64,000 bases of DNA from Desulfococcus multivorans. GTDB taxonomy: Bacteria; Desulfobacterota; Desulfobacteria; Desulfobacterales; Desulfococcaceae. The stretch is from assembly GCF_001854245.1 (NCBI RefSeq), contig NZ_CP015381.1:3259001-3323000 (forward strand), in the 5' to 3' direction. Under the pieces are notes generated by a model that was not told the DNA's origin, ran no database searches, and worked only from the letters and a program-made list of their open reading frames with translations. This document shows positions 1-64,000 of this stretch, in pieces. Both the position numbers and the translations under genes were made by a program. Numbering within the stretch: the stretch's first letter is position 1; every line of letters begins with the position of its first letter.

Positions 1-854
1 GATTCAAGGTAGTCGTCGCAGAAAAAGACCACGAGGGTCGGCTGATCGGTCTCCACCACTTCCCGAAAATACATGTCCAGGGAGTCAAGAGCGAATCGGC
101 CCAGGGCCGACGACGTCAGGTCGATCAGTTCCCGGGCCACGGCCGAGAGAGCCTGTCGGGATACCGCCCTCACCTTCGCCATGCTCCCGACCCAACCGGG
201 ATCAATGGAGATGAGGTTCCGGTTGAGAAGGTCGGACGCCGCCGACGCCGAACTTTTAAGGTTGATGCCTACATATCCGGAAAGTACCGCTGTTTGAATC
301 AACCGCGGGATGTCTGCCGTGCCGTCACCCAGAATGCCGGCATCGGCCATGGTCGCCATCAGGATGAGGCCAAGGCGGTGACAGAGCGCGTTGAATTCGG
401 CATACGGATGAACATTGCGGATGGGGCCGGGGCCGTTGGGCATCATCGACAGCAGCCGAACAAATACATCCTCGTACATTTGCTGAGGCACCGCTCCGTG
501 GAGGGGAAGCCCGGCCGAGATCTCGAATTCCAAAACGTTTCCCGCCTCCCGAAGTGTTTCTTCGACCGCTCTGTTATCCGGTCCCCCCCTATCGACTGGT
601 ATTCCTGAACGGGTCAGCATTGTGAGGGTTTTTCTCAGTACCCGGTCCAGCCACTCGTCGTAGGTTTCGAATGTCGAATCGAGGGTATCCTGGAAAATCT
701 CGGGAGCGATTTTTCGATCACCGATCGTCATCGTCCCCGGCCGCCGGAAGGGCCCGAAATAGCGGGCACTTCGCAATTCGGGTGCGGGACGGCGTTCCGG
801 GAACAGAATCCTTCGGGTCAAAGCCCGTCGTTGTTCGGTTGTCGCCCAGACCAA
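1..854 (-). CDS. Unknown protein, 3' end cut off by the window edge
   Basis: An open frame runs leftwards from an in-frame TAA near 869 to the window edge, giving about 284 codons with no stop. I chose the TTG at 854 because GGAAGAGG lies five bases before it; a GTG at 860 is an alternative with poor spacing. The protein is soluble-looking, rich in Arg and Leu, with stretches such as IGDRKIAPEIFQDTLDSTF, DPGWVGSMAK and, at the edge, TLVVFFCDDYLE. The reading frame is uninterrupted and codon use matches the neighbouring genes, so I take it as real. I do not recognise the family. PsiE lies upstream on the same strand, 88 bp away. Confidence 0.6.
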   Translation of the reverse strand, partial: MVWATTEQRRALTRRILFPERRPAPELRSARYFGPFRRPGTMTIGDRKIAPEIFQDTLDSTFETYDEWLDRVLRKTLTMLTRSGIPVDRGGPDNRAVEETLREAGNVLEFEISAGLPLHGAVPQQMYEDVFVRLLSMMPNGPGPIRNVHPYAEFNALCHRLGLILMATMADAGILGDGTADIPRLIQTAVLSGYVGINLKSSASAASDLLNRNLISIDPGWVGSMAKVRAVSRQALSAVARELIDLTSSALGRFALDSLDMYFREVVETDQPTLVVFFCDDYLE

Positions 855-942
855 TCGCACCTCTTCCGATTATCGTCGCCGGTTGCGAAACAAGTCATCG
901 CGGGCCGCAAGCCGGCCGCTTTCCAAATGGCTTGAAAGACAC

Positions 943-1389
943 TCAACGCCGATCATCCGGTCCCTGATAAAAATCCCGCCCGCTGTAGCGTTCCCCTCGC
1001 TTCATGAGAAAATAGCCGACCGTCAGAGCGACGATAATCGCTGCGATACCCATCAAGCTCAGGCTGTCCACTTCCTTGAGGTCCAGGATGATGACCTTTC
1101 GGGAAATGGCGATGATGGCCACCGATAGAACGACCTCGTAATGAGGTTGTCCCTGGGTAAGATAGGTTTTCATGATGGTCTCCAGGAGCTCGATCCCGAT
1201 CACGACCAGCATGAAGAGACCGAAGATATCGAGGAGTTGGTTAACGCTCAGGATAAAAATGGGCGGTTCCAGAATATCCCGGAGGATGAGCCATCCGAGA
1301 TCGATGGTAACAAGCCCCAGCACGATCGCCATCATCACCATCAGCGCCTGAATCATGAACCGTTCATATCGCTTCAGCATATCGAACAT
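943..1389 (-). CDS. psiE: PsiE-like membrane protein (phosphate-starvation-inducible family)
   Basis: A 148-residue inner-membrane protein with four predicted hydrophobic segments: about residues 10-38, 45-68, 82-105 and 112-130. The acidic patch after the first segment, the IELLETIMKTYL stretch and the closing FLMKRGERYSGRD tail fit the PsiE family (DUF/PF06146). The biochemical role of PsiE is unknown; in Escherichia coli it is induced by phosphate starvation, which cannot be assumed here. No Pho box was identified upstream. It stands between an unknown gene and asparaginase, all on the minus strand, but with gaps of 88 and 224 bp, so co-transcription is not evident. Confidence 0.75.
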   Translation of the reverse strand: MFDMLKRYERFMIQALMVMMAIVLGLVTIDLGWLILRDILEPPIFILSVNQLLDIFGLFMLVVIGIELLETIMKTYLTQGQPHYEVVLSVAIIAISRKVIILDLKEVDSLSLMGIAAIIVALTVGYFLMKRGERYSGRDFYQGPDDRR

Positions 1390-1613
1390 GATCTTTGTGC
1401 CCCCTGCGTCGACATAAGGTTCAAGAAACGCTTCAGATGATTTTTTGCCGGTATGTTAACCGGACTCGACTGTCGATATTCGTAATATTGACCCGAAAAA
1501 GACGGATAACGGCTCCGTTTACCGCGGCTGTCCCCTTCAATCTGACCGTCTGATGTCGTGGGATGCGGCTCGCCATCAGACAGCCCGCCTCCTGGAAATC
1601 GAAGATTGATTTG

Positions 1614-2642
1614 CTAGTATGTATAGTACAGCTGCTGCAGTTCCGCAAGGCTTCTCCGCTTCGAAAGGGCCAGCATAAGCAGGATCCGTGCCTTGGCCGG
1701 ATTGAGTTCGTCAGAGACGAGAAAGCCAGTTTGGTCGTCGTTCACCTCGACATTCCGGGTTACCGTCCCGGTGGGAACCCGCGAGCTCCGGACGATAACG
1801 ATGCCCTTGGCCGACACCGCCGCAGCGGTGGAGAGGGTGGCCGCATTCATGTTTCCGTTGCCGTCTCCGGCAATGACGATACCTTTGGCCCCCCGCTCCA
1901 CCGAACAGTCGATCAGATCCGCAGGCATGTCGGCGCAGGCATACAGAATATCGACACGGGGCAAAACGGTACCGCCCTCCACGGAAAATTCGCTCCGATA
2001 CGTGTGTCTTCTGAAAGGACGCCTGAAATAGTCGGCCTTCCCGTAAATGACGGTTCCGATCAGCCCGTTGATGGGCGAAAGAAAGGTCTCCACCGACGTC
2101 GTATTCGTCTTGGTGAGGGAGTGAGCCCCGTGAATACGGTCGTTCATAACCACCAGAACGCCGCGTCCTTCGGCCCTCGGGTCCGCCGCCACCGCGACGG
2201 CGTTGTAAAGGTTCAGCGGACCGTCCGCACTGATGGCGGTGGAAGGCCGCATGGCACCGGTCATGACCACGGGCTTCCGGCTCTTGACGGTCAGGTTGAG
2301 GAAATGGGCGGTCTCCTCCATGGTGTCCGTGCCGTGAGTGACGACGATGCCGTCCGCCGCCCCGGCGGAAAAAAGATCGTTGATGCGGTGGGCCAGCCGG
2401 ATCATGATCGCAAAGGACATGTCCTGAGACCCGACATTGGCGATCTGCTCGCCCCGAACGTCGGCCAGGGCGTCCAGACCCGGCACCGCGGCAACCATGG
2501 CCTCGATACCCACCTTGCCGGAGATGTAGCCCGCAGCCGTGTTGAATGCGGCCGTCCCCGCAATGGTGCCGCCGGTCCCCAGGATGACGATCCTGGGGCG
2601 GACACGTTTTCTACGCCGATACCGGTTTGTAACCATTTTCAT
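1614..2642 (-). CDS. ansB: L-asparaginase, type II-like
   Basis: Hydrolyses L-asparagine to aspartate and ammonia. The N-terminal GTGGTIAG holds the nucleophilic Thr, and VTHGTDTMEET holds the second catalytic Thr and the Asp of the Thr-Lys-Asp triad; the MTGAMRPSTAISADGP segment carries another family signature. Length (about 342 residues) is normal. I start at the ATG at 2642 because an ATG ten codons earlier only adds a poor extension without a ribosome site. The start is followed by a very basic stretch (NRYRRRKRVRPR) and no clear signal peptide, so the enzyme may be cytoplasmic even though the core resembles the periplasmic type. It appears to be a single-gene unit. Confidence 0.9.
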   Translation of the reverse strand: MKMVTNRYRRRKRVRPRIVILGTGGTIAGTAAFNTAAGYISGKVGIEAMVAAVPGLDALADVRGEQIANVGSQDMSFAIMIRLAHRINDLFSAGAADGIVVTHGTDTMEETAHFLNLTVKSRKPVVMTGAMRPSTAISADGPLNLYNAVAVAADPRAEGRGVLVVMNDRIHGAHSLTKTNTTSVETFLSPINGLIGTVIYGKADYFRRPFRRHTYRSEFSVEGGTVLPRVDILYACADMPADLIDCSVERGAKGIVIAGDGNGNMNAATLSTAAAVSAKGIVIVRSSRVPTGTVTRNVEVNDDQTGFLVSDELNPAKARILLMLALSKRRSLAELQQLYYTY

Positions 2643-3305
2643 ATGCAATCGCCTGAAAGTAAAGGCACACATCGATTACGACACACGGCGCGGCCATTGC
2701 CGCCGACCGCCGATGCAGCCCACCTCGGTCCCCATGGCAGAGCCCCTGACGCTAAAACCGCATGGCGTTCGAGGTAATTGATCCGAAGAAAATCTTGTGG
2801 AGTCATGAGTACAATTCCCTATCAAAAAATGAAGAGATCTTCCCACTAAATTTGAGAATAAGCACCTATTGCACTTTACACAGCATCATGATAAAGATTC
2901 ATAATTAAGTTTTTGGTTGTTGTGATAGTAACCGTAAAGGTTGAAGGGGGATAAGCGCCCCATTCGTCAACGGCGCACGCCTTCAGCCTTAAGCCTATGT
3001 CCCTGAGACAACGGCGTGGGGCGTTCCCTGGCGGCACCGTCCCCAAGCATCGAAAGTTACGTAGCCTGAAAAGTCGGGCTTCAATTTTGACAATTTTGCG
3101 GGAAATAGTGCCCGCTCTTCGAAATTTCATACGATGAAACGAATCATAGCCGCCTTCTTACCGGATTGCTTTTCCGTAAAAATTCGATCGATGATCTTTA
3201 AGTTGCATTCGAGCTGCTGCCAAGCCCGTTTTCACGGTGCTGCGAATTTGCAGGACCTGGTCGCCAAGCATCACATACAGACTACCTTTTGGTTTTCGGA
3301 GCGTT
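2643..3305. other. Gene-poor stretch with a probable decayed repeat copy
   Basis: I see no credible gene here. Bases about 2923-3058 can be aligned by eye with the long repeat at 43920-44159. Shared blocks are TGATAGTAACCG (2923-2934), a GGGGGATA block followed by GCGCCCC, GCGTGGGGCG (3014-3023), CGGCACCG (3032-3039) and TCGAAAGTT (3050-3058), in the same order and orientation. The terminal repeats are much decayed. The rest is AT-rich spacer upstream of the signalling module. Confidence 0.4.
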
Positions 3306-3734
3306 ATGAAACATTTCTATAAATTTTTAGTCTTATCATCTCTTTTTACGATATTTTTTACCGGGCCGGCAACAGAGAAAGCGGCCTTCACGCAGCCCAC
3401 CTTTGTTTATGCCCGGGAAACAGTGAACATATTGAAGCAACAGGAGAATTCCGGAATTACGCGCAATGTCGATGTTGAAAGCACCGATTCATTTCTCCAT
3501 GTCCAGGACGGAAATTCCGATCTCAGATCAGGCCCCCTCGCGGTTTTCGGTTTTGGTCTTTTGGGGCTGATGCTCGTACTCCGACGAAGAGGTGACAGGT
3601 CCAATCACGGTCAAAATATCTTGAAGACCGCCGACATATCGGGCACAGAAGAGAATGGCCGCCGCGAATGCCGGTCGACGCTGAGGCAGTCGACCTTCAA
3701 GCCCGTAGCGCGACTTTCCCAACCCCGCGGGTAA
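3306..3734 (+). CDS. Small exported protein with a PEP-CTERM-like membrane segment
   Basis: A 142-residue protein with a typical signal peptide (MKHFYKFLVLSSLFTIFF then Ala/Thr residues) and an exported region of about 50 polar residues. Then comes GPLAVFGFGLLGLMLVL followed by RRRGDR, the layout of a PEP-CTERM or similar sorting tail, though the Pro-Glu-Pro motif is missing. About 40 further residues follow the basic cluster, which is unusual and may reflect a shifted true stop. The start at 3306 has GGAG nine bases upstream; the longer frame from 3237 lacks support. It sits 109 bp before the phosphatase gene and may belong to the same unit. No family recognised. Confidence 0.5.
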   Translation: MKHFYKFLVLSSLFTIFFTGPATEKAAFTQPTFVYARETVNILKQQENSGITRNVDVESTDSFLHVQDGNSDLRSGPLAVFGFGLLGLMLVLRRRGDRSNHGQNILKTADISGTEENGRRECRSTLRQSTFKPVARLSQPRG

Positions 3735-3843
3735 GTCGGTCTCTATCCGGCGACCCGCTGAAAGCCGAGAGTCGCGTTGAAAATAAGGAATTTTCCACGC
3801 CGACAAGAAGGAAGCATCCGGCTTCCCCGGCTTCCGAGAAGAA

Positions 3844-5130
3844 ATGACGATTACAAACAATCCGGAGCGCCTTTTGATGATCCAGAATCTTACCGAACTG
3901 CTTCAGAAATATGGTGAACAGGTGGCGCTCCAATGGGCGAAACACCTTCACGAAAATGTCAGTGATCACTACGCCGCTCGCCCTTTTGAAGAGCTTTTAA
4001 CCACAACATCGCAGTCGAGCCGGGCGAACTTCGATGCGATCGTGTACGGGGACTATTCCAAAGTAGATGCCTTTATCGCCAAAATCTGCGATCTGCGACT
4101 GGAAGGCGGCTTTGCGCTCTCCGAAGTCCAGAAAGCCTTTGAAATTTACCGACAGATCCTGGTTCCGATTCTTGTTAAAGAATTGAAAGGCGACACGCTG
4201 CTCGAGGCGCTGCAACGTCTCAATGATTGTCTGAGTCGCACCATCTTCGCGTTCAGCGACTATTTTCTGCATATGACCAATGCCAGATTGATCGAAAAGC
4301 AGAAGAAGCTCGACGAAGATCTTCAGGCAGCCGCCGGGATTCAGCAGTCCCTGTTGCCGCAGAAACTGGCAAAACAGCCAAAATTTGAAAATTTGGACAT
4401 CGCCTGGAAATTCATGCCGTGTGAAACGATTGGGGGCGACATCTTCAATGTGATCCGCCTCGATGAGGATCACCTCGGTTTTTACATGATCGACGTCAGT
4501 GGACATGGGGTCCCTCCCGCCCTGGTGACCTTTTCCATTTCCCAGACGCTTCAACCCCACATGGGTTATACCATTCGGAAAAGACCCGGCCTTTCTCCCA
4601 ATTATGAAATTGTGCCCCCGGGAGAGGTGCTCAAGGCCCTGGATTCCGAATATCCCTGGGAACGCTTCGAAAAGTTTCTGACCATCATCTATCTCATCCT
4701 GAATATCCGCAACGGTCATTTGATCTACAGTAACGCCGCGCATCCGCCTCCCATCCTCGTCCATGCCGACGGAACCACCGAGCTGTTGGAAACGGGGGGA
4801 ACTATAATCGGTCTCGACGGCATCCTGCCCTTTGAGGAGGAAGAAAAGATCATTTCGGCGGGAGACAAGATCATTCTGTATACCGACGGCGTATTTGAAT
4901 TCACGAATGAAAAAATGGCATTGTTCGGGAAGGAGCGATTTCACGCCCTTGTCGACAGCAAGAACGGACTGCCCATCGCCAACATCCTGGAAGAGATTGT
5001 CCTCGAGATTCAACGTTTTGTCGGAAGCGCAAAACTTCAGGATGATGTCAGTATCCTGGGGATTGAATTTAAGGAAAGAAACGCAACAACACAACATTCA
5101 CCCCAAATAAACCTGACAATCAAGGATTGA
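3844..5130 (+). CDS. RsbU-type PP2C phosphatase with N-terminal RsbRD domain
   Basis: A 428-residue cytoplasmic protein. Residues about 10-150 form an all-helical domain like the RsbRD N-terminal domain (PF14361), normally a sensor or partner-binding module. A coiled linker (IEKQKKLDEDLQAA, near 165) leads into a SpoIIE/PP2C phosphatase (about 190-415). The metal-binding acidic residues are all present in GGDIFN, DVSGHGVPP, LYTDGV and LQDDVSIL, so it should be active. Such enzymes dephosphorylate anti-anti-sigma (STAS) proteins in partner-switching systems. No STAS protein or RsbW kinase is in the window, so the substrate must be elsewhere. The next gene begins three bases after its stop, indicating a shared transcript. 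Confidence 0.88.
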   Translation: MTITNNPERLLMIQNLTELLQKYGEQVALQWAKHLHENVSDHYAARPFEELLTTTSQSSRANFDAIVYGDYSKVDAFIAKICDLRLEGGFALSEVQKAFEIYRQILVPILVKELKGDTLLEALQRLNDCLSRTIFAFSDYFLHMTNARLIEKQKKLDEDLQAAAGIQQSLLPQKLAKQPKFENLDIAWKFMPCETIGGDIFNVIRLDEDHLGFYMIDVSGHGVPPALVTFSISQTLQPHMGYTIRKRPGLSPNYEIVPPGEVLKALDSEYPWERFEKFLTIIYLILNIRNGHLIYSNAAHPPPILVHADGTTELLETGGTIIGLDGILPFEEEEKIISAGDKIILYTDGVFEFTNEKMALFGKERFHALVDSKNGLPIANILEEIVLEIQRFVGSAKLQDDVSILGIEFKERNATTQHSPQINLTIKD

Positions 5131-5133
5131 AAC

Positions 5134-5640
5134 ATGGAGAAAAAAAATTTTCTTAATTTTGCTTCAAAACGCATATTAAAGTATGAAATAATAGCATTTT
5201 TAGCTATTATTGTTATGTTATGGCTTGATGAAATACTCGACCTGCCCCATTTCATTTTAGGGGCTGATCCAACGCCGATCAACTGGAGAGAAGCGCTGTT
5301 CGAAACGGTTATCATCGCCATTATCGGCGGAGCAATATCTTATATTAATGGCCTTTTTATGGCCCAATATTTTATTCTCAAGAAAAACGAAATTCGAACA
5401 AAAGTTAGAGAGAATCGATTGAAAGACATCAATAAAACACTTGGTGTTGTTCACCATAACGTCAATAATCTTGCGAATATGTTTCAAATTATCGGAATTA
5501 AAGCCAAGAAATCTGAACAAATCGACAGTGTTTTGCTGGGAAAGCTGGAAAAAACGATTTTTTCCGTAAAGGATGAAATGACCAAGCTGACGGAATTGGA
5601 AGAACAAGCGAAGGAAGACACCTTCGAAATTGAATTTTAA
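5134..5640 (+). CDS. Two-TM membrane protein with a DHp-like helix pair, no ATPase domain
   Basis: 168 residues. Membrane segments lie at about 17-32 and 55-80, followed by a charged helix and LGVVHHNVNNLANMF (His107-His108), then a second long helix ending in Glu-rich sequence. This resembles the dimerisation/phosphoacceptor (DHp) hairpin of histidine kinases: a His at the turn of the first long helix, two helices of matched length, and a short TM sensor in front. The protein ends with no CA/HATPase domain, so it cannot phosphorylate itself. It starts three bases after the phosphatase stop. It may be a membrane anchor, phosphotransfer partner or decoy; this is inference. The gene is more AT-rich than its neighbours. 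Confidence 0.6.
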   Translation: MEKKNFLNFASKRILKYEIIAFLAIIVMLWLDEILDLPHFILGADPTPINWREALFETVIIAIIGGAISYINGLFMAQYFILKKNEIRTKVRENRLKDINKTLGVVHHNVNNLANMFQIIGIKAKKSEQIDSVLLGKLEKTIFSVKDEMTKLTELEEQAKEDTFEIEF

Positions 5641-6454
5641 CCGCGCAGTCAGGGGATTCTCCCTTGACGCTAATTTAAATTGACCCACCTATGCTCACCA
5701 AAATTGACCCATCAGGTTGTTCCAACCATTAAAATTTTTGCATTCTGCTCATCCGCTTTCTTGATTCTCTGAAAGAAAACGAATCAACATCAAATTAAAG
5801 ATACAATTCATAAAAGCAAATCAGGTAATTATTATTTGATACCTGTTTGCTAAGATCCGAATAGTGTCACGCCTACATGCCAATTTCATGACGGAAATAA
5901 TGTAACGCTTTTCATACCCCGCCCATAAATTTATCGACTTACCCCGCTACCCCGCCGTTTTCAAAAAATGTTTTCAATCCATGAAATTCGGATTGTAATT
6001 TCATCTTGAGTTTAGGAGCAGTAGGTACACGCTGAATTCCATTCAGTCGTGCTGCGCCTTGCGCGGCACCCCGTCACGCCGATTTTTGAACCTACTGCTC
6101 CGAAACCCGAGTCAAAAAACGAACATCGTCCTATTTATTGAGGCATCACATCCAATTTTTGACTTTTCCCGCTATGCTGTATCAGATATGGCGACAATTT
6201 TTCGTACTGAAAGCAATAACTCGTCAACAAGAAGACCTTTCGAGTAGGCCACCCTGAAAGCAAAGATGTAGTATACTTACTTTAATTTATTCGATTAATT
6301 ATATTTGGAATTTTAAATCTAAGGGCAATGGTATGGTTATTGCATTTCCTTGGGTTTAATTTTTGTAAAAACACAAAATCGCGCGAGGGCTTGACGGACG
6401 GGCATCCGAGCGAATGAACGCGATTCAGCGTGTGTCTACAAAATCGGAGGGTTT
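5641..6454. other. Non-coding stretch, mobile-element debris
   Basis: No convincing gene in about 800 bp of AT-rich sequence. Near 5676-5712 there are two similar phrases, AAATTGACCCACC and AAATTGACCCATC, which look like leftovers of an insertion-sequence end; I could not assign a family. Bases 6014-6101 hold a structured inverted-repeat element, listed separately. From about 6240 the sequence is AT-rich up to the tail of the broken IS1634 transposase. Confidence 0.4.
6014..6101. repeat. 88-bp inverted-repeat element with nested stems
   Basis: Perfect 12-bp ends, GGAGCAGTAGGT at 6015-6026 and ACCTACTGCTCC at 6090-6101, enclose two further small stems: CTGAAT/ATTCAG near 6033-6047, and GTGCTGCGC with GCGCGGCAC (one wobble pair) near 6049-6069. 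The whole element could fold as a branched hairpin. I see no second copy in the window, so it could be a small non-autonomous element, an RNA structure, or a chance palindrome cluster in IS debris. Confidence 0.45.
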
Positions 6455-8067
6455 TCAGGACAGTTTTTCCAGCTCGACGACCTGCTTCTGAGGGGTGATC
6501 TTTAACAATTTAAGTATGTTGATGGTTGACGCGGGCAATTCGTTGCGCATGAGCACACGGAATTTTAAATTGAAAAATTCTGTGATCTGAAGCGCATCCA
6601 GCGCCACCTGGATCTGGTGCCAGGGCTTTCCGCAGGCCAACTCGGCGACGGTTCGATGACCATCAGGCCCTTGTAGCCGCAGGCAGCGTCCTCCAGGCTG
6701 ATGGTGTCGTCATTGGTTTCGAGGACCCACTTGCCGTCATAGGTTTCCGCTTCCCGTATTTTGCCCCGGTCGATGCGGACCTTGTTGGTCTTGGTGACCT
6801 TCAGGTAGCGCTTGAAGCGGCGGGATGCCGGCAGCTCGATGGCCCATTGGGCGGTTGCCGATGCATCCTTGTGAGATTCGAGCGCCTTCTCCAGGACGGC
6901 GACGGTCATCTCCCGGTGCTTGCGCTGCCGTTCGGCCTCCCTGGGGTTGCAGCAGAGAATATAGCGCCTGCGCCGCTCGCCGTCGCCGACCACGACCGCC
7001 TTTGCATGGAGGTTGTCCTTGAAAACGGTGTAGCGGCCGCGCTTGCTCAGGACTTTTTTGCGGATCTCGGCCACGTTGGACATGCGGCAGGCCAGGAGGT
7101 ACTTGCCGCAGGCCCCGGCCAGTTCCCTGCGGTTGTCCTCGGAGTTCATGCCCGAGTCGGCGACAAACATGGCACGGCCCAGGTGCCGGCCCCTCAGGTC
7201 CGCCCGAACCTTCTCGACGGTCGCCACGTCGGAGGTGTTGCCCGGCAGCACCCAGCTGCGCACGGGGATGCCCTCGCGGGTTACCGCCAGAGCGACCACC
7301 ACCTGGGGGCTCCAAGTGCCCTCCCTGGAATGGCCGAACTTCCGGAGTGTGGCATTGGCGTGCCGGTCGGGGTCGTCCTCTCGGTCCACATGGAAAGAAG
7401 CCGTGGTCGTATCATAGAAGATCAGGTCGACCTCCAGATTGAAGAGATCGGCGATATGAAAGAAGATGGCCGCCTCGATCTTGTCCGCATGCTCATACAT
7501 CAGGTCCATCGCCTCGTACATGTGGTCGAGCTTGAGTCCGTCGCAGGATGGGAGATAGACCCTGGCGAGCCAGCGGTCCCATACGCCAAGCTTGGACTCG
7601 GGATCGCACAGCCGGTTGGCGGTCATGGCCAGCAGCGCTCTTTCATAGAGAACTTGCAGTCCTTAGGCCTTGACGACATCCGCCAGCGTCTTTTTCAGCC
7701 CCAGCCGCTCCCAGAGGGCCTCGATCACCATCGGGCAGCCGAAAGAGCGGGTTTTCCTGATCTTCGGGTCGACGAAGAAGCCCGCTTCAGGCGACGGCAG
7801 GGCGCCCGAAGCCGGATCCAAGGGATCGTTGACCGTCAGCCCGCAGAACCGGGCGATGGACCTGCAGAGGCGGATCAGTTCCTGCCGGTCGAGCTGCTTC
7901 GCCCGGCCGAAATTGTGGATAATGTTGGCGACCGGCTTGCGGGTATCCGGGTGGCGCTCGTTTTGCGCCAACTGGAGGTACTCGACCACGGAGCCGTCTT
8001 TGTTTCGTCGCTTCGTTGAACGGAGGTACATGTTTACACTTATGGCATTTTTATTCATTAATATCAA
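6455..8067 (-). pseudogene. IS1634-family transposase, disrupted
   Basis: Read in the minus direction, residues from 8067 match the IS1634 (IS4 superfamily) N-terminal region. The frame then meets an in-frame TAA after VVKA (near 7665), continues in the same frame with GLQVLYERALLAMTANRL, and carries the DDE-type catalytic blocks IFYDTTTASF and FVADSGMNSEDN. At about 6650 the frame jumps: GLMVIE is joined to a shifted VAELACGKPWHQI, and the proper tail ends at 6455. About 40 codons that normally hold the region after the catalytic Glu appear deleted. One nonsense codon plus one deletion with frameshift makes it inactive. I could not find clear terminal inverted repeats. Confidence 0.85.
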
Positions 8068-8322
8068 TATATTAGTATATAAACGTTTGCCTACATATTT
8101 TGAAGGCCGGGAGGATGTGCGGTGAGTGCAACAAACTGAATTTATTATGGCCGGGTCGCGCGGACAGCCCGATTTGGGGCGCTATTCTGCCTACAAATCT
8201 CAAACCCAAGTTTTCCGTAATGATGGGCAGCACCGGTGATTCCAATCACATATAACTTTGACGGATTCTCTATACTAATAGTGCTCAAGCATCGAACGTC
8301 ATCCCCGGAGTACGTGCGCGCC

Positions 8323-9168
8323 ATGAGTGTCGAAAATCTATACGAGAAAGATTGGCTTCCGGAAGTCAAACGGCCGGCTGACACGTCCACCACGAAACCC
8401 GGCGAGTTCAGGATCTGTGATGTAAGAGTCCACGCAGTGCAGGTCGAAAACCTCCTGGCGATCGTTCAACGGTGGATGGAGGAGAAAAGGACGTTTCACT
8501 ACCTTTCTTCCACCAACGTCAACAATGTCGCGATTGCCCTCGAATCCGCGGATTACTTCCAGGTCATGGAAAAAGCCGACCTTTCCATCCCGGACGGGGT
8601 TCCATTTCTCTGGTACGGTCGATGGAAAGGCTTCCCGCTCTGCAACCGATGCGGCATAGAAGAATTCATGGAAGCGGTCTTTGAATTGTCCAACCATGGG
8701 TTCTCATACACGCATTATTTCTACGGCAACACGCCCGCGGTCCTCGCCAATCTGAAGACCCGGTTGCTCCAGCGTTATCCCAATCTGAAAATCGCCGGTA
8801 TGTACGCCCCCCCCTTCAGGCCTCTGTCGCCTCAGGAGAATGAAGAGGATGTGAGAATGATCAACGACTCGGGGGCTGATTTCCTCTGGGTGAGCCTGGG
8901 TTGTCCGAAACAGGAGAAGTGGCTCTACGATCATCGCGGCAGGCTCAACCCGGTCGTTGGAGGCGGCGCGGGAGCCGTGTTCAATTTCTTGTCAGGAGAG
9001 ACGTTGAAAGTCCCGGATTGCGTGAGATACATGGGACTGGAGTGGATCCTCAGGCTCCTGATGGAACCGAAGAGACTGTTCCGTCGCTATTGCATCAGGT
9101 ATCCTCAATTCGTCTTCCGGTTTTTGGAGCATTCCCTCGGAATGAAAAAGGGAAAGCGAATTACTTAA
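8323..9168 (+). CDS. WecG/TagA/CpsF-family glycosyltransferase
   Basis: GT26-type transferase that usually adds a ManNAc or related sugar to a lipid-linked precursor of surface polysaccharide or teichoic acid. Family marks include FHYLSSTNVNNV, LSIPDGVPFLWYGR, the FYGNTPAVL stretch and DFLWVSLGCPKQEKWL, followed by GGAGAVFNFLSG. From the ATG at 8323 it is 281 residues; a GTG at 8236 in the same frame would add 29 residues without homology, so the start is uncertain. It lies just beyond the broken IS1634 copy and 352 bp before the epimerase gene, on the same strand. It is probably the first gene of a short polysaccharide block. Confidence 0.85.
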   Translation: MSVENLYEKDWLPEVKRPADTSTTKPGEFRICDVRVHAVQVENLLAIVQRWMEEKRTFHYLSSTNVNNVAIALESADYFQVMEKADLSIPDGVPFLWYGRWKGFPLCNRCGIEEFMEAVFELSNHGFSYTHYFYGNTPAVLANLKTRLLQRYPNLKIAGMYAPPFRPLSPQENEEDVRMINDSGADFLWVSLGCPKQEKWLYDHRGRLNPVVGGGAGAVFNFLSGETLKVPDCVRYMGLEWILRLLMEPKRLFRRYCIRYPQFVFRFLEHSLGMKKGKRIT

Positions 9169-9520
9169 AAGTTGCGCCAAATTTCGGTTAATTTCCCTAA
9201 ACCATTGCTGTTAAAGGATCTGTAACAAATTATTCGTATAAAAGGCTCAGAACAGAGGATTTCTTGACAGCAAATCTTCTAAGCCCTTTTCTCTCAGGGC
9301 TTTAGGCGTTACATGGTTATTGCCAAAATGAGTGAATTTTACAAATCTTGATTGTCGCAGCGATTTTTTCTCTTGGGTAACGATGTTCTTATCATGATGG
9401 CCCTTGATGCTGAGGACGTTAGTGAGGCCCCCCTCGTTGGTACCATCCCCGTCGATAGCCGGAAAACCACGCCTCGTGAGGCACATTGCCACGTCTTGTT
9501 CAACCCAAGGAGGTCATAGA
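9169..9520. other. Spacer before the epimerase gene
   Basis: About 350 bp without a supported gene on the plus strand. The minus strand has an 81-codon open frame (9247-9492) that I could not assign; it may be debris. An imperfect stem CTAAGCCCT/AGGGCTTTAG lies near 9280-9304. The end of the stretch holds a strong AAGGAGG (9507-9513) for the following gene. Confidence 0.4.
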
Positions 9521-10555
9521 ATGTCGTACTATGCAAACAAGAAAGTGTTGGTCACAGGAGGAGCCTCATTTATCGGGAGCCACCTTGTTGACAAACTCGT
9601 CGACGCGGGAGCGTCGGTCACCGTTGTGGATGATCTCTCAAGCGGAAAGAAAGAGAACCTCGCGCTTTCCATGAAGCAGATCTCTTTCATCGAGGGAGAT
9701 ATCAGGATGCAGTCCGTGGCGAATAAGACGACGAAGGGGAAAGACATCGTTTTCCATCTTGCCAACGTGCATGGCGGCCGCGGATTCATTGAGACGAATC
9801 CCGGCGAGCTTGTACAGAATTTCATGATCGACGGCAATGTATTCTACTACTGCCATAAGAACACTGTTGAGCGTATATGCTACACCAGCAGCGCCTGCGC
9901 GTATCCGACGTCCTTGCAGAGTGCGGATCCCAAAAAGCAAGTTCGCTATCTGTCTGAGGAAATGGCGAACCCCTTCAAAGAAGGGGCGGCACTGGCGGAC
10001 GGCGAATACGGCTGGGCAAAATTAATGGGCGAGATGGCGCTGAAAGCCTACAATAAGCAGTTCGGCGTCAAGGGGGTGTCCTGCAGGCTGTTCACGGTGT
10101 ATGGACCGCGGGAGAACGAGAGCCATGCCATCATCGCATTCATCGGCAGGGCCATGTTGAGGCAGGACCCGTACGAGATCTGGGGCACCGGCCAGCAGGA
10201 CAGGAATTTCACATTCGTTGATGACATCGTGGATGGACTTCTGCTTTCTGCAGAACGGGTCACCGATTGCAGGGCCGTAAACCTCGGCACGGACGAGATC
10301 ACCAAGATCATTGATGCCGCCAAAACTGTATGCAGAATCGTCGGCTATCAGCCGTCGAAGTTCAGTTTTGATCTGTCAAAGCCGGAAGGCGTCCATATCC
10401 GGGCGGCAAGCATCGAGAACCAGAAGAAATGGCTCGGTTGGAGCCCTCGCACCTCCTTCGACGATGGTATCCGAAAAACCATTGATTGGTACAGCAAGAA
10501 CGTGGACGTTCAGGCCCTCCGCGCAAACTTCGAGAAGAGGCTCTTCGAGAGATGA
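9521..10555 (+). CDS. NAD-dependent sugar-nucleotide epimerase/dehydratase
   Basis: Extended SDR enzyme of 344 residues. The N-terminal VTGGASFIGSHLVDKL binds NAD(P). The acidic end of the second strand (VVDDLSSG) favours NAD. CYTSSACAYP holds the catalytic Ser, and GEYGWAKLMGE supplies the Tyr and Lys of the YxxxK motif. This pattern fits GDP-mannose 3,5-epimerase or GalE-like enzymes that make nucleotide sugars for surface glycans; the exact substrate is not readable. AAGGAGG eight bases before the ATG fixes the start, overriding a longer in-frame opening from 9404. Its stop overlaps the next start (ATGA), so it is co-translated with the GT4 gene. Confidence 0.88.
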   Translation: MSYYANKKVLVTGGASFIGSHLVDKLVDAGASVTVVDDLSSGKKENLALSMKQISFIEGDIRMQSVANKTTKGKDIVFHLANVHGGRGFIETNPGELVQNFMIDGNVFYYCHKNTVERICYTSSACAYPTSLQSADPKKQVRYLSEEMANPFKEGAALADGEYGWAKLMGEMALKAYNKQFGVKGVSCRLFTVYGPRENESHAIIAFIGRAMLRQDPYEIWGTGQQDRNFTFVDDIVDGLLLSAERVTDCRAVNLGTDEITKIIDAAKTVCRIVGYQPSKFSFDLSKPEGVHIRAASIENQKKWLGWSPRTSFDDGIRKTIDWYSKNVDVQALRANFEKRLFER

Positions 10556-11649
10556 GTATGCATGTCGAAGTCGGGATGATCGTGCCAGGCAGAGCAGGAG
10601 GGATCTTTGTCACCGAGAGCGCGCTCGTGGATGAGCTGCGAAAGCAACCGGGTGTTACGGTCGGTGTTTTCGAGTTCGGAAGCCGGGTAGAGCATGAAAG
10701 CGCGCTGGAGCGGATCACCGGCCGGGCGCGCGACTTTTTTGCCTACAATCGCCTCGTGCGGCTCAAGCGGCCTGACGTTGTCTATGTCAATTCTTCGTAC
10801 AACAAGAGGGCGCTGATGCGCGATATCGGCTACGCCCTCATTTCCAGGATCCGGAAAGTTCCTCTGGTGGTCAAGCTCCACGGATGCGATGCTCGCCTGG
10901 TGAAACAGAAACCATTCCTCTGGTGGACCCTCACCAAGCTGGTCTTCCGGTGGGCGCAGAAAGTGGTGCTACTCTCCACTGAGGAAATGCAGATCTTTCA
11001 GTCCGCAGGTTTTCCCCCGACGAAACTCCGCATGCTCAGGAACGGAATGTCGCTCGCACGATTCCACAGCGATCCCGTGGCGAAGCTGGATTCGCCGAGC
11101 ATTCTCTTCATTGCACGGTTCATTAAGGAAAAGGGGCTCCTGGATCTTCTGAGGGCCGTGCGGATGGTCCTGGATTCCGGAAGGGTCTTCAGACTGTACT
11201 GTGTGGGCGATGGGCCGATCCGCCAGGAAGCTGAGGCCCTCGCTGCCGAGATTCATCTTGGTGTGAGCGTGGAGTTCACCGGCCAGATTTCCGAAGAGGA
11301 AGCCACGCGATACTACCTCGGGTGCACGATCCTTGCCTTTCCCACCTACTTCCATGAAGGTTTACCCATGACCATCCTACAGGCGGTTGCCGCCGGGCTT
11401 CCGATCGTCACAACAAAAATCCGAGCAACCGGAGACTATCTGACGGAGCCGGCCAATTGCTTGTGGGTGGAACAGCATGACCCCAAAATGCTTGCAGAGA
11501 GAATTTGCAGGCTTCTGGATACGCCCAACCTTCGTAAGAGCATGAAGGAAAACAATCTCGCGCTTGCCAGGAATTTCGCGGTTGAGGTCGTGGCAAAGGA
11601 CTATCTCCAACTTTTTCAGACTGTATCTACAGATGCACACAGAACGTGA
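10552..11649 (+). CDS. GT4-family glycosyltransferase
   Basis: A 365-residue GT-B retaining glycosyltransferase. The N-terminal half contains the GGIFVTESALVDEL acceptor-side region. The C-terminal half has the nucleotide-sugar domain marks SILFIARFIKEKGL, LYCVGDGPIRQEAE and FPTYFHEGLPMTILQAVAAGLP, the last being the EX7E-type motif (E near GLP and a second E-like position). The start ATG at 10552 overlaps the epimerase stop by four bases; an ATG two codons later is equally possible. With the epimerase and the WecG-like enzyme it probably builds part of an exopolysaccharide or O-antigen unit. No flippase or polymerase gene lies here. Confidence 0.88.
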   Translation: MSMHVEVGMIVPGRAGGIFVTESALVDELRKQPGVTVGVFEFGSRVEHESALERITGRARDFFAYNRLVRLKRPDVVYVNSSYNKRALMRDIGYALISRIRKVPLVVKLHGCDARLVKQKPFLWWTLTKLVFRWAQKVVLLSTEEMQIFQSAGFPPTKLRMLRNGMSLARFHSDPVAKLDSPSILFIARFIKEKGLLDLLRAVRMVLDSGRVFRLYCVGDGPIRQEAEALAAEIHLGVSVEFTGQISEEEATRYYLGCTILAFPTYFHEGLPMTILQAVAAGLPIVTTKIRATGDYLTEPANCLWVEQHDPKMLAERICRLLDTPNLRKSMKENNLALARNFAVEVVAKDYLQLFQTVSTDAHRT

Positions 11650-12009
11650 GAGTGGATGAACACAGAAAATAATAGTACTACAGCGTAACACTTATCCCTA
11701 ACGTTGCATAAAATTTGTTGATAACTGGATTTAACTTTATGTTTTTACGGTATCTAAACCGTCTCTAATTTCTGATTCAGGAGTTCACCAATGGTGAATT
11801 CCTGAAAACATCCTAATCTATCTGTAAACGCTGGAACTATGGGGTTCCTGATCGCAAGTCCCAGATTTTTTATTCACCATTAGGGTTATATCTCAACTTT
11901 CGAGTTTAAATTTCACTCTTTACCCTGTAGTTGCATAATTTTTTTGGATCACCTTTATTCTTCAGCCATGGTTATCTTAAGGCCAAGGAGATAACCTTCA
12001 AAAACAGGG
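11650..12009. other. AT-rich spacer containing a near-perfect palindrome
   Basis: No gene seen. Bases 11776-11806 form a 15-bp near-perfect inverted repeat around one base, TTCAGGAGTTCACCA and TGGTGAATTCCTGAA, with one mismatch. It could end transcripts from the GT4 gene, although no T-run follows. A phrase CTCAACTTTCGA at 11892-11903 matches part of the terminal repeat of the family at 21377 and 43920, but nothing else of the repeat is recognisable here. Confidence 0.4.
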
Positions 12010-12147
12010 ATGTATCCAAATGGCGAAGAAAAAAACGGCGTTTCCGCGCTGGAGCTTTCCCGGCACCTCGGTATTTCCTACGATGCCGCCTGGCGGGTCA
12101 AACACAAACTGATAAAACTCCGGGACAATACCGGGACAAAACAGTAA
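12010..12147 (+). pseudogene. IS1595-family transposase fragment
   Basis: A 45-codon frame, ending at TAA 12145-12147, reads NGEEKNGVSALELSRHLGIS and then YDAAWRVKHKLIKL. This is the helix-turn-helix part of IS1595 transposases (ISAxELxRxLGxSYxxAWRxKHKL), which normally lies between the zinc ribbon and the catalytic domain. Both flanks of the gene are missing, so it is a relic. Its position right at the 3' side of tRNA-Lys fits a region of repeated insertion. Confidence 0.65.
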
Positions 12148-12187
12148 AAACAAAAAAAGGGTTAAAGCATGATCGCTCTAACCCTTT
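12146..12187 (-). terminator. Rho-independent terminator of tRNA-Lys
   Basis: On the minus strand AAAGGGTTA (12187-12179) pairs with TAACCCTTT (12164-12156), followed by a run of T with one G. It lies 12 bases past the tRNA 3' end. Confidence 0.8.
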
Positions 12188-12198
12188 GTTTTCTTTGA

Positions 12199-12272
<74 letters not shown>

Positions 12273-12303
12273 GTATGGCGGAATGTCCTCAGGAACGAGT
12301 CGG

Positions 12304-12332
12304 CTTTTAGCAACTTTGCCGGGGGTTGTCAA
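12304..12332 (-). promoter_or_regulatory. Sigma70 promoter of tRNA-Lys
   Basis: Minus strand TTGACA (12332-12327), 17-base spacer, TAAAAG (12309-12304), about 31 bases before the mature tRNA 5' end. Confidence 0.65.
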
Positions 12333-12366
12333 TGAAAAATTGTCATTCTTCGGGCAAAAAAAGGGG

Positions 12367-13122
12367 TCAATCCCATCTTTCGTGCTTCTGTTTGCGCTGT
12401 TGGCGGCGCTCTTTTTTCCGCGACATCTCCCGATCTTTGCGTTCGCGCCGTACCGAGGCTTTCTCCTCGATATCCGCCCAATCGATGGTAAAGCTGCCGG
12501 GAGTCCTGGCCTGGGACTTTTCCTCGCTTGATTTTTTCTTTCTGGCGTTGAAATCTTCCTTCTCTTTGGGCAGGGGCGGCGCCGTGAAGGCCCCCAGCGG
12601 GATCGGGTCGGACAGGTAAAGCTTCTCCCCGAATTTCAGGAGCTGAACCCCACGCCGGCCGGCCCATTCCACCTGAACGGTCAGGATGACCGGCATCTGA
12701 TCGATACGTCTGCCGATCCTCTGGGCCATGGCCCGGTCAGACGACAGCACCACGTGGGTGAATCCGCCCAGAGGAGAAATGCCGTTTTCGAGAACCACCG
12801 GATGCGCCTTTCTCCGAACCGCAGTGTACAGCAGCTTTGGTAAACTATTGGTTACCGTCGGGATCGGCAGTCTGTTCCGATCGAGAGCCCTGATTCGCGT
12901 TTCGACAATCTCCACGGGTGCGTCGGGAACGCTCAATACGACCTCGTTCAAGGCACCTTGATTGACATATCCCCACCCCGCCTCTTCCTGCAGCACCTTT
13001 AAAAGGTCCTTGATCCTGACGAACCCTTTATCATCGGGCACCAGGCCGAATTCATCGGGGCGATGCCCCAGAATGTAATCCAGAAACTTTGCCAATTTTA
13101 CAGGGGAGTGCTGCTGTCCCAT
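12367..13122 (-). CDS. KptA/Tpt1-like protein with catalytic residues missing
   Basis: 251 residues. Residues 9-185 follow the RNA 2'-phosphotransferase (KptA/Tpt1) fold: KLAKFLDYILGHRP, a winged-helix-like half, then VETRIRAL, PKLLYTAV, the THVVLSSD block and VILTVQV. KptA removes a splice-junction 2'-phosphate using NAD+. Of the family's Arg-His-Arg-Arg set, only His20 and Arg78 remain. The first Arg is Gly19, the last is Phe121/Thr122, and the GHS and HGT motifs are replaced by RNR (82-84) and TAV (100-102). Residues 190-251 form a Lys/Arg/Glu-rich tail that could bind RNA. It may be a non-catalytic relative. tRNA-Lys is 95 bp downstream on the same strand. Confidence 0.75.
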   Translation of the reverse strand: MGQQHSPVKLAKFLDYILGHRPDEFGLVPDDKGFVRIKDLLKVLQEEAGWGYVNQGALNEVVLSVPDAPVEIVETRIRALDRNRLPIPTVTNSLPKLLYTAVRRKAHPVVLENGISPLGGFTHVVLSSDRAMAQRIGRRIDQMPVILTVQVEWAGRRGVQLLKFGEKLYLSDPIPLGAFTAPPLPKEKEDFNARKKKSSEEKSQARTPGSFTIDWADIEEKASVRRERKDREMSRKKERRQQRKQKHERWD

Positions 13123-13251
13123 AACACACCGTCGACTTGAAGGTTAAACCATCGGGCCTTCGGGGCCCGGAGCCATGTTGACCCGCAAAATACTTATTGA
13201 GAGCATTTGCTTTGGGAAGCGGCTACGCGCGGTTCCCAAAACCGGCTGCCC

Positions 13252-14448
13252 TCAGGCCTCGGGCTTCAGCACCAGGAAATAGAGCTCCCCCGGATGCTTG
13301 AGGTGGCCGGCCGCCGTCTCGGCGTAAGATCCGCTTCCCCAGAAAAGATCGGCCCGTCCCGGTCCCTTGATGGCCCCGCCCGTATCCTGGCTGGAGACGA
13401 AGCGGGAAAACGACACCCATTTCGAAACGCCCCCCGCGCCTTTGGTGGCGGCCACCGGTTTTTGAGACTGAATAAAGGCGATTCCAGCCATTGGAAAGAC
13501 TGATCGGTCCACGGCAATGGATCGTCCGGGGGTCAGCTTGGCCCGGATGGCGCCGTAGGGCCCGTCCTTTTCAAGGCTGAAGAAGACATAACTGGGATTG
13601 TAATTGAAGATGCGTTCCACCTCCCCGGGATGAGTGTTGAGATAGGCCCGGATGCGCTGCATCGACATCTCCGCCTGGGGAATCTTGTTTTCCCGGATCA
13701 ACAGGTTTCCGATGCTTCGATAGGGACGCCCGTTGCTGGAGTGATAGTGGATGTTCAGGACGTCGCCGTCGTCCAGAAACACCTTCCCGGATCCCTGGAT
13801 CTGCAGGAAGAAAAGGGCCACCGGATCCGCCACCCACACCAGCACCGGCGCCTTTCCCAAAAGGACACCTTCGCCGTCGATCTCGTTCCGGTCATGATAG
13901 GGAACAAAGGTTTTTCCCGCCACCCGCCCGACGATTTTGTGGCCTGCAAGCTTCTCGGAAAAATCGGATAGATCGAGCACGGCAAGATCCTCCGGCGGGC
14001 CATAGATCGGATGTGCGTAACCCGCTTTCCGGGAAAGGCTTCCCTGGAGGAACGGTTCGTAATATCCGGTAAAGAGCATTCGGCCGGTATCACCGCCCAC
14101 GGATCGGTAGACGCGGTAATGGGAGCGGATGAAATTCGAAAGCGCACTCCGGTCGGGACGTTTCGCGATGAAAGCCTGAAAGCGTTCCAGGGACCGGATC
14201 ATGTGGGGCGCATCATAGACATCCGACCCGAAACGGAAAGCGGTATCGGCCGGGACCCGCTTCAGGTATTTGAGGCTTTCCGAAAGGCTTTCCGTGATCC
14301 CTTCAAAGGCCATATCATCGGAAAATTCGGGAAACGACGAGGGGTCAAGGACAACCAGGGGCCCCTCGGGCGGTGGGGGCGCGGCACACCCCGCCAGAAG
14401 ACAGAGAAGTAAAAGTCCCCCAAAACCAAGTCTCGCAGCCGTTTTCAT
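13252..14448 (-). CDS. mltA: Membrane-bound lytic murein transglycosylase A (lipoprotein)
   Basis: Cleaves the MurNAc-GlcNAc bond of peptidoglycan with formation of 1,6-anhydro ends. The start at 14448 gives MKTAARLGFGG, a short Leu-rich core and LLAGC, a lipobox; a longer frame to 14580 lacks it. Mature residues include the MltA domain (FTGYYEPFLQGSL, AVLDLSDFSEK, GRVAGKTFVPYHDRNEID, FFLQIQGSG) and the C-terminal 3D domain with SSQDTGGAIKGPGRADLFWG carrying the conserved Asp residues. About 398 residues, a normal length. It is 17 bp downstream of moaC, so it may share the molybdopterin transcript, though the functions are unrelated. Confidence 0.93.
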   Translation of the reverse strand: MKTAARLGFGGLLLLCLLAGCAAPPPPEGPLVVLDPSSFPEFSDDMAFEGITESLSESLKYLKRVPADTAFRFGSDVYDAPHMIRSLERFQAFIAKRPDRSALSNFIRSHYRVYRSVGGDTGRMLFTGYYEPFLQGSLSRKAGYAHPIYGPPEDLAVLDLSDFSEKLAGHKIVGRVAGKTFVPYHDRNEIDGEGVLLGKAPVLVWVADPVALFFLQIQGSGKVFLDDGDVLNIHYHSSNGRPYRSIGNLLIRENKIPQAEMSMQRIRAYLNTHPGEVERIFNYNPSYVFFSLEKDGPYGAIRAKLTPGRSIAVDRSVFPMAGIAFIQSQKPVAATKGAGGVSKWVSFSRFVSSQDTGGAIKGPGRADLFWGSGSYAETAAGHLKHPGELYFLVLKPEA

Positions 14449-14465
14449 AAAAAATGCTCTTCCTC

Positions 14466-14966
14466 TCAAGGGGTTTCCCCCTTTTTTTCCCGTTGTCGCA
14501 CGAAATCTCCACTCTTTCCACCCGATTTGGCCAGAAGTCGGATGTCCGTAATGGTCATGGATTTGTCGTAGGCCTTGCACATGTCGTAAATGGTCAGAGC
14601 GGCGACAGACACGGCGGTCAGAACCTCCATTTCAATGCCGGTCACGTCGATGATCCTGGCGACTGCCTCGATCCGGATGGAGAAGGTTTCCGGCTCCGGA
14701 AAGAAATCCACCTGGGCGTGGGTCAGGTTGAGGGGGTGGCACATGGGGATCAACTCCGCGGTTCTCTTGGCGGCCATGATACCTGCGATGCGGGCCGTCT
14801 CCAGCACGTTCCCTTTTCGAACCCTGTGGTCCCGGATCGCCTCGAAGGTCTCGGGGGTCATGGTGACGCGTCCCCCGGCCGTAGCCGTTCTCAGGGTCGG
14901 CCATTTTCCGGAAACGTCGACCATCCGGACCCGACCTTCGGCGTCAATGTGGGTGAATGTGGACAT
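14466..14966 (-). CDS. moaC: Cyclic pyranopterin monophosphate synthase accessory protein MoaC
   Basis: 166 residues, complete. MoaC converts the GTP-derived cyclic intermediate made by MoaA to cPMP in molybdopterin biosynthesis. Hallmarks: [36 protein letters not shown], the active-site [36 protein letters not shown] and the closing [20 protein letters not shown]. It lies 26 bp after the MobA-MoaE fusion gene, so the two are surely co-transcribed. Other Moa genes (moaA, moaD) are not in the window. Molybdenum or tungsten enzymes are expected in this anaerobe. Confidence 0.95.
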
Positions 14967-14992
14967 CCGCTGCTCCTGTCGATGCTCCCGGG

Positions 14993-15985
14993 TCAGGATT
15001 CAATGAAATACTCGGTCTTGCGGGTGACGGTGGATTTGACGGCGTTGAGCGTCTCGGTGAGGGTTTCGATGACGTTCTCGCGTACATCCCCGGCCACCGC
15101 CAGAAGCATGACGTCATCCCCTACCGCGAGATCCTTCCCCTCGTTGATCTCCACGAGGATCTCGACAATCCCCGGTCGCTGCTTCCCCTCCCGCAGGATT
15201 TCGGCAAGCCGGTCATGGTCCACGGCCACCCGCAGCCCCGAGACCTTTCTGCCGTCCCGGGACGTGGCACGGACCACGCCGTTGTGATAGAGCACCATGC
15301 CGACATCGGCATAATCGGGATGGGCCTTGAGGGCCGCCATCATTTTCCGGATATCCATCTTATCTTCTCCTGTTTGTCGAAGCATTTCATCGCGGTGGAG
15401 TCGATGCGCTTTTTCGAGATCCTCCGGCGTGTTGACGTTGAAAAATGAAATCTTCTCCGGGTCATGCTTCAGTACGACCTTTTCCGAAACGGTCCTGACC
15501 TTGAGCTTGTTGAAAAGCCCCCTGATTTTGAAATTGTCCCTGGAAAGGCTTCTTTCCATGGGTGCGAGGCACCGTCTGGCATAGACCGCGCACAGAGGTT
15601 CAAACCCTTCCCGCGTTTTCGGGATGATGATGTCGAATTGGGGTTCGATGCGTTGGAGCACCTCCTCCACCAACCCCCGATTCAGAAAGGGGGTGTCGCA
15701 GGCCGCGACAAAAGCATGGGTGTATGTGGCCGCGGACAATCCGGCATGGATACCGGTCAGGGAGCTTCGCTCCTGAAAAATGTCCGTCACGATCGTCACA
15801 TCCCAATCCACATACTCTTGGGGGGCGTTGGTCACAAGGATGATCTCCGGAAACAGCTCTCGGTACAACCGGTAAAGCCGATCGAGTATCTTGATGCCGC
15901 CGATCTCGATAAAGGCCTTGTTTCTCCCCGAAAAACGGGTGCTCAATCCACCGGCCAGGATCACGCCCGAGCACGGATATCCCAT
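14993..15985 (-). CDS. MobA-MoaE-type fusion protein for molybdenum cofactor
   Basis: 330 residues in two parts. Residues 1-205 are a MobA-type guanylyltransferase: [19 protein letters not shown] nucleotide loop, AACDTPFL metal-binding Asp, FNVNTPEDL tail. MobA attaches GMP to molybdopterin. Residues 210-330 resemble the catalytic subunit of molybdopterin synthase (MoaE): [38 protein letters not shown] and a closing [15 protein letters not shown] with two Lys in the region of the MoaE catalytic lysines, though the usual PIWKKE is lost. The C-terminal half is therefore diverged. Fusing these non-adjacent steps is uncommon. moaC follows 26 bp downstream. Confidence 0.8.
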
Positions 15986-16218
15986 CCTACACCTCCAACC
16001 GCCGTCTTCCAGATGAAACTGCCGGTGAACAGGGAGTCCACCGGGGAACGCCTCAATTGAACCGCCTCGCCGGCATTTCCGACCGACGGACCGTATTGCC
16101 CATATGCGAGAACCTCAAAACCTGTCGAAAAGGCTGCATGCGCCGCCTCTCCATGTGTTTAGTCCACCATATGAAAAGCGATCTTTAAAATCAAGAAGAC
16201 TTTCATGATGCCGCGATT

Positions 16219-18279
16219 TCAATTGCCGACAAGTACCGAAGACAGGATACGATCCCCCGGAAACACCCGGTGCTCGGGCAGGAGGTATCCTTTGAGGCAT
16301 ACGCCGGCAAGATGGGCCATCACCTCCAGAGCCACCTGCAGGGAATCGATGGTCCGGCGCCGGAAAAATTCCTCGAGGACGGCGGGGTCGGGCTTTTTTT
16401 CCATTCGCCGGCGCACGGCTTCCGCCATATCGGAGGCTGTCGCCTCCGAAGCCTCCAGCCGGGTGATCCACCCCGTCCCGGCAAGAAGGTTCACGGCAAT
16501 CCGATTGTAGTCGCAGAGCGGCCCCATGATCACCGGGACTCCGGCTCTAAGGGATTCGACCGGGTCAAAACCCCGCTTTCTCGGGTCAAAGCCGCCGCCG
16601 AGGTAGCTGAAGCGGCATTGTGCGTAAAGCCCGGGAAGGTCGCCGTAGGTATCGACAACGATGACCCCTGGCCGGTCCTTCGGCCCGATCTTCGACAAGG
16701 GCGCGGCCGTCTCGCCTATGGCCGAAACCGCATCCCGAATCATTCGATTCCGCGAAGGATTGGTCACCACCCGGGGGGCGATGATCAAGGCGTCGGCCTG
16801 ATCCCTGAGCTTCCTGAATCCGGAGACGGCGATCTCAATATCGGTCTTGTCCACCACGTTGGCCGCCATCATGACCCGAATGGCCTGATCCGTGAAAATG
16901 CGGCACGTTCCGGGCGTGGGGCCGGAGATCTTGAGGTACATGGGGTTGACCCAGAAAACGCCGGGCCGGAGGGGATGCCGGGTAATGAGCCGCGGCATGG
17001 CAGCGGTGTACCAGGCTCCGAGATCTTCCGGATGATCGAAGAGGAGAAGGGTCGCTTCCGGCGGCCCGAAATCCGGGGGGGATCCGGGAACGCCCGGGGC
17101 TGAAAACCGGGGCCTGCCGTCGGGAAGCCATGCCATGCCGCCAAGTCTCCGGGTGATGGCCCTGAAATCGGCCAGATTTTCGGCGCCCCGCCGTTCCCTA
17201 CGAAACCAGAGGCGCCACCTCGCCAGCGGCAGGTACGGAAGAAAACCCGAAAGCAGTGCCTTGAGCGGCTTTGCCTCACCGCCCCAGTCGCGCATCCCGA
17301 CCTCCAGCACCAGGGATCGTCCACCCCCCAACCGTTCGCCGAGTCGTTCCAGAAATCTGGTTTCAGGACAGGTCTCGGGCACGACGGATTCGTCAAAAAG
17401 GCGGTCCAGATAGGCGCGCTTCGAGGGTCGGAAATAGGTCGTCTCCTCCACCGGGAGCCTCGGTCCGGCCGGTGGCTTCCTTTCCGGAAGAGAAAATTCC
17501 CGCTCCCGAAGGACACGTCCCTTGATCGCATCCAGCAACGCCGCCGTTCCGGCATGCCCGCCGTAATGCGCCACATACCCGTCCCGTGAGCGGACATATC
17601 GGCGGATGACGGGGTCGGCGCCGGCATGGGTCAACGGATAAACGGCATACCGCAGGAGCGTCAGGTCGTCGGGCTGATCCCCGGCGGCGAAAGCCAGGAA
17701 ATGGGTGGTGCCGAAATTGGCGTTAAAAGCGGCGAATTTATCCGCCCGCTTCGGAATCAGAGCGATTTTCCGCCGACCCACGATGGACCGGAAATCGTCT
17801 TTCAGGACACCCGCGGCGCAGGCGATAAAGTGCTCCGCCAGGAGGGGCCCCTTCCCCGACAACAGGAGGGTGTGATCATGGCTGTCCACATAGGGAGTAT
17901 CGTCGATGGGCATTCCGCGCTCACGGATTACCCGTCCGAGATCGCGGCGGACCCGATCGATCTCCATGCCCGCCAGCACCGTTCGGGTCCACTCCGGGCG
18001 ACCCTGAACCGCCGCCCCGTGCTCGAAAATCCAGCCGGCGATCCGAATTCTCCATCGGGTGAACGCGGCTCTGAAATCGGCTGCCGTACTGCGGGACCGC
18101 CCCGTTGCGATGATAATGTCGATCTTCCGGGAGAGTCGTGCCAGGCACGCGAGGGTCTCCGGCGACAGAAAGGAATCAGTGGTCCGTCCCCGGATCGCGG
18201 CGCCTCCCGGCACCGGGACCGCGTGATTGAGGGTGCCGTCCAGGTCCAGGACGCATGCGGGCCGCTTTTTAAGCGTCAT
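16219..18279 (-). CDS. HAD phosphatase fused to a KDO-transferase-like domain
   Basis: 686 residues. Residues 1-270 are a HAD hydrolase of the sugar-phosphatase type: VLDLDGTL with both Asp residues, IIIATGRSRS with Thr/Ser, and FAAGDQPDDLTLL with the acidic pair. After a linker, about residues 400-680 look like a GT-B fold. The segment VIVVDTYGDLPGLYAQ followed by RFSYLGGGFDP, VESLRAGVPVIMGP and then DYNRIA parallels the C-terminal lobe of KDO transferase WaaA (GT30). The joint suggests a sugar is transferred and a sugar phosphate removed in one pathway; this is inference. The start at 18279 overlaps the stop of the upstream gene by four bases; the longer frame to 18672 is a shadow of that gene. 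Confidence 0.7.
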   Translation of the reverse strand: MTLKKRPACVLDLDGTLNHAVPVPGGAAIRGRTTDSFLSPETLACLARLSRKIDIIIATGRSRSTAADFRAAFTRWRIRIAGWIFEHGAAVQGRPEWTRTVLAGMEIDRVRRDLGRVIRERGMPIDDTPYVDSHDHTLLLSGKGPLLAEHFIACAAGVLKDDFRSIVGRRKIALIPKRADKFAAFNANFGTTHFLAFAAGDQPDDLTLLRYAVYPLTHAGADPVIRRYVRSRDGYVAHYGGHAGTAALLDAIKGRVLREREFSLPERKPPAGPRLPVEETTYFRPSKRAYLDRLFDESVVPETCPETRFLERLGERLGGGRSLVLEVGMRDWGGEAKPLKALLSGFLPYLPLARWRLWFRRERRGAENLADFRAITRRLGGMAWLPDGRPRFSAPGVPGSPPDFGPPEATLLLFDHPEDLGAWYTAAMPRLITRHPLRPGVFWVNPMYLKISGPTPGTCRIFTDQAIRVMMAANVVDKTDIEIAVSGFRKLRDQADALIIAPRVVTNPSRNRMIRDAVSAIGETAAPLSKIGPKDRPGVIVVDTYGDLPGLYAQCRFSYLGGGFDPRKRGFDPVESLRAGVPVIMGPLCDYNRIAVNLLAGTGWITRLEASEATASDMAEAVRRRMEKKPDPAVLEEFFRRRTIDSLQVALEVMAHLAGVCLKGYLLPEHRVFPGDRILSSVLVGN

Positions 18280-19496
18280 GACGGCAGGCGGACAAAGCGG
18301 GCCAGCCGGCTTTTGAAGAGATGGTCGGCCCGCATCCAGCCGCCCAGGACCGGCACGATCCACGGCGTAAAAGCCGGGCGGTAGACCCCGTCGGAGTCGG
18401 CCTCCACCTCCACCCGGGCCCCGATCCGATCGTCCTGCCAGGGCTTGGTGACGGGGATGCCGCTGAATTGACCCCGGACAGAATCGCTGAGGCCTGCCAT
18501 GATCTGCGGATCGGAAACGGGCCAGGGGTCCATCAGAATGATGTTGGGTGCGCCGACGATCCCGGGAAGCCCCCGCGGCGACTTGGGGTTGTCGGGAAGG
18601 TCGTTGCCCGCGATCCGGCGTATTTTCCCCACGGGCATAATCCCCCACCCTGCCTCCCCGGCGAATCGGCATATTCTCAGAAAGGCCCGGGGAAATCGCC
18701 GCCGGGAAAAGTCGACGACGACGACCCGGCGCCCCAGGCTCCAGGCAGTGCCGACGGCCTTTCGCAACGCCGCGCCCTCGGGGCCTGTCGCAAGGGGAGT
18801 TCGATGCTCCGAGGAGGAGATTTTAAGGCCGGTGTAGAGCAGAACAGAACACGTTCTGTCGTGGTCAGGTCCGGTGAATACCGATGTCCACGGCGGTACC
18901 CGGCAAGTCAGGTAATCCCGGGGGGTTGCCTCATTCAGAACCACCAAAAGAGGGCCGTCTTCCGCGAGACCCCGAATCATCCGCCAGGCCCGATTCACCG
19001 CTGAAGCCTCCCGGCGCAGCTGTTCCCGCATCGACCAGGCATCGGTGTCGAAAGTCCAGTCATATCGGTTTTCAAGGGCTCCCATGGCCTCCAGCGGAAA
19101 GGCGTCCGCTTCCCAGAAGGAGACCTCCCGACACAAAAACGAGAGGAGATCATCCGCGGCCGCAGCGGGGTCGGGGCTGATCTTAAGGCCGTAGCGCCGC
19201 GCCGACGCCGCAATCGCCCGGCCTATCCAGGCCCTGTTACGCGGTCGTTGTTCAAGGACCGCCGCCGCTTGCGAGCTTCCGATTTTTGGATACCCCGGAT
19301 CAAAGCCGGTTCTTCCGGGATCCGGGGGCAACGGTACGGATTCCGTGCGCAAAAATGCCCGATCGAGAATAGCTCTCGGATTCGAACCGCCGGCAAAGCG
19401 GCGAAGCATACTCACCCTCTCGGGCGTCGGCCGGGTTCGGCATACCGTGAGCAGGCGCAGGGCCTCTGTTGTTTTCGAATCTTGAGAAGTCCGCAT
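18276..19496 (-). CDS. Unknown protein, partner of the HAD-GT fusion
   Basis: 406 residues, soluble, Arg- and Pro-rich, GC-rich codons, no membrane segments or signal peptide. I recognise no family. Visible features are a strand-like run GPLLVVLNEATPRDYL, then VVVVDFSRRRFPRAFL, a GIVGAPNIILMDPWPVSDPQ stretch, and a conserved-looking RYDWTFDTDAWSM. The alternation of hydrophobic strands and Gly-rich turns suggests an alpha/beta fold, possibly with a Rossmann-like half. Its stop overlaps the start of the HAD-GT gene, so the two are translationally coupled and probably act together on a sugar or sugar phosphate. The ATG at 19496 is chosen as the first in frame. Confidence 0.65.
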   Translation of the reverse strand: MRTSQDSKTTEALRLLTVCRTRPTPERVSMLRRFAGGSNPRAILDRAFLRTESVPLPPDPGRTGFDPGYPKIGSSQAAAVLEQRPRNRAWIGRAIAASARRYGLKISPDPAAAADDLLSFLCREVSFWEADAFPLEAMGALENRYDWTFDTDAWSMREQLRREASAVNRAWRMIRGLAEDGPLLVVLNEATPRDYLTCRVPPWTSVFTGPDHDRTCSVLLYTGLKISSSEHRTPLATGPEGAALRKAVGTAWSLGRRVVVVDFSRRRFPRAFLRICRFAGEAGWGIMPVGKIRRIAGNDLPDNPKSPRGLPGIVGAPNIILMDPWPVSDPQIMAGLSDSVRGQFSGIPVTKPWQDDRIGARVEVEADSDGVYRPAFTPWIVPVLGGWMRADHLFKSRLARFVRLPS

Positions 19497-19722
19497 ATCT
19501 CTTCAATTCGGCAATGACGCAGGAAGATCGCTCCAGGCTTTCGGGCTCCCCCGCATGGGTCACTGCGTCTTTTCGGCATCCTTTCGTGCTTCAGACCCTC
19601 TTGAAAGTACAATTTCATCAGGGTCGCCGTGACCGGTCCCCATCCGGATGAACAGGGCGGCCTCCAGGACACGCCTCGGCAACAATGAAGAGCAACGCGC
19701 CTGTCGGATTCCTGTGGAACCG

Positions 19723-21210
19723 TCATATCGTGTATCTGAAATTTTCATAATACGCGTCTCCAAGGCCGACAGGCTTGCTGATCTCGTTAATGGACAAAAT
19801 CGGGATGTCGAAATCGGCCTCTTCATCGTCCGACAGGGCCGCCACCTCGCCCATGGCCTCCCGGATCTCCTGAGACGCCTGCGCTGTTCGCTGTCGCAGA
19901 ATCGCGAGGTCACGTCTCAGCTCGAACAGCGAGTAGCCGCCCTTTCCCTTGGCCAGGTGTTTCCGGACCAGTTCGCGGACCGCCTCCCAGCTGTCCTTTC
20001 GGGTCTGGTCCTCGACGTCCGTCAAGGTGTCTATATTCGTCTGTATATGTTGGTGGAACGCCGCCTCCTGGCGTTTCTGGACGACGCTCATCCAGAAGAT
20101 CATGAAGACCGCCGCACCCACGCCGGCTGCGGATCCCATAAGAATCATGTCGGGGATTCCCAGCATCAACACGGAGAAGGCCGTAACGGCCCCGAAAAGA
20201 CCACTGACGAGGACGCCCGTCAAAATCTTCTGGAACCGGAATTTTCGGCGTTTTTCACGGTATTCCGAAAGGGCTTCCATGTAATGAATGAGCCGTTCTC
20301 CCTGGACCTCGACAAAGCTGGCCAAATGGTCCAGCTGGCGCCGGGGCGTATCGAGAATGGCCCGCCGGAGGTCTTCGCGCTGGTTTTCGAGGAGCGGCAG
20401 GTATTCCGCCTTGCGAAAGCCTGCGGCGCCGACGGTTTTCGGTGCTGCGTTGGGGGAATAGGTCAGCCGTATCATGGGAATGTCCTTACGCCCGGTGATC
20501 TGGGAAAGGTTCCAGCAGAGCGTCCCGTACACCCGCAGGAGGTCGTTGAAGGAGGTGCATTCGTCAATGCGGTTGAGGACGAAGATGATGCGGTCCTCGA
20601 AGGTGGCGGCCGACAGGGTCTCCCGGATGCTTTTATAGGCTTCCCGGACTGTTCCGGCCTTGTGGGCGTCGAAAAGGACGAGGACCAGGCCCGCCTTCTG
20701 AGCCAGATCGCCGATGACATCCTGGTAGTCGTAGCCGCGATCTCTTTCGGTGATGCTGTCGAGCATCCCGGGGGTGTCGATGATCGCGAGATCCTTCAGA
20801 AAAGGCGAGTTGCATTTCTTGAGCCTGAAATGAGACGCAAACCGCTGGCCCTGCTTCCTGAGGGTGGAGAAAGGATACTCCGGATCGTTCAGCAGAACCT
20901 TCCCGTCCCGCTCTTCAGTGACCTGGATTTTCGCATCGTCGGCGAGGGTTTCATCATAAGTGATCACCGTGAAGGAGTCGTCCGTGGGTGCCTGACCGGT
21001 ATCCTGGATCTCCGCACCAAGGAATTCGTTGATCAGGGAGGATTTTCCCGAGGAATAATTGCCGATGAGCAGCACCATGGGCCGCCATTTGATGTTCGTT
21101 TCAAGAGGAATTTCGCTGTAGCCGTATTTCAGGGCCGAGGGGGTCAGGTGGTTGGCGACGGTCTCGACGATCTCTTCCCGAAGCACATTGATATAATTTT
21201 CACGGTGCAT
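19723..21210 (-). CDS. Dynamin-like GTPase with a membrane hairpin
   Basis: 495 residues. The G1 loop GNYSSGKSS, the G2 Thr in QAPTDDSFT, G3 IIDTPGML and G4 NRID are all present, with the spacing of bacterial dynamin-like or EHD-like GTPases. A helical middle (about 290-360) precedes a hydrophobic hairpin (about 375-425: GVLVSGLFGAV and MGSAAGVGAAVFMIFW), followed by a charged coiled-coil tail. Such proteins bind and remodel membranes. Start at 21210: GGAGAG lies four bases before this ATG; the upstream ATG at 21291 has no such site. It stands alone rather than as the usual pair of dynamin genes. Function unknown here. Confidence 0.85.
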   Translation of the reverse strand: MHRENYINVLREEIVETVANHLTPSALKYGYSEIPLETNIKWRPMVLLIGNYSSGKSSLINEFLGAEIQDTGQAPTDDSFTVITYDETLADDAKIQVTEERDGKVLLNDPEYPFSTLRKQGQRFASHFRLKKCNSPFLKDLAIIDTPGMLDSITERDRGYDYQDVIGDLAQKAGLVLVLFDAHKAGTVREAYKSIRETLSAATFEDRIIFVLNRIDECTSFNDLLRVYGTLCWNLSQITGRKDIPMIRLTYSPNAAPKTVGAAGFRKAEYLPLLENQREDLRRAILDTPRRQLDHLASFVEVQGERLIHYMEALSEYREKRRKFRFQKILTGVLVSGLFGAVTAFSVLMLGIPDMILMGSAAGVGAAVFMIFWMSVVQKRQEAAFHQHIQTNIDTLTDVEDQTRKDSWEAVRELVRKHLAKGKGGYSLFELRRDLAILRQRTAQASQEIREAMGEVAALSDDEEADFDIPILSINEISKPVGLGDAYYENFRYTI

Positions 21211-21376
21211 GATCTCTCCAGGGCTGAAGTGGTGACGAACGGCCGCCCGAACCGGTTCTTCTGCGGTTGCCGGGCAAATCGCCGGGAACATAAAGAAAAA
21301 GCATAGAAAAATTCATGGGATATGTAAAGAGCAAACCGTGCTTTCAAGGACGGCCTCCGGCTCGAAAATTTTCCTG

Positions 21377-21454
21377 ACTCAACTTTCGACGTTCATGATG
21401 GTGACCGGATAGGGGTGCGGGGAGGATACGGCCTATGAAAGTCGAAAGTTGAGT
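21377..21454. repeat. Short copy of the ACTCAACTTTCGA inverted-repeat family
   Basis: ACTCAACTTTCGACGTTCA (21377-21395) and its inverted partner TGAAAGTCGAAAGTTGAGT (21436-21454) match in 18 of 19 positions. The 40-bp centre contains GATGGTGACCGG and GGGGAGGATACGG, matching the longer copy at 43920-44159. Just outside the right end both copies also share TATATTTCCAGT, so the unit is probably somewhat longer than the inverted repeat. Internal stems of the long copy are missing. Confidence 0.8.
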
Positions 21455-21690
21455 TTCTATATTTCCAGTATAGGCCTCTGATCTCCTCCAGGCGCCCCAT
21501 GATATCCTTGCAGGCCGGCATGGATTCGTCGTTGAAATAGACGATCTCCTCAAAAACGTATCGAATCCCTTCAATGAGTTCCCCGGCGTTGGGATCTTTT
21601 GCAGGGTCGAGCAGCCGTCGATATCCATGCGCATGTCACCCGGGAAATTGCCGACGGCATCAAAGAAATCGAAATGAAAACTATAAAAAT
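21455..21690 (-). pseudogene. Relic of an unknown gene, frameshifted
   Basis: Two adjoining minus-strand frames read as one protein-like sequence. The first has FHFDFFDAVGNFPGDMRMD; after a shift the second continues with RRLLDPAKDPNAGELIEG, FEEIVYFNDESMPACKDI and GRLEEIRGLYWKY, then enters the inverted repeat at 21436. No start or proper stop is visible. I do not recognise the family. It looks like the tail of a helical domain left over after repeat insertion and decay. Confidence 0.35.
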
Positions 21691-21921
21691 CCTGACGGGA
21701 TGTAAAGAACAAACCCGGCATCCGGCTGCGCCGCTGCGCCGCTTCGATGCCTGAACTGCCTTGCGGTGGATCGGGATCGAGAATCCGACTTGCAAAAGGA
21801 TCATGGATTTTACCTTGGCCTGCATCCGTTGCCGTGTGCTATGGTCAAGGACGCTTCGGCACGGAAGAGGTCCCGGCGGGGGGCCTCATGAACGGCACGC
21901 AGAGACAGAACGACACACGCC

Positions 21922-23532
21922 ATGACATCCTATCGTAAAGTCGGTATCGCATCCCTGATCATGATGGCCTCGGTCCTCTTGAGCCGTGTGATCGGCCTGG
22001 CCCGGGAAATGGTTATTGCCTATGCAGGCGGGGCAGGCCCCGAGGTGGACGCCTACCAGGTGGCCTTCGTCATCCCCGAGATATTGAATCACCTCCTGGC
22101 CAGCGGGTTTCTTTCGGTCACCTTCATCCCCATCTTTTCCCGGTACCTGGCCATGGATCTGGAGGCGGAAGGTTGGCGGGTCTGTTCCATTATCTTCACC
22201 TGTTTCGGCAGCCTCCTGATCCTGCTCATCATCGCGGCGTCGATCCTGGCGCCCCAGCTCATCGACCTGATCGCTCCGGGCCTGGATGACCCCGTCCTCA
22301 AGGCCAAAGCCGTTCGGATGACCCGCATCGTCATGCCGGCTCAGTTCTTCTTCTTTACCGGGGGGCTTTTCATGGCGGTCCAGTTCGCCCGGGAACGCTT
22401 CACCGTTCCAGCCTTGGCGCCTCTCGTTTATAATCTGGGGATCATCGGGTTCGGAGCCCTTCTGAGTCCATACATGGGAATGGAGGGATTTTCCTGGGGA
22501 GCACTGATCGGCGCCTTGGCGGGCAACTGCATCATTCAGTTCTTCGGCGCACGGCGGGTCGGGATGGTCCTGACCCTCCGATTCGAGTTCAGGCATCGGG
22601 ATCTGAAAGCATACGTCCTTGCCTCTCTGCCGCTCATGGTGGGACTCACCATGAGCTTCTCCACCGAATTCTTTCTGAAATTCTTCGGATCTTATCTGCC
22701 TTCAGGCAGCATCGCCGCCCTGACCTACGACCTCAGGATCATGTTCGTTCTGGTCGGCTTTTTCGGCCAGGCGGTGGGAACGGCCTCGTTTCCCTACATG
22801 GCCCGCCTGGCCGCCGAAAACCGTTTGCCCGAGATGAACGCGCTGCTGAACATCACGTTGAAATATCTGGCGGCGGTCATTCCTTTTTCCGTGCTGTTTA
22901 TGGTCCTCCGGTACGAAATCGTGTTGCTGCTTTTCCAGCGGGGCCGTTTCGACGCGGCAGCGACGGCCTTGACCGCGCGCCTCCTCTTTTATCTGATGGC
23001 GGGTACCGTCGCTTTTTCAGCCCAATCCATCGTCATTCGCGCCTATTTTGCAGTTCAGAACACGCTGTTTCCATCGGTGTTCTGTTCGGCCGGCGCCCTC
23101 CTCAGTATTCCGGTCTACGTGTACAACATGCAGCGATGGGGAGCCGACGGCATTGCGGCTGCCATCTCGCTCTCGGTGGTCTTCCAGGTGTGGCTCCTGT
23201 ATGCCCTGTGGAATTACCGAAGCCGCAACCTGGAAAGCGCCGGCGTCTACCGCCACTACCTCAAGCTCACCGTCGTCAGCGCGGGAATCGGGGTAGCCCT
23301 GGAGCGTTTCAGGACCTGGATCGCCGCAGGCATCGACACCCAGACCCCCGCAGGCGCACTTGCCGCCTCAGTGCTTGTCGGAACAGTCTTTCTGGCCCTG
23401 CTTCTCGGGGCTGCACGGCTCTTCAGGATCCGTGAAATCGAGGATATCCGCCAAAAAATGCTGACCCGCGTTCGAACCGTTCTGACGCGGGCCCGGCCCT
23501 CCCCCACGGCCGAAAAGGATCGGAAGGCATAG
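21922..23532 (+). CDS. murJ: Lipid II flippase MurJ
   Basis: 536 residues, 14 predicted membrane segments, the usual size for MurJ/MviN (MOP exporter superfamily). It moves lipid II across the inner membrane for peptidoglycan synthesis. Family signatures are SRVIGLAREMVIAYAGGAG near the N-terminus, AFVIPEILNHLLASGFLSVTF, FARERFTVPA, the GFFGQAVGTASFPYMARLA helix and LLLFQRGRFDAAATALTA in the second half. The C-terminal tail is short and basic. The ribosome site before the ATG is weak. It faces the acyl-CoA synthetase gene convergently with a shared hairpin between them. Confidence 0.93.
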   Translation: MTSYRKVGIASLIMMASVLLSRVIGLAREMVIAYAGGAGPEVDAYQVAFVIPEILNHLLASGFLSVTFIPIFSRYLAMDLEAEGWRVCSIIFTCFGSLLILLIIAASILAPQLIDLIAPGLDDPVLKAKAVRMTRIVMPAQFFFFTGGLFMAVQFARERFTVPALAPLVYNLGIIGFGALLSPYMGMEGFSWGALIGALAGNCIIQFFGARRVGMVLTLRFEFRHRDLKAYVLASLPLMVGLTMSFSTEFFLKFFGSYLPSGSIAALTYDLRIMFVLVGFFGQAVGTASFPYMARLAAENRLPEMNALLNITLKYLAAVIPFSVLFMVLRYEIVLLLFQRGRFDAAATALTARLLFYLMAGTVAFSAQSIVIRAYFAVQNTLFPSVFCSAGALLSIPVYVYNMQRWGADGIAAAISLSVVFQVWLLYALWNYRSRNLESAGVYRHYLKLTVVSAGIGVALERFRTWIAAGIDTQTPAGALAASVLVGTVFLALLLGAARLFRIREIEDIRQKMLTRVRTVLTRARPSPTAEKDRKA

Positions 23533-23555
23533 GGGGCGCGTCCCGCGGCGCCCCC
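23532..23555. terminator. GC-rich hairpin between convergent genes
   Basis: GGGGGCGC (23532-23539) pairs with GCGCCCCC (23548-23555) directly after the murJ stop and 11 bases before the acyl-CoA synthetase stop. No T-run, so it may act as a weak terminator or transcript end for both. Confidence 0.45.
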
Positions 23556-23565
23556 CGGAGCAGCC

Positions 23566-25761
23566 TCAGACAGCTCCCTTCCGGGGCCGCTCGAGCATGA
23601 TCCGCCCGTCGGCAACGACACACCCACCCCCCTCGGGATACACGATCAGCGGGTTGATGTCCATCTCACGGATCTCGGGGTGATCCGCCGCCAGTTGAGA
23701 GAGCTTCATGATGCACTGCTTCAAGGCATCCAGATCCGACGGCGGGTTCCCCCGAACCCCCTCGAGGATCCGGAAGCTCTTGATCTGCCGGATCATATTC
23801 TCGGCGCTCAACTCCCACATGGGGGCAAGACGGAATGTCACGTCTTTCATGACCTCCACGAAGATCCCACCGAGACCGAACATGCAGATGGGACCGAAGG
23901 CCGGATCCCGCGTGGCCCCCAGGATCACTTCCACTCCCTTCCCCGCCATCTCCACCATAAGGACGCCGTCGATCCGGGCATCTGCCTTGTACCGCAAGGC
24001 GTTGGCGATAATCTCGTCATAAGCGGACCGAACGGCTTCAGGCGTCGATAAATTGACTTTTACGCCCCCGGCATCGGATTTATGGATGATGTCGGGGGAG
24101 ACGATCTTCATGACTGCCGGGAGGCCGACGGCGGCAACAGCGTCGTCGATTTCCGAAGCGTCACGGATCATCCGACGACGGGGCACCGGAAGATGATAGG
24201 CCGCGAATATGTCGTAGGCTTCCGCCTCCGATACATAGGCTTTTTCATTCGCCGCCAACTTTACACGGAAGAACCGGGCCACGCCGTCGGCATCGCAGGG
24301 CATTCGGGTGATCACCCGGCGGCGCTCCCGGGTGGCCAGACGTTCGCCGAACCGTACCATGGCAGCCATGGACCGGGCTGCGGCTTCGGGAAACACATAG
24401 TTGGGTATGCCGTGGGACTGGAGATATTCGACACCTTCGGAGACATCCACCATACCCATGAAGGATCCCAATATCGGCTTGTTCACGTCGGCCGCCACCC
24501 GGGGAAGGATCTCCGCCGTCTCGAGAATGTCCGTCATGGCCTGGGGCGTCAGAATGACGATGGCACCGTCGACCCCGTCATCCTCCACCACGGTCCGAAT
24601 GGCCGCCTCGTAGCGTTCGTGGGTGGCGTCCCCGATGACGTCCACCGGATTGCCGAGGCTCGCCGTGGGCGGCAGGTGCGTCTTGAGTTTGGCCCGTGTC
24701 TCTTCGGAAAGGGTCGCCAGTTTCAACCCATGACGGACCGCCGCGTCGGTGGCCATGATTCCCGGGCCGCCGGCGTTGGTGACGATGGCCACCCGATTCC
24801 CCCGGGGCAGCGGCTGCTTTGAAAACGCCTCTGCGTAATTGAACAGTTCGTTGATGCCCTCCACCCGCTGGATGCCGCTCTGGTAAAATATGGCGTCGTA
24901 GGTGGCGTCGGATCCGGCCAGAGAGCCGGTGTGGGACGCCGCCGCCCTGGCACCCTCTGTCGAGCGTCCCGACTTGACCACGAGGATGGGTTTTCCGGCC
25001 TGGTAGGTGATCTCCTTTCCAATCTCCATAAATGCATGGCCGCTGCTGATATCCTCGAGATACATCAGAATCAGCTGGGTATCGGGATCCTCCTTGAGAT
25101 ACCTCAGAAAGTCGATTTCGTTGATGTCGGCCTTGTTCCCGAAGCTGATGAATTTGGAAAAACCGATGTTCCGGCCGGCGGCATAGTCCAGCACCGAGGT
25201 GCAAAGGGCACCCGACTGGGATATGAAGGCGATATTTCCGCTTTTGGGCATGATCCGGGCGAAACTGGCGTTCATCCGAATGTCGGGATCGGTGTTGATG
25301 ATGCCCAGACAGTTGGGGCCGATGATTCGGATTCCGGTGCTCGCCGCGATCTGCTTCAACCGGTTTTCAAGCACCACCCCGTGGCCGCCGATCTCCTTGA
25401 ACCCGGCGCTGATCACAATACAGCCTTTGATGCCCCGGTCCGCGGCCGACTGAACGATCCCGGGCACCTGGTCAGCGCCGATGATGACGACGGCCAGGTC
25501 CACGAAGTCCGGAATTGCCTCCAGGGCGGGATAAGCCTTGACGCCCTGAATCGATTTTTCACGGGGATGAACCGGATAGAGCACGCCTTTGTACCCGGCG
25601 CTGAGCAGGTTCTTGAAAGCCGCAAGACCGACGCTTCCCACGCGGTTGCTGGCGCCGATCACGGCGATGGAGCGGGCGTTGATGATCGGATCAATGCCGT
25701 TATTTTCGACACGGCCCGCGAATGTTCTCGCTTCTCTGTCGCTTGAGTCTCCAGTATACAT
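23566..25761 (-). CDS. ADP-forming acyl-CoA synthetase (fused CoA-binding and ATP-grasp)
   Basis: 731 residues. The N-terminal CoA-binding domain begins at ARSIAVIGASNRVGSVG; the succinyl-CoA-synthetase-like flavodoxin domain includes GPNCLGIINTDPDIR, FISQSGALCTSVLDYAA and the active-site stretch AAASHTGSLAGSDATYDA; the C-terminal third is an ATP-grasp domain (VPRRRMI, AVMKIVSPDIIHKSDAGGVK, GPICMFGLGGIFVEVMKDV). The reaction interconverts acyl-CoA, ADP and phosphate with acid, CoA and ATP, used by anaerobes to gain ATP from acyl-CoA or to activate acids. The start at 25761 has GGAG six bases upstream. A perfect 18-bp palindrome sits about 110 bp upstream. Confidence 0.92.
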   Translation of the reverse strand: MYTGDSSDREARTFAGRVENNGIDPIINARSIAVIGASNRVGSVGLAAFKNLLSAGYKGVLYPVHPREKSIQGVKAYPALEAIPDFVDLAVVIIGADQVPGIVQSAADRGIKGCIVISAGFKEIGGHGVVLENRLKQIAASTGIRIIGPNCLGIINTDPDIRMNASFARIMPKSGNIAFISQSGALCTSVLDYAAGRNIGFSKFISFGNKADINEIDFLRYLKEDPDTQLILMYLEDISSGHAFMEIGKEITYQAGKPILVVKSGRSTEGARAAASHTGSLAGSDATYDAIFYQSGIQRVEGINELFNYAEAFSKQPLPRGNRVAIVTNAGGPGIMATDAAVRHGLKLATLSEETRAKLKTHLPPTASLGNPVDVIGDATHERYEAAIRTVVEDDGVDGAIVILTPQAMTDILETAEILPRVAADVNKPILGSFMGMVDVSEGVEYLQSHGIPNYVFPEAAARSMAAMVRFGERLATRERRRVITRMPCDADGVARFFRVKLAANEKAYVSEAEAYDIFAAYHLPVPRRRMIRDASEIDDAVAAVGLPAVMKIVSPDIIHKSDAGGVKVNLSTPEAVRSAYDEIIANALRYKADARIDGVLMVEMAGKGVEVILGATRDPAFGPICMFGLGGIFVEVMKDVTFRLAPMWELSAENMIRQIKSFRILEGVRGNPPSDLDALKQCIMKLSQLAADHPEIREMDINPLIVYPEGGGCVVADGRIMLERPRKGAV

Positions 25762-25870
25762 CATCATCTCCATTCTTGAGGGTTGTCTGCTTCTGCTGTA
25801 AGCCATGGCCTTTTCCAGTCTGCTCCCAAGGCAAAGCAAACACCGTGCCATCAAAACAGAACAAAACTGT

Positions 25871-25888
25871 TTCTGAATATATTCAGAA
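25871..25888. promoter_or_regulatory. Perfect 18-bp palindrome, candidate operator
   Basis: TTCTGAATATATTCAGAA is a perfect palindrome 110 bp upstream of the acyl-CoA synthetase start, overlapping a second inverted pair AAACAG/CTGTTT at 25855-25872. The size and symmetry fit a dimeric TetR- or FadR-type repressor site. The regulator is not identified. Confidence 0.5.
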
Positions 25889-25986
25889 CCTAAAAGGCAG
25901 ATCGAATCCGAAACATCGATGGGATCGGCGGTGGCGATAGTTGCGTGGACTGTCAGAATTTTTTGCGAAGTGACAAGGAGAGGGCA

Positions 25987-26003
25987 AGGCCGCTTGGCGG
26001 CCT
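25987..26003 (-). terminator. Hairpin at the end of the SDR gene
   Basis: AGGCCGC (26003-25997 on the minus strand) and GCGGCCT (25993-25987) form a perfect 7-bp stem with a 3-base loop, overlapping the SDR stop codon, followed by a pyrimidine-rich stretch. Confidence 0.55.
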
Positions 26004-26806
26004 CAGGACACTGATTCAGGCGCGGACGCCCCGAAAAAATCCAGGGCCGGATCGGCGATCCGGGGGTCGTCGTATTCGACGAATCGCCCGCTCAGGGAGC
26101 GGGGTGCATGGAGGGCCAGCCACGCCGCGACCCGGGCAGGCACCCAGGGCGGCTCGAGCCGCCCCTCCGTCTTGAGTCGCCGGAAATATTCGGCAGTCTC
26201 GGGATCCATCGCTCCCGGTCCTTCCTGCCGGATCCGTTCCTGCATCGCGGTATCGACAACGCCCGGCCGGAGGGCCACGGCGGTGATTCGCGGCTCCTCG
26301 ACGGCGAGAACCGCCGTCAGATGCGTCAGGCCGGCCTTGGCGGCGCAATAGGCGCTCCAGGCCCCGATCGGTTTCCCTGCCGCACCGCTGCTGATGTTGA
26401 TCACGCGGCCGCGTGTTTCCTGCAGGGCAGGAAGCGCCGCACGGATCAGATAAAACGGGGCCAGCAGGTTGACGGCGATGTTCCCGGCCCACGCGTCGGG
26501 GTCGGACCGCGCGATGGTGGCGACAGGCTCGAGGATCCCCGCGTTGTTGACCAGGCCGTCCAGCCGGCCGAACCGATCGAGGGCTTGTTGAACCACCCGA
26601 TCGCACGCCTCCCGAACGGCCAGATCCGCCGACAGGACCATGGGCGCTCCCCCCAGTGACGCCACCGAACGTGCGACCCGGGTTAACGCTGATTCCGTGC
26701 GGGCTGCCAGAACCACTCCCGCGCCGGCTGTACCCAGCCATCGGGCGATCTCGGCACCCAGCCCCCTCGAGGCACCGGTGACAAGAATCACGGGAAAATC
26801 GGTCAT
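26003..26806 (-). CDS. Short-chain dehydrogenase/reductase
   Basis: 267 residues, classical SDR. TGASRGLGAEIARWLG binds the nicotinamide cofactor, and an Arg after the second strand (AARTES) points to NADPH. The LVNNAG motif is present, and Ser in INISSGAAG with YCAAKAG supply the catalytic Ser-Tyr-Lys. The C-terminal region (PGVVDTAMQERIRQEGPGA) has the usual substrate-loop sequence. Substrate cannot be told. It lies downstream of the HTH-PBP gene on the same strand (53 bp gap) and upstream of the acyl-CoA synthetase, but a terminator at its end separates it from the latter. Confidence 0.88.
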   Translation of the reverse strand: MTDFPVILVTGASRGLGAEIARWLGTAGAGVVLAARTESALTRVARSVASLGGAPMVLSADLAVREACDRVVQQALDRFGRLDGLVNNAGILEPVATIARSDPDAWAGNIAVNLLAPFYLIRAALPALQETRGRVINISSGAAGKPIGAWSAYCAAKAGLTHLTAVLAVEEPRITAVALRPGVVDTAMQERIRQEGPGAMDPETAEYFRRLKTEGRLEPPWVPARVAAWLALHAPRSLSGRFVEYDDPRIADPALDFFGASAPESVS

Positions 26807-26859
26807 CCATTACCCCCTTTTTTCATCCGTCCGCAGCAGAAAGACCGCGGACAACCTGT

Positions 26860-27768
26860 TTACTCCTTGGGGAAAACCATCTTCCCGGCCATGCCGACAT
26901 CATACCCCTCGATTTGGGCCGCCAATTCCAGAAACGGCTTTTCATGGAGCATGCCGATGAAGAGTTGAACCCCCTGCTCGAAAAAGCGTTCCCGGGTCAT
27001 CAACAGATCGTACCGTTCCCAGCGAAGGGGAATGAAATCGAGGTCGAGCAGGTTGGCCACCGGACGGATACAGGGCGCGGCATCCGCGCGGCCCGTCAGG
27101 ATCTCGAGCCCGACGTCGATATGTCGAGCCACTTCAAGATGATATCCATCAATCTGGTCGCCCTTGATTTCTGCGGCGGCAAGCGCCCGGTCGAACAGGA
27201 GACGGGTGCCGGTGCCGAGGGGCCGGTTGACCATCCGCAGGCCCGGTCGGGCGAAATCCGCCACAGAGGTGATATCCTTGGGATTGCCCTTCCGCACCAG
27301 GATGCCTTGCTCTCGCCGACAGAAATTGACGACTGCGGGCATTCGATCCAGCTCCGCACCGGCAAAGGCGAAATTGTAGTCCTCCTCGTCCTCCTGCAGG
27401 AGGTGGCTCGACGCCATATGGCAGAGATCCCGCCGGAGCGCCCTGATTCCCCCCATGCTGCCCAGGTTCCCGAACACCGCCACATGGTCCGTGTGAGTCT
27501 GGTTGAAAAGGGTGATGGTCTTTTCCAGAAGCGGATCGTTGCTCCCGGCGATGATGAGAAGACCGTGGTAGGGCGGAAGATGGGTCGATGGCTCCGGATA
27601 ATTGATGGTGTTGGCTTCAACCCATTGCTCGACAAGATGTTTGGGGAAAAGCCATTTCCCGGTAATTTTGGTGGCGGGGAGGCCTTTTTCCGAGATGAGG
27701 GAATAGACCATCTTTTCGTTGATATCCAGGAATTTTGCGACTTCACGGGTGGACAGCAGCTCTTTCAT
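26860..27768 (-). CDS. HTH-PBP regulator (excisionase-type helix-turn-helix with periplasmic-binding-like domain)
   Basis: 302 residues, no signal peptide. Residues 1-55 form a MerR/excisionase-type winged helix (LLSTREVAKFLDINEKMVYS, ending WLFPKHLVEQWV). The rest is a substrate-binding-like domain of the PBP_like class (PF12727): LLIIAGSNDPLLEKTI, VFGNLGSMGGIRAL, MVNRPLGTGTRLLFDRAL, GRADAAPCIRPVANLL. Related proteins are often linked to tungstate or molybdate uptake or cofactor genes. The start is ATG 27768. It is divergent from the peptide-type ABC operon, with well-formed promoters for both, so it may control that operon in response to a small ligand. Confidence 0.8.
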   Translation of the reverse strand: MKELLSTREVAKFLDINEKMVYSLISEKGLPATKITGKWLFPKHLVEQWVEANTINYPEPSTHLPPYHGLLIIAGSNDPLLEKTITLFNQTHTDHVAVFGNLGSMGGIRALRRDLCHMASSHLLQEDEEDYNFAFAGAELDRMPAVVNFCRREQGILVRKGNPKDITSVADFARPGLRMVNRPLGTGTRLLFDRALAAAEIKGDQIDGYHLEVARHIDVGLEILTGRADAAPCIRPVANLLDLDFIPLRWERYDLLMTRERFFEQGVQLFIGMLHEKPFLELAAQIEGYDVGMAGKMVFPKE

Positions 27769-27828
27769 GGCGGTTTTCCTTGGAAACGGTTTTGGCGGGT
27801 TCGAAGCCAACGGCGTTGGATGATCTTC

Positions 27829-27856
27829 ATTATAGGTGCTTCACCACCCCTGTCAA
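27829..27856 (-). promoter_or_regulatory. Sigma70 promoter of the HTH-PBP gene
   Basis: Minus strand TTGACA (27856-27851), 16-base spacer, TATAAT (27834-27829), about 60 bases before the start codon. A small inverted repeat CACG-TT-CGTG (27857-27866) lies directly upstream of the -35 box and could be an operator. Confidence 0.7.
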
Positions 27857-27920
27857 CACGTTCGTGAAAATGCGGCCGGAAAACATGCTGCTCTGAAATC
27901 CCCACCGTTGAGATATCGTT

Positions 27921-27949
27921 TTGACATTATACCCCCTTTTTGCTATCCA
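27921..27949 (+). promoter_or_regulatory. Sigma70 promoter of the ABC transporter operon
   Basis: TTGACA (27921-27926), 17-base spacer, TATCCA (27944-27949), about 55 bases before the substrate-binding protein start. It is 65 bp from the divergent promoter. Confidence 0.65.
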
Positions 27950-28004
27950 ATTGATTTGGTTTGGCTTTGTTTTTCATCAACCGCACCATCGATAAGGAGG
28001 AAGT

Positions 28005-29615
28005 ATGGCTAAACGATCGTTTTGGTGGGCCGTCGCATTGGTGTTGATCCTTGCGGGAACGGCAACGGCGGCCGATCCCAAGGTCGGTGGAACGATCATC
28101 TTCGGACGCGGCGGCGACAGCGCGGGGCTCGACCCGGCGTTTGAAACCGACGGCAACTCGTTCATGATCTGCGACAACGTATTCGATCAGCTGGTACTCT
28201 ACGCAGATGAATCGACGGAGCTCGTTCCGGGTCTGGCCACCGCCTGGGATGTGAGCGAGGACGGCCTCACCTATACCTTTCATCTGCGCGAAGGCGTCAA
28301 ATTCCACGACGGCACCGAAATGAACGCCGACGCGGTGGTCTTCTCCATCGGCCGGATGATGAATGAAAAAAAGGTCAAATTCACCGGCGACGCACTGCCG
28401 TTTCCGGAAAAACAGCCGCCGGCCGAGTACTGGCTCAGCATGGAGATGGACAATACCATCGACAGCATCGAGGCCCTGGACAACAACACGGTCGTTTTCA
28501 AGCTCAAACGCCGCGAGGCGCCGTTTCTGGCCAACATGGCCATGGACTTCGCCGCCATCGTGAGCCCGGCGGCCGTGAGGAAATACGGCGAGGACTTCAG
28601 AAGCAACCCCGTCGGCACCGGGCCCTTCAGATTTGTCAAATGGATCAAGGACGACCGGATCATCCTCGAAGCCAACGACGACTACTGGGGCGGCCGCCCC
28701 TACCTGGACCAGGCCATATTCCGCGTCATTCCGGACAACTCGGTCCGCTTTCTGGAACTGAAGACCGGCAACATCTCCATCTGTCAGTTCCCCAATACCG
28801 AGGACATCGAACTGGCGGAAAAGGACGAAAACCTGAAACTGGCAACCCAGCCCGGCATGAATATCGGCTACGTGGGCTTCAACCACACCAAGCCCCTCTG
28901 GCAGGATAAGCGGATCCGCAAAGCCATCGCTCTGGCCGTCAATAAGAAGGCCATCGTCGACAACATCTATTACGGCCTCGGCCAGGTCGCCAAGAATACC
29001 ATTCCCCCGACGATGTGGGGATATAATGACGATGTCATCGACCACCCCTACGATCCGGAAGCCGCCAGAAAACTCCTTCAGGAGGCCGATTTTCAGGGCA
29101 AGCTCAAGGCGGCCGGCCAGAACGGGATCAGCCTCTGGAGCATGCCGGTGGCACGACCCTACAATCCCAACGGCATGAAGGTGGGCGAGGCCATCCAGGC
29201 CGATCTCAGGAAGGTGGGAATCGACGTGGAATTGGTGACCTTCGAATGGGGTACCTATCTCAAGAAGCAGCGGACTCAACCGCCCGAGATGGATCTCTTC
29301 CAGCTGGGGTGGACCGGCGGCAACGGAGACCCCGACAATTTCCTCGCAGTGCTCCTGGACGGCATGGCAGACCCCAATGTCCGGACCCAATGGAAAAACG
29401 AGGACTACCACAACACCATTGTCAAGGCCAAGCAGGCCAACTCCAGGGATGAACGGATTCAGCTCTACCGTCACGCCCAGGAGCTCATCAACGATGAAGT
29501 GCCGCTGATCAACATCGCCCACTCTCTGGTGGTATGGCCTGAATTGAAAACCGTCCGGAACTTCAAGCTCCACCCCACCTCGAGCGTACGGCTCCACAAG
29601 GTGTGGGTGGAATAG
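28005..29615 (+). CDS. ABC transporter substrate-binding protein (peptide/nickel/opine class)
   Basis: 536 residues. A clean signal peptide (MAKRSFWWAVALVLILAG, cut after TATA) is followed by an SBP_bac_5 (cluster C) domain: DSAGLDPAFETDGNSFMICD, LVPGLATAWDVSEDGLTYTF, LREGVKFHDGTEMNADAV, GTGPFRFVKWIKDDRIILEA, then WQDKRIRKAIALAVNKKAIV in the second lobe. It binds dipeptides, oligopeptides or a similar ligand in the periplasm; the ligand cannot be read. AAGGAGG sits five bases before the ATG. It is the first gene of a dpp/opp-type operon whose next gene, the first permease, is broken. Confidence 0.93.
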   Translation: MAKRSFWWAVALVLILAGTATAADPKVGGTIIFGRGGDSAGLDPAFETDGNSFMICDNVFDQLVLYADESTELVPGLATAWDVSEDGLTYTFHLREGVKFHDGTEMNADAVVFSIGRMMNEKKVKFTGDALPFPEKQPPAEYWLSMEMDNTIDSIEALDNNTVVFKLKRREAPFLANMAMDFAAIVSPAAVRKYGEDFRSNPVGTGPFRFVKWIKDDRIILEANDDYWGGRPYLDQAIFRVIPDNSVRFLELKTGNISICQFPNTEDIELAEKDENLKLATQPGMNIGYVGFNHTKPLWQDKRIRKAIALAVNKKAIVDNIYYGLGQVAKNTIPPTMWGYNDDVIDHPYDPEAARKLLQEADFQGKLKAAGQNGISLWSMPVARPYNPNGMKVGEAIQADLRKVGIDVELVTFEWGTYLKKQRTQPPEMDLFQLGWTGGNGDPDNFLAVLLDGMADPNVRTQWKNEDYHNTIVKAKQANSRDERIQLYRHAQELINDEVPLINIAHSLVVWPELKTVRNFKLHPTSSVRLHKVWVE

Positions 29616-29708
29616 CGACACCGCCGTCCGTGACGGCCGTTACCGGAGCCGGACAATTGTCGCCCGGCTCTCCGATATCGTTACCCGGACAAGCGTGAGG
29701 AAAACATC

Positions 29709-30256
29709 CTGGCAAGATTCATCCTGCATCGCTTTCTATCCCTGATCCCGACGCTGCTGGGCATCTCGGTCCTCGTCTTTTTCATGATTCACCTGATTCC
29801 GGGCGACGCGGCAATATTCCATCTTTGATTACACCAGCATGGTCTTTTCCCTCATCGGGGTCTCCATGCCCATCTTCTGGCTCGGCCTGGTTCTCATGAT
29901 CATCTTCTCCCTCAACCTGGGGTGGCTGCCCCTTTCGGGAAGACTCAGCTACAACATCAGCCTGGAGACCGTCACCCGCATCTACGTGTTGGACAGCGTC
30001 ATCACCGGCAACTGGCCGGCCTTCAAAGACGCCCTCCGGCACCTCGTCATGCCGGCCGTCACCCTCTCCACCATCCCCATGGCCATCATCGCCCGCATCA
30101 CCCGCTCCAGCATGCTGGAGGTGCTGCGCCAGGACTATATCCGGACCGCCAGGGCCAAGGGTTCAGGGGGGAACCATGCTGGTGGCCGCCACCTTCGTGT
30201 TGATCAACATGCTGGTGGACATTCTCTATGCCTGGGTCAACCCCGGATCAAGGTGA
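29709..30256 (+). pseudogene. DppB/OppB-type permease, internally deleted
   Basis: Pieces of a DppB-like permease are readable in order. First is the N-terminus LARFILHRFLSLIPTLLG and FMIHLIPGDA, then, after a frame change, the middle (SMVFSLIGVSMPIFWLGL, LNLGWLPLSG, HLVMPAVTLSTIPMAI, RQDYIRTARAKG), and finally in a third frame the last helix (LVAATFVLINMLVDILYAW). The family is about 330 codons; here only about 180 remain, so roughly 70 codons before the middle and 75-80 after ARAKG are gone. There is no ATG start; CTG 29709 follows GAGG. The remaining operon genes look intact, so loss may be recent, unless the sequence assembly is wrong. Confidence 0.8.
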
Positions 30257-30260
30257 GCTG

Positions 30261-31172
30261 ATGAAGACGACCGCCGCATCACTGCAAAACAGCCTTACAG
30301 AATCGGAAAAATCCCGCGGCCCTTTGACCGAAGCGCTCCTCCGTCTCCGAAAAAACAGGATCGCCGCGGCCGGCATCCTCATCATTTTCCTCTTTCTGTT
30401 CATGGCCCTTTTTTCTCAATGGATCGCGCCCCACGATCCCCTGGCCCAGTCCCTTTACGACAAGCTGAAGCCCCCGGTCTGGGACGAAGGCGGCACATGG
30501 ACCTATCCCCTGGGCACCGACGATTTCGGCCGGGACCTGTTGAGCCGCATCATCTACGGTGCACGCATCTCCATTCTGGTGGGCATCGTCGCCGTCTCCA
30601 TCTCCCTCTTTTTCGGGACCCTGGCAGGTGCTATCGCCGGTTTTTACGGGGGAAGGGCCGACAACCTCATCATGCGGCTCATGGACATCCTGCTGGCCTT
30701 TCCCGCCATCCTGCTGGCCATCGTCATCGTGGCCTTTCTGGGCCCCAGCCTGAGAAACGCCATGATGGCCATCGGGGTCGTCGGCATCCCGCGTTACGCC
30801 CGGATCGTACGCGGATCGGTTCTGGAGGAATATGGCAAGGACTGTGTCCAGGCGGCACGGGCACTGGGGGCGGGGGACGCGCGGATGATCTTCGTCCACA
30901 TCCTCCCCAACTGTCTGGCGCCCCTCATCGTTCAGACGACTTTGGGGTTCGCTTCGGCCATCCTCGAGGCCCCGGCCCTGAGCTTCCTGGGACTGGGGGC
31001 TCAACCGCCGACCCCCGAATGGGGCGCCATGCTGGCCAACGGGCGTGCGCTGATTCTCAGGGCCTGGTGGGCGGTCACTTTTCCCGGGCTGATGATTCTC
31101 TTCGCCGTTCTCGGGTTCAACCTTCTGGGGGACGGTTTGAGGGATGCGCTGGATCCCAGACTTCGGGAATAG
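30261..31172 (+). CDS. DppC/OppC-type ABC transporter permease
   Basis: 303 residues with six membrane segments. The N-terminal OppC_N region (LRLRKNRIAAAGILIIFLF, DPLAQSLYDKLKPP) is followed by the HPLGTDDFGRDLLSRIIYGA-like motif (here YPLGTDDFGRDLLSRIIYGA) and the EAA loop EEYGKDCVQAARALGAGDAR, which contacts the ATPase. It ends with LGFNLLGDGLRDALDPRLRE, typical for the family. The start at 30261 follows the remnant of the first permease, with GGTGAG as ribosome site. On its own, without its DppB partner, it could not form the usual heterodimer. Confidence 0.92.
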   Translation: MKTTAASLQNSLTESEKSRGPLTEALLRLRKNRIAAAGILIIFLFLFMALFSQWIAPHDPLAQSLYDKLKPPVWDEGGTWTYPLGTDDFGRDLLSRIIYGARISILVGIVAVSISLFFGTLAGAIAGFYGGRADNLIMRLMDILLAFPAILLAIVIVAFLGPSLRNAMMAIGVVGIPRYARIVRGSVLEEYGKDCVQAARALGAGDARMIFVHILPNCLAPLIVQTTLGFASAILEAPALSFLGLGAQPPTPEWGAMLANGRALILRAWWAVTFPGLMILFAVLGFNLLGDGLRDALDPRLRE

Positions 31173-31248
31173 ACCCTTTTGAAAAACCTGCACGGCCATT
31201 CCGCATCCACGACCCCTCCCGGTCCGCGGATTGGCAAGAGGAATTGAC

Positions 31249-32223
31249 ATGCCGGAACCTCTGCTCGACGTCAGCGGCCTCAAGACTTATTTTTTCACCG
31301 ACCGCGGCAAGGCCAAGGCCGTGGACAACGTCAGCTTCTCGCTCTTTCCCGGCAGAACCCTCGCCGTGGTGGGGGAATCAGGATGCGGCAAGAGCGTCAC
31401 CGCCCTCTCGATCATGCGTCTCATCCCCGATCCGCCGGGACGGATCGTGGACGGCAGGATCCGGTTCGACGGCACCGGCCTGTTGACCCTCCCGGAGCGG
31501 CAGATGCGCCGGATCCGGGGAAACCAGATCTCCATGATCTTCCAGGAGCCCATGACCTCCCTCAACCCGGTGTTTCGCGTAAAAGAACAGATCATCGAGG
31601 TTCTCAGGCTTCACCAGCGGCTTTCCAGGAGGGCGGCGCTGGAACGGGCCGTGGAACTGCTGCGGCAAGTGGGCATCCCCTCCCCCGAGCGACGGGTGAA
31701 CGACTACCCCCACCAGATGAGCGGCGGCATGCGGCAGCGGGTGATGATCGCCATGGCCCTGGCCTGCAGTCCGCGCCTCATTATCGCCGACGAGCCCACC
31801 ACGGCCCTGGACGTGACCATCCAGGCCCAGATCCTGGAACTCATGGACACGCTGCGGCGAAAGACCGGCACCGCCATCCTTCTCATCACCCATGATCTTG
31901 CGGTGGTGGCCGAAACCGCCGAGCATGTGGTGGTGATGTACGCGGGACGCATCGTGGAGGCGGCCGACGTCAAAACACTCTTCAATCGTCCCCTGCACCC
32001 TTACACCCAAGGGCTCATGCGATCTATTCCCGGGGCGGCGACATCCGATCGGGCCCGGCTGGCGGCAATCCCCGGCGTAGTGCCGAACCTCCTTTCCCTT
32101 CCCGGCGGATGCAAATTCAGCGATCGTTGCGATCGGGTATTCGATCGGTGCATCGATGCCGAGCCCGGCCTGATCGAAGTCGACGGCCATGCGGTGCGAT
32201 GCCGGCTCTACGAGGAGGCATGA
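31249..32223 (+). CDS. Peptide-type ABC transporter ATPase (DppD/OppD)
   Basis: 324 residues. Walker [11 protein letters not shown]-loop [12 protein letters not shown], signature [13 protein letters not shown], Walker [14 protein letters not shown] and the H-loop THD are complete. After the nucleotide-binding domain comes the oligopeptide-transporter C-terminal domain ([12 protein letters not shown] and [15 protein letters not shown] with Cys residues that can hold an iron-sulfur cluster in relatives). The start at 31249 has AAGAGGAA upstream. Its stop overlaps the start of the second ATPase gene (ATGATG), so both are made together. Confidence 0.93.
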
Positions 32224-33248
32224 TGGAAAATCGCCGTGAACCAGGCGGTGGGACGACCGGACGTGACACACTGGTGAGTCTGCGGGGTGTCAAGAAATAC
32301 TATGCCGCGCCCGGCGAGGCCGCCGTCGGAAAATGGGGTGCCGTCAAGGCCGTGGACGGCATCGATCTCGATATATACCGGGGTGAGACCCTGGGGCTGG
32401 TGGGAGAGAGCGGCTGCGGAAAATCGACCCTGGGACGGACCATCCTGCGGTTGGAGGAGCCGACGGCAGGGGAGATTCGCTTTGACGGCCGGGACATCCT
32501 GGCCCTGGGTCGACGGGCCCTCAGGCCCCTCCGGCGGAAAATGCAGATCATCTTCCAGGACCCCTACGCCTCCCTCAATCCACGCATGACGGTGGGCCGG
32601 ATCATCGCCGAAGCCCTGGTCATCCACCGGGTTGGAACCCCTCTCCAGCGGCTGGAACGGGTTCGGGAGATCATGAAACTCGTGGGACTCCGGCCGGAGG
32701 TCATCAACCGATACCCTCACGAGTTCAGCGGGGGCCAGCGGCAGCGCATCGGCATCGGTCGTGCACTGGTCCTCCAGCCGGAGTTGATCATCTGCGACGA
32801 ACCGGTGTCGGCCCTGGACGTCTCCATCCAGGCTCAGGTCATCAATCTCCTCATGGATCTCCAGGAGCGGTTTCGCCTGACCTATCTCTTCGTCTCCCAC
32901 GACCTCTCGGTGGTCCGGCACATCAGCGACCGCGTCGCCGTCATGTATCTGGGGCGCCTCGTGGAGCTGCGGAGAAAATCCGACCTGTACGCCGACCCCC
33001 TGCACCCTTACACCCAGGCGCTGCTCGACGCCGCGCCCGTGCCCGATGTCAACTCGACCCGGCAGCGAAGCATCCCGGCCGGCGATCTCCCGAGCCCCCT
33101 CTCGCCGCCCGAAGGCTGCCATTTTCACCCCCGGTGTCCCCATGTGATGGACCGCTGCCGAAAGGATGTCCCGGCATGTCATGAGCCCCGTCCGGGCCAT
33201 TGGGTGCGTTGTTTTCTTTATGACGGGTCGGGGAGAGGCGGTCAGTAG
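32220..33248 (+). CDS. Peptide-type ABC transporter ATPase (DppF/OppF)
   Basis: 342 residues. Walker [11 protein letters not shown]-loop [14 protein letters not shown], signature [15 protein letters not shown], Walker [14 protein letters not shown] and SHD switch His are intact; the C-terminal domain has [15 protein letters not shown] and [15 protein letters not shown]. The insert after the first strand ([20 protein letters not shown]) is usual for OppF. The ATG at 32220 overlaps the previous stop; an ATG one codon later is also possible. It is the last gene of the operon, with 276 bp of empty sequence before trpS. Confidence 0.93.
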
Positions 33249-33524
33249 ATCCCCAGGTTCGCCGGAATCCCGTGGATCCCCATCCTGGCGGCCTTCATCC
33301 GGAGAAATTCAGAAACATTCACGGCCGCACCACCGTTTCAGAGAGCCTCGTATTGAACGAGTTTTCAACATCCCAGCACGGATACGCCCGCGGGACAACG
33401 CCTCTTTTGGGGGATGATCCGCGGCTTCCAACAGGATTGCTTTTTTCAAAGGAATTATATATGTAGGGGCCGAATCATGTGAGCCCAATCTGAAAAGACC
33501 AGACAGTTAGGAGACCTTATCCCA

Positions 33525-34511
33525 ATGGCAGACAAAAAACGAATCCTCAGCGGGATGCGCCCCACCGGCCCGCTTCACCTGGGGAACCTTCACGGCGCTT
33601 TGGAGAATTGGATCGACATGCAGGAGCGGTATGACTGTTTTTTTTTCATCGCCGACTGGCATGCCCTCACCAGCAACTACGAGCATCCGGAAAAGATTCC
33701 GGACTACGTGAAGCAGATGATGATCGACTGGCTCAGCGTCGGGCTCTCTCCGGAAAAGAGCACGCTCTTCGTGCAGTCCCATATCAAGGAACACGCTGAG
33801 CTCTTTCTTCTGCTCGCCATGATCACGCCGGTGCCGTGGCTGGAGCGCGTCCCCACCTACAAGGACCAGATCGTTCAGCTCGCCGGCAAAGACCTGTCGA
33901 CATACGGGTTTCTCGGCTATCCCCTGCTGCAGGCCGCCGACATCATCATCTACAAAGCCGACGGGGTTCCCGTGGGCGTGGATCAGGTTCCCCACGTGGA
34001 GATCACCCGGGAGATCGCCAGACGCTTCAACTACCTCTACAGGGAAATATTTCCGGAACCCCAGGCCATACTCACCGAGACCTCGAAGATCCTCGGATGG
34101 GACCGACGGAAAATGAGCAAAAGCTACGACAACGCCATTTACCTGTCCGATTCCCCCGAGGAGATCATGGAAAAGGTATCGAAATTCGTTACGGACCCGG
34201 CCCGAAAGCTCAAGAGTGATCCTGGAAACCCGGATATCTGCAACGTCTTCGATTTTCACAAGCTTTACAGTCCCAAGGAAACCGTTGATGAGATCCGTCA
34301 TCAGTGCCGATCGGCCCAGATCGGCTGCGTCGCCTGCAAAAAGAAGATGGCCAAAAACCTCATCGCCTTTCTGGAGCCTATCCGGGAGAAACGGGCCTAC
34401 TATGAAAAACGGCCCGAACTCCTCGCCGAGATCATCCTCACCGGCGGCAACAAAGCCCGGGAGTCGGCCCAGAGAACCATGGAGGAGGTGCGGGCGGCCA
34501 TGAGCATCTAG
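33525..34511 (+). CDS. trpS: Tryptophanyl-tRNA synthetase
   Basis: 328 residues, normal for bacterial TrpRS. It charges tRNA-Trp with tryptophan. Class I signatures are the HIGH-like GPLHLGNLHG and KMSKS in DRRKMSKSYDN. The GVDQVPHVEITREIARRFN stretch binds tryptophan and stabilises the adenylate. TTAGGAGACC precedes the ATG at a good distance. It begins a plus-strand run with scpA and scpB, with a hairpin between trpS and scpA. I see no T-box or trp-like leader upstream. Confidence 0.95.
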   Translation: MADKKRILSGMRPTGPLHLGNLHGALENWIDMQERYDCFFFIADWHALTSNYEHPEKIPDYVKQMMIDWLSVGLSPEKSTLFVQSHIKEHAELFLLLAMITPVPWLERVPTYKDQIVQLAGKDLSTYGFLGYPLLQAADIIIYKADGVPVGVDQVPHVEITREIARRFNYLYREIFPEPQAILTETSKILGWDRRKMSKSYDNAIYLSDSPEEIMEKVSKFVTDPARKLKSDPGNPDICNVFDFHKLYSPKETVDEIRHQCRSAQIGCVACKKKMAKNLIAFLEPIREKRAYYEKRPELLAEIILTGGNKARESAQRTMEEVRAAMSI

Positions 34512-34519
34512 CGCGGTAA

Positions 34520-34543
34520 CCGGGAGGCTTAAGAGCCTCCCGG
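34520..34543 (+). terminator. Hairpin between trpS and scpA
   Basis: CCGGGAGGCT (34520-34529) and AGCCTCCCGG (34534-34543) form a perfect 10-bp stem with a 4-base loop, nine bases after the trpS stop. No T-run follows immediately, so it may be only a partial terminator or a processing signal. Confidence 0.5.
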
Positions 34544-34561
34544 CCGCAGCCCCGTTTTGCC

Positions 34562-35278
34562 ATGTCGGATCACCGATACGAAGTCAAGGTCGAGAACATT
34601 TTCGAAGGCCCCATGGATCTTCTCGTCTATCTCATCCACAAGAACGAGGTGGACATCTATGACATCCCCATCGCCCTCATCACCGAGCAGTACCTCGAGT
34701 ACATCGACTGGATGAAGGCCATGAACGTCGATTTCGCAGGAGATTTCCTGCTCATGGCCGCTACCCTCACCCAGATCAAATCGCGGATGCTGCTCCCGAT
34801 CCACGAGGGCGATGAAGCGGACGAGGAAGACCCGCGCCTGGAGATCACCCGGCCCCTCGTGGAGTACCTCCGCATGAAATCGGCGGCGGAGCGGCTCGCC
34901 CTCCGGCCGATACTCGGCGAAGACACATTTACCCGGGCCCCGGGTAAAGCGGAGATCGAACCGGATCCGGAAGACGGGTTCATCCAGGTCAGTCTCTTCG
35001 ATCTCATCGACGCCTTTCAGCGGATCATCGAGAACATGCCCGGGGAGCACGGCGTCGATTTCGACACCGAACGCTTCTCCATCAAGGACAAAATCGCCTA
35101 CATCATCGAGATGCTGGAGGAAAAGGGATCCGTGACCTTCACGGACCTCTTCGCCCGAAACGCCGAAAAGGAAGAGATGATCGCAACCTTTCTGGCGCTT
35201 CTCGAGATGGGCAAGCTCGGTCTGGTCCGCATCACCCAACACGTTCAGAGCGGCACCATCCGGTTGTTTTACCAGTGA
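34562..35278 (+). CDS. scpA: Segregation and condensation protein A
   Basis: 238 residues. ScpA is the kleisin that bridges the SMC heads; with ScpB it forms the condensin that compacts and separates the chromosome. The N-terminal VENIFEGPMDLLVYLIHKNEVDIYDIPI binds the SMC neck (a longer motif than quoted in parts: residues 8-35). The middle LLMAATLTQIKSRMLLP and the C-terminal winged helix (VTFTDLFARNAEKEEMIATF, LEMGKLGLV) are clear. The stop overlaps the GTG start of scpB, as usual for this pair. smc itself is elsewhere. Confidence 0.93.
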   Translation: MSDHRYEVKVENIFEGPMDLLVYLIHKNEVDIYDIPIALITEQYLEYIDWMKAMNVDFAGDFLLMAATLTQIKSRMLLPIHEGDEADEEDPRLEITRPLVEYLRMKSAAERLALRPILGEDTFTRAPGKAEIEPDPEDGFIQVSLFDLIDAFQRIIENMPGEHGVDFDTERFSIKDKIAYIIEMLEEKGSVTFTDLFARNAEKEEMIATFLALLEMGKLGLVRITQHVQSGTIRLFYQ

Positions 35279-36087
35279 ACGACGATCTCAGACACATCAT
35301 CGAAAGCCTGCTCTTCGCTTCGGAGTCGCCCCTTTCCATCCGGCGCATGGCAGAGGTCCTCGAGACAGAGGACCTCTCCGCCGTTAAAGCGGCCGTGGAC
35401 AGGCTTTCCGACGAATACGAACGGCGCAGGGGCGGCTTCTACCTGACGGCGGTCGCCGGCGGATACCAGCTGAGGACCCGCCCCGAGCACAAGGAATGGA
35501 TTCGGCGGCTGCACCGCAACAGTCCAACCCGACTGAGCAGGGCCGCCATGGAGACCCTGGCCGTCGTCGCCTACAAGCAGCCGGTGCTCAGGAGCGATAT
35601 CGAACACATCCGCGGGGTCGACTGCGGCGGCGTCCTCCGGGTGCTTCTGGAGCGGAAGATCATCAAGATCCTCGGCCGGAAGGAGATGCCGGGACGCCCC
35701 CTCCTCTACGGCACGACCCGCAAATTCCTGGAGATGTTCAACCTCGAGAACCTCAAGGACCTGCCCACCCCCAGGGAGCTCGCCCCGGAAAAGTCCGGGA
35801 CGGCGGGAGGATCGGACCGGCAGGAATCCGCGGAACCGGCAGCGGACAATGGGCCGGAAGAGGCATCGGCACCCGCGCCAAACCTCATCGATCCTGGAGC
35901 GGATGCGCCTGGGAAGACCGCTTTGCCCGAACACCTGCCGATGATCATTGAAGATCCCTCCCCCGCCGCCTATCCGAAACCCGACCTGGAACCGGATACA
36001 GAACAGGATGTACCGCCGGATGATGCACAGCCGGATATAGATCCGTCCGACTCGCCCGACAACGGCGACCCGCAAAAAAAAACTTGA
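35275..36087 (+). CDS. scpB: Segregation and condensation protein B with acidic tail
   Basis: 270 residues starting with GTG that overlaps the scpA stop (GTGA). Residues 1-165 are the two winged helices of ScpB: HIIESLLFASESPLSIRRM, AGGYQLRTRPEHKEWI, LSRAAMETLAVVAYKQPVLR, GRPLLYGTTRKFLEMFNL. Residues 180-270 are a low-complexity tail rich in Pro, Asp, Glu and Ala, longer than in most ScpB proteins and probably disordered. ScpB dimers bind ScpA in the SMC complex. The -35 box of the tRNA-Val promoter lies within its last codons. Confidence 0.92.
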   Translation: MNDDLRHIIESLLFASESPLSIRRMAEVLETEDLSAVKAAVDRLSDEYERRRGGFYLTAVAGGYQLRTRPEHKEWIRRLHRNSPTRLSRAAMETLAVVAYKQPVLRSDIEHIRGVDCGGVLRVLLERKIIKILGRKEMPGRPLLYGTTRKFLEMFNLENLKDLPTPRELAPEKSGTAGGSDRQESAEPAADNGPEEASAPAPNLIDPGADAPGKTALPEHLPMIIEDPSPAAYPKPDLEPDTEQDVPPDDAQPDIDPSDSPDNGDPQKKT

Positions 36088-36112
36088 CCTGACCCGGAGA
36101 AACCTTTATAGA
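36084..36112 (+). promoter_or_regulatory. Sigma70 promoter of tRNA-Val
   Basis: TTGACC (36084-36089), 17-base spacer, TATAGA (36107-36112), 16 bases before the tRNA 5' end. The -35 box overlaps the scpB stop codon. Confidence 0.7.
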
Positions 36113-36128
36113 AGCCCCATAGCTGAAC

Positions 36129-36203
36129 GGGCGATTAACTCAGCGGGAGAGTGCTACCTTCACACGGTAGAAGTCACTGGTTCAAATCCAGTATCGCCCA
36201 CCA
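36129..36203 (+). tRNA. tRNA-Val (anticodon CAC)
   Basis: Acceptor GGGCGAT pairs with ATCGCCC, followed by A and an encoded CCA (36201-36203). The anticodon stem CTACC/GGTAG encloses TTCACAC with anticodon CAC. The T-arm is CTGGTTCAAATCCAG. A promoter sits upstream and a terminator downstream. Confidence 0.95.
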
Positions 36204-36211
36204 TGGAAATC

Positions 36212-36250
36212 AAGGGGTCAGGCTTAATCAGCCAACCCCTTTTTTATTTC
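36212..36250 (+). terminator. Rho-independent terminator of tRNA-Val
   Basis: AAGGGGT (36212-36218) and GGCT (36221-36224) pair with AGCC (36230-36233) and ACCCCTT (36235-36241), then TTTTTATTTC. Confidence 0.85.
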
Positions 36251-36396
36251 TGTTGCCGGTTTACCGCCACAAGTTCAAAACACACACATCCCGGTCGGCA
36301 GGCGGCGCCATGGTTTATCGAAGGCCGAATCGTTTTCCCCTTTGACGCCGTTCATGTGAATTTCATGCTGGCGGCAGCTTGACTCGGATGTCGATT

Positions 36397-38124
36397 TTAC
36401 CGAATCCCCTCGAGGGCGTAACCGTCTGAGTCACGGTAGAGCACAAGTATTTCGGATGGGTCTTCCAGAAAGGTAAAATCAAGCAATTCCTTGGACCATA
36501 TCTCCGACTGCCATGTCTCCACAATGCGATCTCCCATCCATTTAACGCCCACGACCTGGCCGGACCTCTGCCGACCCGCTCCCCCGACGCCGGCAATCGC
36601 CTTCATCAAGCCCGCACCTTCAGAATGCAAGGTAAACAACTGATCCTGAAAATCGCGCCTCCTTTCAAATCTTCTGGCGGTATAAACATCGTCAAACGTC
36701 TTCCGATCGAACCCTCCCAGATACAAATCCTGCTTGCGCTTCAGCGGATAGGAAAGTGCATGGTACGCCCCCAACGCCCTCTCCCCCGAAGCCGCCAGGC
36801 GTTCCTCCGGCAAGAGATAGCCGTGCAGACGACCGTCGGGCTCCAGAATCATGATACGATTCTCATCGTCCGAAACGCCGTTGAACTGGTAAATGCCGTG
36901 AACCCCCCGGGCAGGCTCATAGGGGGCAGCCGCCTCCAGCCGCTGACGCGACGGCTGCCATACCAATCGATGAATCGGGCCTTCATATTGCCGGTACGTT
37001 CCCTGGCGCTGGGCCAAGGGGATGCGATCGCCGCGGCCGTCCCGGATCACCCTGAAGTAGTAAGGCGCATTCTCCGCAAGCGTGTGCAACGATCCGTCTT
37101 TGAAACCAACAATCCACGAACACAAACGGTTATCTTTTTTCCCTATGGTTTCAGTTTGTTGAGCAAGCGTTACCAGCAGCTCGTCTCCCGGATTTCCATC
37201 CAGATCGCACGCATGCAGGTGCAACGGATAGACATCATTCACGGGAAAGGATTTGCGTGAAATCTCCTTGAGCGCGCCGGCTTCGATGCGAAAGATCACC
37301 AGATCCTTTTGGCCCAGACATGCGATTTCCCTTCCCGTTCCGCCTGGAATATCGCATGCCGTCACCCGCGTGTAGGGTTCCGCTAAAGCAAAATAATCCG
37401 TCGAGGGTTCTTCCGGAGGCTGCCGGATAGAAGATGCTTCAGGCCGGGGAGTCGGAAGGGTGCCGCGATTGGAAACCTTTCCGGGAACTGCCGACAGTGA
37501 TGGTGCCGCAACATTCTCATGAAAGATAATGCGCCTGTCCGGAGGAGCGGTTGTTACCCGGCACACCAGAGCGCCGTTCCCGCTCAGCTCAAGAAAAAAA
37601 TCCTGCAGGTCGGACCTTGGAGATTTCCCTTCCACAAGGCGGACATCAAAGCCCGCTTCCAGCAGATCTTCGATAATCGCATCGTGGACCACGGCCAAAG
37701 ACGCTCCGACCGCCTTTTCGACATAAATTCGTGGAAGCGGAGGCGTCATAACCAGATCATTCGGCATTGTCGGTTTTTTCATCTGAACAGCGACACGTGC
37801 CATCACGGTCTTTTCAAAAAGGGCTTCCACCTCGATCCAGGCCGTCCGAACCTGCATGGCCGGTGAACGGTGGGGCTGATTTTGACTGACTATAAGCCAC
37901 TGGCCCTTTTGTAAAGGATAGCCGGCTTTTTTATCAAAAAGCACCCGACCGTCACCGACCTCCTGGATCGTACCCACCATCTGAAATGGTTCGGGACAAA
38001 CCCTTTTCAATTGAGGAACGAGCGTCGGAAAGGGATTTTCCATCGCACCTGCACGCATTTCCATCGCAATCAGGAATACCGGGATAAGCGCATAGCTCCA
38101 TTTCAAAAGCCCTTTCCGATTCAT
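36397..38124 (-). CDS. Unknown exported protein, propeller-like C-terminal half
   Basis: 575 residues with a signal peptide (KGLLKWSYALIPVFLIAME). Residues 40-130 include a repeated small beta-type motif (GTIQEVGDGRVLFDKKAG, YPLQKGQWLIV) like that in flagellar FlgT-type or CsgG-related periplasmic proteins. A Pro-rich linker (about 215-240) leads to about 320 residues with FG-GAP/VCBS-like features such as HACDLDGNPGDELLVTL and VIRDGRGDRIPLA, suggesting a beta-propeller. I do not recognise the family as a whole. It lies 61 bp downstream of the outer-membrane barrel gene on the same strand, so a role at the cell surface or periplasm is likely. Confidence 0.7.
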   Translation of the reverse strand: MNRKGLLKWSYALIPVFLIAMEMRAGAMENPFPTLVPQLKRVCPEPFQMVGTIQEVGDGRVLFDKKAGYPLQKGQWLIVSQNQPHRSPAMQVRTAWIEVEALFEKTVMARVAVQMKKPTMPNDLVMTPPLPRIYVEKAVGASLAVVHDAIIEDLLEAGFDVRLVEGKSPRSDLQDFFLELSGNGALVCRVTTAPPDRRIIFHENVAAPSLSAVPGKVSNRGTLPTPRPEASSIRQPPEEPSTDYFALAEPYTRVTACDIPGGTGREIACLGQKDLVIFRIEAGALKEISRKSFPVNDVYPLHLHACDLDGNPGDELLVTLAQQTETIGKKDNRLCSWIVGFKDGSLHTLAENAPYYFRVIRDGRGDRIPLAQRQGTYRQYEGPIHRLVWQPSRQRLEAAAPYEPARGVHGIYQFNGVSDDENRIMILEPDGRLHGYLLPEERLAASGERALGAYHALSYPLKRKQDLYLGGFDRKTFDDVYTARRFERRRDFQDQLFTLHSEGAGLMKAIAGVGGAGRQRSGQVVGVKWMGDRIVETWQSEIWSKELLDFTFLEDPSEILVLYRDSDGYALEGIR

Positions 38125-38185
38125 GGGATATGAACTCCTTTCGATTTCAGATATCAGTTCGTCTTGTAGGAATTATGCAAATTTA

Positions 38186-39673
38186 TTACCATGTCCATGT
38201 CAGCTCGATGGTATCCATGAAGGCGATTTCGTCATTCGAACTCGCGGTTTCGGAATCCCAGATATCTTCGATTGCGTCGCCCGGATTGAACACGGCAATA
38301 TTGTTGCCGACGCTGAAATGCGGACCGAATTGATATCGCAGCAGAAGGTCGAACTCCATGCCCACATCGCTGTCGACGTCGCGACCGAGCAATTCTTCCA
38401 TTCCGTCGCTGGTATCAAACCAGAATTGCATGATCTGCGCTTGATAGGATAAATCACCGAACTTTCCTTTGGCGCCCAGCCCCAACATAATCAAGCCCGG
38501 CGCATCGCCGGAAGAAGAATTGCTGATACCGCCGTAGCCGGGTGTTTGCGCTATGCCCCTGGCTTTGGGAAGAAAGTTGAAATTCCCGCTGTAGAGATGA
38601 GTGCCCAGCGTAGGAACCAACCGATAGATAAAGGCGTTTTCCATACCGAAGGTGGGGGTGTAGCGTGAAATATCCGTGATGGAGTTGAATGCCTCGATGT
38701 CGTCATCGTTCGGATCGTCGTCTCCTTCCTCATATTTGAGGCCGATATAGGGCACAAACCGGGGATCCAGCTCGACTTCAACAGATCCATAGGCAGCAAG
38801 GGCACTGATGTCATAGCTCTGCCCTGTTCTATCATAGGTGTCTGTATCGCCTACGGCATAGGCGAGTTCCAGGCGCGGTGTGACAATGCCGATCTTGCCG
38901 TAAGCTTCGGCGCCGAAATAGTGCGTCTTGGCGTTGGCAGCCGGCTCATCGCTGTTATCGCTGTAGGCATAAAACGGCGATATGGCCATGGGCCCCCACT
39001 GGTATGTCAGTTTGAGGCTGTAGACTTGCCAGTCCAGATCGTCCGCATCCAAGGGGCCTATGGCCGCGCCCTTATCCATATTCTCGATTTTATCAAATAT
39101 GGAAAGATAAAGGGCTTCCCAGGAAAAATTTTCCCCCACCGTTCCGCTGAAGCCGACATAGGGATGATCGTCCCCGTAGACCAGACCGCCGGTTTGAATA
39201 TCCAGGGCTTTCGTATTCCATCCGGTCAGGATGCCGAATGGACCGAAATTGTAAGTGAAATTCAATTTTTCGATACCGAAATCCTCGCCGGTCATTCCGG
39301 AATCGACCGGGGAGGTATTGTCGGCGCCCCGATCGCCGTTATCTTTGTTGAGATTGAAATCCGCCTCCAGAATGATCATGAAATCCCAGTTTTCACCCTT
39401 GCCCAACCATCCGATACGGGCCTCGTTGCGGATGGAAAAGTCGGACATCGCGCCATTCTCATCTAAAATATAATCTCGGTTGGTGTCGTCGCTGTTGAAG
39501 TCCACATCGCTCAAAAATGTCGGAAAGGTCTTTAGGCTACCCATGAACTGTACGTCAATATCGCCGCTTTTGAGGGACATGGTTCCCATTTCAGCCCAGA
39601 GCGGAGATGAGGCAAGACATAGTCCTAAAAAAACCATGATTCCCATTTTCCATCGCCTTGTCATTTGGCTCAT
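38186..39673 (-). CDS. Outer-membrane beta-barrel protein
   Basis: 495 residues with a signal peptide (MGIMVFLGLCLASSPLWA). The mature part alternates short amphipathic strands ending in aromatic residues (FSWEALYLSIFDK, WQVYSLKLTYQW, HYFGAEAYGKIG, YQAQIMQFWFDTS) and finishes with MDTIELTWTW, an aromatic C-terminal residue as needed for barrel insertion. Loops are rich in Asp, Asn and Gly (DDDPNDDD) and may bind cations. It is a porin-like or alginate/long-chain-substrate barrel of unknown specificity. The start at 39673 is set by GGAGGAG eight bases upstream. The unknown exported protein gene follows 61 bp later. Confidence 0.8.
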   Translation of the reverse strand: MSQMTRRWKMGIMVFLGLCLASSPLWAEMGTMSLKSGDIDVQFMGSLKTFPTFLSDVDFNSDDTNRDYILDENGAMSDFSIRNEARIGWLGKGENWDFMIILEADFNLNKDNGDRGADNTSPVDSGMTGEDFGIEKLNFTYNFGPFGILTGWNTKALDIQTGGLVYGDDHPYVGFSGTVGENFSWEALYLSIFDKIENMDKGAAIGPLDADDLDWQVYSLKLTYQWGPMAISPFYAYSDNSDEPAANAKTHYFGAEAYGKIGIVTPRLELAYAVGDTDTYDRTGQSYDISALAAYGSVEVELDPRFVPYIGLKYEEGDDDPNDDDIEAFNSITDISRYTPTFGMENAFIYRLVPTLGTHLYSGNFNFLPKARGIAQTPGYGGISNSSSGDAPGLIMLGLGAKGKFGDLSYQAQIMQFWFDTSDGMEELLGRDVDSDVGMEFDLLLRYQFGPHFSVGNNIAVFNPGDAIEDIWDSETASSNDEIAFMDTIELTWTW

Positions 39674-39924
39674 GCTGTTTTCTCCTCCCATTTGAATTGT
39701 TATGATTGAACATCCTATAAGAAAACCGGTTTCACCTCCTTTCCATACGGATTCGGAATCATACATATGGGTTCTTCCGGGCAAATTCGTGGAAAATGCC
39801 CGCTATCGTGACCTCAACAAGTATCAGATCGCTTTATTGGAAAAAATCTTGTTTTTTCGTGTTGCCTTATACCAGATGGGATATGGGATTATCAATCAAA
39901 ATTAACTTCTCCATGAAAAAATTA

Positions 39925-41851
39925 ATCTTGATGCACTCGTAAAAAGTTCACAACAATTATCTGCCTGTAATTATATTGAATAACGTTTTTCAGCTCTTGC
40001 GCTTTTCTGCGGCATGTGGTATAAAAGCCAAAAATAATCAGAATGTTAAGGGCAAGCCGATGATCAAAGTAAAAAACCCGAATCAGCTTCACATTTTCGA
40101 CCCCTGGGATTTTTTGACGCCCAAACGGCGGCAAATGCTCGACACGGGATGGCCGGGTCTGTTTCGTGAGGTCGTTCTCCCGACGATTCCCGTGAGCGAG
40201 GTCTTCGAGCATTTCAGCAGTTCATTCGGAAGACCCACCAAGGAGCTTTTCTCCACGCTCGGGGCGCTCATTCTGCAGCAGGCTTTCGACTTTACAGACG
40301 AAGAAACGGTGCAGCAGTTTGCCTTCAACATCCAATGGCATTATGCCCTGAACATCAGCGAAGAGTCTGACGACGCCAAATACATTTCGCCCAAAACGTT
40401 ATGGAACAGTCGCAACATCATATCGCAAAACGGGCTGGAAGATGCCATATTCAGTGCCGCTACGAAAAAACTGGCCGAGGTGTTCAAGGTCAATGTCGAC
40501 CGGCAGCGGATCGATTCGGTGCACATCAAATCCAATATGCGGCGGCTGGGCCGGATCAGCATCTTTTCCAGAAGCATCCATAAATTTCTGGTCAACCTCA
40601 AACGGCATCACCCCGATGTTTTCGATCTCGTCGACAGGAAGCTTGCCGATAAATACCTCGCCAAAAAGGAGTTGGACTGCTTTTCCAGGGTCAAGCCCTC
40701 CGAATCCCGAAAGACATTGTCGGAGACGGCCGGGGACCTGTTCGATCTGGTTCGGCAGTTCAGGCAGTCCGATGATATCGCCGGCATGTACACGTTCAAA
40801 CTGCTCGAAAGAGTCCTCGAAGAACACTGCAATCTGACCGGCGACCCGAATCATCCCGTCGAACTCAAAGCGCCGAAGGCGATTCCCGCAAGCTCGCTGC
40901 AAAATCCCTCGGATCCGGACGCTTCCTACAGCGGGCACAAAGGCCAGGGATACCAGGTCCAGGTGATGGAAACCTTCCGCAAGGGTGAGCAGGATAAGGA
41001 TGATCAGGATCAGAAAACGCCCTTCAATCTGATCACCCATGTGGCGGTGGAGCCGGCCCATAACAGTGACGTCAATGCCCTGGTCCCGGCCATCGAATCG
41101 AGCGCGGAAAAAGGCCTCAAGCCCAGAGAGGTGACCGCGGACGCGCTTTACGGCAGCGACGATAATCTCGAAAAGGCCCAGGGCCGAGACGTCGAACTGA
41201 TCGCCCCGGCCATGGGAAGCACCCAAAAAGAGAAGCTGAGCCTTTCCGATTTTCAGATTTCAGACAAGGGTGCCATAACGGCCTGCCCGATGGGGCATGC
41301 GCCGGCATCATCGAGAAGGAAGAAACAGACCAGCGTCGGTTTTTCAGCGGATCACTGCGAAAACTGTCCCATGCTCCCGAACTGCCCGGTCAAGAAGGGA
41401 AAGAAGCTTTTCTATGTCCGATTCAGCGAGAAGGCGCTCCGGCTTGCCAAACGCCGGGCATATGAACGAACCGACGCGTTCAGGGACCGGTACCGGTGGC
41501 GTGCCGGCGTGGAGGCGACCATGTCGGAATACGACAGGAGAACCGGGGTGAAGCACCTTCGGGTTCGCGGTCTGAAAGCCGTAAAGTACAGTGCGGTCCT
41601 GAAGGCCCTGGCGATCAACATCTTTCGTGCAGCCGCCGCCGGGCTGGGCGGGGTGCGCCCAAAAGCACCGCTTTCCACCGTACTGACGGCCTGTTCGCTG
41701 CTGATTCTCGCCGCAAGAAGCCTGTTTTGCGATTTTCAAAGAGCGATTTCTATTATTGGGCCAAAAAAGGCCCGTCATTCAGGTTGGAACCGCAGCGGCA
41801 GTCTGATTGCCGTATAGGCGGTTCCGGGGTTTTTACGGGACCATCAATCTT
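39925..41851 (+). mobile_element. IS1182-family insertion sequence, complete
   Basis: The element proper runs 39931-41845 (1915 bp). Its ends GATGCACTCGTAAAAA and, inverted, GATGGTCCCGTAAAAA match in 13 of 16 positions, and it is flanked on both sides by AATCTT (39925-39930 and 41846-41851), a 6-bp direct repeat consistent with target duplication. It carries one intact transposase gene. Intact ends, flanks and gene suggest a recent insertion. Confidence 0.82.
40060..41817 (+). CDS. IS1182-family transposase
   Basis: 585 residues, intact. The N-terminal helical domain with the HFSSSFGRPTKELFSTLGAL stretch is typical of IS1182/DDE_Tnp_1_6 transposases. Catalytic residues are in RIDSVHIKSNM (first Asp), VTADALYGSDDNL (second Asp) and WRAGVEATMSEYDRRTGVK (Glu). 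A four-Cys group (CPMGH, CENCPMLPNCPV) forms the expected zinc-binding part. The start at 40060 is preferred over 39976 because the upstream 28 codons do not resemble the family. Confidence 0.9.
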   Translation: MIKVKNPNQLHIFDPWDFLTPKRRQMLDTGWPGLFREVVLPTIPVSEVFEHFSSSFGRPTKELFSTLGALILQQAFDFTDEETVQQFAFNIQWHYALNISEESDDAKYISPKTLWNSRNIISQNGLEDAIFSAATKKLAEVFKVNVDRQRIDSVHIKSNMRRLGRISIFSRSIHKFLVNLKRHHPDVFDLVDRKLADKYLAKKELDCFSRVKPSESRKTLSETAGDLFDLVRQFRQSDDIAGMYTFKLLERVLEEHCNLTGDPNHPVELKAPKAIPASSLQNPSDPDASYSGHKGQGYQVQVMETFRKGEQDKDDQDQKTPFNLITHVAVEPAHNSDVNALVPAIESSAEKGLKPREVTADALYGSDDNLEKAQGRDVELIAPAMGSTQKEKLSLSDFQISDKGAITACPMGHAPASSRRKKQTSVGFSADHCENCPMLPNCPVKKGKKLFYVRFSEKALRLAKRRAYERTDAFRDRYRWRAGVEATMSEYDRRTGVKHLRVRGLKAVKYSAVLKALAINIFRAAAAGLGGVRPKAPLSTVLTACSLLILAARSLFCDFQRAISIIGPKKARHSGWNRSGSLIAV

Positions 41852-42138
41852 AACGTTTAAATAATATTCAGATAATATATAAACGTAATTTATATTCCCG
41901 CAGATAAAAATTACAGACAGAATACGAGCGGATATGGACATTCCTGCGAAGCCTTCATTGCGGTAGAAGTCCGGCAGGTGGAACAATCCGACGACAATGC
42001 ACGATGGTATACGCCGCTTCAACCGAAAAGAGGCCGCCGACACATAACACCCTCTCTATCAGCTGTATTATCGACCGGGCTGGACTGTGGCGGTGGATCC
42101 GGGTTTTCAGGATCGACTTGACAAAGGAAAACAGCGAA
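41852..42138. other. Spacer between two insertion sequences
   Basis: About 290 bp of AT-rich sequence between the IS1182 and IS66 copies. I see no gene or clear repeat in it. It would have been continuous with the sequence after 43913 before IS66 inserted. Confidence 0.5.
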
Positions 42139-43913
42139 AGATATTTGTAACTATTCAGCAAAAAACTTAAAATTGACGCATTTTTTTCTTGACAGGCCTT
42201 TTCGTGAAAATTTGAATTTTCTTTTAGAAGTTCAGAACAGCCTATTTTTGAGGCATCAGGCTTAAGCAAAGAGTCCCTGGATCGAGAATCTTAGGCGATA
42301 GTCCCTGACCCTGACAAGAAAAATAAAATCCGATAAAATGGAACGTCGAGCGAAAAAACCCGTTCAAAAAACCTGTGTTATAGTAACTTCATTCAGGCTC
42401 AGAATTTCCGAGGTGATGAGTGAAGTTAAACGCAATAGATGTCGAAGAAACGGTCAAAAATACAAGGCGCTTGCTGGGCGAGGATCAAAACGTATCTCCT
42501 GCCCTGAAAGCAGCCGTCGAACTTTTGCTGCTTCTCGTGGCGCTATTGCTGAATCGTTTGGGGCTCAACAGCAGTAACAGCAGCAAACCGCCGGCATCTG
42601 ATCCGAATCGGAAGAAGAAGGAAAAAGCTCCCGGCGCAAACAAGCGCGGCGGCCAACCCGGACACAACGGTACAACCCTGAAAAGGGTTGAAAAGCCTGA
42701 TGTCATCAAGGACATCCCATTGGATCCCGCCACCTTGCCCAAAGGAAACTATAAGGAGGCGGGATATGACGCCAGACAGGTTATCGATATCGACATCTCG
42801 CAGATCGTAACAGAATACCGGGCACAAATTCTTGAGGATGCCAACGGCAAGCGATATACAGCCCCGTTCCCCGAGGGTGTGAATCGACCCGTTCAATACG
42901 GCATCAACCTAAAAGCCCATTCGGTCTATCTGTCCCAGTATCAGTTGATCCCGTATAATCGGATCGAAGAGACGTTTCTGGATCAGGCAGGAATCCCGGT
43001 CGGCGGCGGCTCGATTTTCAACTTCAATGAAGAGGCTTATGAAAAGCTTGAAGCCTTCGATGCGATAGCAAGGTCAAAGCTGATCAACTCCGACGTCTGC
43101 CATGCCGACGAAACCGGTATCAATATCGACGGAAAAAGACGCTGGCTCCATTGTGTTTCCAATGACGACTGGACCTATTTCCTTCCTCATGAAAAAAGAG
43201 GGGTTGATGCAATGAATGAAATGGGAATCCTGCCCAATTTTCATGGGATACTTTGCCACGACCACTGGAAGCCGTATTTCAAGTTCGACTGCGAGCACGC
43301 CTTGTGCAACGCTCACCATCTGCGGGAATTGCAAAGAGCATGGGAGCAGGACCATCAGGAGTGGGCGAGGGATACCAGGGCATTGCTTCTGGAGATTAAC
43401 AAGGCAGTGGATGATGCCGGAGGTCAGCTGACTCCGGGAGCCTCACTGGAATTCAGACTCCGGTACAGGAAGCTGCTGGAAGAAGCCCAAAAGGAGTGTC
43501 CGCCACCGGATGAAAGCCAAAAAAATGGAAAGCGGGGTCGCCTCAAACGATCAAAGGCAAGAAACCTTCTTGAGCGGCTCATCGATTACGAAAATGAGAC
43601 GCTCCGATTCATGGACGACGAGAGAGTTCCTTTCACCAACAATCAAGGTGAAAACGATATCCGGATGACCAAGGTCCAGCAAAAGATATCGGGATGCTTT
43701 CGTTCCATGAAAGGTGCGGCTATTTTCTGCCGTGTAAGAAGTTATCTTTCAACATGCAGAAAGCATGGCGTGAGGGCAAGCATTGCATTACGCCTTTTGT
43801 TTGAGGGCAAACTGCCCGACTTCCTGAACGAGTAGATTCGACTGTCAAAGAACACGATCTCCTTTAAACTTCAAGGAGCCGGTAAAACCGGGCTGAATAG
43901 TTACAGATATTTT
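42139..43913 (+). mobile_element. IS66-family insertion sequence, complete, with 8-bp target duplication
   Basis: GTAACTATTCAGC at 42147-42159 and its perfect inverted copy GCTGAATAGTTAC at 43893-43905 mark the ends; GTAA is the usual IS66 tip. Both sides carry the 8-bp direct repeat AGATATTT (42139-42146 and 43906-43913), the duplication length of IS66. The element is 1759 bp and holds only the large transposase gene, without tnpA and tnpB. It landed six bases from the long inverted-repeat element at 43920. Confidence 0.92.
42420..43835 (+). CDS. tnpC: IS66-family transposase TnpC
   Basis: 471 residues. After an N-terminal helix and the NSSNSSKPPASDPNRKKK motif comes the RGGQPGHNGTTL zinc-finger-side motif, then the DDE core: CHADETGINIDGKRRW (Asp), GILCHDHWKPYF (Asp) and FTNNQGENDIRMTKVQQKIS (Glu in GEND), with the CNAHHLRELQ signature. 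The gene is intact. It starts with GTG at 42420; an overlapping ATG frame at 42417 is a shadow. Confidence 0.92.
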   Translation: MKLNAIDVEETVKNTRRLLGEDQNVSPALKAAVELLLLLVALLLNRLGLNSSNSSKPPASDPNRKKKEKAPGANKRGGQPGHNGTTLKRVEKPDVIKDIPLDPATLPKGNYKEAGYDARQVIDIDISQIVTEYRAQILEDANGKRYTAPFPEGVNRPVQYGINLKAHSVYLSQYQLIPYNRIEETFLDQAGIPVGGGSIFNFNEEAYEKLEAFDAIARSKLINSDVCHADETGINIDGKRRWLHCVSNDDWTYFLPHEKRGVDAMNEMGILPNFHGILCHDHWKPYFKFDCEHALCNAHHLRELQRAWEQDHQEWARDTRALLLEINKAVDDAGGQLTPGASLEFRLRYRKLLEEAQKECPPPDESQKNGKRGRLKRSKARNLLERLIDYENETLRFMDDERVPFTNNQGENDIRMTKVQQKISGCFRSMKGAAIFCRVRSYLSTCRKHGVRASIALRLLFEGKLPDFLNE

Positions 43914-43919
43914 TAATAT

Positions 43920-44159
43920 ACTCAACTTTCGACTTTCATGATGGTAACCGGAAATAGGTGCCGGGAGGATACGGTCCGCGCCCCTTCAGCGGTGAGTTTT
44001 AGTGCCGCTTAAGCGCCGCGGAGGATCAGCGGCCCGGACTGTTTGAGCGCAGCGAGTTTCCGGGCCGCCCGGAGCAAGCTTTAGCGGCACTTGAACGAAA
44101 CCGCGTGGGGCGTGGGCCGTATCCTCCCGGCACCGGCCTGTGAAAGTCGAAAGTTGAGT
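43920..44159. repeat. Long copy of the ACTCAACTTTCGA inverted-repeat family, foldable along its length
   Basis: The ends ACTCAACTTTCGACTTTCA (43920-43938) and TGAAAGTCGAAAGTTGAGT (44141-44159) are a perfect 19-bp inverted pair. Inside lie further perfect pairs in nested order: GGTGCCGGGAGGATACGG (43957-43974) with its complement at 44117-44134, AGTGCCGCT (44001-44009) with AGCGGCACT (44083-44091), and GCGGCCCGGA (44029-44038) with TCCGGGCCGC (44059-44068). The whole 240 bp can therefore form one long hairpin. No gene inside. A short relative is at 21377-21454 and a probable decayed one at about 2923-3058. Confidence 0.85.
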
Positions 44160-44327
44160 AATATATTTCCAGTGCAACACAGTCTGATGAGAAGCTGCAT
44201 GTGCGTTCTTGCGAAGTGAGTCTTCCGAAATTTACAAATTCGGTATCTGGAATGCGGATTGATCCCATGTTCAAACAATACGCCCTATTCAAAAAGAATG
44301 ATCTTTGCAGGCGTCGGCGGAGGATGT

Positions 44328-44867
44328 ATGCACAACTGGAATGTTATTATAACGGTTCATGAGGGTGGGTTCGTGGCAGCCTGCGAATTGCTTGAACAAT
44401 ATGGACGGATCTCCAAAACCGGATTTTTCAATGTTCTGGTGATGAGAACAGACGATCCGAGGGAACTGATGGAATGGCTGAAAGCGCAGTTCGAGGCCAA
44501 TCCCGCCATTGGGTCTTTTCTGAATCGTCTGATTCCTGTCGAACACGTCTTCAGTTTTCAGACAACCGCCGATTTCAGGATTAAAATCATACCCATCGTT
44601 GAGCCGTACATTTCCCGTTTAATGGACAAGACATTTTACGTACGTATGCATCGCCGTGGCTTCAAGGGGCGACTCTCCAGCATGGAAGAGGAGAGATGGC
44701 TGGACGGCTATCTGCACGAGTGTATCCTCAAGGCCGGCGGCGACGGAAGGATTTCGTTTGAGAACCCGGATGCGGTTCTATCCGTTGAAACAATCGCTCA
44801 ACATGTCGGTGTCGGTCTCTGGTTGCGCGATGACATAGACCGATATCCGTTTCTGCGGTTCGATTGA
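44328..44867 (+). CDS. THUMP-domain protein
   Basis: 179 residues, single domain. THUMP domains bind RNA and usually target tRNA-modifying enzymes; here no catalytic domain is attached. Supporting stretches: NVIITVHEGGFVAACELLEQ at the start, NRLIPVEHVFSFQT in the middle, KTFYVRMHRRGFKGRLSS with the conserved basic residues, and the end VGVGLWLRDDIDRYPFLRFD. GGAGGATGT before the ATG at 44328 sets the start, and upstream in-frame codons lack support. It precedes the hibernation-factor gene by 15 bp on the same strand, so both are likely one transcript linked to RNA or the ribosome. Confidence 0.78.
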   Translation: MHNWNVIITVHEGGFVAACELLEQYGRISKTGFFNVLVMRTDDPRELMEWLKAQFEANPAIGSFLNRLIPVEHVFSFQTTADFRIKIIPIVEPYISRLMDKTFYVRMHRRGFKGRLSSMEEERWLDGYLHECILKAGGDGRISFENPDAVLSVETIAQHVGVGLWLRDDIDRYPFLRFD

Positions 44868-44882
44868 AAGGAGGAAATCTCA

Positions 44883-45418
44883 TGATGATTCCACTGCAGA
44901 TCACGGCACGTGATTTCGACTTGACAGAACCCATTGAAACCCTGATCCGGGAAAAAGCTGAAAAACTGGACCAGCTGTACGATCGGATTACACGCTGCAG
45001 GGTCATTCTGGAAGCCCCGCATCGACGTCAACAAAAAGGTATTCTGTATAATGTCCACATCGAAATTTCGGTTCCCGGCAAGGAAATTGTCATCAAGAAA
45101 GAAGCCCATGAAGATCTGTATGTTGCCGTCGGGAATGCATTTGAAACGGCAGGGCGGCGACTACTGGAGTATACCAGCCGTCAACGTGGTGAGGTGAAAT
45201 TTCATGAAGAGGTGCCCAGCGCCCGCATCACCCAAATTTTCCCACAAATGGATTACGGCATCCTGACCACCCCCGGAAACCGCGACATCTATTTCCATCG
45301 CAACAGCGTGCTTGACGGGAATTTCAATGATCTGGAGATCGGAATGCAAGTCCATTTTGTTGAAGAATCAGGGGACCAAGGTCCCCAGGCCAGCACCGTC
45401 AGAGTATTGAAAAAGTAG
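44883..45418 (+). CDS. Ribosome hibernation factor (HPF/RaiA-type) fused to a cold-shock domain
   Basis: 178 residues. Residues 1-105 are an HPF/YfiA-type S30AE domain (PLQITARDFDLTEPIETLI, VHIEISVPGKEIVIKKEAHE, DLYVAVGNAFETAGRRLL) that binds the small ribosomal subunit in dormancy. Residues 112-178 form a cold-shock-like OB fold (ARITQIFPQMDYGILTTPGN, DIYFHRNSVLDGNFNDLEIG, QVHFVEESGDQGPQASTVRV) replacing the usual long-HPF dimerisation tail. The start follows AAGGAGG; ATG 44886 is an alternative. The arrangement fits proteins that silence or protect ribosomes under stress. Confidence 0.88.
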
Positions 45419-45549
45419 TCGGGTTCATTGGGCATCGCCGGAACCTCCGATTTATTGCCGTTCCGCCTCGAATGTCTCGCGGCGCTATCCGCAAAATATC
45501 CATGCCGGAAAGGCGCCGTGGAATATGAAACCCGAGAACAGCATACCGT

Positions 45550-46038
45550 TTACTTTCGTTTTTTCATAGGAACAATTCCGTCTTCAGCCAGATATGCATG
45601 GATGTTTTCCGGGGAAAAATTGATGATGTTCTTGGAAATCTTGTGGATCACGTATCCCTTCCGGTCCAACGTGTCAGTGTGGGGATACAAAAACCGGCGC
45701 ATTCTCGCAGATACCGCAAGTATGATGGTGCGTGAATGTTCGGCCTTGGCAATCTTTTGAATCTGGTCGAAAACCGTGACGGCGAAACGACGTCTCAGTT
45801 CATCCAGGTGCTGATCCCGCTTGTCGTCGTAGCCATGGACGTTTCCGCCCCGAGGGGCGACGCCACGGCCGGTTTTCGAGTCCGAAAAGATCTCCTGGCC
45901 GTCTTTGAGCTCCTGATTTTCGAGCTCGGTTCGAAGCGTTATTCTGGGCCCGGATTCCAGTTCGGGAAATTCGACCGGTTCGAGTGTAAAAAAACGTGCC
46001 AATGAGCGATTGACCACTACGATGAGATGTTCACTCAT
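45550..46038 (-). CDS. baeRF/host-attachment family protein (eRF1-like)
   Basis: 162 residues. Family PF10116 is named for attachment to host cells, but it is related to archaeal/eukaryotic release-factor domains (baeRF). Matching parts: HLIVVVNRSLARFFTLEPVE, a central GRGVAPRGGNVHGYDDKRDQ, RRFAVTVFDQIQKIAKAEH, and TIILAVSARMRRFLYPH. Function in bacteria is unproven, though a ribosome-linked role is suspected. Start at 46038 with AAAGGAGAT upstream. It is convergent with the hibernation-factor gene, 131 bp away, which adds to a translation theme. Confidence 0.78.
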   Translation of the reverse strand: MSEHLIVVVNRSLARFFTLEPVEFPELESGPRITLRTELENQELKDGQEIFSDSKTGRGVAPRGGNVHGYDDKRDQHLDELRRRFAVTVFDQIQKIAKAEHSRTIILAVSARMRRFLYPHTDTLDRKGYVIHKISKNIINFSPENIHAYLAEDGIVPMKKRK

Positions 46039-46522
46039 AATGCTTATCTCCTTTCCCATTTAAAAGAATTCAAATCGCATCTATACCCTTAGACCTGTAT
46101 TTCAGGACTGACGACGCTAATGGACTGTAATGGAGATACAAAGTGGACTGAAAACCCTTCGCCGCCATCCTTCAACCCGTCTATTCGATAGCGGCAACTT
46201 CGCTTTGGAGTATTCATGAACTCCGGCATGGCAGGGTATGTCTTGAAAAAGGCTCGACTACCCTCTATGTTATGATTCCAAACATTTTCGCGCTGGATAT
46301 CTCACTGCTTGAAGTTTCTCGAGATTCCATGAAATGCTGCTCGACACCCTGATGATGTTCTATCTTTTTCAAACTTGTTTGATTCAGGATGTCCTGTTTC
46401 GGGCGTCACAAAAACCACTGTCGGCAGCGTCCCGTTCATCACCATAGGCACTATTTTAATATATGATGCTTTGTGTTTTATTTTCAAGAGGATTTCTTTC
46501 TAAAGATTGCAGGTGAGGTGAT
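46039..46522. other. Intergenic region before the transglutaminase-like gene
   Basis: About 480 bp. I see no supported gene. A short minus-strand frame at 46302-46487 lacks any ribosome site or homology. Upstream of the next gene there is an AT-rich TATGAT box near 46462 and a strong AGGTGAGGTGAT ribosome site, so a promoter is likely within 46440-46500. Confidence 0.4.
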
Positions 46523-47122
46523 ATGGACACATTCAAAGTATTTCCCGACAACATCATCACGGATTCGGGGCCGGTGTCGCGCGAATTCCTGAATCTGGAC
46601 ATCGGCACCTTCACGGCGGCGTGCCGCTTCGTTCACGAATTGCCCTATGGATACAATTCCGATCGGGACGACCTGATGATTCTGTTCAAGGAGCGTTTCG
46701 GCTCCTGCACCACGAAACACGCCGTCATCGCCACCCTGGCCGAAGAGTTGGGGCTGCCCATCCATAAGGCGGTCGGCATATACGCCATGAACGAGGAGAT
46801 CGTCGCCGGTGCAGACGCCATTCTCAAGAAGTACGGCCTGCCCTATCTCCCCATGCTGCACTGTTTTCTGGCCTACGGCGATCACAGGGTCGATCTGACC
46901 GAAGGCAACCGCAATGGAAAAAAGCGATCCATCGAAGAATTCCTCCATACGGAAAAGGTCATCCCCAACATATCGAAAAAAGAAGAATATCTCCTCTACC
47001 GAAACGCTCTCACCAATACCGTTTTGCGCCGAAAGGAGCTCGACGGAATCAATGTGAAACAGATCCTGCACGCGCGGGAAGAAGGGCTTGCCCTGCTGAA
47101 GGCCAACATCAGACAAGCATGA
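46523..47122 (+). CDS. Transglutaminase-like (papain-fold) protein, function unknown
   Basis: 199 residues, soluble. The block ERFGSCTTKHAVIATLAEEL puts a Cys (62) at the start of a helix after a Gly-Ser, exactly as in transglutaminase-like cysteine enzymes. MLHCFLAYGDHRVDLTEG supplies a His (113) and an Asp (124) at the proper distance for a Cys-His-Asp triad. So a small papain-like hydrolase or crosslinker is likely; substrate unknown, and I know no named family that fits. A very strong ribosome site precedes it. CrcB follows 34 bp downstream, and DUF190-CBS and GalT-like genes after that, so they may form an operon. Confidence 0.65.
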   Translation: MDTFKVFPDNIITDSGPVSREFLNLDIGTFTAACRFVHELPYGYNSDRDDLMILFKERFGSCTTKHAVIATLAEELGLPIHKAVGIYAMNEEIVAGADAILKKYGLPYLPMLHCFLAYGDHRVDLTEGNRNGKKRSIEEFLHTEKVIPNISKKEEYLLYRNALTNTVLRRKELDGINVKQILHAREEGLALLKANIRQA

Positions 47123-47155
47123 TTCATTTTCTTCAAAAAGAAAGATTCGAAAAAA

Positions 47156-47647
47156 ATGGGAGATTGGGTTCAGGCATGGATTCAGGTAAAAACCGCTCTT
47201 TCGGAGGCTTCGCAACTATTTTCAGAGGTCCTGCGCATATTGACCGAAGGCGTCCGGACATGGCAGCCGGCGCTGAAAAAATTGACATTGGTCATGTGCG
47301 GTGGCGGCCTGGGCGCGGCAAGCCGCTATGGCATCGGCTTGCTGTCGGTAAAACTCTGGGGCACCCATTTCCCCTGGGGCACCATGACGGTCAACCTCGT
47401 GGGGTGTTTTTTTATCGGGCTGATTTTTGCGCTCGCGGATCGCACCCGACTGCTGACCCCGGACATGCGCCTGATGATCATTACCGGATACCTGGGCGCA
47501 CTGACGACGTTTTCCGCCTTCTCCCTGGAAACCGTCAACGCCGGTCGCGCCGGGTTGACGCTGCAGCCAGTGGTCAATATCCTGATCAACAACATGGGCG
47601 GCATGGCGCTCACTTTTCTCGGCTTGTGGATGGGCGGCTCACGATAG
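47156..47647 (+). CDS. crcB: CrcB/Fluc fluoride ion channel
   Basis: 163 residues. The core begins about residue 40 with LTLVMCGGGLGAASRYGIGL, followed by WGTMTVNLVGCFFIGLIFAL and MRLMIITGYLGALTTFSAFSLE, then a fourth helix. These give the four membrane segments and the Asn and Phe residues that line the fluoride path. CrcB protects the cell by exporting fluoride as an antiparallel dimer. The start is unclear: the ATG at 47156 adds about 38 polar residues not seen in relatives, and a non-ATG start nearer 47270 is possible. I saw no fluoride riboswitch upstream. The next gene starts nine bases after its stop. Confidence 0.85.
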   Translation: MGDWVQAWIQVKTALSEASQLFSEVLRILTEGVRTWQPALKKLTLVMCGGGLGAASRYGIGLLSVKLWGTHFPWGTMTVNLVGCFFIGLIFALADRTRLLTPDMRLMIITGYLGALTTFSAFSLETVNAGRAGLTLQPVVNILINNMGGMALTFLGLWMGGSR

Positions 47648-47656
47648 GAGGGCGTG

Positions 47657-48970
47657 ATGCTGAATTATAAGGCGATTGAAATTTTTACCAGTGAATCGGC
47701 ACGGTATGGAAACACGCCGTTGACGGACGCCGTCATGTCGCTTCTCCGCGATCTGAAAATCGCGGCCCGATGCGTCGTCACCCGAGGGATTTCGGGTCTT
47801 TATGAAAACGGAGAATTGGCAACCAGCCGATTGGAGATCCTTTCCTTCAATATGCCGATCCGGATTTGTATCGTGGTTCCGGCCGCGGAAACCGACCGGG
47901 TCCTGGATGGACTGGACGGCATGATCGACGAGGGCATCCTCGCCCTGCACGACATGACGGTGCTCAGCCACAGAACGCACAGCGCATTTTTCCCGCCTCA
48001 GCTCATGGTTCGCGATGTCATGACGCCTGAACCACACAGTGTCAAGGCCGAAACCAACCTGCGGGAAATCACCCAACTGCTGCTCTCCTCGGTCTTCACC
48101 GGGCTGCCCGTGGTCGATGAACATCACCGGCCCGTCGGCGTAATCACTCAGGGGGATCTGATCCGAAAAGGCGGGCTCCCGTTGCGGTTGGGCCTGTTGG
48201 CGGAATCCGATCGGAACCGCCTGGAATCGGTCTTGAATCACATGGCTTCCCGACACGCCGGAGAGGTGATGACGACCCCGGCCGTCACGATTTGCGAGAA
48301 TCGGTCATTGATCGACGCCGTGGACCTGATGCTGACAAGCGGCGTCAAGCGCGTTCCCGTGGTGGATGAGTCCGGGCGTCTGACAGGTATGCTTTCCCGG
48401 CTGGACATCTTCCGGACGGTCATGCGCGAGGCGCCTGACTGGAACGCTTTTCGGGCGCAGGAGATCGAGGTGAGCAACCTGAGGTACGTGGCCGACATCC
48501 TGCGCCAGGATACGCCCGTCGTTTCTCCGGAAACCCCCATAGACGAGGTGATCCGCATCATCGACCGTAATGACATTCAGCGGGTGGTCGTGGTCGATGC
48601 CGAGGGCAGGCTGCTGGGCTTGATCTCGGATCGCGATCTGCTGCGCTTCTTCAAGCCGGAGCAGGATGGCGTCTGGCATCTCCTGGCCAGGGTGAAACAC
48701 CCCTTCCAACAGGATGCCTGCCGGCTGGGGGACCTGCAGCGGTGCCTGACCGAAACCACCGCCGCTGCGGTCATGACCACGGGGTTGATCACGGCTCGTG
48801 AAGAAATGCTGATCGAAGATGCCGTCCGGCTGATGACGGACAAAGCGCTGAAACGGTTGCCGGTTGTCGACGCCGACGGCCGATTCAAGGGCATGATCAG
48901 CCGGGCTTCACTACTCCGCGCCGGTTTTCGCGGACCGGCCATGAGAGGGAACGACCATGTTGCCGTTTAA
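47657..48970 (+). CDS. DUF190 domain joined to four CBS domains
   Basis: 437 residues. Residues 1-105 are a DUF190 (GlnB-like) domain: IEIFTSESARYGNTPLTDAV, CVVTRGISGLYENGEL, FNMPIRICIVVPAAET. The rest has four CBS motifs, each with a repeated form: VRDVMTPEPHSVKAETNL; AGEVMTTPAVTICENRSLID; DTPVVSPETPIDEVIRII; AAVMTTGLITAREEMLIEDA, each ending in a VVD-type strand. CBS pairs sense AMP, ATP or related ligands. DUF190 often neighbours CrcB, as here (9-bp gap), and may gate its activity or sense the energy state; this is inference. The start is the ATG at 47657 after AGGAGGG. Confidence 0.85.
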   Translation: MLNYKAIEIFTSESARYGNTPLTDAVMSLLRDLKIAARCVVTRGISGLYENGELATSRLEILSFNMPIRICIVVPAAETDRVLDGLDGMIDEGILALHDMTVLSHRTHSAFFPPQLMVRDVMTPEPHSVKAETNLREITQLLLSSVFTGLPVVDEHHRPVGVITQGDLIRKGGLPLRLGLLAESDRNRLESVLNHMASRHAGEVMTTPAVTICENRSLIDAVDLMLTSGVKRVPVVDESGRLTGMLSRLDIFRTVMREAPDWNAFRAQEIEVSNLRYVADILRQDTPVVSPETPIDEVIRIIDRNDIQRVVVVDAEGRLLGLISDRDLLRFFKPEQDGVWHLLARVKHPFQQDACRLGDLQRCLTETTAAAVMTTGLITAREEMLIEDAVRLMTDKALKRLPVVDADGRFKGMISRASLLRAGFRGPAMRGNDHVAV

Positions 48971-50000
48971 ACAGGAGACATTTTTTTCGCGGATTCTACT
49001 GCCCAGCGGCGATATTGCCGAACGCCCCATCGAAATCCGCACCCACCCCATTACGGGCCGCACCTGCAGAATCACTTACAGCCGCGGTGAAGAACAGGAA
49101 CCCGGCGCCGAATCCCTCCCTGAACCGCCCCCTTTCGCTCAAAACCGGGACGCATGCCCCTTCTGTCGGGCGCGACTCGCCGACCGGACGCCCCGATTCC
49201 CGCCGGAAGTGTGGTCCCAGGGGCGCATGGTCCGGGGTTCCTCGATCCTTTTCCCCAACCTCTTTCCTTATGGCCGGTATTCTGCGGTCAGCCTTTTCGA
49301 CGATCAACACTTTGTCGAGATCGGCACGGCTCGCCTGGAAGCCTACGCGGATTCATTTCTCAACTGCCGGGACTATCTGATGCAGATCCTCAGCCACGAC
49401 TCCGCCGCGGTGTTCATGGCCGTTACCCAGAATCATCTGCCCTCGGCCGGCGGGTCCCTGCTCCACCCCCATCTGCAGGTACAGGCCGACCGAACGCCCG
49501 CCAACCATCAGCGCTTTTTGCAGTCCCGCGCTCACGGCCACCGGCGGCAATTCGGCACGCGTCTCTTCAGCGATTATCTGGCGATGGAAAAGCAGGCCGG
49601 CCGGCGATGGATTGGTGCCACCGGCTCCTGGCAATGGCTGGCCGCGTTCGCGCCCGAAGGCTTTTTCGAAATCTGGGGGATCCTGCCGGACATCACCACC
49701 TTGCGGAACACCACGGAAGCGCATTGGCAAACCCTGGCCCAGGGTGTCCTGAACGTTCAGAACTTTTACCGCAGTCTCGGTCGGAACGGTTACAATCTCG
49801 GCCTGCTGTTTCTGGAAGACGGTTCGGACGATCTGGAGCTGCGGGTGATTCTCAGGGTCCGCAGCAATTATGCACCGTGGGTGCGCAGCGATTTTACCGG
49901 CTTCGAGGTGATGCTGGGCGACATGGCCACGTTTTCGGCGCCGGAAGCGACGGCTGAAACAGCGCGTGCGTTTTGGAGGGAGGCCCCGCGTTTTTCGTGA
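48957..50000 (+). CDS. Galactose-1-phosphate uridylyltransferase-like (HIT superfamily)
   Basis: 347 residues. CPFC (residues 67-70) is the first zinc motif of GalT-type enzymes. ILFPNLFPYGRYSAVSLF and the active-site segment SAGGSLLHPHLQVQADRTP, with an HPHLQ form of the HxHxQ site, mark the nucleotidyl-transfer core. The sugar-specific half is too diverged to name a substrate; ADP-sulfate- or nucleoside-phosphate-transfer relatives (Apa2 type) are alternatives. The start overlaps the end of the DUF190-CBS gene by 14 bases, so it is in the same operon. Confidence 0.8.
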   Translation: MLPFKQETFFSRILLPSGDIAERPIEIRTHPITGRTCRITYSRGEEQEPGAESLPEPPPFAQNRDACPFCRARLADRTPRFPPEVWSQGRMVRGSSILFPNLFPYGRYSAVSLFDDQHFVEIGTARLEAYADSFLNCRDYLMQILSHDSAAVFMAVTQNHLPSAGGSLLHPHLQVQADRTPANHQRFLQSRAHGHRRQFGTRLFSDYLAMEKQAGRRWIGATGSWQWLAAFAPEGFFEIWGILPDITTLRNTTEAHWQTLAQGVLNVQNFYRSLGRNGYNLGLLFLEDGSDDLELRVILRVRSNYAPWVRSDFTGFEVMLGDMATFSAPEATAETARAFWREAPRFS

Positions 50001-50419
50001 TCTTTTCCAGGCTGACGGTCTATACCGTGGTCGGCGCTGCTCTGAAAGATAGATCAAGAGGATGCCGACCGGCATCATTGTTTTTACGCCACTGGGATAG
50101 ACTGCCGACATTCTCGGACGGCAGGACCGGTTTCCTTGAGACCGCTCCGTCGACGAAGTTTATTATTGGGAAAGGCCTCATAACCCATGTTATTGTCAAT
50201 CCGTGTTACAAAAGTTATCCGCAGGGTGAAATTTATGTTGTCATCAGCCGACAAATGTGCACATTGAATAGCTGCGAAATGCTGATTCTATCACCACCAT
50301 GAAAGCCGGAATTGAATATCAGATTGGATGACTGCGGCGACCGGCCCGGACCACCGTCGTCGGCATCATGGATCTTCGGATTCGCTGTTGCATGGCCAAA
50401 CGGGTAGTCGGGACATGAA
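50001..50419. other. Intergenic region before uppP
   Basis: About 420 bp without a supported gene. A stem CTGCCG/CGGCAG (50101-50125 region) may end the upstream operon. I see nothing else that can be named. Confidence 0.4.
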
Positions 50420-51409
50420 ATGAGTGATTCAGACATCGGGAATTTAAGCGCATCGGAAAAGACAGCCCCTTTAAAAATGAATAAATATCTCTGGACTCTT
50501 ATTCTCGGCGGCATGTGCCTCTGGGGATTGGCGACTGTTTTCCCGGGCGGCGGTTTCTTGATCGAACATCCGGGAGAGGGCAATGGATTTCAATGGTACC
50601 ATGCCGTCGTACTCGGCATTGTTGAGGGCGTGACCGAATACCTTCCCGTCAGTTCCACCGGACATCTCCTGCTTGTCCAGCATTTCATGGGACTGACCGC
50701 CACCAAAACCGGCAAAGCCGCAGCCGACGCATATGCCGTGATCATCCAGATCGGCGCGATTCTCGCGGTGCTCAGCCTGTACCGCAGACGATCCGGCCGT
50801 ATCGCTCTGGGTCTCATAGGGCGCGACCCCGAAGGGCTGCGCCTGGCCGTCATGCTGGTGATCAGCTTCATCCCGGCGGCAGTCGTCGGTTTATGTCTCG
50901 GCGACCGGATCAAGGCACACCTCTTCGGGCCCTGGCCTATTGCCATCGGATGGCTCGTGGGCGGTATCGTCATCCTCATGATGCCGAACCTGCAAAACCG
51001 GTCGAAACAGATATCCATCGAGAATATCCAGTGGCGTCAGGCGCTCGCCATCGGCCTGTTTCAGGTCTTCGCCCTGTGGCCGGGCATCAGCCGGAGCCTG
51101 GCCACCATCATCGGCGGTATCGTCGCGGGGATGGGGCTTGTCGCGGCAGTGGAATTCAGCTTCCTGCTGGGGCTGATCACGCTCGGTGCCGCCACCGTCT
51201 ATGAAATGGCGGGGTATGGCCTCCTTGTGGTGGCCGAATATGGGGTTACCCTGCCGCTGGTCGGCATTATCTGCTCGTTTGCAGCCGCATGGGTGTCGGT
51301 CAAGTGGCTCGTGGCCTACCTCCATCAGCGGGGGCTCGCCCTCTTCGGGTATTACCGCATTCTGCTGGCGGCCGTGACCGGGATACTTCTGTTCTGCGGT
51401 ATTTTATAA
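50420..51409 (+). CDS. uppP: Undecaprenyl-diphosphatase UppP (BacA), with N-terminal extension
   Basis: 329 residues. The core starts at about residue 55 with WYHAVVLGIVEGVTEYLPVSSTGH (active-site Glu and Ser), followed by IQIGAILAVLSLY and the second signature LWPGISRSLATIIGG with the catalytic Arg. It recycles undecaprenyl pyrophosphate to the monophosphate carrier for peptidoglycan and O-antigen. The first 50 residues add one extra membrane segment (MNKYLWTLILGGMCLWGLA), so the protein is longer than the usual 270; the ATG at 50468 could also be the true start. murJ and the polysaccharide genes elsewhere in the window use the same carrier. Confidence 0.92.
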   Translation: MSDSDIGNLSASEKTAPLKMNKYLWTLILGGMCLWGLATVFPGGGFLIEHPGEGNGFQWYHAVVLGIVEGVTEYLPVSSTGHLLLVQHFMGLTATKTGKAAADAYAVIIQIGAILAVLSLYRRRSGRIALGLIGRDPEGLRLAVMLVISFIPAAVVGLCLGDRIKAHLFGPWPIAIGWLVGGIVILMMPNLQNRSKQISIENIQWRQALAIGLFQVFALWPGISRSLATIIGGIVAGMGLVAAVEFSFLLGLITLGAATVYEMAGYGLLVVAEYGVTLPLVGIICSFAAAWVSVKWLVAYLHQRGLALFGYYRILLAAVTGILLFCGIL

Positions 51410-51673
51410 GTTTTATAAGAAGCCGGGAACATTCCTCGCCAAGTCCATCCCGAGCGGCACAGAACCCACGCCGCGCCGGCTCTCCGGGACCAGGGACGTA
51501 ATGTCGCAAAAATCTGCTCTCGAATTGCCTGACGTGTTCCGGGGATTATCCACAGGTCCTCCTTCTTCAGCCATCGCTTTGACCGAGATCGTAAAAGACC
51601 CCGAAGCCCCGGAACGCCGATGCGGTCACGGCCATACCCCGGGAGGTCAAGGTGTCTCCCCTCTTCGGATCCG

Positions 51674-54600
51674 TCACAGGGACCTGAGAGGGCGCTTCGG
51701 CACCCGGAGTCGACGGAAAAAGAGGCCGATGTCATCCATCAAGGAATAAACCACTGGCGTGACGACCAGGGTCATGACCGTGCCGATGATCAGACCGAAC
51801 CCGGCCGCCGTGCCCAGGGGCGACATCCGCTCCAGGCCCACGGCGGTTTCGTAGATGATGGGCAGCATCCCCACAAAGGTGGAGATGGTGGTCATGAGCA
51901 CGGGCCGCAGCCGCAGCCGCACCGACGCCTCGAGAGCGCTTGCCCGGTCCATGCCGTCTGCCCGGGCCTGCTGAATGAAATCGATGAGAAAGATGGAATT
52001 GTTGATGATGATCCCGGCCAGAAGAAGGATACCCATCATGGCCGGCATGCACATGGGCTTTCCATAGAACAGAAGCCCCCACAAGGAACCCATCACCGCC
52101 AGGGGAATGGCCACGAGGATGGGGATGGGCAGCAGGAAGGAACGGAAAATGCCCACCAACAGGACCACCAGGAAAACCAGGCCGATGCCCACGGCTTCCA
52201 GGATCCGGCCCATGCTGTCCTTCATTTCCGCGGCCGTGCCGCTCACGACCAAACCGTAGCCGCCGGGCCAGTCCATGCCGGACAGCCGCCCGGCGGTCTC
52301 TTCCAGCACCTGGGAAATCCGGCGGGTCCGGTTGTATCCTGTAAGATCCAGGGTATTCTGCAGATTTTCCCGCGTGATGATGGTCTGGCCCTGGTTGTCG
52401 GAAACCGATGCCAAGGCGCGCAGCGGGATTTTTCCGTTTGGGGTGTCAATGTCGATATCGGCCAGATGCGCCGAATCCGACACCCACACTTCGTCCAGGG
52501 AAACCCGGATGGGAACATCCAGAAATCCTTTGAGACGGAACCCCGATGCCGGAATCCCGTCGATAGCCGCCTGCATCTGCCGGGCCACATCCGCCGGAGT
52601 GATACCGTAGCGCCGGGCCATCCAGGCATCGACGGTGATGTTGACCTCCGGTTTGTCCGGCCACCAGGTGCGGGTCAGGTCCACCAGCCCGGAGGTGCCC
52701 TCGAGGCGTTTTTCGAGCTCCCTGGCCAGGCTCTGCAGCACCCGACTATCCCGACCGTGGATGACCAGGTCGATGGGCGCCCGGGAGGTGGACATGGGCG
52801 TGGCCCCGAACTCATAAACCTGCAAAGAGCGGATTCCCGGCATGCCCGCCAGCTCGGCACGCCAGTGGTCCCCGATCTCCCAGATGCTCTCGTCCCGCTG
52901 ATCCCGGGTGTCGAGGGTGACGGTGATCTGGGCGGTCTGGAGGGTCTGACCGCCGCCGCCAAAGGAAATCTCCCCGGGTTCGGAACCCACCACAGAAGAA
53001 ATCATGCGAACCGAGGAGGTCTTTCGAAGGATCGCTTCCACGGCGACAAGCCGGTTTTCCATTTCCACAATGGCGGTCGCCGGCGGCATTTCAAAAAAAA
53101 CCTTGGCGATGCCGGTATCCATGGGCGGCATCAACTCCCGGCCGATCAGCGGAACCACGATCCTGACGGTCAGCACCAGGGCGACCACGGCCAGGACCAG
53201 TGCCGTGACGCGCCATTTCAGCGCCGTTTTCAGCAACCGGACATAGACGTCGGCCAGGGCGGCCACCGGCCGGTCAAAGGGTCGCACCAGGCGTTCCAGC
53301 CGATTGGGCTTCCAGTCGGGGCGGATCAGCCTCCGTGCGATCAACGGCACGACAAACACCGCCGACAGCAGGGAACCCACCAGGGCCAGGGAGAGGGTGA
53401 TCGTAAACTGGCGGAGCACCTTTTCCACATACCCGCCGGCAAACATGATGGGAATCAGCATGGCCACGGTGGTGAGCATTCCCGCGGCGATCGCCGTCAG
53501 GATCTCGCCCACGGCGCCTTCCACCCGGTCCGAGATATTCCCCCCGCCTTCTGAGGAATCGAGATGTCGGTGGATGTTTTCCAGTACCACCACGGTGGCA
53601 TCGACCACCATGCCGGTGGCGATGATCAGACCGGACAGGGTTACGATGTTGAGGGTGTATCCGGTAAATCCCAGAGCCGCCAGTCCGAACAGAAAAGACA
53701 GGGGAATGCTGACGAGCGCGATAAAAGCGGCCCGCAGATTTGCCAGGAAAACGAAAATAATCATTACGGTCAGGCCGACGGCCATGAACAGAGACTGGCG
53801 CATGCCCGTTGTATTGCGGTCGATGAGGGGCGCCTGGTCGTCGGTGATCTCGACATCAATGTCCGGCCACTGGGCTTGCATCCCGGGAAGCGCCGCCTTG
53901 ACCGCAGCAATGGCGGCCATGGTGTCGCCCCCCTCGGCCCGCAGCACGTTGACGGCGACGGCGGCCCTGCCGTTGCCGTGGTAAAGGCTGCGGGGGTCCT
54001 GGATGCCCAGTGCCACGGTCCCCACGTCCGTCAGACGGATATAGGCTTCTTGCTTCCGTCCCACCACGACATTCTCAATATCCGCCAGATCCTTGAATTC
54101 GCCGAGGGTTTTGACGAGGCGTTCGCCGTCGGGCCGGTACACGAGTCCGGCCGGGGCCGTAATGTTCTGCGCCCGGATGGCCGAACCCACCTGTTCCGGG
54201 TTCAATCCGTATGCCCGGAGCCGGTCCTTGTCGAGCCGGACATCGATCTGGAGCCGATTCCCCCCGAAGGTGTCCACATCCGCCACCCCCGGGAGACCCA
54301 GCAGAAAATCCTTGATGTCATTGTCGGCCAGAAGTCGAATCCGGGCCAGGTCCAGGGGGCTTCCGGAGCGGGGGAAAAGGGCCAGCGTCAGGATGGGGCG
54401 GGTCGCATCGGTGATCCGGTAGATCCGCGGCTCCATAATGTCGTCGGGAAGGTCTGCCCGGATGCGGGAAATGGCATTCTGGGTATCCACCACGGCCTCG
54501 CCCATGGGCTTTTCATAGAAGAATTCAGCGGTCACCGAGGATACCGCGTCCCGGGAGGTGGAAGAGATCTTTTTAAGGCCCGAGAGGCTGGAGAGTTCTT

Positions 54601-54805
54601 TTTCGATGACCTCGGTGATGCGCCGGCTTACATCGGCCGCGGCCGCGCCCGGCTCCACCGTGACCACCGCCACCTGGGGCGGGCTGGTGTCCGGGAAATA
54701 TTCCACCGGCAGGGTCAAAAAAGCCTTCAGCCCCACCACAGCCGTCAGCAGGGCGCAGACGAGCATGAGCCAGGGATTGTTCAGCGCAAAGCGATGGGGC
54801 TTCAC
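51674..54805 (-). CDS. RND efflux pump inner-membrane transporter (HAE1 type)
   Basis: 1043 residues in two similar halves, each with one membrane helix, a large periplasmic part and five more helices. Signatures: FPDTSPPQVAVVTVEPGAAA, the porter-domain run IRAQNITAPAGLVYRPDG, and VVDATVVVLENIHRHLDSSE, where the Asp residues of the fourth helix relay protons. LAGIIINNSIFLIDFIQQAR and AAGFGLIIGTVMTLVVTP come from the second half. It is driven by proton entry and exports drugs, solvents or other amphiphiles. The GTG at 54805 overlaps the stop of the upstream membrane fusion gene (GTGA) and fits the usual N-terminus better than the ATG at 54841. Confidence 0.93.
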   Translation of the reverse strand: MKPHRFALNNPWLMLVCALLTAVVGLKAFLTLPVEYFPDTSPPQVAVVTVEPGAAAADVSRRITEVIEKELSSLSGLKKISSTSRDAVSSVTAEFFYEKPMGEAVVDTQNAISRIRADLPDDIMEPRIYRITDATRPILTLALFPRSGSPLDLARIRLLADNDIKDFLLGLPGVADVDTFGGNRLQIDVRLDKDRLRAYGLNPEQVGSAIRAQNITAPAGLVYRPDGERLVKTLGEFKDLADIENVVVGRKQEAYIRLTDVGTVALGIQDPRSLYHGNGRAAVAVNVLRAEGGDTMAAIAAVKAALPGMQAQWPDIDVEITDDQAPLIDRNTTGMRQSLFMAVGLTVMIIFVFLANLRAAFIALVSIPLSFLFGLAALGFTGYTLNIVTLSGLIIATGMVVDATVVVLENIHRHLDSSEGGGNISDRVEGAVGEILTAIAAGMLTTVAMLIPIMFAGGYVEKVLRQFTITLSLALVGSLLSAVFVVPLIARRLIRPDWKPNRLERLVRPFDRPVAALADVYVRLLKTALKWRVTALVLAVVALVLTVRIVVPLIGRELMPPMDTGIAKVFFEMPPATAIVEMENRLVAVEAILRKTSSVRMISSVVGSEPGEISFGGGGQTLQTAQITVTLDTRDQRDESIWEIGDHWRAELAGMPGIRSLQVYEFGATPMSTSRAPIDLVIHGRDSRVLQSLARELEKRLEGTSGLVDLTRTWWPDKPEVNITVDAWMARRYGITPADVARQMQAAIDGIPASGFRLKGFLDVPIRVSLDEVWVSDSAHLADIDIDTPNGKIPLRALASVSDNQGQTIITRENLQNTLDLTGYNRTRRISQVLEETAGRLSGMDWPGGYGLVVSGTAAEMKDSMGRILEAVGIGLVFLVVLLVGIFRSFLLPIPILVAIPLAVMGSLWGLLFYGKPMCMPAMMGILLLAGIIINNSIFLIDFIQQARADGMDRASALEASVRLRLRPVLMTTISTFVGMLPIIYETAVGLERMSPLGTAAGFGLIIGTVMTLVVTPVVYSLMDDIGLFFRRLRVPKRPLRSL

Positions 54806-55992
54806 GAGGAGACCGCCATGCCGTTGCTGCGCCGGACCCATTGCAGATATTCGCCCACGGCCACGGACTCTCCGGCAGTCAAGTCTCCCTCGACAAGGGC
54901 CTGATCCCCATGCTGGAGCACCACCTGAACCGACACCTGTTTCAGGCGGCCGTCCCGGACCGCATACACGAGGTGCCCGCCCACGGGTGTCGGCACCAGG
55001 GCGGTTCGGGGCACCATCAGGCCCCGGTCGCGCTCCACCACCACCTCCAGAGGAATCAGCGTCCCCACCTTCAGTTGTTCAGGACATCGGCAGAAGAGAT
55101 CGATCTCCGCACGAACGGTCTGGTCCGATTCCAGGGAGGGAAAGATCCGGGCCACGGTTTGGCTTCGCCCCGCTTCGGATACCGGAGCAGGCCAGTGGAT
55201 CCGCACCGCCTGCCCGGAGCGGACCCATGTCAGATCCTCCTGAACCAGATCGAAGGCAAGCTGATAAGAAGAGACATCTATCATCTCAAAAATGGGTTTT
55301 CCCGGCATGGCCATGTCACCGACCTCGACATGGCGCTTCCGGAGAGTGGCGGCGGCGGCGGCCCGGATTTCGGTGTAGCTGAGGCGCGTCCGGGCTTCGG
55401 CAAGCCGGGCCTCGAGGCCGATGATTTCCTGTTCGGCGCTCCGGACGGCCTCATTCGCCTGGGTGCTTTTCCCGCGGGCCTCGTCCACCCGGTTCCGGCT
55501 GTCTTCGAGAGCCGAGGCGCTGATGCCTTTTTTCTCGAACAAACGCCGGTCCCGGTCATATTCCCGCTTCGCATAGGCCAGGTTGCTCCGGGCGGCGTCA
55601 GCCCCGGCCCGAGCACCGGCCAGCCGTGCTTGCGCAGCCTTGATGCCGGCTTCAACCGCAGAGATCTGCGCCCGGATGTCCCGGTCGTCCAGCCGCGCCA
55701 GAAGATCGCCCGCGGCAACCCGATCCCCCTCGTTCACCTTGATGGAGACGATGCGTGCAGTGATCTCAGGCGCGATTTCCGCCGCGGCAACGGCCTCCAG
55801 TCGGGCCAGATACCGCAAGGTTCGGGAAAGTTCTCCCTCGATGACATCCGCGGTTTCCACGGGCGCGGGCCGTGGCCGCCAGGCCGGCGCCGCCGCCTTC
55901 TCTCTTTTGGCTTTGTGCAAAATCATCGTCAGCCCCGCCACAATGGCGACAATGATAAGAACCGCTGCGATACGACCTGAAACGCGTTTCAT
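54802..55992 (-). CDS. RND efflux periplasmic adaptor (membrane fusion protein)
   Basis: 396 residues. A single N-terminal membrane anchor (IAAVLIIVAIVAGLTMIL) is followed by the beta-barrel/lipoyl region with LEAVAAAEIAPEITARIVS and GDRVAAGDLLARLDDRD, a long coiled-coil hairpin (about residues 95-200, with AEAGIKAAQARLAGARAG-type heptads), a second lipoyl part (LRKRHVEVGDMAMPGKPIFE) and the C-terminal domain. It joins the RND transporter to the outer-membrane channel. Its stop overlaps the RND start; the channel gene ends three bases before its own start. Confidence 0.92.
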   Translation of the reverse strand: MKRVSGRIAAVLIIVAIVAGLTMILHKAKREKAAAPAWRPRPAPVETADVIEGELSRTLRYLARLEAVAAAEIAPEITARIVSIKVNEGDRVAAGDLLARLDDRDIRAQISAVEAGIKAAQARLAGARAGADAARSNLAYAKREYDRDRRLFEKKGISASALEDSRNRVDEARGKSTQANEAVRSAEQEIIGLEARLAEARTRLSYTEIRAAAAATLRKRHVEVGDMAMPGKPIFEMIDVSSYQLAFDLVQEDLTWVRSGQAVRIHWPAPVSEAGRSQTVARIFPSLESDQTVRAEIDLFCRCPEQLKVGTLIPLEVVVERDRGLMVPRTALVPTPVGGHLVYAVRDGRLKQVSVQVVLQHGDQALVEGDLTAGESVAVGEYLQWVRRSNGMAVSS

Positions 55993-55995
55993 CCT

Positions 55996-57345
55996 TTATT
56001 CCTTTTCGACCGGCCACAGGGGATCTCCCGCAGCCCGACGCCATTCAACCCGGGCCAGAAGATGGTCCATCACCGACTGGGAATGGGCTACTTCGGCCAG
56101 AAGCATGGCGGCCTGGGCGTCGAGCAGATCATTGATGCTGCTTTTGCCGTCTTCGTTCTTGGCCTGTTCGATGCGAAAGGTCTCGCTGGAGAGCGCCACG
56201 TTTTTCCGGTTCACGTCCATGCGCTTCAGGCTGTCGACGATCCGCGCCAGGGCCTGCTCCAGCTCGGTTTCGACCTGAAGCCGCACGGCCCGGAGTCGCT
56301 CCTGGACTTGCCGTTTACGAATTTCCGCCTGACGAACCTTTGCCCGGATGGCTCCGCCGTGAAACAGCGGCAGACTGGCCTGAAGCCCGGCAGCCCATGC
56401 GTCCTCATGCTCGTCATCATAGGGAAGAGCACTTCTCAGGCCGTAGGTTCCGAATCCGTCCACCCGGGGCAGAAACGCCGAGCGCGCCGCGCTGATGTCC
56501 GCTTCCGCCCGATCCAGATCCAGCCGTGCGGCGACCAGCTCGGGCCGCCGGATTTCCACGGCCTTTCTTGCCGCATCCATATCGGGCAGGGCCGCCGGGT
56601 CGACTTTCAGTTCGCCGCGGACAGCCATCCGGTCGCCCTGAGGGGCATCCAGACCCATAAGCTGTGAGAGCGCAACGACAAGCACCCGACGGTCGGCCAG
56701 AATGGACGACAGTCGCTGCTCGATCTCGGCCAGGCGGACATCGATCTTCATCAGATCCACCGGTGCGACCCGGCCGACATCCAGTTGAAGTTGAGTGGTC
56801 TCCTTCTGGGACTCGAGAGCGTCCATGGAGGCCCGGGCGGAACGCTCGGTTTCATCCAGCTGCAGAATTTTGTAGAATACCGCATGAAGGTTGAGGATCA
56901 GGTCCTGACGGGTGCGCTTCCATATTTCCATCGCGCGCCGGCGCCCCAGGTCGGCGATGACAAGATCCGCCCGTCGCCGGCCGCCCTGATACAGGGGCAG
57001 CTGAAGTATCAGACCGGCTTCCAGCAGGTCCCGGTCGAACACGCCCGGCTCGTTGTTTTCATGGGCCTGGATCACCCGCATGGGCTCCGAGAAACGAGTA
57101 TAACCCGCCAAGGCGTCCACCTGGGGCAGAAACGCCGATCTGGCCAGGACGATTTCCTCGCTCTGAACCGATTCCTCCTCTCGCGCAGCGGTGAGGCCCG
57201 GGTTATTTTCAAGGGCGGTCTCGATGCAGGCCTCAAGGGTCATGGCCGGCAAGTCAGGCCCGGGCTGTTTTGCAGGAACAGCCCCCGGAGTCAACAGCAT
57301 CACGCCCAGAAGGGTCAGGAATTGTGCGGCAATACGGCGGGTCAT
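55996..57345 (-). CDS. TolC-family outer-membrane channel of the RND system
   Basis: 449 residues with a signal peptide (FLTLLGVMLLTPGAVPA). It has two OEP repeats of about 200 residues: LEACIETALENNPGLTAARE opens the first, LPDMDAARKAVEIRRPELVA the second. Long alpha-helical stretches form the periplasmic tunnel, and the two short GYTRFSEPM and GTYGLRSALP strands form the barrel. It provides the exit duct of the pump and is the first gene of the OMF-adaptor-transporter order on the minus strand. A 69-bp gap separates it from the universal stress gene. Confidence 0.92.
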   Translation of the reverse strand: MTRRIAAQFLTLLGVMLLTPGAVPAKQPGPDLPAMTLEACIETALENNPGLTAAREEESVQSEEIVLARSAFLPQVDALAGYTRFSEPMRVIQAHENNEPGVFDRDLLEAGLILQLPLYQGGRRRADLVIADLGRRRAMEIWKRTRQDLILNLHAVFYKILQLDETERSARASMDALESQKETTQLQLDVGRVAPVDLMKIDVRLAEIEQRLSSILADRRVLVVALSQLMGLDAPQGDRMAVRGELKVDPAALPDMDAARKAVEIRRPELVAARLDLDRAEADISAARSAFLPRVDGFGTYGLRSALPYDDEHEDAWAAGLQASLPLFHGGAIRAKVRQAEIRKRQVQERLRAVRLQVETELEQALARIVDSLKRMDVNRKNVALSSETFRIEQAKNEDGKSSINDLLDAQAAMLLAEVAHSQSVMDHLLARVEWRRAAGDPLWPVEKE

Positions 57346-57414
57346 CAGTCACCCTCTATCCTGTCATTCCGATCTATCAATGGCGGGGCTAATACAGGAT
57401 CACACCGACGCCGG

Positions 57415-57939
57415 TCAGGGCCTGTCGACCGCCTCCGCATTCTCAATTTTCGGCGGCACGATAAACACCGGAATGTCGCAATGACGGAGCACGCCCTGGG
57501 AGGTGCTGCCCATCCAGAGCCCCTGGACCAGGCCGAATCCCCTGCTGCCCATCACCACCACGTCATATCCGCCGTCGCGGGCGTGGTGCAGGATGCGCTT
57601 CACCGGATCGCCTTTCTCCACCACCACGGCGTCGACCATGAGGCGGCAGGCCGGAAACCGACCGTTGAATGTGTCACAGTAGTGTTCAATGAACGATTTC
57701 GTCTGTTCAAGAACCTCCGCCTCGGTTTTTTCCTCAAGATCTTTCCGGCTTTCATAGCCCTGGTAGAGGATCACCATCAGTTCCGCCTTGGGGGGCATTT
57801 TTTCCAGCACATGCAAGATGGTGATGGCGGCGCCGTGGGCATTCGCCATGGCGGCGGCATACCCGAAGGCACGGTTGGCGTTCTCGGACAGATCGGTGGC
57901 GAGAAGAATACGTTTGATATCGGGTTGATGAAATTTCAT
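57415..57939 (-). CDS. Universal stress protein (UspA family)
   Basis: 174 residues. The N-terminal RILLATDLSENANRAFGYAA and the C-terminal DVVVMGSRGFGLVQGLWMGS with the G-x2-G-x9-G-S/T ATP-binding loop mark an ATP-binding Usp. Usp proteins help survival under starvation and toxic stress. The start is the ATG at 57939 with GAGGTG just upstream; a GTG two codons earlier is possible. It sits 30 bp after acr3 and may be co-induced by arsenic. Confidence 0.9.
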   Translation of the reverse strand: MKFHQPDIKRILLATDLSENANRAFGYAAAMANAHGAAITILHVLEKMPPKAELMVILYQGYESRKDLEEKTEAEVLEQTKSFIEHYCDTFNGRFPACRLMVDAVVVEKGDPVKRILHHARDGGYDVVVMGSRGFGLVQGLWMGSTSQGVLRHCDIPVFIVPPKIENAEAVDRP

Positions 57940-57969
57940 GGACACCTCGTGGTTTGTTCCGTGTCGGTT

Positions 57970-59280
57970 TCATGCCGGGCCGTCAGGCGTTGTTTTTTTC
58001 CCGCTTTGACGGTCCAGGCGATCCAATTGTTTCTGCATCAAATTCAGACGCGCCATGATATCCGCAAGTGCTTCGGGGACGGTCATGCCGCTCAGGAAAT
58101 CCGTGAACCAATGCCGGGTTTGGGTGCAGATCCTGACCAGCATGAGCATCACCGGCACTTCGATAAGTACCCCCACCACTGTGGCCAGGGCCGCCCCGGA
58201 AGAGAGCCCGAAAAGCATCGTGGCCGTGGCAATGGCCACCTCGAAATGATTAGACGCGCCGATCATGGCCGCTGGGGCTGCATCTTCATAGGACAGCCTC
58301 AACTTTCGGGCCAGCCAATAGCCGATGGTAAAAATGAGCATGGTCTGGATGAATAACGGAATCGCGATCCACAGGATGGTCAGCGGATTGGCGATGATCA
58401 CCTCTCCTTTGAAAGAAAACAGCAATACCAGGGTAATCAGCAGGGCGACGATGGTAACCGGTGTGAGCACATGGAGGAATTTCTCCTTGAACCATGTTTC
58501 CCCTTTGGCGAAAATGATCCAACGGCGAGAGAGATAGCCGGCCACAAGCGGCAAAGCCACATAGATCAGGATTGAGAGCAGGAGGGCCTGCCACGGCACC
58601 GGCAGACGACCGACACCCAGCAGGAATCCGCCTAAAACACCGTAGAGCACCAGCATGGTGAGGGAGTTGAGGGCCACCATCACCAGCGTCAACCCGTCGT
58701 TGCCGCGTGCCAGGTATCCCCAGACCAACACCATGGCCGTACACGGGGCGATGCCCAGGAGGATACACCCGGCCAGGTAGCTTCGCCATAGCGGAATTTC
58801 CAGCATTTTGATTCCGTCCATCAGCACGACCGTCCCGGCGCCGTGGGTCGCCCCCACCGACAGATCCAGTCCAAAAGGCATCTTGACATAGTCCACGGTT
58901 TCCGGACCGATGAACCCATAAAACAACGTCCCCAGGAAAAACAAGGCAATGCCATACATGGTGAAGGGCTTGATGCACCAGTTGACGAACAGGGTCAGAA
59001 AAACCGGCTTGCCGCTTTTACCGGCCTTGATGACCGAACCGAAATCGATTTTCACCATGATCGGGTACATCATGAAGAAAAGGCAGATTGCGATGGGGAT
59101 CGAAACCACCGGGGCACCCTTCACGTAGATCGCGAGCCCGTCCAGGTACCGGGCCAGTCCCGGCGCGACCTTTCCCAGCAGAATGCCGGCGATGATGCAG
59201 AAAAACACCCAAACGGTGAGGTATCGTTCAAAGACGCTGGTCATTTTGCGTTCATTGGATGCAGCAGCTTCGGTGCTCAT
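57970..59280 (-). CDS. acr3: Arsenite efflux transporter Acr3
   Basis: 436 residues with ten membrane segments, of the BART/Acr3 superfamily. Signatures: [58 protein letters not shown], the functional Cys in [19 protein letters not shown], and [20 protein letters not shown]. It exports As(III) using the membrane potential or proton gradient. The C-terminal tail (about 40 residues, [18 protein letters not shown]) is longer and helical. Four bases separate it from arsC upstream. No ArsR gene is visible next to it. Confidence 0.94.
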
Positions 59281-59284
59281 GTTT

Positions 59285-59731
59285 CTACTCCCCGGACGGC
59301 CGGTTCAGAGTGCCCGGCAATCCTTCCACAAATAATCTGATTTCATCCCTCACCCGGCGGTAATGCGCGAGGGCGGCCTTTTCCGTGGGGGCATTCTCGG
59401 CCAGGGCCGGAGGATCGTCGAACCCCGCGTGGATCCGTTTGGTGGGGCCGTGAAAAAAGGGGCATGTCTCGTTGGCGTGCCCGCACAGGGTGATCACAAC
59501 ATCAAATCGCCGGTGCGGCAGTTCTTCCACCGTCTTAGACAATTGGCCGGAGATGTCCACCCCCGCCTCGGCCATGACGTTTACGGCCCGCGGATTGAGG
59601 CCGTGCTTTTCGATGCCGGCCGAAAAGGCCTCGATCTCGCCGCTTTTCAGGTGCTTTACCCACCCCTCGGCCATCTGGCTCCGGCAGGAGTTGCCGGTAC
59701 ACAAAAACAGGATCCTTAACGGTTTGTCCAT
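59285..59731 (-). CDS. arsC: Arsenate reductase (thioredoxin-coupled, low-Mr phosphatase fold)
   Basis: 148 residues. The P-loop [16 protein letters not shown] holds the nucleophilic Cys and the following Cys and Arg. [18 protein letters not shown] has the other two redox cysteines of the thioredoxin-type ArsC, and the C-terminal [16 protein letters not shown] is typical. It reduces arsenate to arsenite for Acr3. The start is the ATG at 59731 with AAGGTG upstream; a GTG three codons earlier is weaker. It is the first gene of the ars-usp-RND run. Confidence 0.94.
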
Positions 59732-59762
59732 GATAGTCACCTTGACGTCAATGTCGTTGAAT

Positions 59763-59791
59763 TAACTAATTTCATTTGATATTTCAGTCAA
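59763..59791 (-). promoter_or_regulatory. Promoter of the ars operon
   Basis: Minus strand TTGACT (59791-59786), 17-base spacer, TAGTTA (59768-59763), about 32 bases before the arsC start. The surrounding 59760-59830 is strongly AT-rich, as expected for a metalloregulated promoter. No ArsR gene lies beside it. Confidence 0.55.
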
Positions 59792-59928
59792 TTATGCTAT
59801 AATTTCGTTAAATTGGGTATCTTTATCCACTTCAACCCCTTTTTTCTTGATCGACCCGAGACTCATTATCGGAGTGTATCTCCCTTTGATCATATCCAAC
59901 GGCCGGCAACACGTACGGCATCAAGTGA

Positions 59929-60393
59929 TCAGCAGCATCTACCCCCTAGCGACCTTGAACGCGCCTGATCCGCAGGAGACAACGTCTTGGGAGATTTAAA
60001 AATGGCGATCGCTTTGATCGGATATTTGAAGGCGAGCCTGACTGCATCCTTGACGACGGCCAAATCTTCTGTTTTCAGAAGCAACGCGCTGTTCCGGCAA
60101 ATCCCCAGTTGGGTGACGATCACGTGTTTTTCCAATGGAATTCCTGCATTTTCCAGGATGGCCCGACCGCAGGCGCATTCACATCCGTCGATCACGACCA
60201 GAAGATCCGCGTCCGTCGCCGATTGAACAAATGCGCTTAATCCTGCTGCGATCCCGGCCAGGCAGAGCATGGCGCCGAACCCTTCTTCCGTCAACTCGAC
60301 AGCCGCCCGGTTGGCGAGCTGGCCGGCATTGCAATTCCCGGAACAGGCCAGGATCATGATATTCCGCTTTTTGCAATCGCACTCTTCCGTCAT
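59929..60393 (-). CDS. DGC-domain protein (putative zinc-binding, PF08859)
   Basis: 154 residues. The family shows a CSG-type N-terminus and a central D-G-C motif: here IMILACSGNCNAGQLANRAA, GAMLCLAGIAAGLSAFV and LLVVIDGCECACGRAILENA. The Cys residues probably bind a metal. Role unknown; members often sit near redox or metal genes. The end RSRSLGGRCC adds two more Cys. The start at 60393 has GAGGAAAT upstream; the longer frame to 60504 is unsupported. It follows three tandem hairpins on the minus strand and lies downstream of a 49-residue gene. Confidence 0.82.
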   Translation of the reverse strand: MTEECDCKKRNIMILACSGNCNAGQLANRAAVELTEEGFGAMLCLAGIAAGLSAFVQSATDADLLVVIDGCECACGRAILENAGIPLEKHVIVTQLGICRNSALLLKTEDLAVVKDAVRLAFKYPIKAIAIFKSPKTLSPADQARSRSLGGRCC

Positions 60394-60462
60394 GGGAAAT
60401 TTCCTCTGTGTGATGGTGCCTGGTCGGCAAATGGGTATCCGACGCGTTCTTTCGGGACCGAT

Positions 60463-60528
60463 CCCGGGAGCAGAGGAATACGCCTCTCCCCCGGGTCGTT
60501 GCAACGACGCAGGCTTTCCTTCGAAAGC
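60463..60528 (-). ncRNA. Three tandem hairpins upstream of the DGC gene
   Basis: On the minus strand: GGCTTTC/GAAAGCC with a 4-base loop (60512-60529), the perfect palindrome GTCGTTGCAACGAC (60495-60508), and a long stem CCCGGGGGAGAGG with CCTCTGCTCCCGGG (60463-60495). They lie between the 49-residue gene and the DGC gene, 70 to 135 bases before the DGC start. No known riboswitch pattern is met. They may be an RNA regulator, a processing site or a terminator cluster. Confidence 0.4.
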
Positions 60529-60602
60529 CCGGGGCTTCCACCGCGCTACCGCTGAAAGGACTCAAACCGGCCGGGGCCGTAACAGGTTTCGAATACCGGC
60601 AT

Positions 60603-60752
60603 TCAGTGGCGTTGCAGCGCCTTTTCCACCTTTTTGGCCAGGACCGTTTTGACGAAATTCAGGGCCCGCAACGGATCTTGATCCACGGCGATGTGAAGAA
60701 TATCCGTGACATCCTCGACGGAGAGCGTCAGTTGAACCGGTTTCAGGGTCAT
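60603..60752 (-). CDS. 49-residue protein, unknown
   Basis: A short gene with a good ribosome site (AAGGGAGGG) five bases before the ATG at 60752. The product begins MTLKPVQLTLSVEDVTDIL, then has HIAVDQDPLRALNFVKTV and ends KKVEKALQRH. It is one amphipathic helix pair, without Cys or membrane segment. It is 47 bp downstream of the MauE-like gene and so in the same run. No family recognised. Confidence 0.7.
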   Translation of the reverse strand: MTLKPVQLTLSVEDVTDILHIAVDQDPLRALNFVKTVLAKKVEKALQRH

Positions 60753-60799
60753 GTTTCCCTCCCTTGTAGATTGGATATCGGACATGATGTGGATCTGGA

Positions 60800-61279
60800 T
60801 CAGCGTACAGCGGCGGTTCCTGCTTTGCTCCGGTCCGAAGGCCTCCGCCGAAAGAAAAAGACCTCCAGGGTGAGCCAGACCGACACCGCCAGAAACCCCG
60901 CATCCCGAAGCACCGTCCACAAATCGGCCGGCCCTTCGGTGGCTTCGGTGGAAAAGCAGCCGCAATGGATGTCCAATCCCCGCATCAGGTTGAATGCCAG
61001 GGCCCCGATGAAGACGGTCATCAGCCCGGTGCTGATCAGCGTCGCCCCCGGCAGCCATACCCCGACAACGAGGCACACCCCCAGCAGCAGCTCCAGCCAG
61101 GGAAGCATAATGGCCGCCAGATTGACGGCGACGTCCGGAAGAATCTGGTAATTGTAGACGGCCTTGGCAAAAGCCTCGGGATTCAGGACCTTGTCGTAAC
61201 TGGCATAGAGAAAAACAGCCCCTAAAAAAAGACGGAGCACTCTGAAAATCACAGCATGTCTCCTTTTTTCTTCTGCCAC
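60800..61279 (-). CDS. MauE/DoxX-type membrane protein
   Basis: 159 residues with four membrane segments. RVLRLFLGAVFLYASYDKVL, PWLELLLGVCLVVGVWLPGA and the HCGCFSTEA Cys-x-Cys motif in the third loop are typical of the MauE/DoxX family, which is thought to carry electrons to, or maintain, disulfide formation in the periplasm. It follows the rhodanese gene with a gap of four bases. In this context it may supply reducing or oxidising power to the exported thiol proteins encoded upstream. Confidence 0.85.
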   Translation of the reverse strand: MAEEKRRHAVIFRVLRLFLGAVFLYASYDKVLNPEAFAKAVYNYQILPDVAVNLAAIMLPWLELLLGVCLVVGVWLPGATLISTGLMTVFIGALAFNLMRGLDIHCGCFSTEATEGPADLWTVLRDAGFLAVSVWLTLEVFFFRRRPSDRSKAGTAAVR

Positions 61280-61283
61280 GGCC

Positions 61284-61784
61284 TCAGTTTCCCCCCTCCG
61301 TCGGCAGCCCGGCCTCCTGCCAGACGGTCCAGCCGTTGACCAGCACGCGAACGTTTTCCATCCCCATGTCTTTCAGGAACAGGGCCAGATCATGGCTCAG
61401 GTCGCAGGTCTCACCGTCGCAATAGGTCACGATCGCCCCGGCGGCCGAGAGCCGGTCCGCCGCATCCATGAAATAGCCGTCCGCCTCCTGGAACGGGAGG
61501 TTCAATGCACCCTGGATATGCCCTTCGTCGTACTGGCTCTCGGGCCTCGCATCCACGAACAGGACATCGCCCCGCTCGAAGAGCCCGCGGACCTCTTCCA
61601 GGGAGACGACCAGGCTCTCTCCCGCATCATCGGAAAATCGGGCATCCGCCGACCAGTCCCCCACCAGGGGTATGCCGTCAGATCGCCATAGATTGACACC
61701 GACCGACAGAAGTAGCGCCAGCCCGACGAGGGCGAATATTTGCCTGAGGGCCTGTTTGAAGAGAACTTTTCCGTCTTGAATCAC
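61284..61784 (-). CDS. Membrane-anchored rhodanese-like protein
   Basis: 166 residues. One N-terminal membrane segment (ALRQIFALVGLALLLSVGVN) places the domain outside the cytoplasm. The rhodanese domain has VLFVDARPESQYDEGHIQGA and the active-site loop in TYCDGETCDLSHDLALFL, with the catalytic Cys and an extra Cys five residues on. Rhodaneses carry sulfur as a persulfide. It is 43 bp downstream of ccsA and four bases from the MauE-like gene. Confidence 0.9.
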   Translation of the reverse strand: MIQDGKVLFKQALRQIFALVGLALLLSVGVNLWRSDGIPLVGDWSADARFSDDAGESLVVSLEEVRGLFERGDVLFVDARPESQYDEGHIQGALNLPFQEADGYFMDAADRLSAAGAIVTYCDGETCDLSHDLALFLKDMGMENVRVLVNGWTVWQEAGLPTEGGN

Positions 61785-61827
61785 GACGCCATTCCTTTCA
61801 ATGCCATTACATCCCCCGCTTTCGGTT

Positions 61828-62664
61828 CTACATGCTCCCGTAACTGTGCAGACCGGGCAACAGGTTCACGCCGAAATAGGTGAACAACACGGCCCCGAAC
61901 CCGGCAATGGAGAACATCGCCGCCCGACGGCCCTGCCATCCGCGCATCAGACGGGCATGAAGCAGGGTGGCGTAAATGAACCAGGTGATGAGGGACCAGG
62001 TTTCCTTGGGATCCCATCCCCAGTAACGCCCCCAGGCTGAATTGGCCCACACCGCCCCGGTGATGATCCCGGCGGTCAAAAAAAGAAACCCCAGCATCAC
62101 CATCTGGTGGGTCAGTTCGTCCAGAACCCGTGGAGACGGCATTTTCCAGCCCGAACCTTGGGGTGAGTCGTGTTCTCTTTTTGCAAGAAACATCAAACTG
62201 AGGCCAAAAGCAACGGCAAAAGCCGCATATCCGATAAAACAGGTGATGACGTGGGCAATCAACCAGTTGCTTTTGAGCGCAGGCAAAAGCGGCTGGATTC
62301 GGTCGCTGATATTGGGCGACAGGGATGCATAGGCCATGGCCAGAAACGCCAGCGGCATGGCAACAGCCCCGATCGTCGGATGACCGTATTTCTTTTCCAC
62401 GATCAGGTACAGAACGGCAATGGCCAGGGCGAAGAAAACCAGGGATTCATACAGGTTGGACAGCGGCGCATGGCCGATGCCCAATTGGTAGGTCTCGGCC
62501 CACCGCAACCCGAACCCCGCAACATTGCCGAGCACACCGGCGACGCCGGTCCGGAATGCAATACGTCCCAACGCGTCTTTGTGAAACACCCATGCCGCGA
62601 TGTAGAGAAAAGCGGCTGCACCATAGACAAAGGTAGTGATGGAAAGTATGAGAGAACTATTCAT
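61828..62664 (-). CDS. ccsA: Cytochrome c biogenesis protein CcsA/ResC
   Basis: 278 residues with eight membrane segments. The WWD-type segment NSAWGRYWGWDPKETWSLIT and the flanking conserved His residues (LAHVITCFIGY-like, ATLLHARLM) bind haem and hand it to apocytochromes c. The start is ATG 62664 after AGGAGGTGTTC; the TPR gene stop overlaps it by eight bases. CcsA normally works with CcsB/ResB, which is not in the window, so it may serve a special cytochrome or a partner elsewhere. Confidence 0.92.
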   Translation of the reverse strand: MNSSLILSITTFVYGAAAFLYIAAWVFHKDALGRIAFRTGVAGVLGNVAGFGLRWAETYQLGIGHAPLSNLYESLVFFALAIAVLYLIVEKKYGHPTIGAVAMPLAFLAMAYASLSPNISDRIQPLLPALKSNWLIAHVITCFIGYAAFAVAFGLSLMFLAKREHDSPQGSGWKMPSPRVLDELTHQMVMLGFLFLTAGIITGAVWANSAWGRYWGWDPKETWSLITWFIYATLLHARLMRGWQGRRAAMFSIAGFGAVLFTYFGVNLLPGLHSYGSM

Positions 62665-63319
62665 GAACACCTCCTTTTTGCCGATTCAGATCTTTTTCAT
62701 GGCCTTCCCTGAAATGCCGGACCCGCTCATCCACTGTCTGTCCGTCGGCAAAAGTCGCCAGCGGGTTGATTTCCAGCAAGGCCTCCCACGCTTCAACGGC
62801 ACCCTTCTCATCACCAAGATCATACAACAGAACAATACCCTTGTTCATTCGGGAAACTTCATGCCTCGGATCCGCGGCCATGGCTTTGCTGAACGCCGCC
62901 ACCGCTTTCCGGGGCTGCTGGTTTCGGCGATACATGACTCCGAGATCGGTCAATACGTTGGGATTGTTCGGCTCGATAGCAATTGATTTCTCATAAGCAA
63001 CGATTGCTTTCTGAAACTGATCGGCGTCGAAATAGGCGTTGCCGAGTTGTGTCCAGACATCGGCATTTTGCGGATTTCGCGCCGCCTCGGCCTCCAGGGC
63101 CTGAAACATTTCAGCCGGCGGCTGTTTACCGGAAGCCGCCTGGGAAACCGTTGAAGACCCGCCGGGCAGTGGGCTTGTCTTCATCACACCGAATATCGTA
63201 CCTGCAATAAAACCGACCAGCAGGGCCGACAATGAAAGCACGACCGCTGTCTGGCGGCTGACGGTTGAAGACTTGTCGGCGACAGCCTTCACCGACTTTT
63301 TTTGATATTTTTTTGTCAT
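62657..63319 (-). CDS. Membrane-anchored TPR protein
   Basis: 220 residues. One N-terminal membrane segment (VVLSLSALLVGFIAGTIFG) is followed by three TPR units: NADVWTQLGNAYFDADQFQK, NNPNVLTDLGVMYRRNQQPR and a third ending at EVSRMNKGIVLLYDLGD. The C-terminal end is basic. It resembles CcmI-like chaperones that hold apocytochromes during haem attachment. Its stop codon lies inside the ccsA start region, so the two are co-translated. Confidence 0.88.
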   Translation of the reverse strand: MTKKYQKKSVKAVADKSSTVSRQTAVVLSLSALLVGFIAGTIFGVMKTSPLPGGSSTVSQAASGKQPPAEMFQALEAEAARNPQNADVWTQLGNAYFDADQFQKAIVAYEKSIAIEPNNPNVLTDLGVMYRRNQQPRKAVAAFSKAMAADPRHEVSRMNKGIVLLYDLGDEKGAVEAWEALLEINPLATFADGQTVDERVRHFREGHEKDLNRQKGGVHE

Positions 63320-63563
63320 ATCCGAAAAAACTCCTTCTTCACTGAACAGGTCTTCCCGAACAAGGGAAGCGGCCGAAACAGGCGCCTCTCAATACAAACC
63401 TTTTGCGGTTTGGCTCTCAAGCGCGGGCTGGCCGGGGTTGTCGCAAAACGCCCGATGCTGTCCACGGTTCAAGCGGCACTGGTTTCATACACGGCCGCAG
63501 AGAACCCTATCCTGTAAATATCGGGGATGCCTGATGGATAATGTAGGGTCGTGAAGAGAGCCT

Positions 63564-63950
63564 TCAACACAAAAAAGCGCATTTGATCATGAAGGGCGGC
63601 GGTGATGCCTCAGGAAAGGGGTGTGGAAAAAACAGCACGCCTTTTCTGATGGCAACGAACGACGCTGCCGTCGGTGTCGTTATCGGATGTGAAGTGAATG
63701 CCCGGGGTTTATCGAGAAGCCTTCTTTCATTCCGGAAATCGGAGGAGCTCGCCCGCGTCAACAGCCGGTCCTCGTGAGGCCGACAGGATCCCATGTTGCA
63801 GGGTACGGAATTGTGCGGGCCTGCATCACGATGCGCGGTGCTGATGCCGTGACACGCCGAAAAGCAGGCGTCGACCGCCGCCGCGGCACACCCCTGCCCC
63901 GGGTTTGAACCCAGCAACAGCAATATGACAATCCACACTCTCGACATCAA
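63564..63950 (-). CDS. Cys-rich exported small protein, unknown
   Basis: 128 residues with a signal peptide (MMSRVWIVILLLLGSNPGQG). The mature part has CFSACHGIST and VPCNMGSCRPHE near the front, giving four Cys in two CxxxC pairs plus His residues, then a Pro-rich end with KCAFLC. This could bind a metal or form disulfides outside the cell. It is 244 bp upstream of the TPR-ccsA genes on the same strand and may be part of that group. No family is recognised; it may also be a chance frame, though the signal peptide argues against that. Confidence 0.5.
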   Translation of the reverse strand: MMSRVWIVILLLLGSNPGQGCAAAAVDACFSACHGISTAHRDAGPHNSVPCNMGSCRPHEDRLLTRASSSDFRNERRLLDKPRAFTSHPITTPTAASFVAIRKGVLFFPHPFPEASPPPFMIKCAFLC

Positions 63951-64000
63951 CTGAATCCCATCATCCGTGTTCTTTCGATTCTTAAACCATATTGGGCCGG

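Follow-up and report, generated by a model that had tools for sequence, protein, structure and literature searches.

A SpoIIE-type phosphatase gene and an adjacent DHp-like membrane protein gene in Desulfococcus multivorans: a possible partner switch acting in trans

The ORF A–ORF B locus

The window studied here is a stretch of 64,000 nt of the genome of Desulfococcus multivorans (G000). Two closely spaced genes lie near its start. ORF A (3844–5130, + strand) encodes 428 residues with an RsbRD_N-like region followed by a SpoIIE/PP2C serine phosphatase domain, as judged by Pfam, motifs and homology. ORF B (5134–5640, + strand) encodes 168 residues with two predicted transmembrane (TM) helices and a DHp-like helical part, no ATPase domain and a GC content of 35%. 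The first-pass annotation of this DNA placed three bases between the two genes and the coordinates agree, with ORF B beginning three bases past the ORF A stop codon. A Shine–Dalgarno-like AAGGA is located inside the end of ORF A (5122–5126, + strand), 7 nt before the ATG of ORF B.

Ahead of ORF A is a small ORF (3306–3734, + strand), probably exported, with a signal-like start and a later hydrophobic segment and Arg cluster, past which the frame continues for about 45 residues. It had been likened to PEP-CTERM proteins and proposed as the signal or cargo of the pair. The label finds no support: the PepA model scored 20.7 bits against a cut-off of 80, and the TIGR02602 exosortase model gave no match in G000, a weak negative given that the same model matched in 1/14 control genomes and nowhere over its cut-off. 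Nor did the signal or cargo idea gain support.

Downstream, starting about 0.9 kb beyond ORF B, is a degraded insertion sequence (IS; 6565–8067, − strand) comprising a transposase ORF (6565–7626; PF01609, DDE transposase, in 6565–7623) and a segment that is probably its other part (7663–8067). The genome holds four further copies at 93–95% with open frames of 570 aa and one at 68%. Outside the window, about 2.6–4 kb ahead of its start, a minus-strand gene (L054) appears on inspection to encode a histidine kinase with a linked receiver.

The phosphatase and its relatives

The SpoIIE model PF07228 matches ORF A with an E value of 1e-37 (130.4 bits against a cut-off of 25). The phosphatase motifs GGD197, DVSGHG217, TDG347 and QDDVS399, which we take to be the metal-binding Asp motifs, are intact. 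Judged by domain and motifs, ORF A is a SpoIIE/RsbU-type PP2C phosphatase. Of the RsbRD_N–SpoIIE architecture first assigned to it, the SpoIIE part thus stands, whereas the RsbRD_N part (PF14361) falls under the Pfam cut-off of 24.3 bits, scoring 18.9 with the whole protein and 21.8 with the N-terminal piece. The closest relative found for ORF A, in G382, reaches 24.1 bits with this model, and a kinase of the same genome, 38% identical to the N-terminal region of ORF A, passes at 25.9 bits. No receiver (REC) domain was found in ORF A by Pfam; several of its relatives are, by eye, REC-SpoIIE proteins. An AF2 model of ORF A alone has a pLDDT of 34 and is uninformative.

Two PAS-HisKA-HATPase kinases of G000 are headed by a domain resembling the ORF A N-terminus (C1:2807465–2807875, L010, and 4442656–4443081, L014). 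The gene after each kinase is a response regulator by eye; the Pfam assignments cover L010. Sensor modules are described as being swapped among such phosphatases and kinases via coiled-coil linkers (PMC12143880), and the presence of the ORF A N-terminal module on two kinases corresponds to module exchange of that kind.

In a set of 395 genomes of the phylum that includes G000, 54 show a match to ORF A at E <= 1e-40. The closest relative found, in a genome from a different family of the phylum (G382), is 75% identical over residues 9–426 (418 residues). The DNA alignment (77%) covers the gene body only (3870–5076); since it starts at 3870, position 3844 and the ATG at 3877 are equally good starts for ORF A. 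In G382 the gene order is phosphatase–STAS–RsbW, followed by a convergent glgP. In G000, unlike G382, no STAS or RsbW gene adjoins ORF A and the canonical operon is absent. Given the different family of G382, transfer of ORF A is possible in place of relocation.

We examined 40 ORF A-related loci (the 29 for which the phylum-wide search gave a locus, and 11 more), including flanks of at most 1.5 kb. One (L082), which matched through the N-terminal domain only, was dropped, leaving 39 loci with SpoIIE, some of which end at contig ends. Within 1.5 kb of the phosphatase, both STAS and RsbW are present at eight of the 39; five have STAS without RsbW, three of these STAS matches being at just 25–28% identity, and one has RsbW without STAS; a profile search picked out the same loci. 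Amongst the best seven relatives with loci (L020–L026, 50–75% identical) the pair lies within this distance in six, and in five of these it is on the phosphatase strand. At the remaining 25/39 loci neither gene was found inside 1.5 kb. Phosphatase genes without this linkage are thus frequent in the more distant relatives and a broken operon is not required, which counts against reading the arrangement in G000 as one.

ORF B and its family

In ORF B, hydropathy and matches in other genomes mark a two-TM part at about residues 16–79 (5179–5370, + strand). Its hydrophobic peaks fall at residues 19–37 and 58–76 and are followed by a soluble part with H107-H108-N109, so that the two-TM protein with an HHN motif described at first pass is indeed present; the ATPase domain said to be missing was likewise not found by Pfam. 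The motif H107 H108 N V N N L A N (residues 107–115; 5452–5478, + strand) is at the position of a DHp-like phospho-acceptor. By the positive-inside rule the residues between the TM helices would face outside.

The two-TM part was matched in seven of 95 other related genomes. The five host proteins that were read, of seven, comprise three histidine kinases (L005–L007), a GGDEF protein (L004) and a short protein (L003). In one of the kinases, L005, which carries a related two-TM part, the equivalent of the distance from Trp51 to His108 is 58 residues, compared with 57 in ORF B.

Searching the 395 genomes with ORF B as a single sequence gave C-terminal relatives in four besides G000; one of the four, L019 (E 0.007), was left out of the family. 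ORF B and the other three relatives were combined into a profile, which, run over as many genomes, matched in eight besides G000, three of them contributing profile rows and two represented by HisKA proteins (L093 and L094). One peptide pattern, run across the named genome collection, gave four loci, one of which (L096) is the same locus as L071. Nine distinct relatives result (L071, L072, L073, L090, L091, L092, L095, L097 and L098). All are short (about 154–174 aa when read from the likely start), keep an open frame and share residues past the motif, and the short form is therefore maintained elsewhere. Of the ten members including ORF B, nine have His at position 108, the exception being L073 with Asp; six have His and four Gln at position 107, and Asn occupies positions 111, 112 and 115 in all ten. 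These sequences point to a small family of DHp-like, kinase-less membrane proteins that has no Pfam model, of which ORF B would be a member.

Similarity of ORF B to DHp domains

The soluble part of ORF B had been proposed to resemble a histidine-kinase DHp hairpin. Pfam gives no HisKA match in ORF B, nor in five family members up to an E value of 5. Profile comparison speaks for the proposal. When the family profile was compared with 30 HisKA domains of the same genome (the best 30 of 40 G000 matches at E <= 1e-6) the score was 27.5 with a probability of 62, while 100 column shuffles reached 15.8 at most, and His108 of ORF B aligned on the HisKA phospho-acceptor histidine. A smaller set of four HisKA rows gave 20.1 (probability 9) with the tool and 21.4 (probability 15.1) with our script, for which the shuffle maximum was 16.8. 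This set omits two of six original rows that a search by the ORF B family profile had itself brought in; the six-row comparison (probability 90) is partly circular for that reason and was not counted. On its own, ORF B reached 15.1 with the four rows, a score not above those of the best family-profile shuffles. On this profile evidence we take the kinship of ORF B with HisKA to be real but distant, and to rest on the family rather than on ORF B alone.

The residue that follows the histidine differs from the usual one. E or D follows the acceptor in 28 of the 30 own-genome HisKA domains, whereas in the nine members with His108 the next residue is never an acid, being Asn in ORF B and Ile or Val in its relatives; L073 has His107 followed by Asp108. 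The AF2 model of ORF B places helices at 89–126 and 132–161 with a mean pLDDT of 52 (about 60 in the helices), and because of this low value it does not establish a bundle. A profile search of the PDB with the ORF B family returned only FANCD2 matches, at E 0.07.

Pairing and composition

The first-pass annotation treated the phosphatase and the membrane protein as partners. In the loci sampled such a pairing proved not to be conserved, the outcome that the annotation had named as refuting the idea. By profile search, 0/39 phosphatase loci, the 75% identical G382 included, carry a member of the ORF B family inside the 1.5 kb flanks, and conversely SpoIIE, STAS or RsbW was found at 0/9 ORF B-family loci (2.1–16 kb each, L090–L092 being short; tblastn E <= 1e-3, profile E <= 0.01). 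The tblastn form of this neighbourhood test is the weaker, the ORF B query having missed four of ten family entries and the SpoIIE query L013. The profiles recovered all ten family entries, eight of which are profile rows or the same locus as one (L090 and L097 are not), and SpoIIE in 6/6 control loci. The adjacency of ORF A and ORF B was seen in G000 only.

The two genes also differ in composition. ORF B has a GC content of 35.3% (GC3 38%), compared with 49.7% for ORF A and 56.7% for the window, and is the lowest of 46 mechanically picked window ORFs of at least 150 aa; the drop is located around the ORF A–ORF B border. The low GC of ORF B, this drop, the nearby degraded IS and the lack of conserved pairing together favour, and suggest, that ORF B is a recently acquired neighbour of ORF A. 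A second decayed IS stretch lies near 193.2–193.5 kb, about 11 kb from the STAS–RsbW pair described below. Movement of ORF A by an IS is suggestive at most, because the element has four other near-identical copies.

A STAS–RsbW pair elsewhere in the genome

When RsbW is absent beside a switch phosphatase, a genome-wide look is needed ahead of proposing a new partner. Searching G000 by PF01740 only gave three STAS matches, and two of its 16 HATPase_c_2 hits are strong RsbW-type matches. One STAS antagonist gene (C1:182318–182662, − strand) matches the STAS of G382 at 78% identity, and an RsbW-type kinase gene beside it (C1:181856–182314, − strand) matches the G382 RsbW at 55%. They belong to a minus-strand cluster (L099, C1:181856–190165) in the order REC-SpoIIE (C1:189017–190165, − strand), PocR-PAS-HisKA-HATPase-REC-Hpt kinase (C1:188965–185201, − strand), glgP, STAS and RsbW. 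DNA identity with G382 is 74% across STAS–RsbW, which is inverted relative to glgP, and 76% across glgP. Orthology of the pairs was judged by identity together with the glgP neighbourhood. ORF A is about 1.37 Mb away, taking the 4.46 Mb contig as circular, and the RsbW is therefore displaced, not missing. The presence of this pair speaks against a membrane hairpin as the substitute for RsbW, and that inference does not hold up.

The local REC-SpoIIE protein is 26% identical to ORF A. A genome of the same genus (G001) has the kinase, glgP, STAS and RsbW in the same order on a 5 kb contig (STAS 83% and RsbW 68% identity), and nothing in this draft matches ORF A at E <= 1e-30. With two species of the genus lacking a linked ORF A, the gene has here been either retained elsewhere or gained by transfer.

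Proposed model and alternatives

We consider it somewhat better than an even chance (about 0.55) that ORF A is the unlinked input phosphatase of an ordinary partner switch, acting in trans, with ORF B a separate and probably acquired gene. In partner switching a phosphatase activates a STAS antagonist, which then captures RsbW (PMC8256260). In G000 the RsbW-type kinase would phosphorylate a serine of the STAS antagonist encoded beside it and ORF A would most likely strip that phosphate; dephosphorylated STAS would re-bind RsbW and the target of RsbW would be freed. The RsbRD_N-like domain of ORF A would respond to a ligand, by sensing or binding it, and a helical linker would pass its control on to the phosphatase. 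Since the REC-SpoIIE gene sits in the STAS–RsbW cluster, its product and ORF A could both feed a single STAS, as RsbU and RsbP do with RsbV; service of one antagonist by these two phosphatases is described in PMC7522486. ORF B would be a membrane-anchored DHp-like protein, presumably dimeric and incapable of self-phosphorylation, that may be co-translated with ORF A yet would not be a required partner. From the observed gene content, sequence relationships, split linkage, composition and profile similarity we infer these biochemical steps and the action of ORF A on this STAS in trans.

The model draws on the order phosphatase–STAS–RsbW by glgP in G382 and on the position of the G000 equivalents, which are also by glgP. 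Several points weigh against it. The local REC-SpoIIE protein may by itself act on the STAS, leaving ORF A with another substrate or none, and the RsbW is just 55% identical to that of G382. The 3 bp spacing and the AAGGA motif favour co-translation of ORF A and ORF B, for which a pure bystander would have no need.

These last two features invite an alternative in which ORF B serves ORF A specifically, as its regulator or its anchor in the membrane. With the DHp-like helices packed against the RsbRD_N-like domain or the linker, a membrane signal would alter dimerization of the phosphatase, in a manner comparable with the activation of RsbP by RsbQ, which form a co-transcribed phosphatase–agonist pair (PMC7522486); activation by linker-driven dimerization is reported for RsbU and has been proposed for related phosphatases (PMC12143880). 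Set against this are the zero counts in both directions, 0/39 phosphatase loci (<=1.5 kb, G382 included) and 0/9 ORF B-family loci, and the GC drop around the border of the two genes, and we judge a dedicated role to be unlikely. An otherwise different possibility is that adjacency to ORF A is incidental and ORF B is a phosphotransferase or response-regulator phosphatase similar to PhyT, ChpT or Spo0B, fed by another kinase and using His108 (or His107) as phospho-carrier. The alignment of His108 on the HisKA phospho-acceptor and its presence in nine of ten members fit this role, as do the 40 HisKA matches in G000 at E <= 1e-6 and the precedent of PhyP/PhyT in the Sphingomonas general stress response (PMC5898713). 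The missing acid after His108 (9/9 members, against E or D in 28/30 own HisKA domains), the weak DHp similarity and the poor model of ORF B tell against it, and we regard it as a tentative candidate, clearly short of an even chance. ORF A, having no REC domain by Pfam, is not a possible phospho-acceptor, and phosphotransfer from ORF B to ORF A was rejected as the default on this ground.

Decay offers another explanation, in which ORF B is a truncated histidine kinase, the TM and DHp remnant left after loss of the ATPase, and has no function. The two-TM part is related to that of kinase L005 and the Trp–His distance is nearly the same (57 compared with 58), and a degraded IS lies about 0.9 kb downstream. 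The nine relatives, however, are also short, with open frames and residues shared past the motif, and the ORF listing shows none of at least 80 aa within 5690–6560; decay is accordingly improbable to us. We would give similarly little weight to the proposition that ORF B represents an undescribed membrane-tethered DHp-only family, with a two-TM anchor and a hairpin but neither an ATPase nor an acid after the His, and that in this lineage a partner-switch phosphatase lacking its linked genes has recruited it to supply a membrane input. If true, signalling in the manner of histidine kinases would be joined to a STAS/RsbW switch that is itself connected with glycogen phosphorylase.

Comparison with known systems

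Phosphatases of the RsbU, RsbP and HmpU type resemble ORF A in joining an exchangeable sensor at the N-terminus to a SpoIIE/PP2C domain. In G000, unlike in those modules, the phosphatase is separated from STAS–RsbW by the 1.37 Mb noted above.

Spo0B and ChpT offer a likeness to ORF B in the dimeric helical hairpin with one working histidine that is proposed for it. Both are soluble, and Spo0B has an extra domain similar to the one that forms the C-terminus of ChpT. That C-terminus is reported as an atypical ATP-binding fold (PMC3433190). ORF B differs from the two in being membrane bound and in lacking an acid after the histidine. The Sphingomonas protein PhyP/PhyT, which we take as one protein, is described as a predicted membrane-anchored DHp protein with a degenerate ATPase and an HRxxN motif that carries out phosphotransfer (PMC5898713). 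ORF B shares with it a membrane anchor, a DHp-like histidine, the lack of a working kinase and the context of a stress-response switch; it differs in lacking both an ATPase domain of any kind and a large sensor in the periplasm, and its motif is HHxxN instead of HRxxN. In possible function ORF B would be most like the kinase-less DHp proteins PhyT or ChpT, its link to ORF A resting on adjacency. Among the papers listed, none is by its title about a phosphatase and DHp-protein pair of this kind.

Partner-switch genes and glycogen phosphorylase

Partner-switch genes near glycogen phosphorylase or a UDPGP gene were noted at loci L099, L151, L064, L032 and L021. A partner-switch STAS gene lies beside glycogen phosphorylase in four genomes (G000, G001, G382 and G057), the phosphorylase being called by Pfam in G000 and G057 and by DNA similarity in G001 and G382. 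We found no literature joining SpoIIE, STAS, partner switching and glycogen. Control of glycogen turnover is a possible meaning of this neighbourhood, and its repetition would offer a concrete physiological readout for testing the switch. RsbW accompanies the STAS genes on the glgP side except at L032, where none was found. In another genome (G427) a SpoIIE–STAS–RsbW set is situated near a UDPGP gene.
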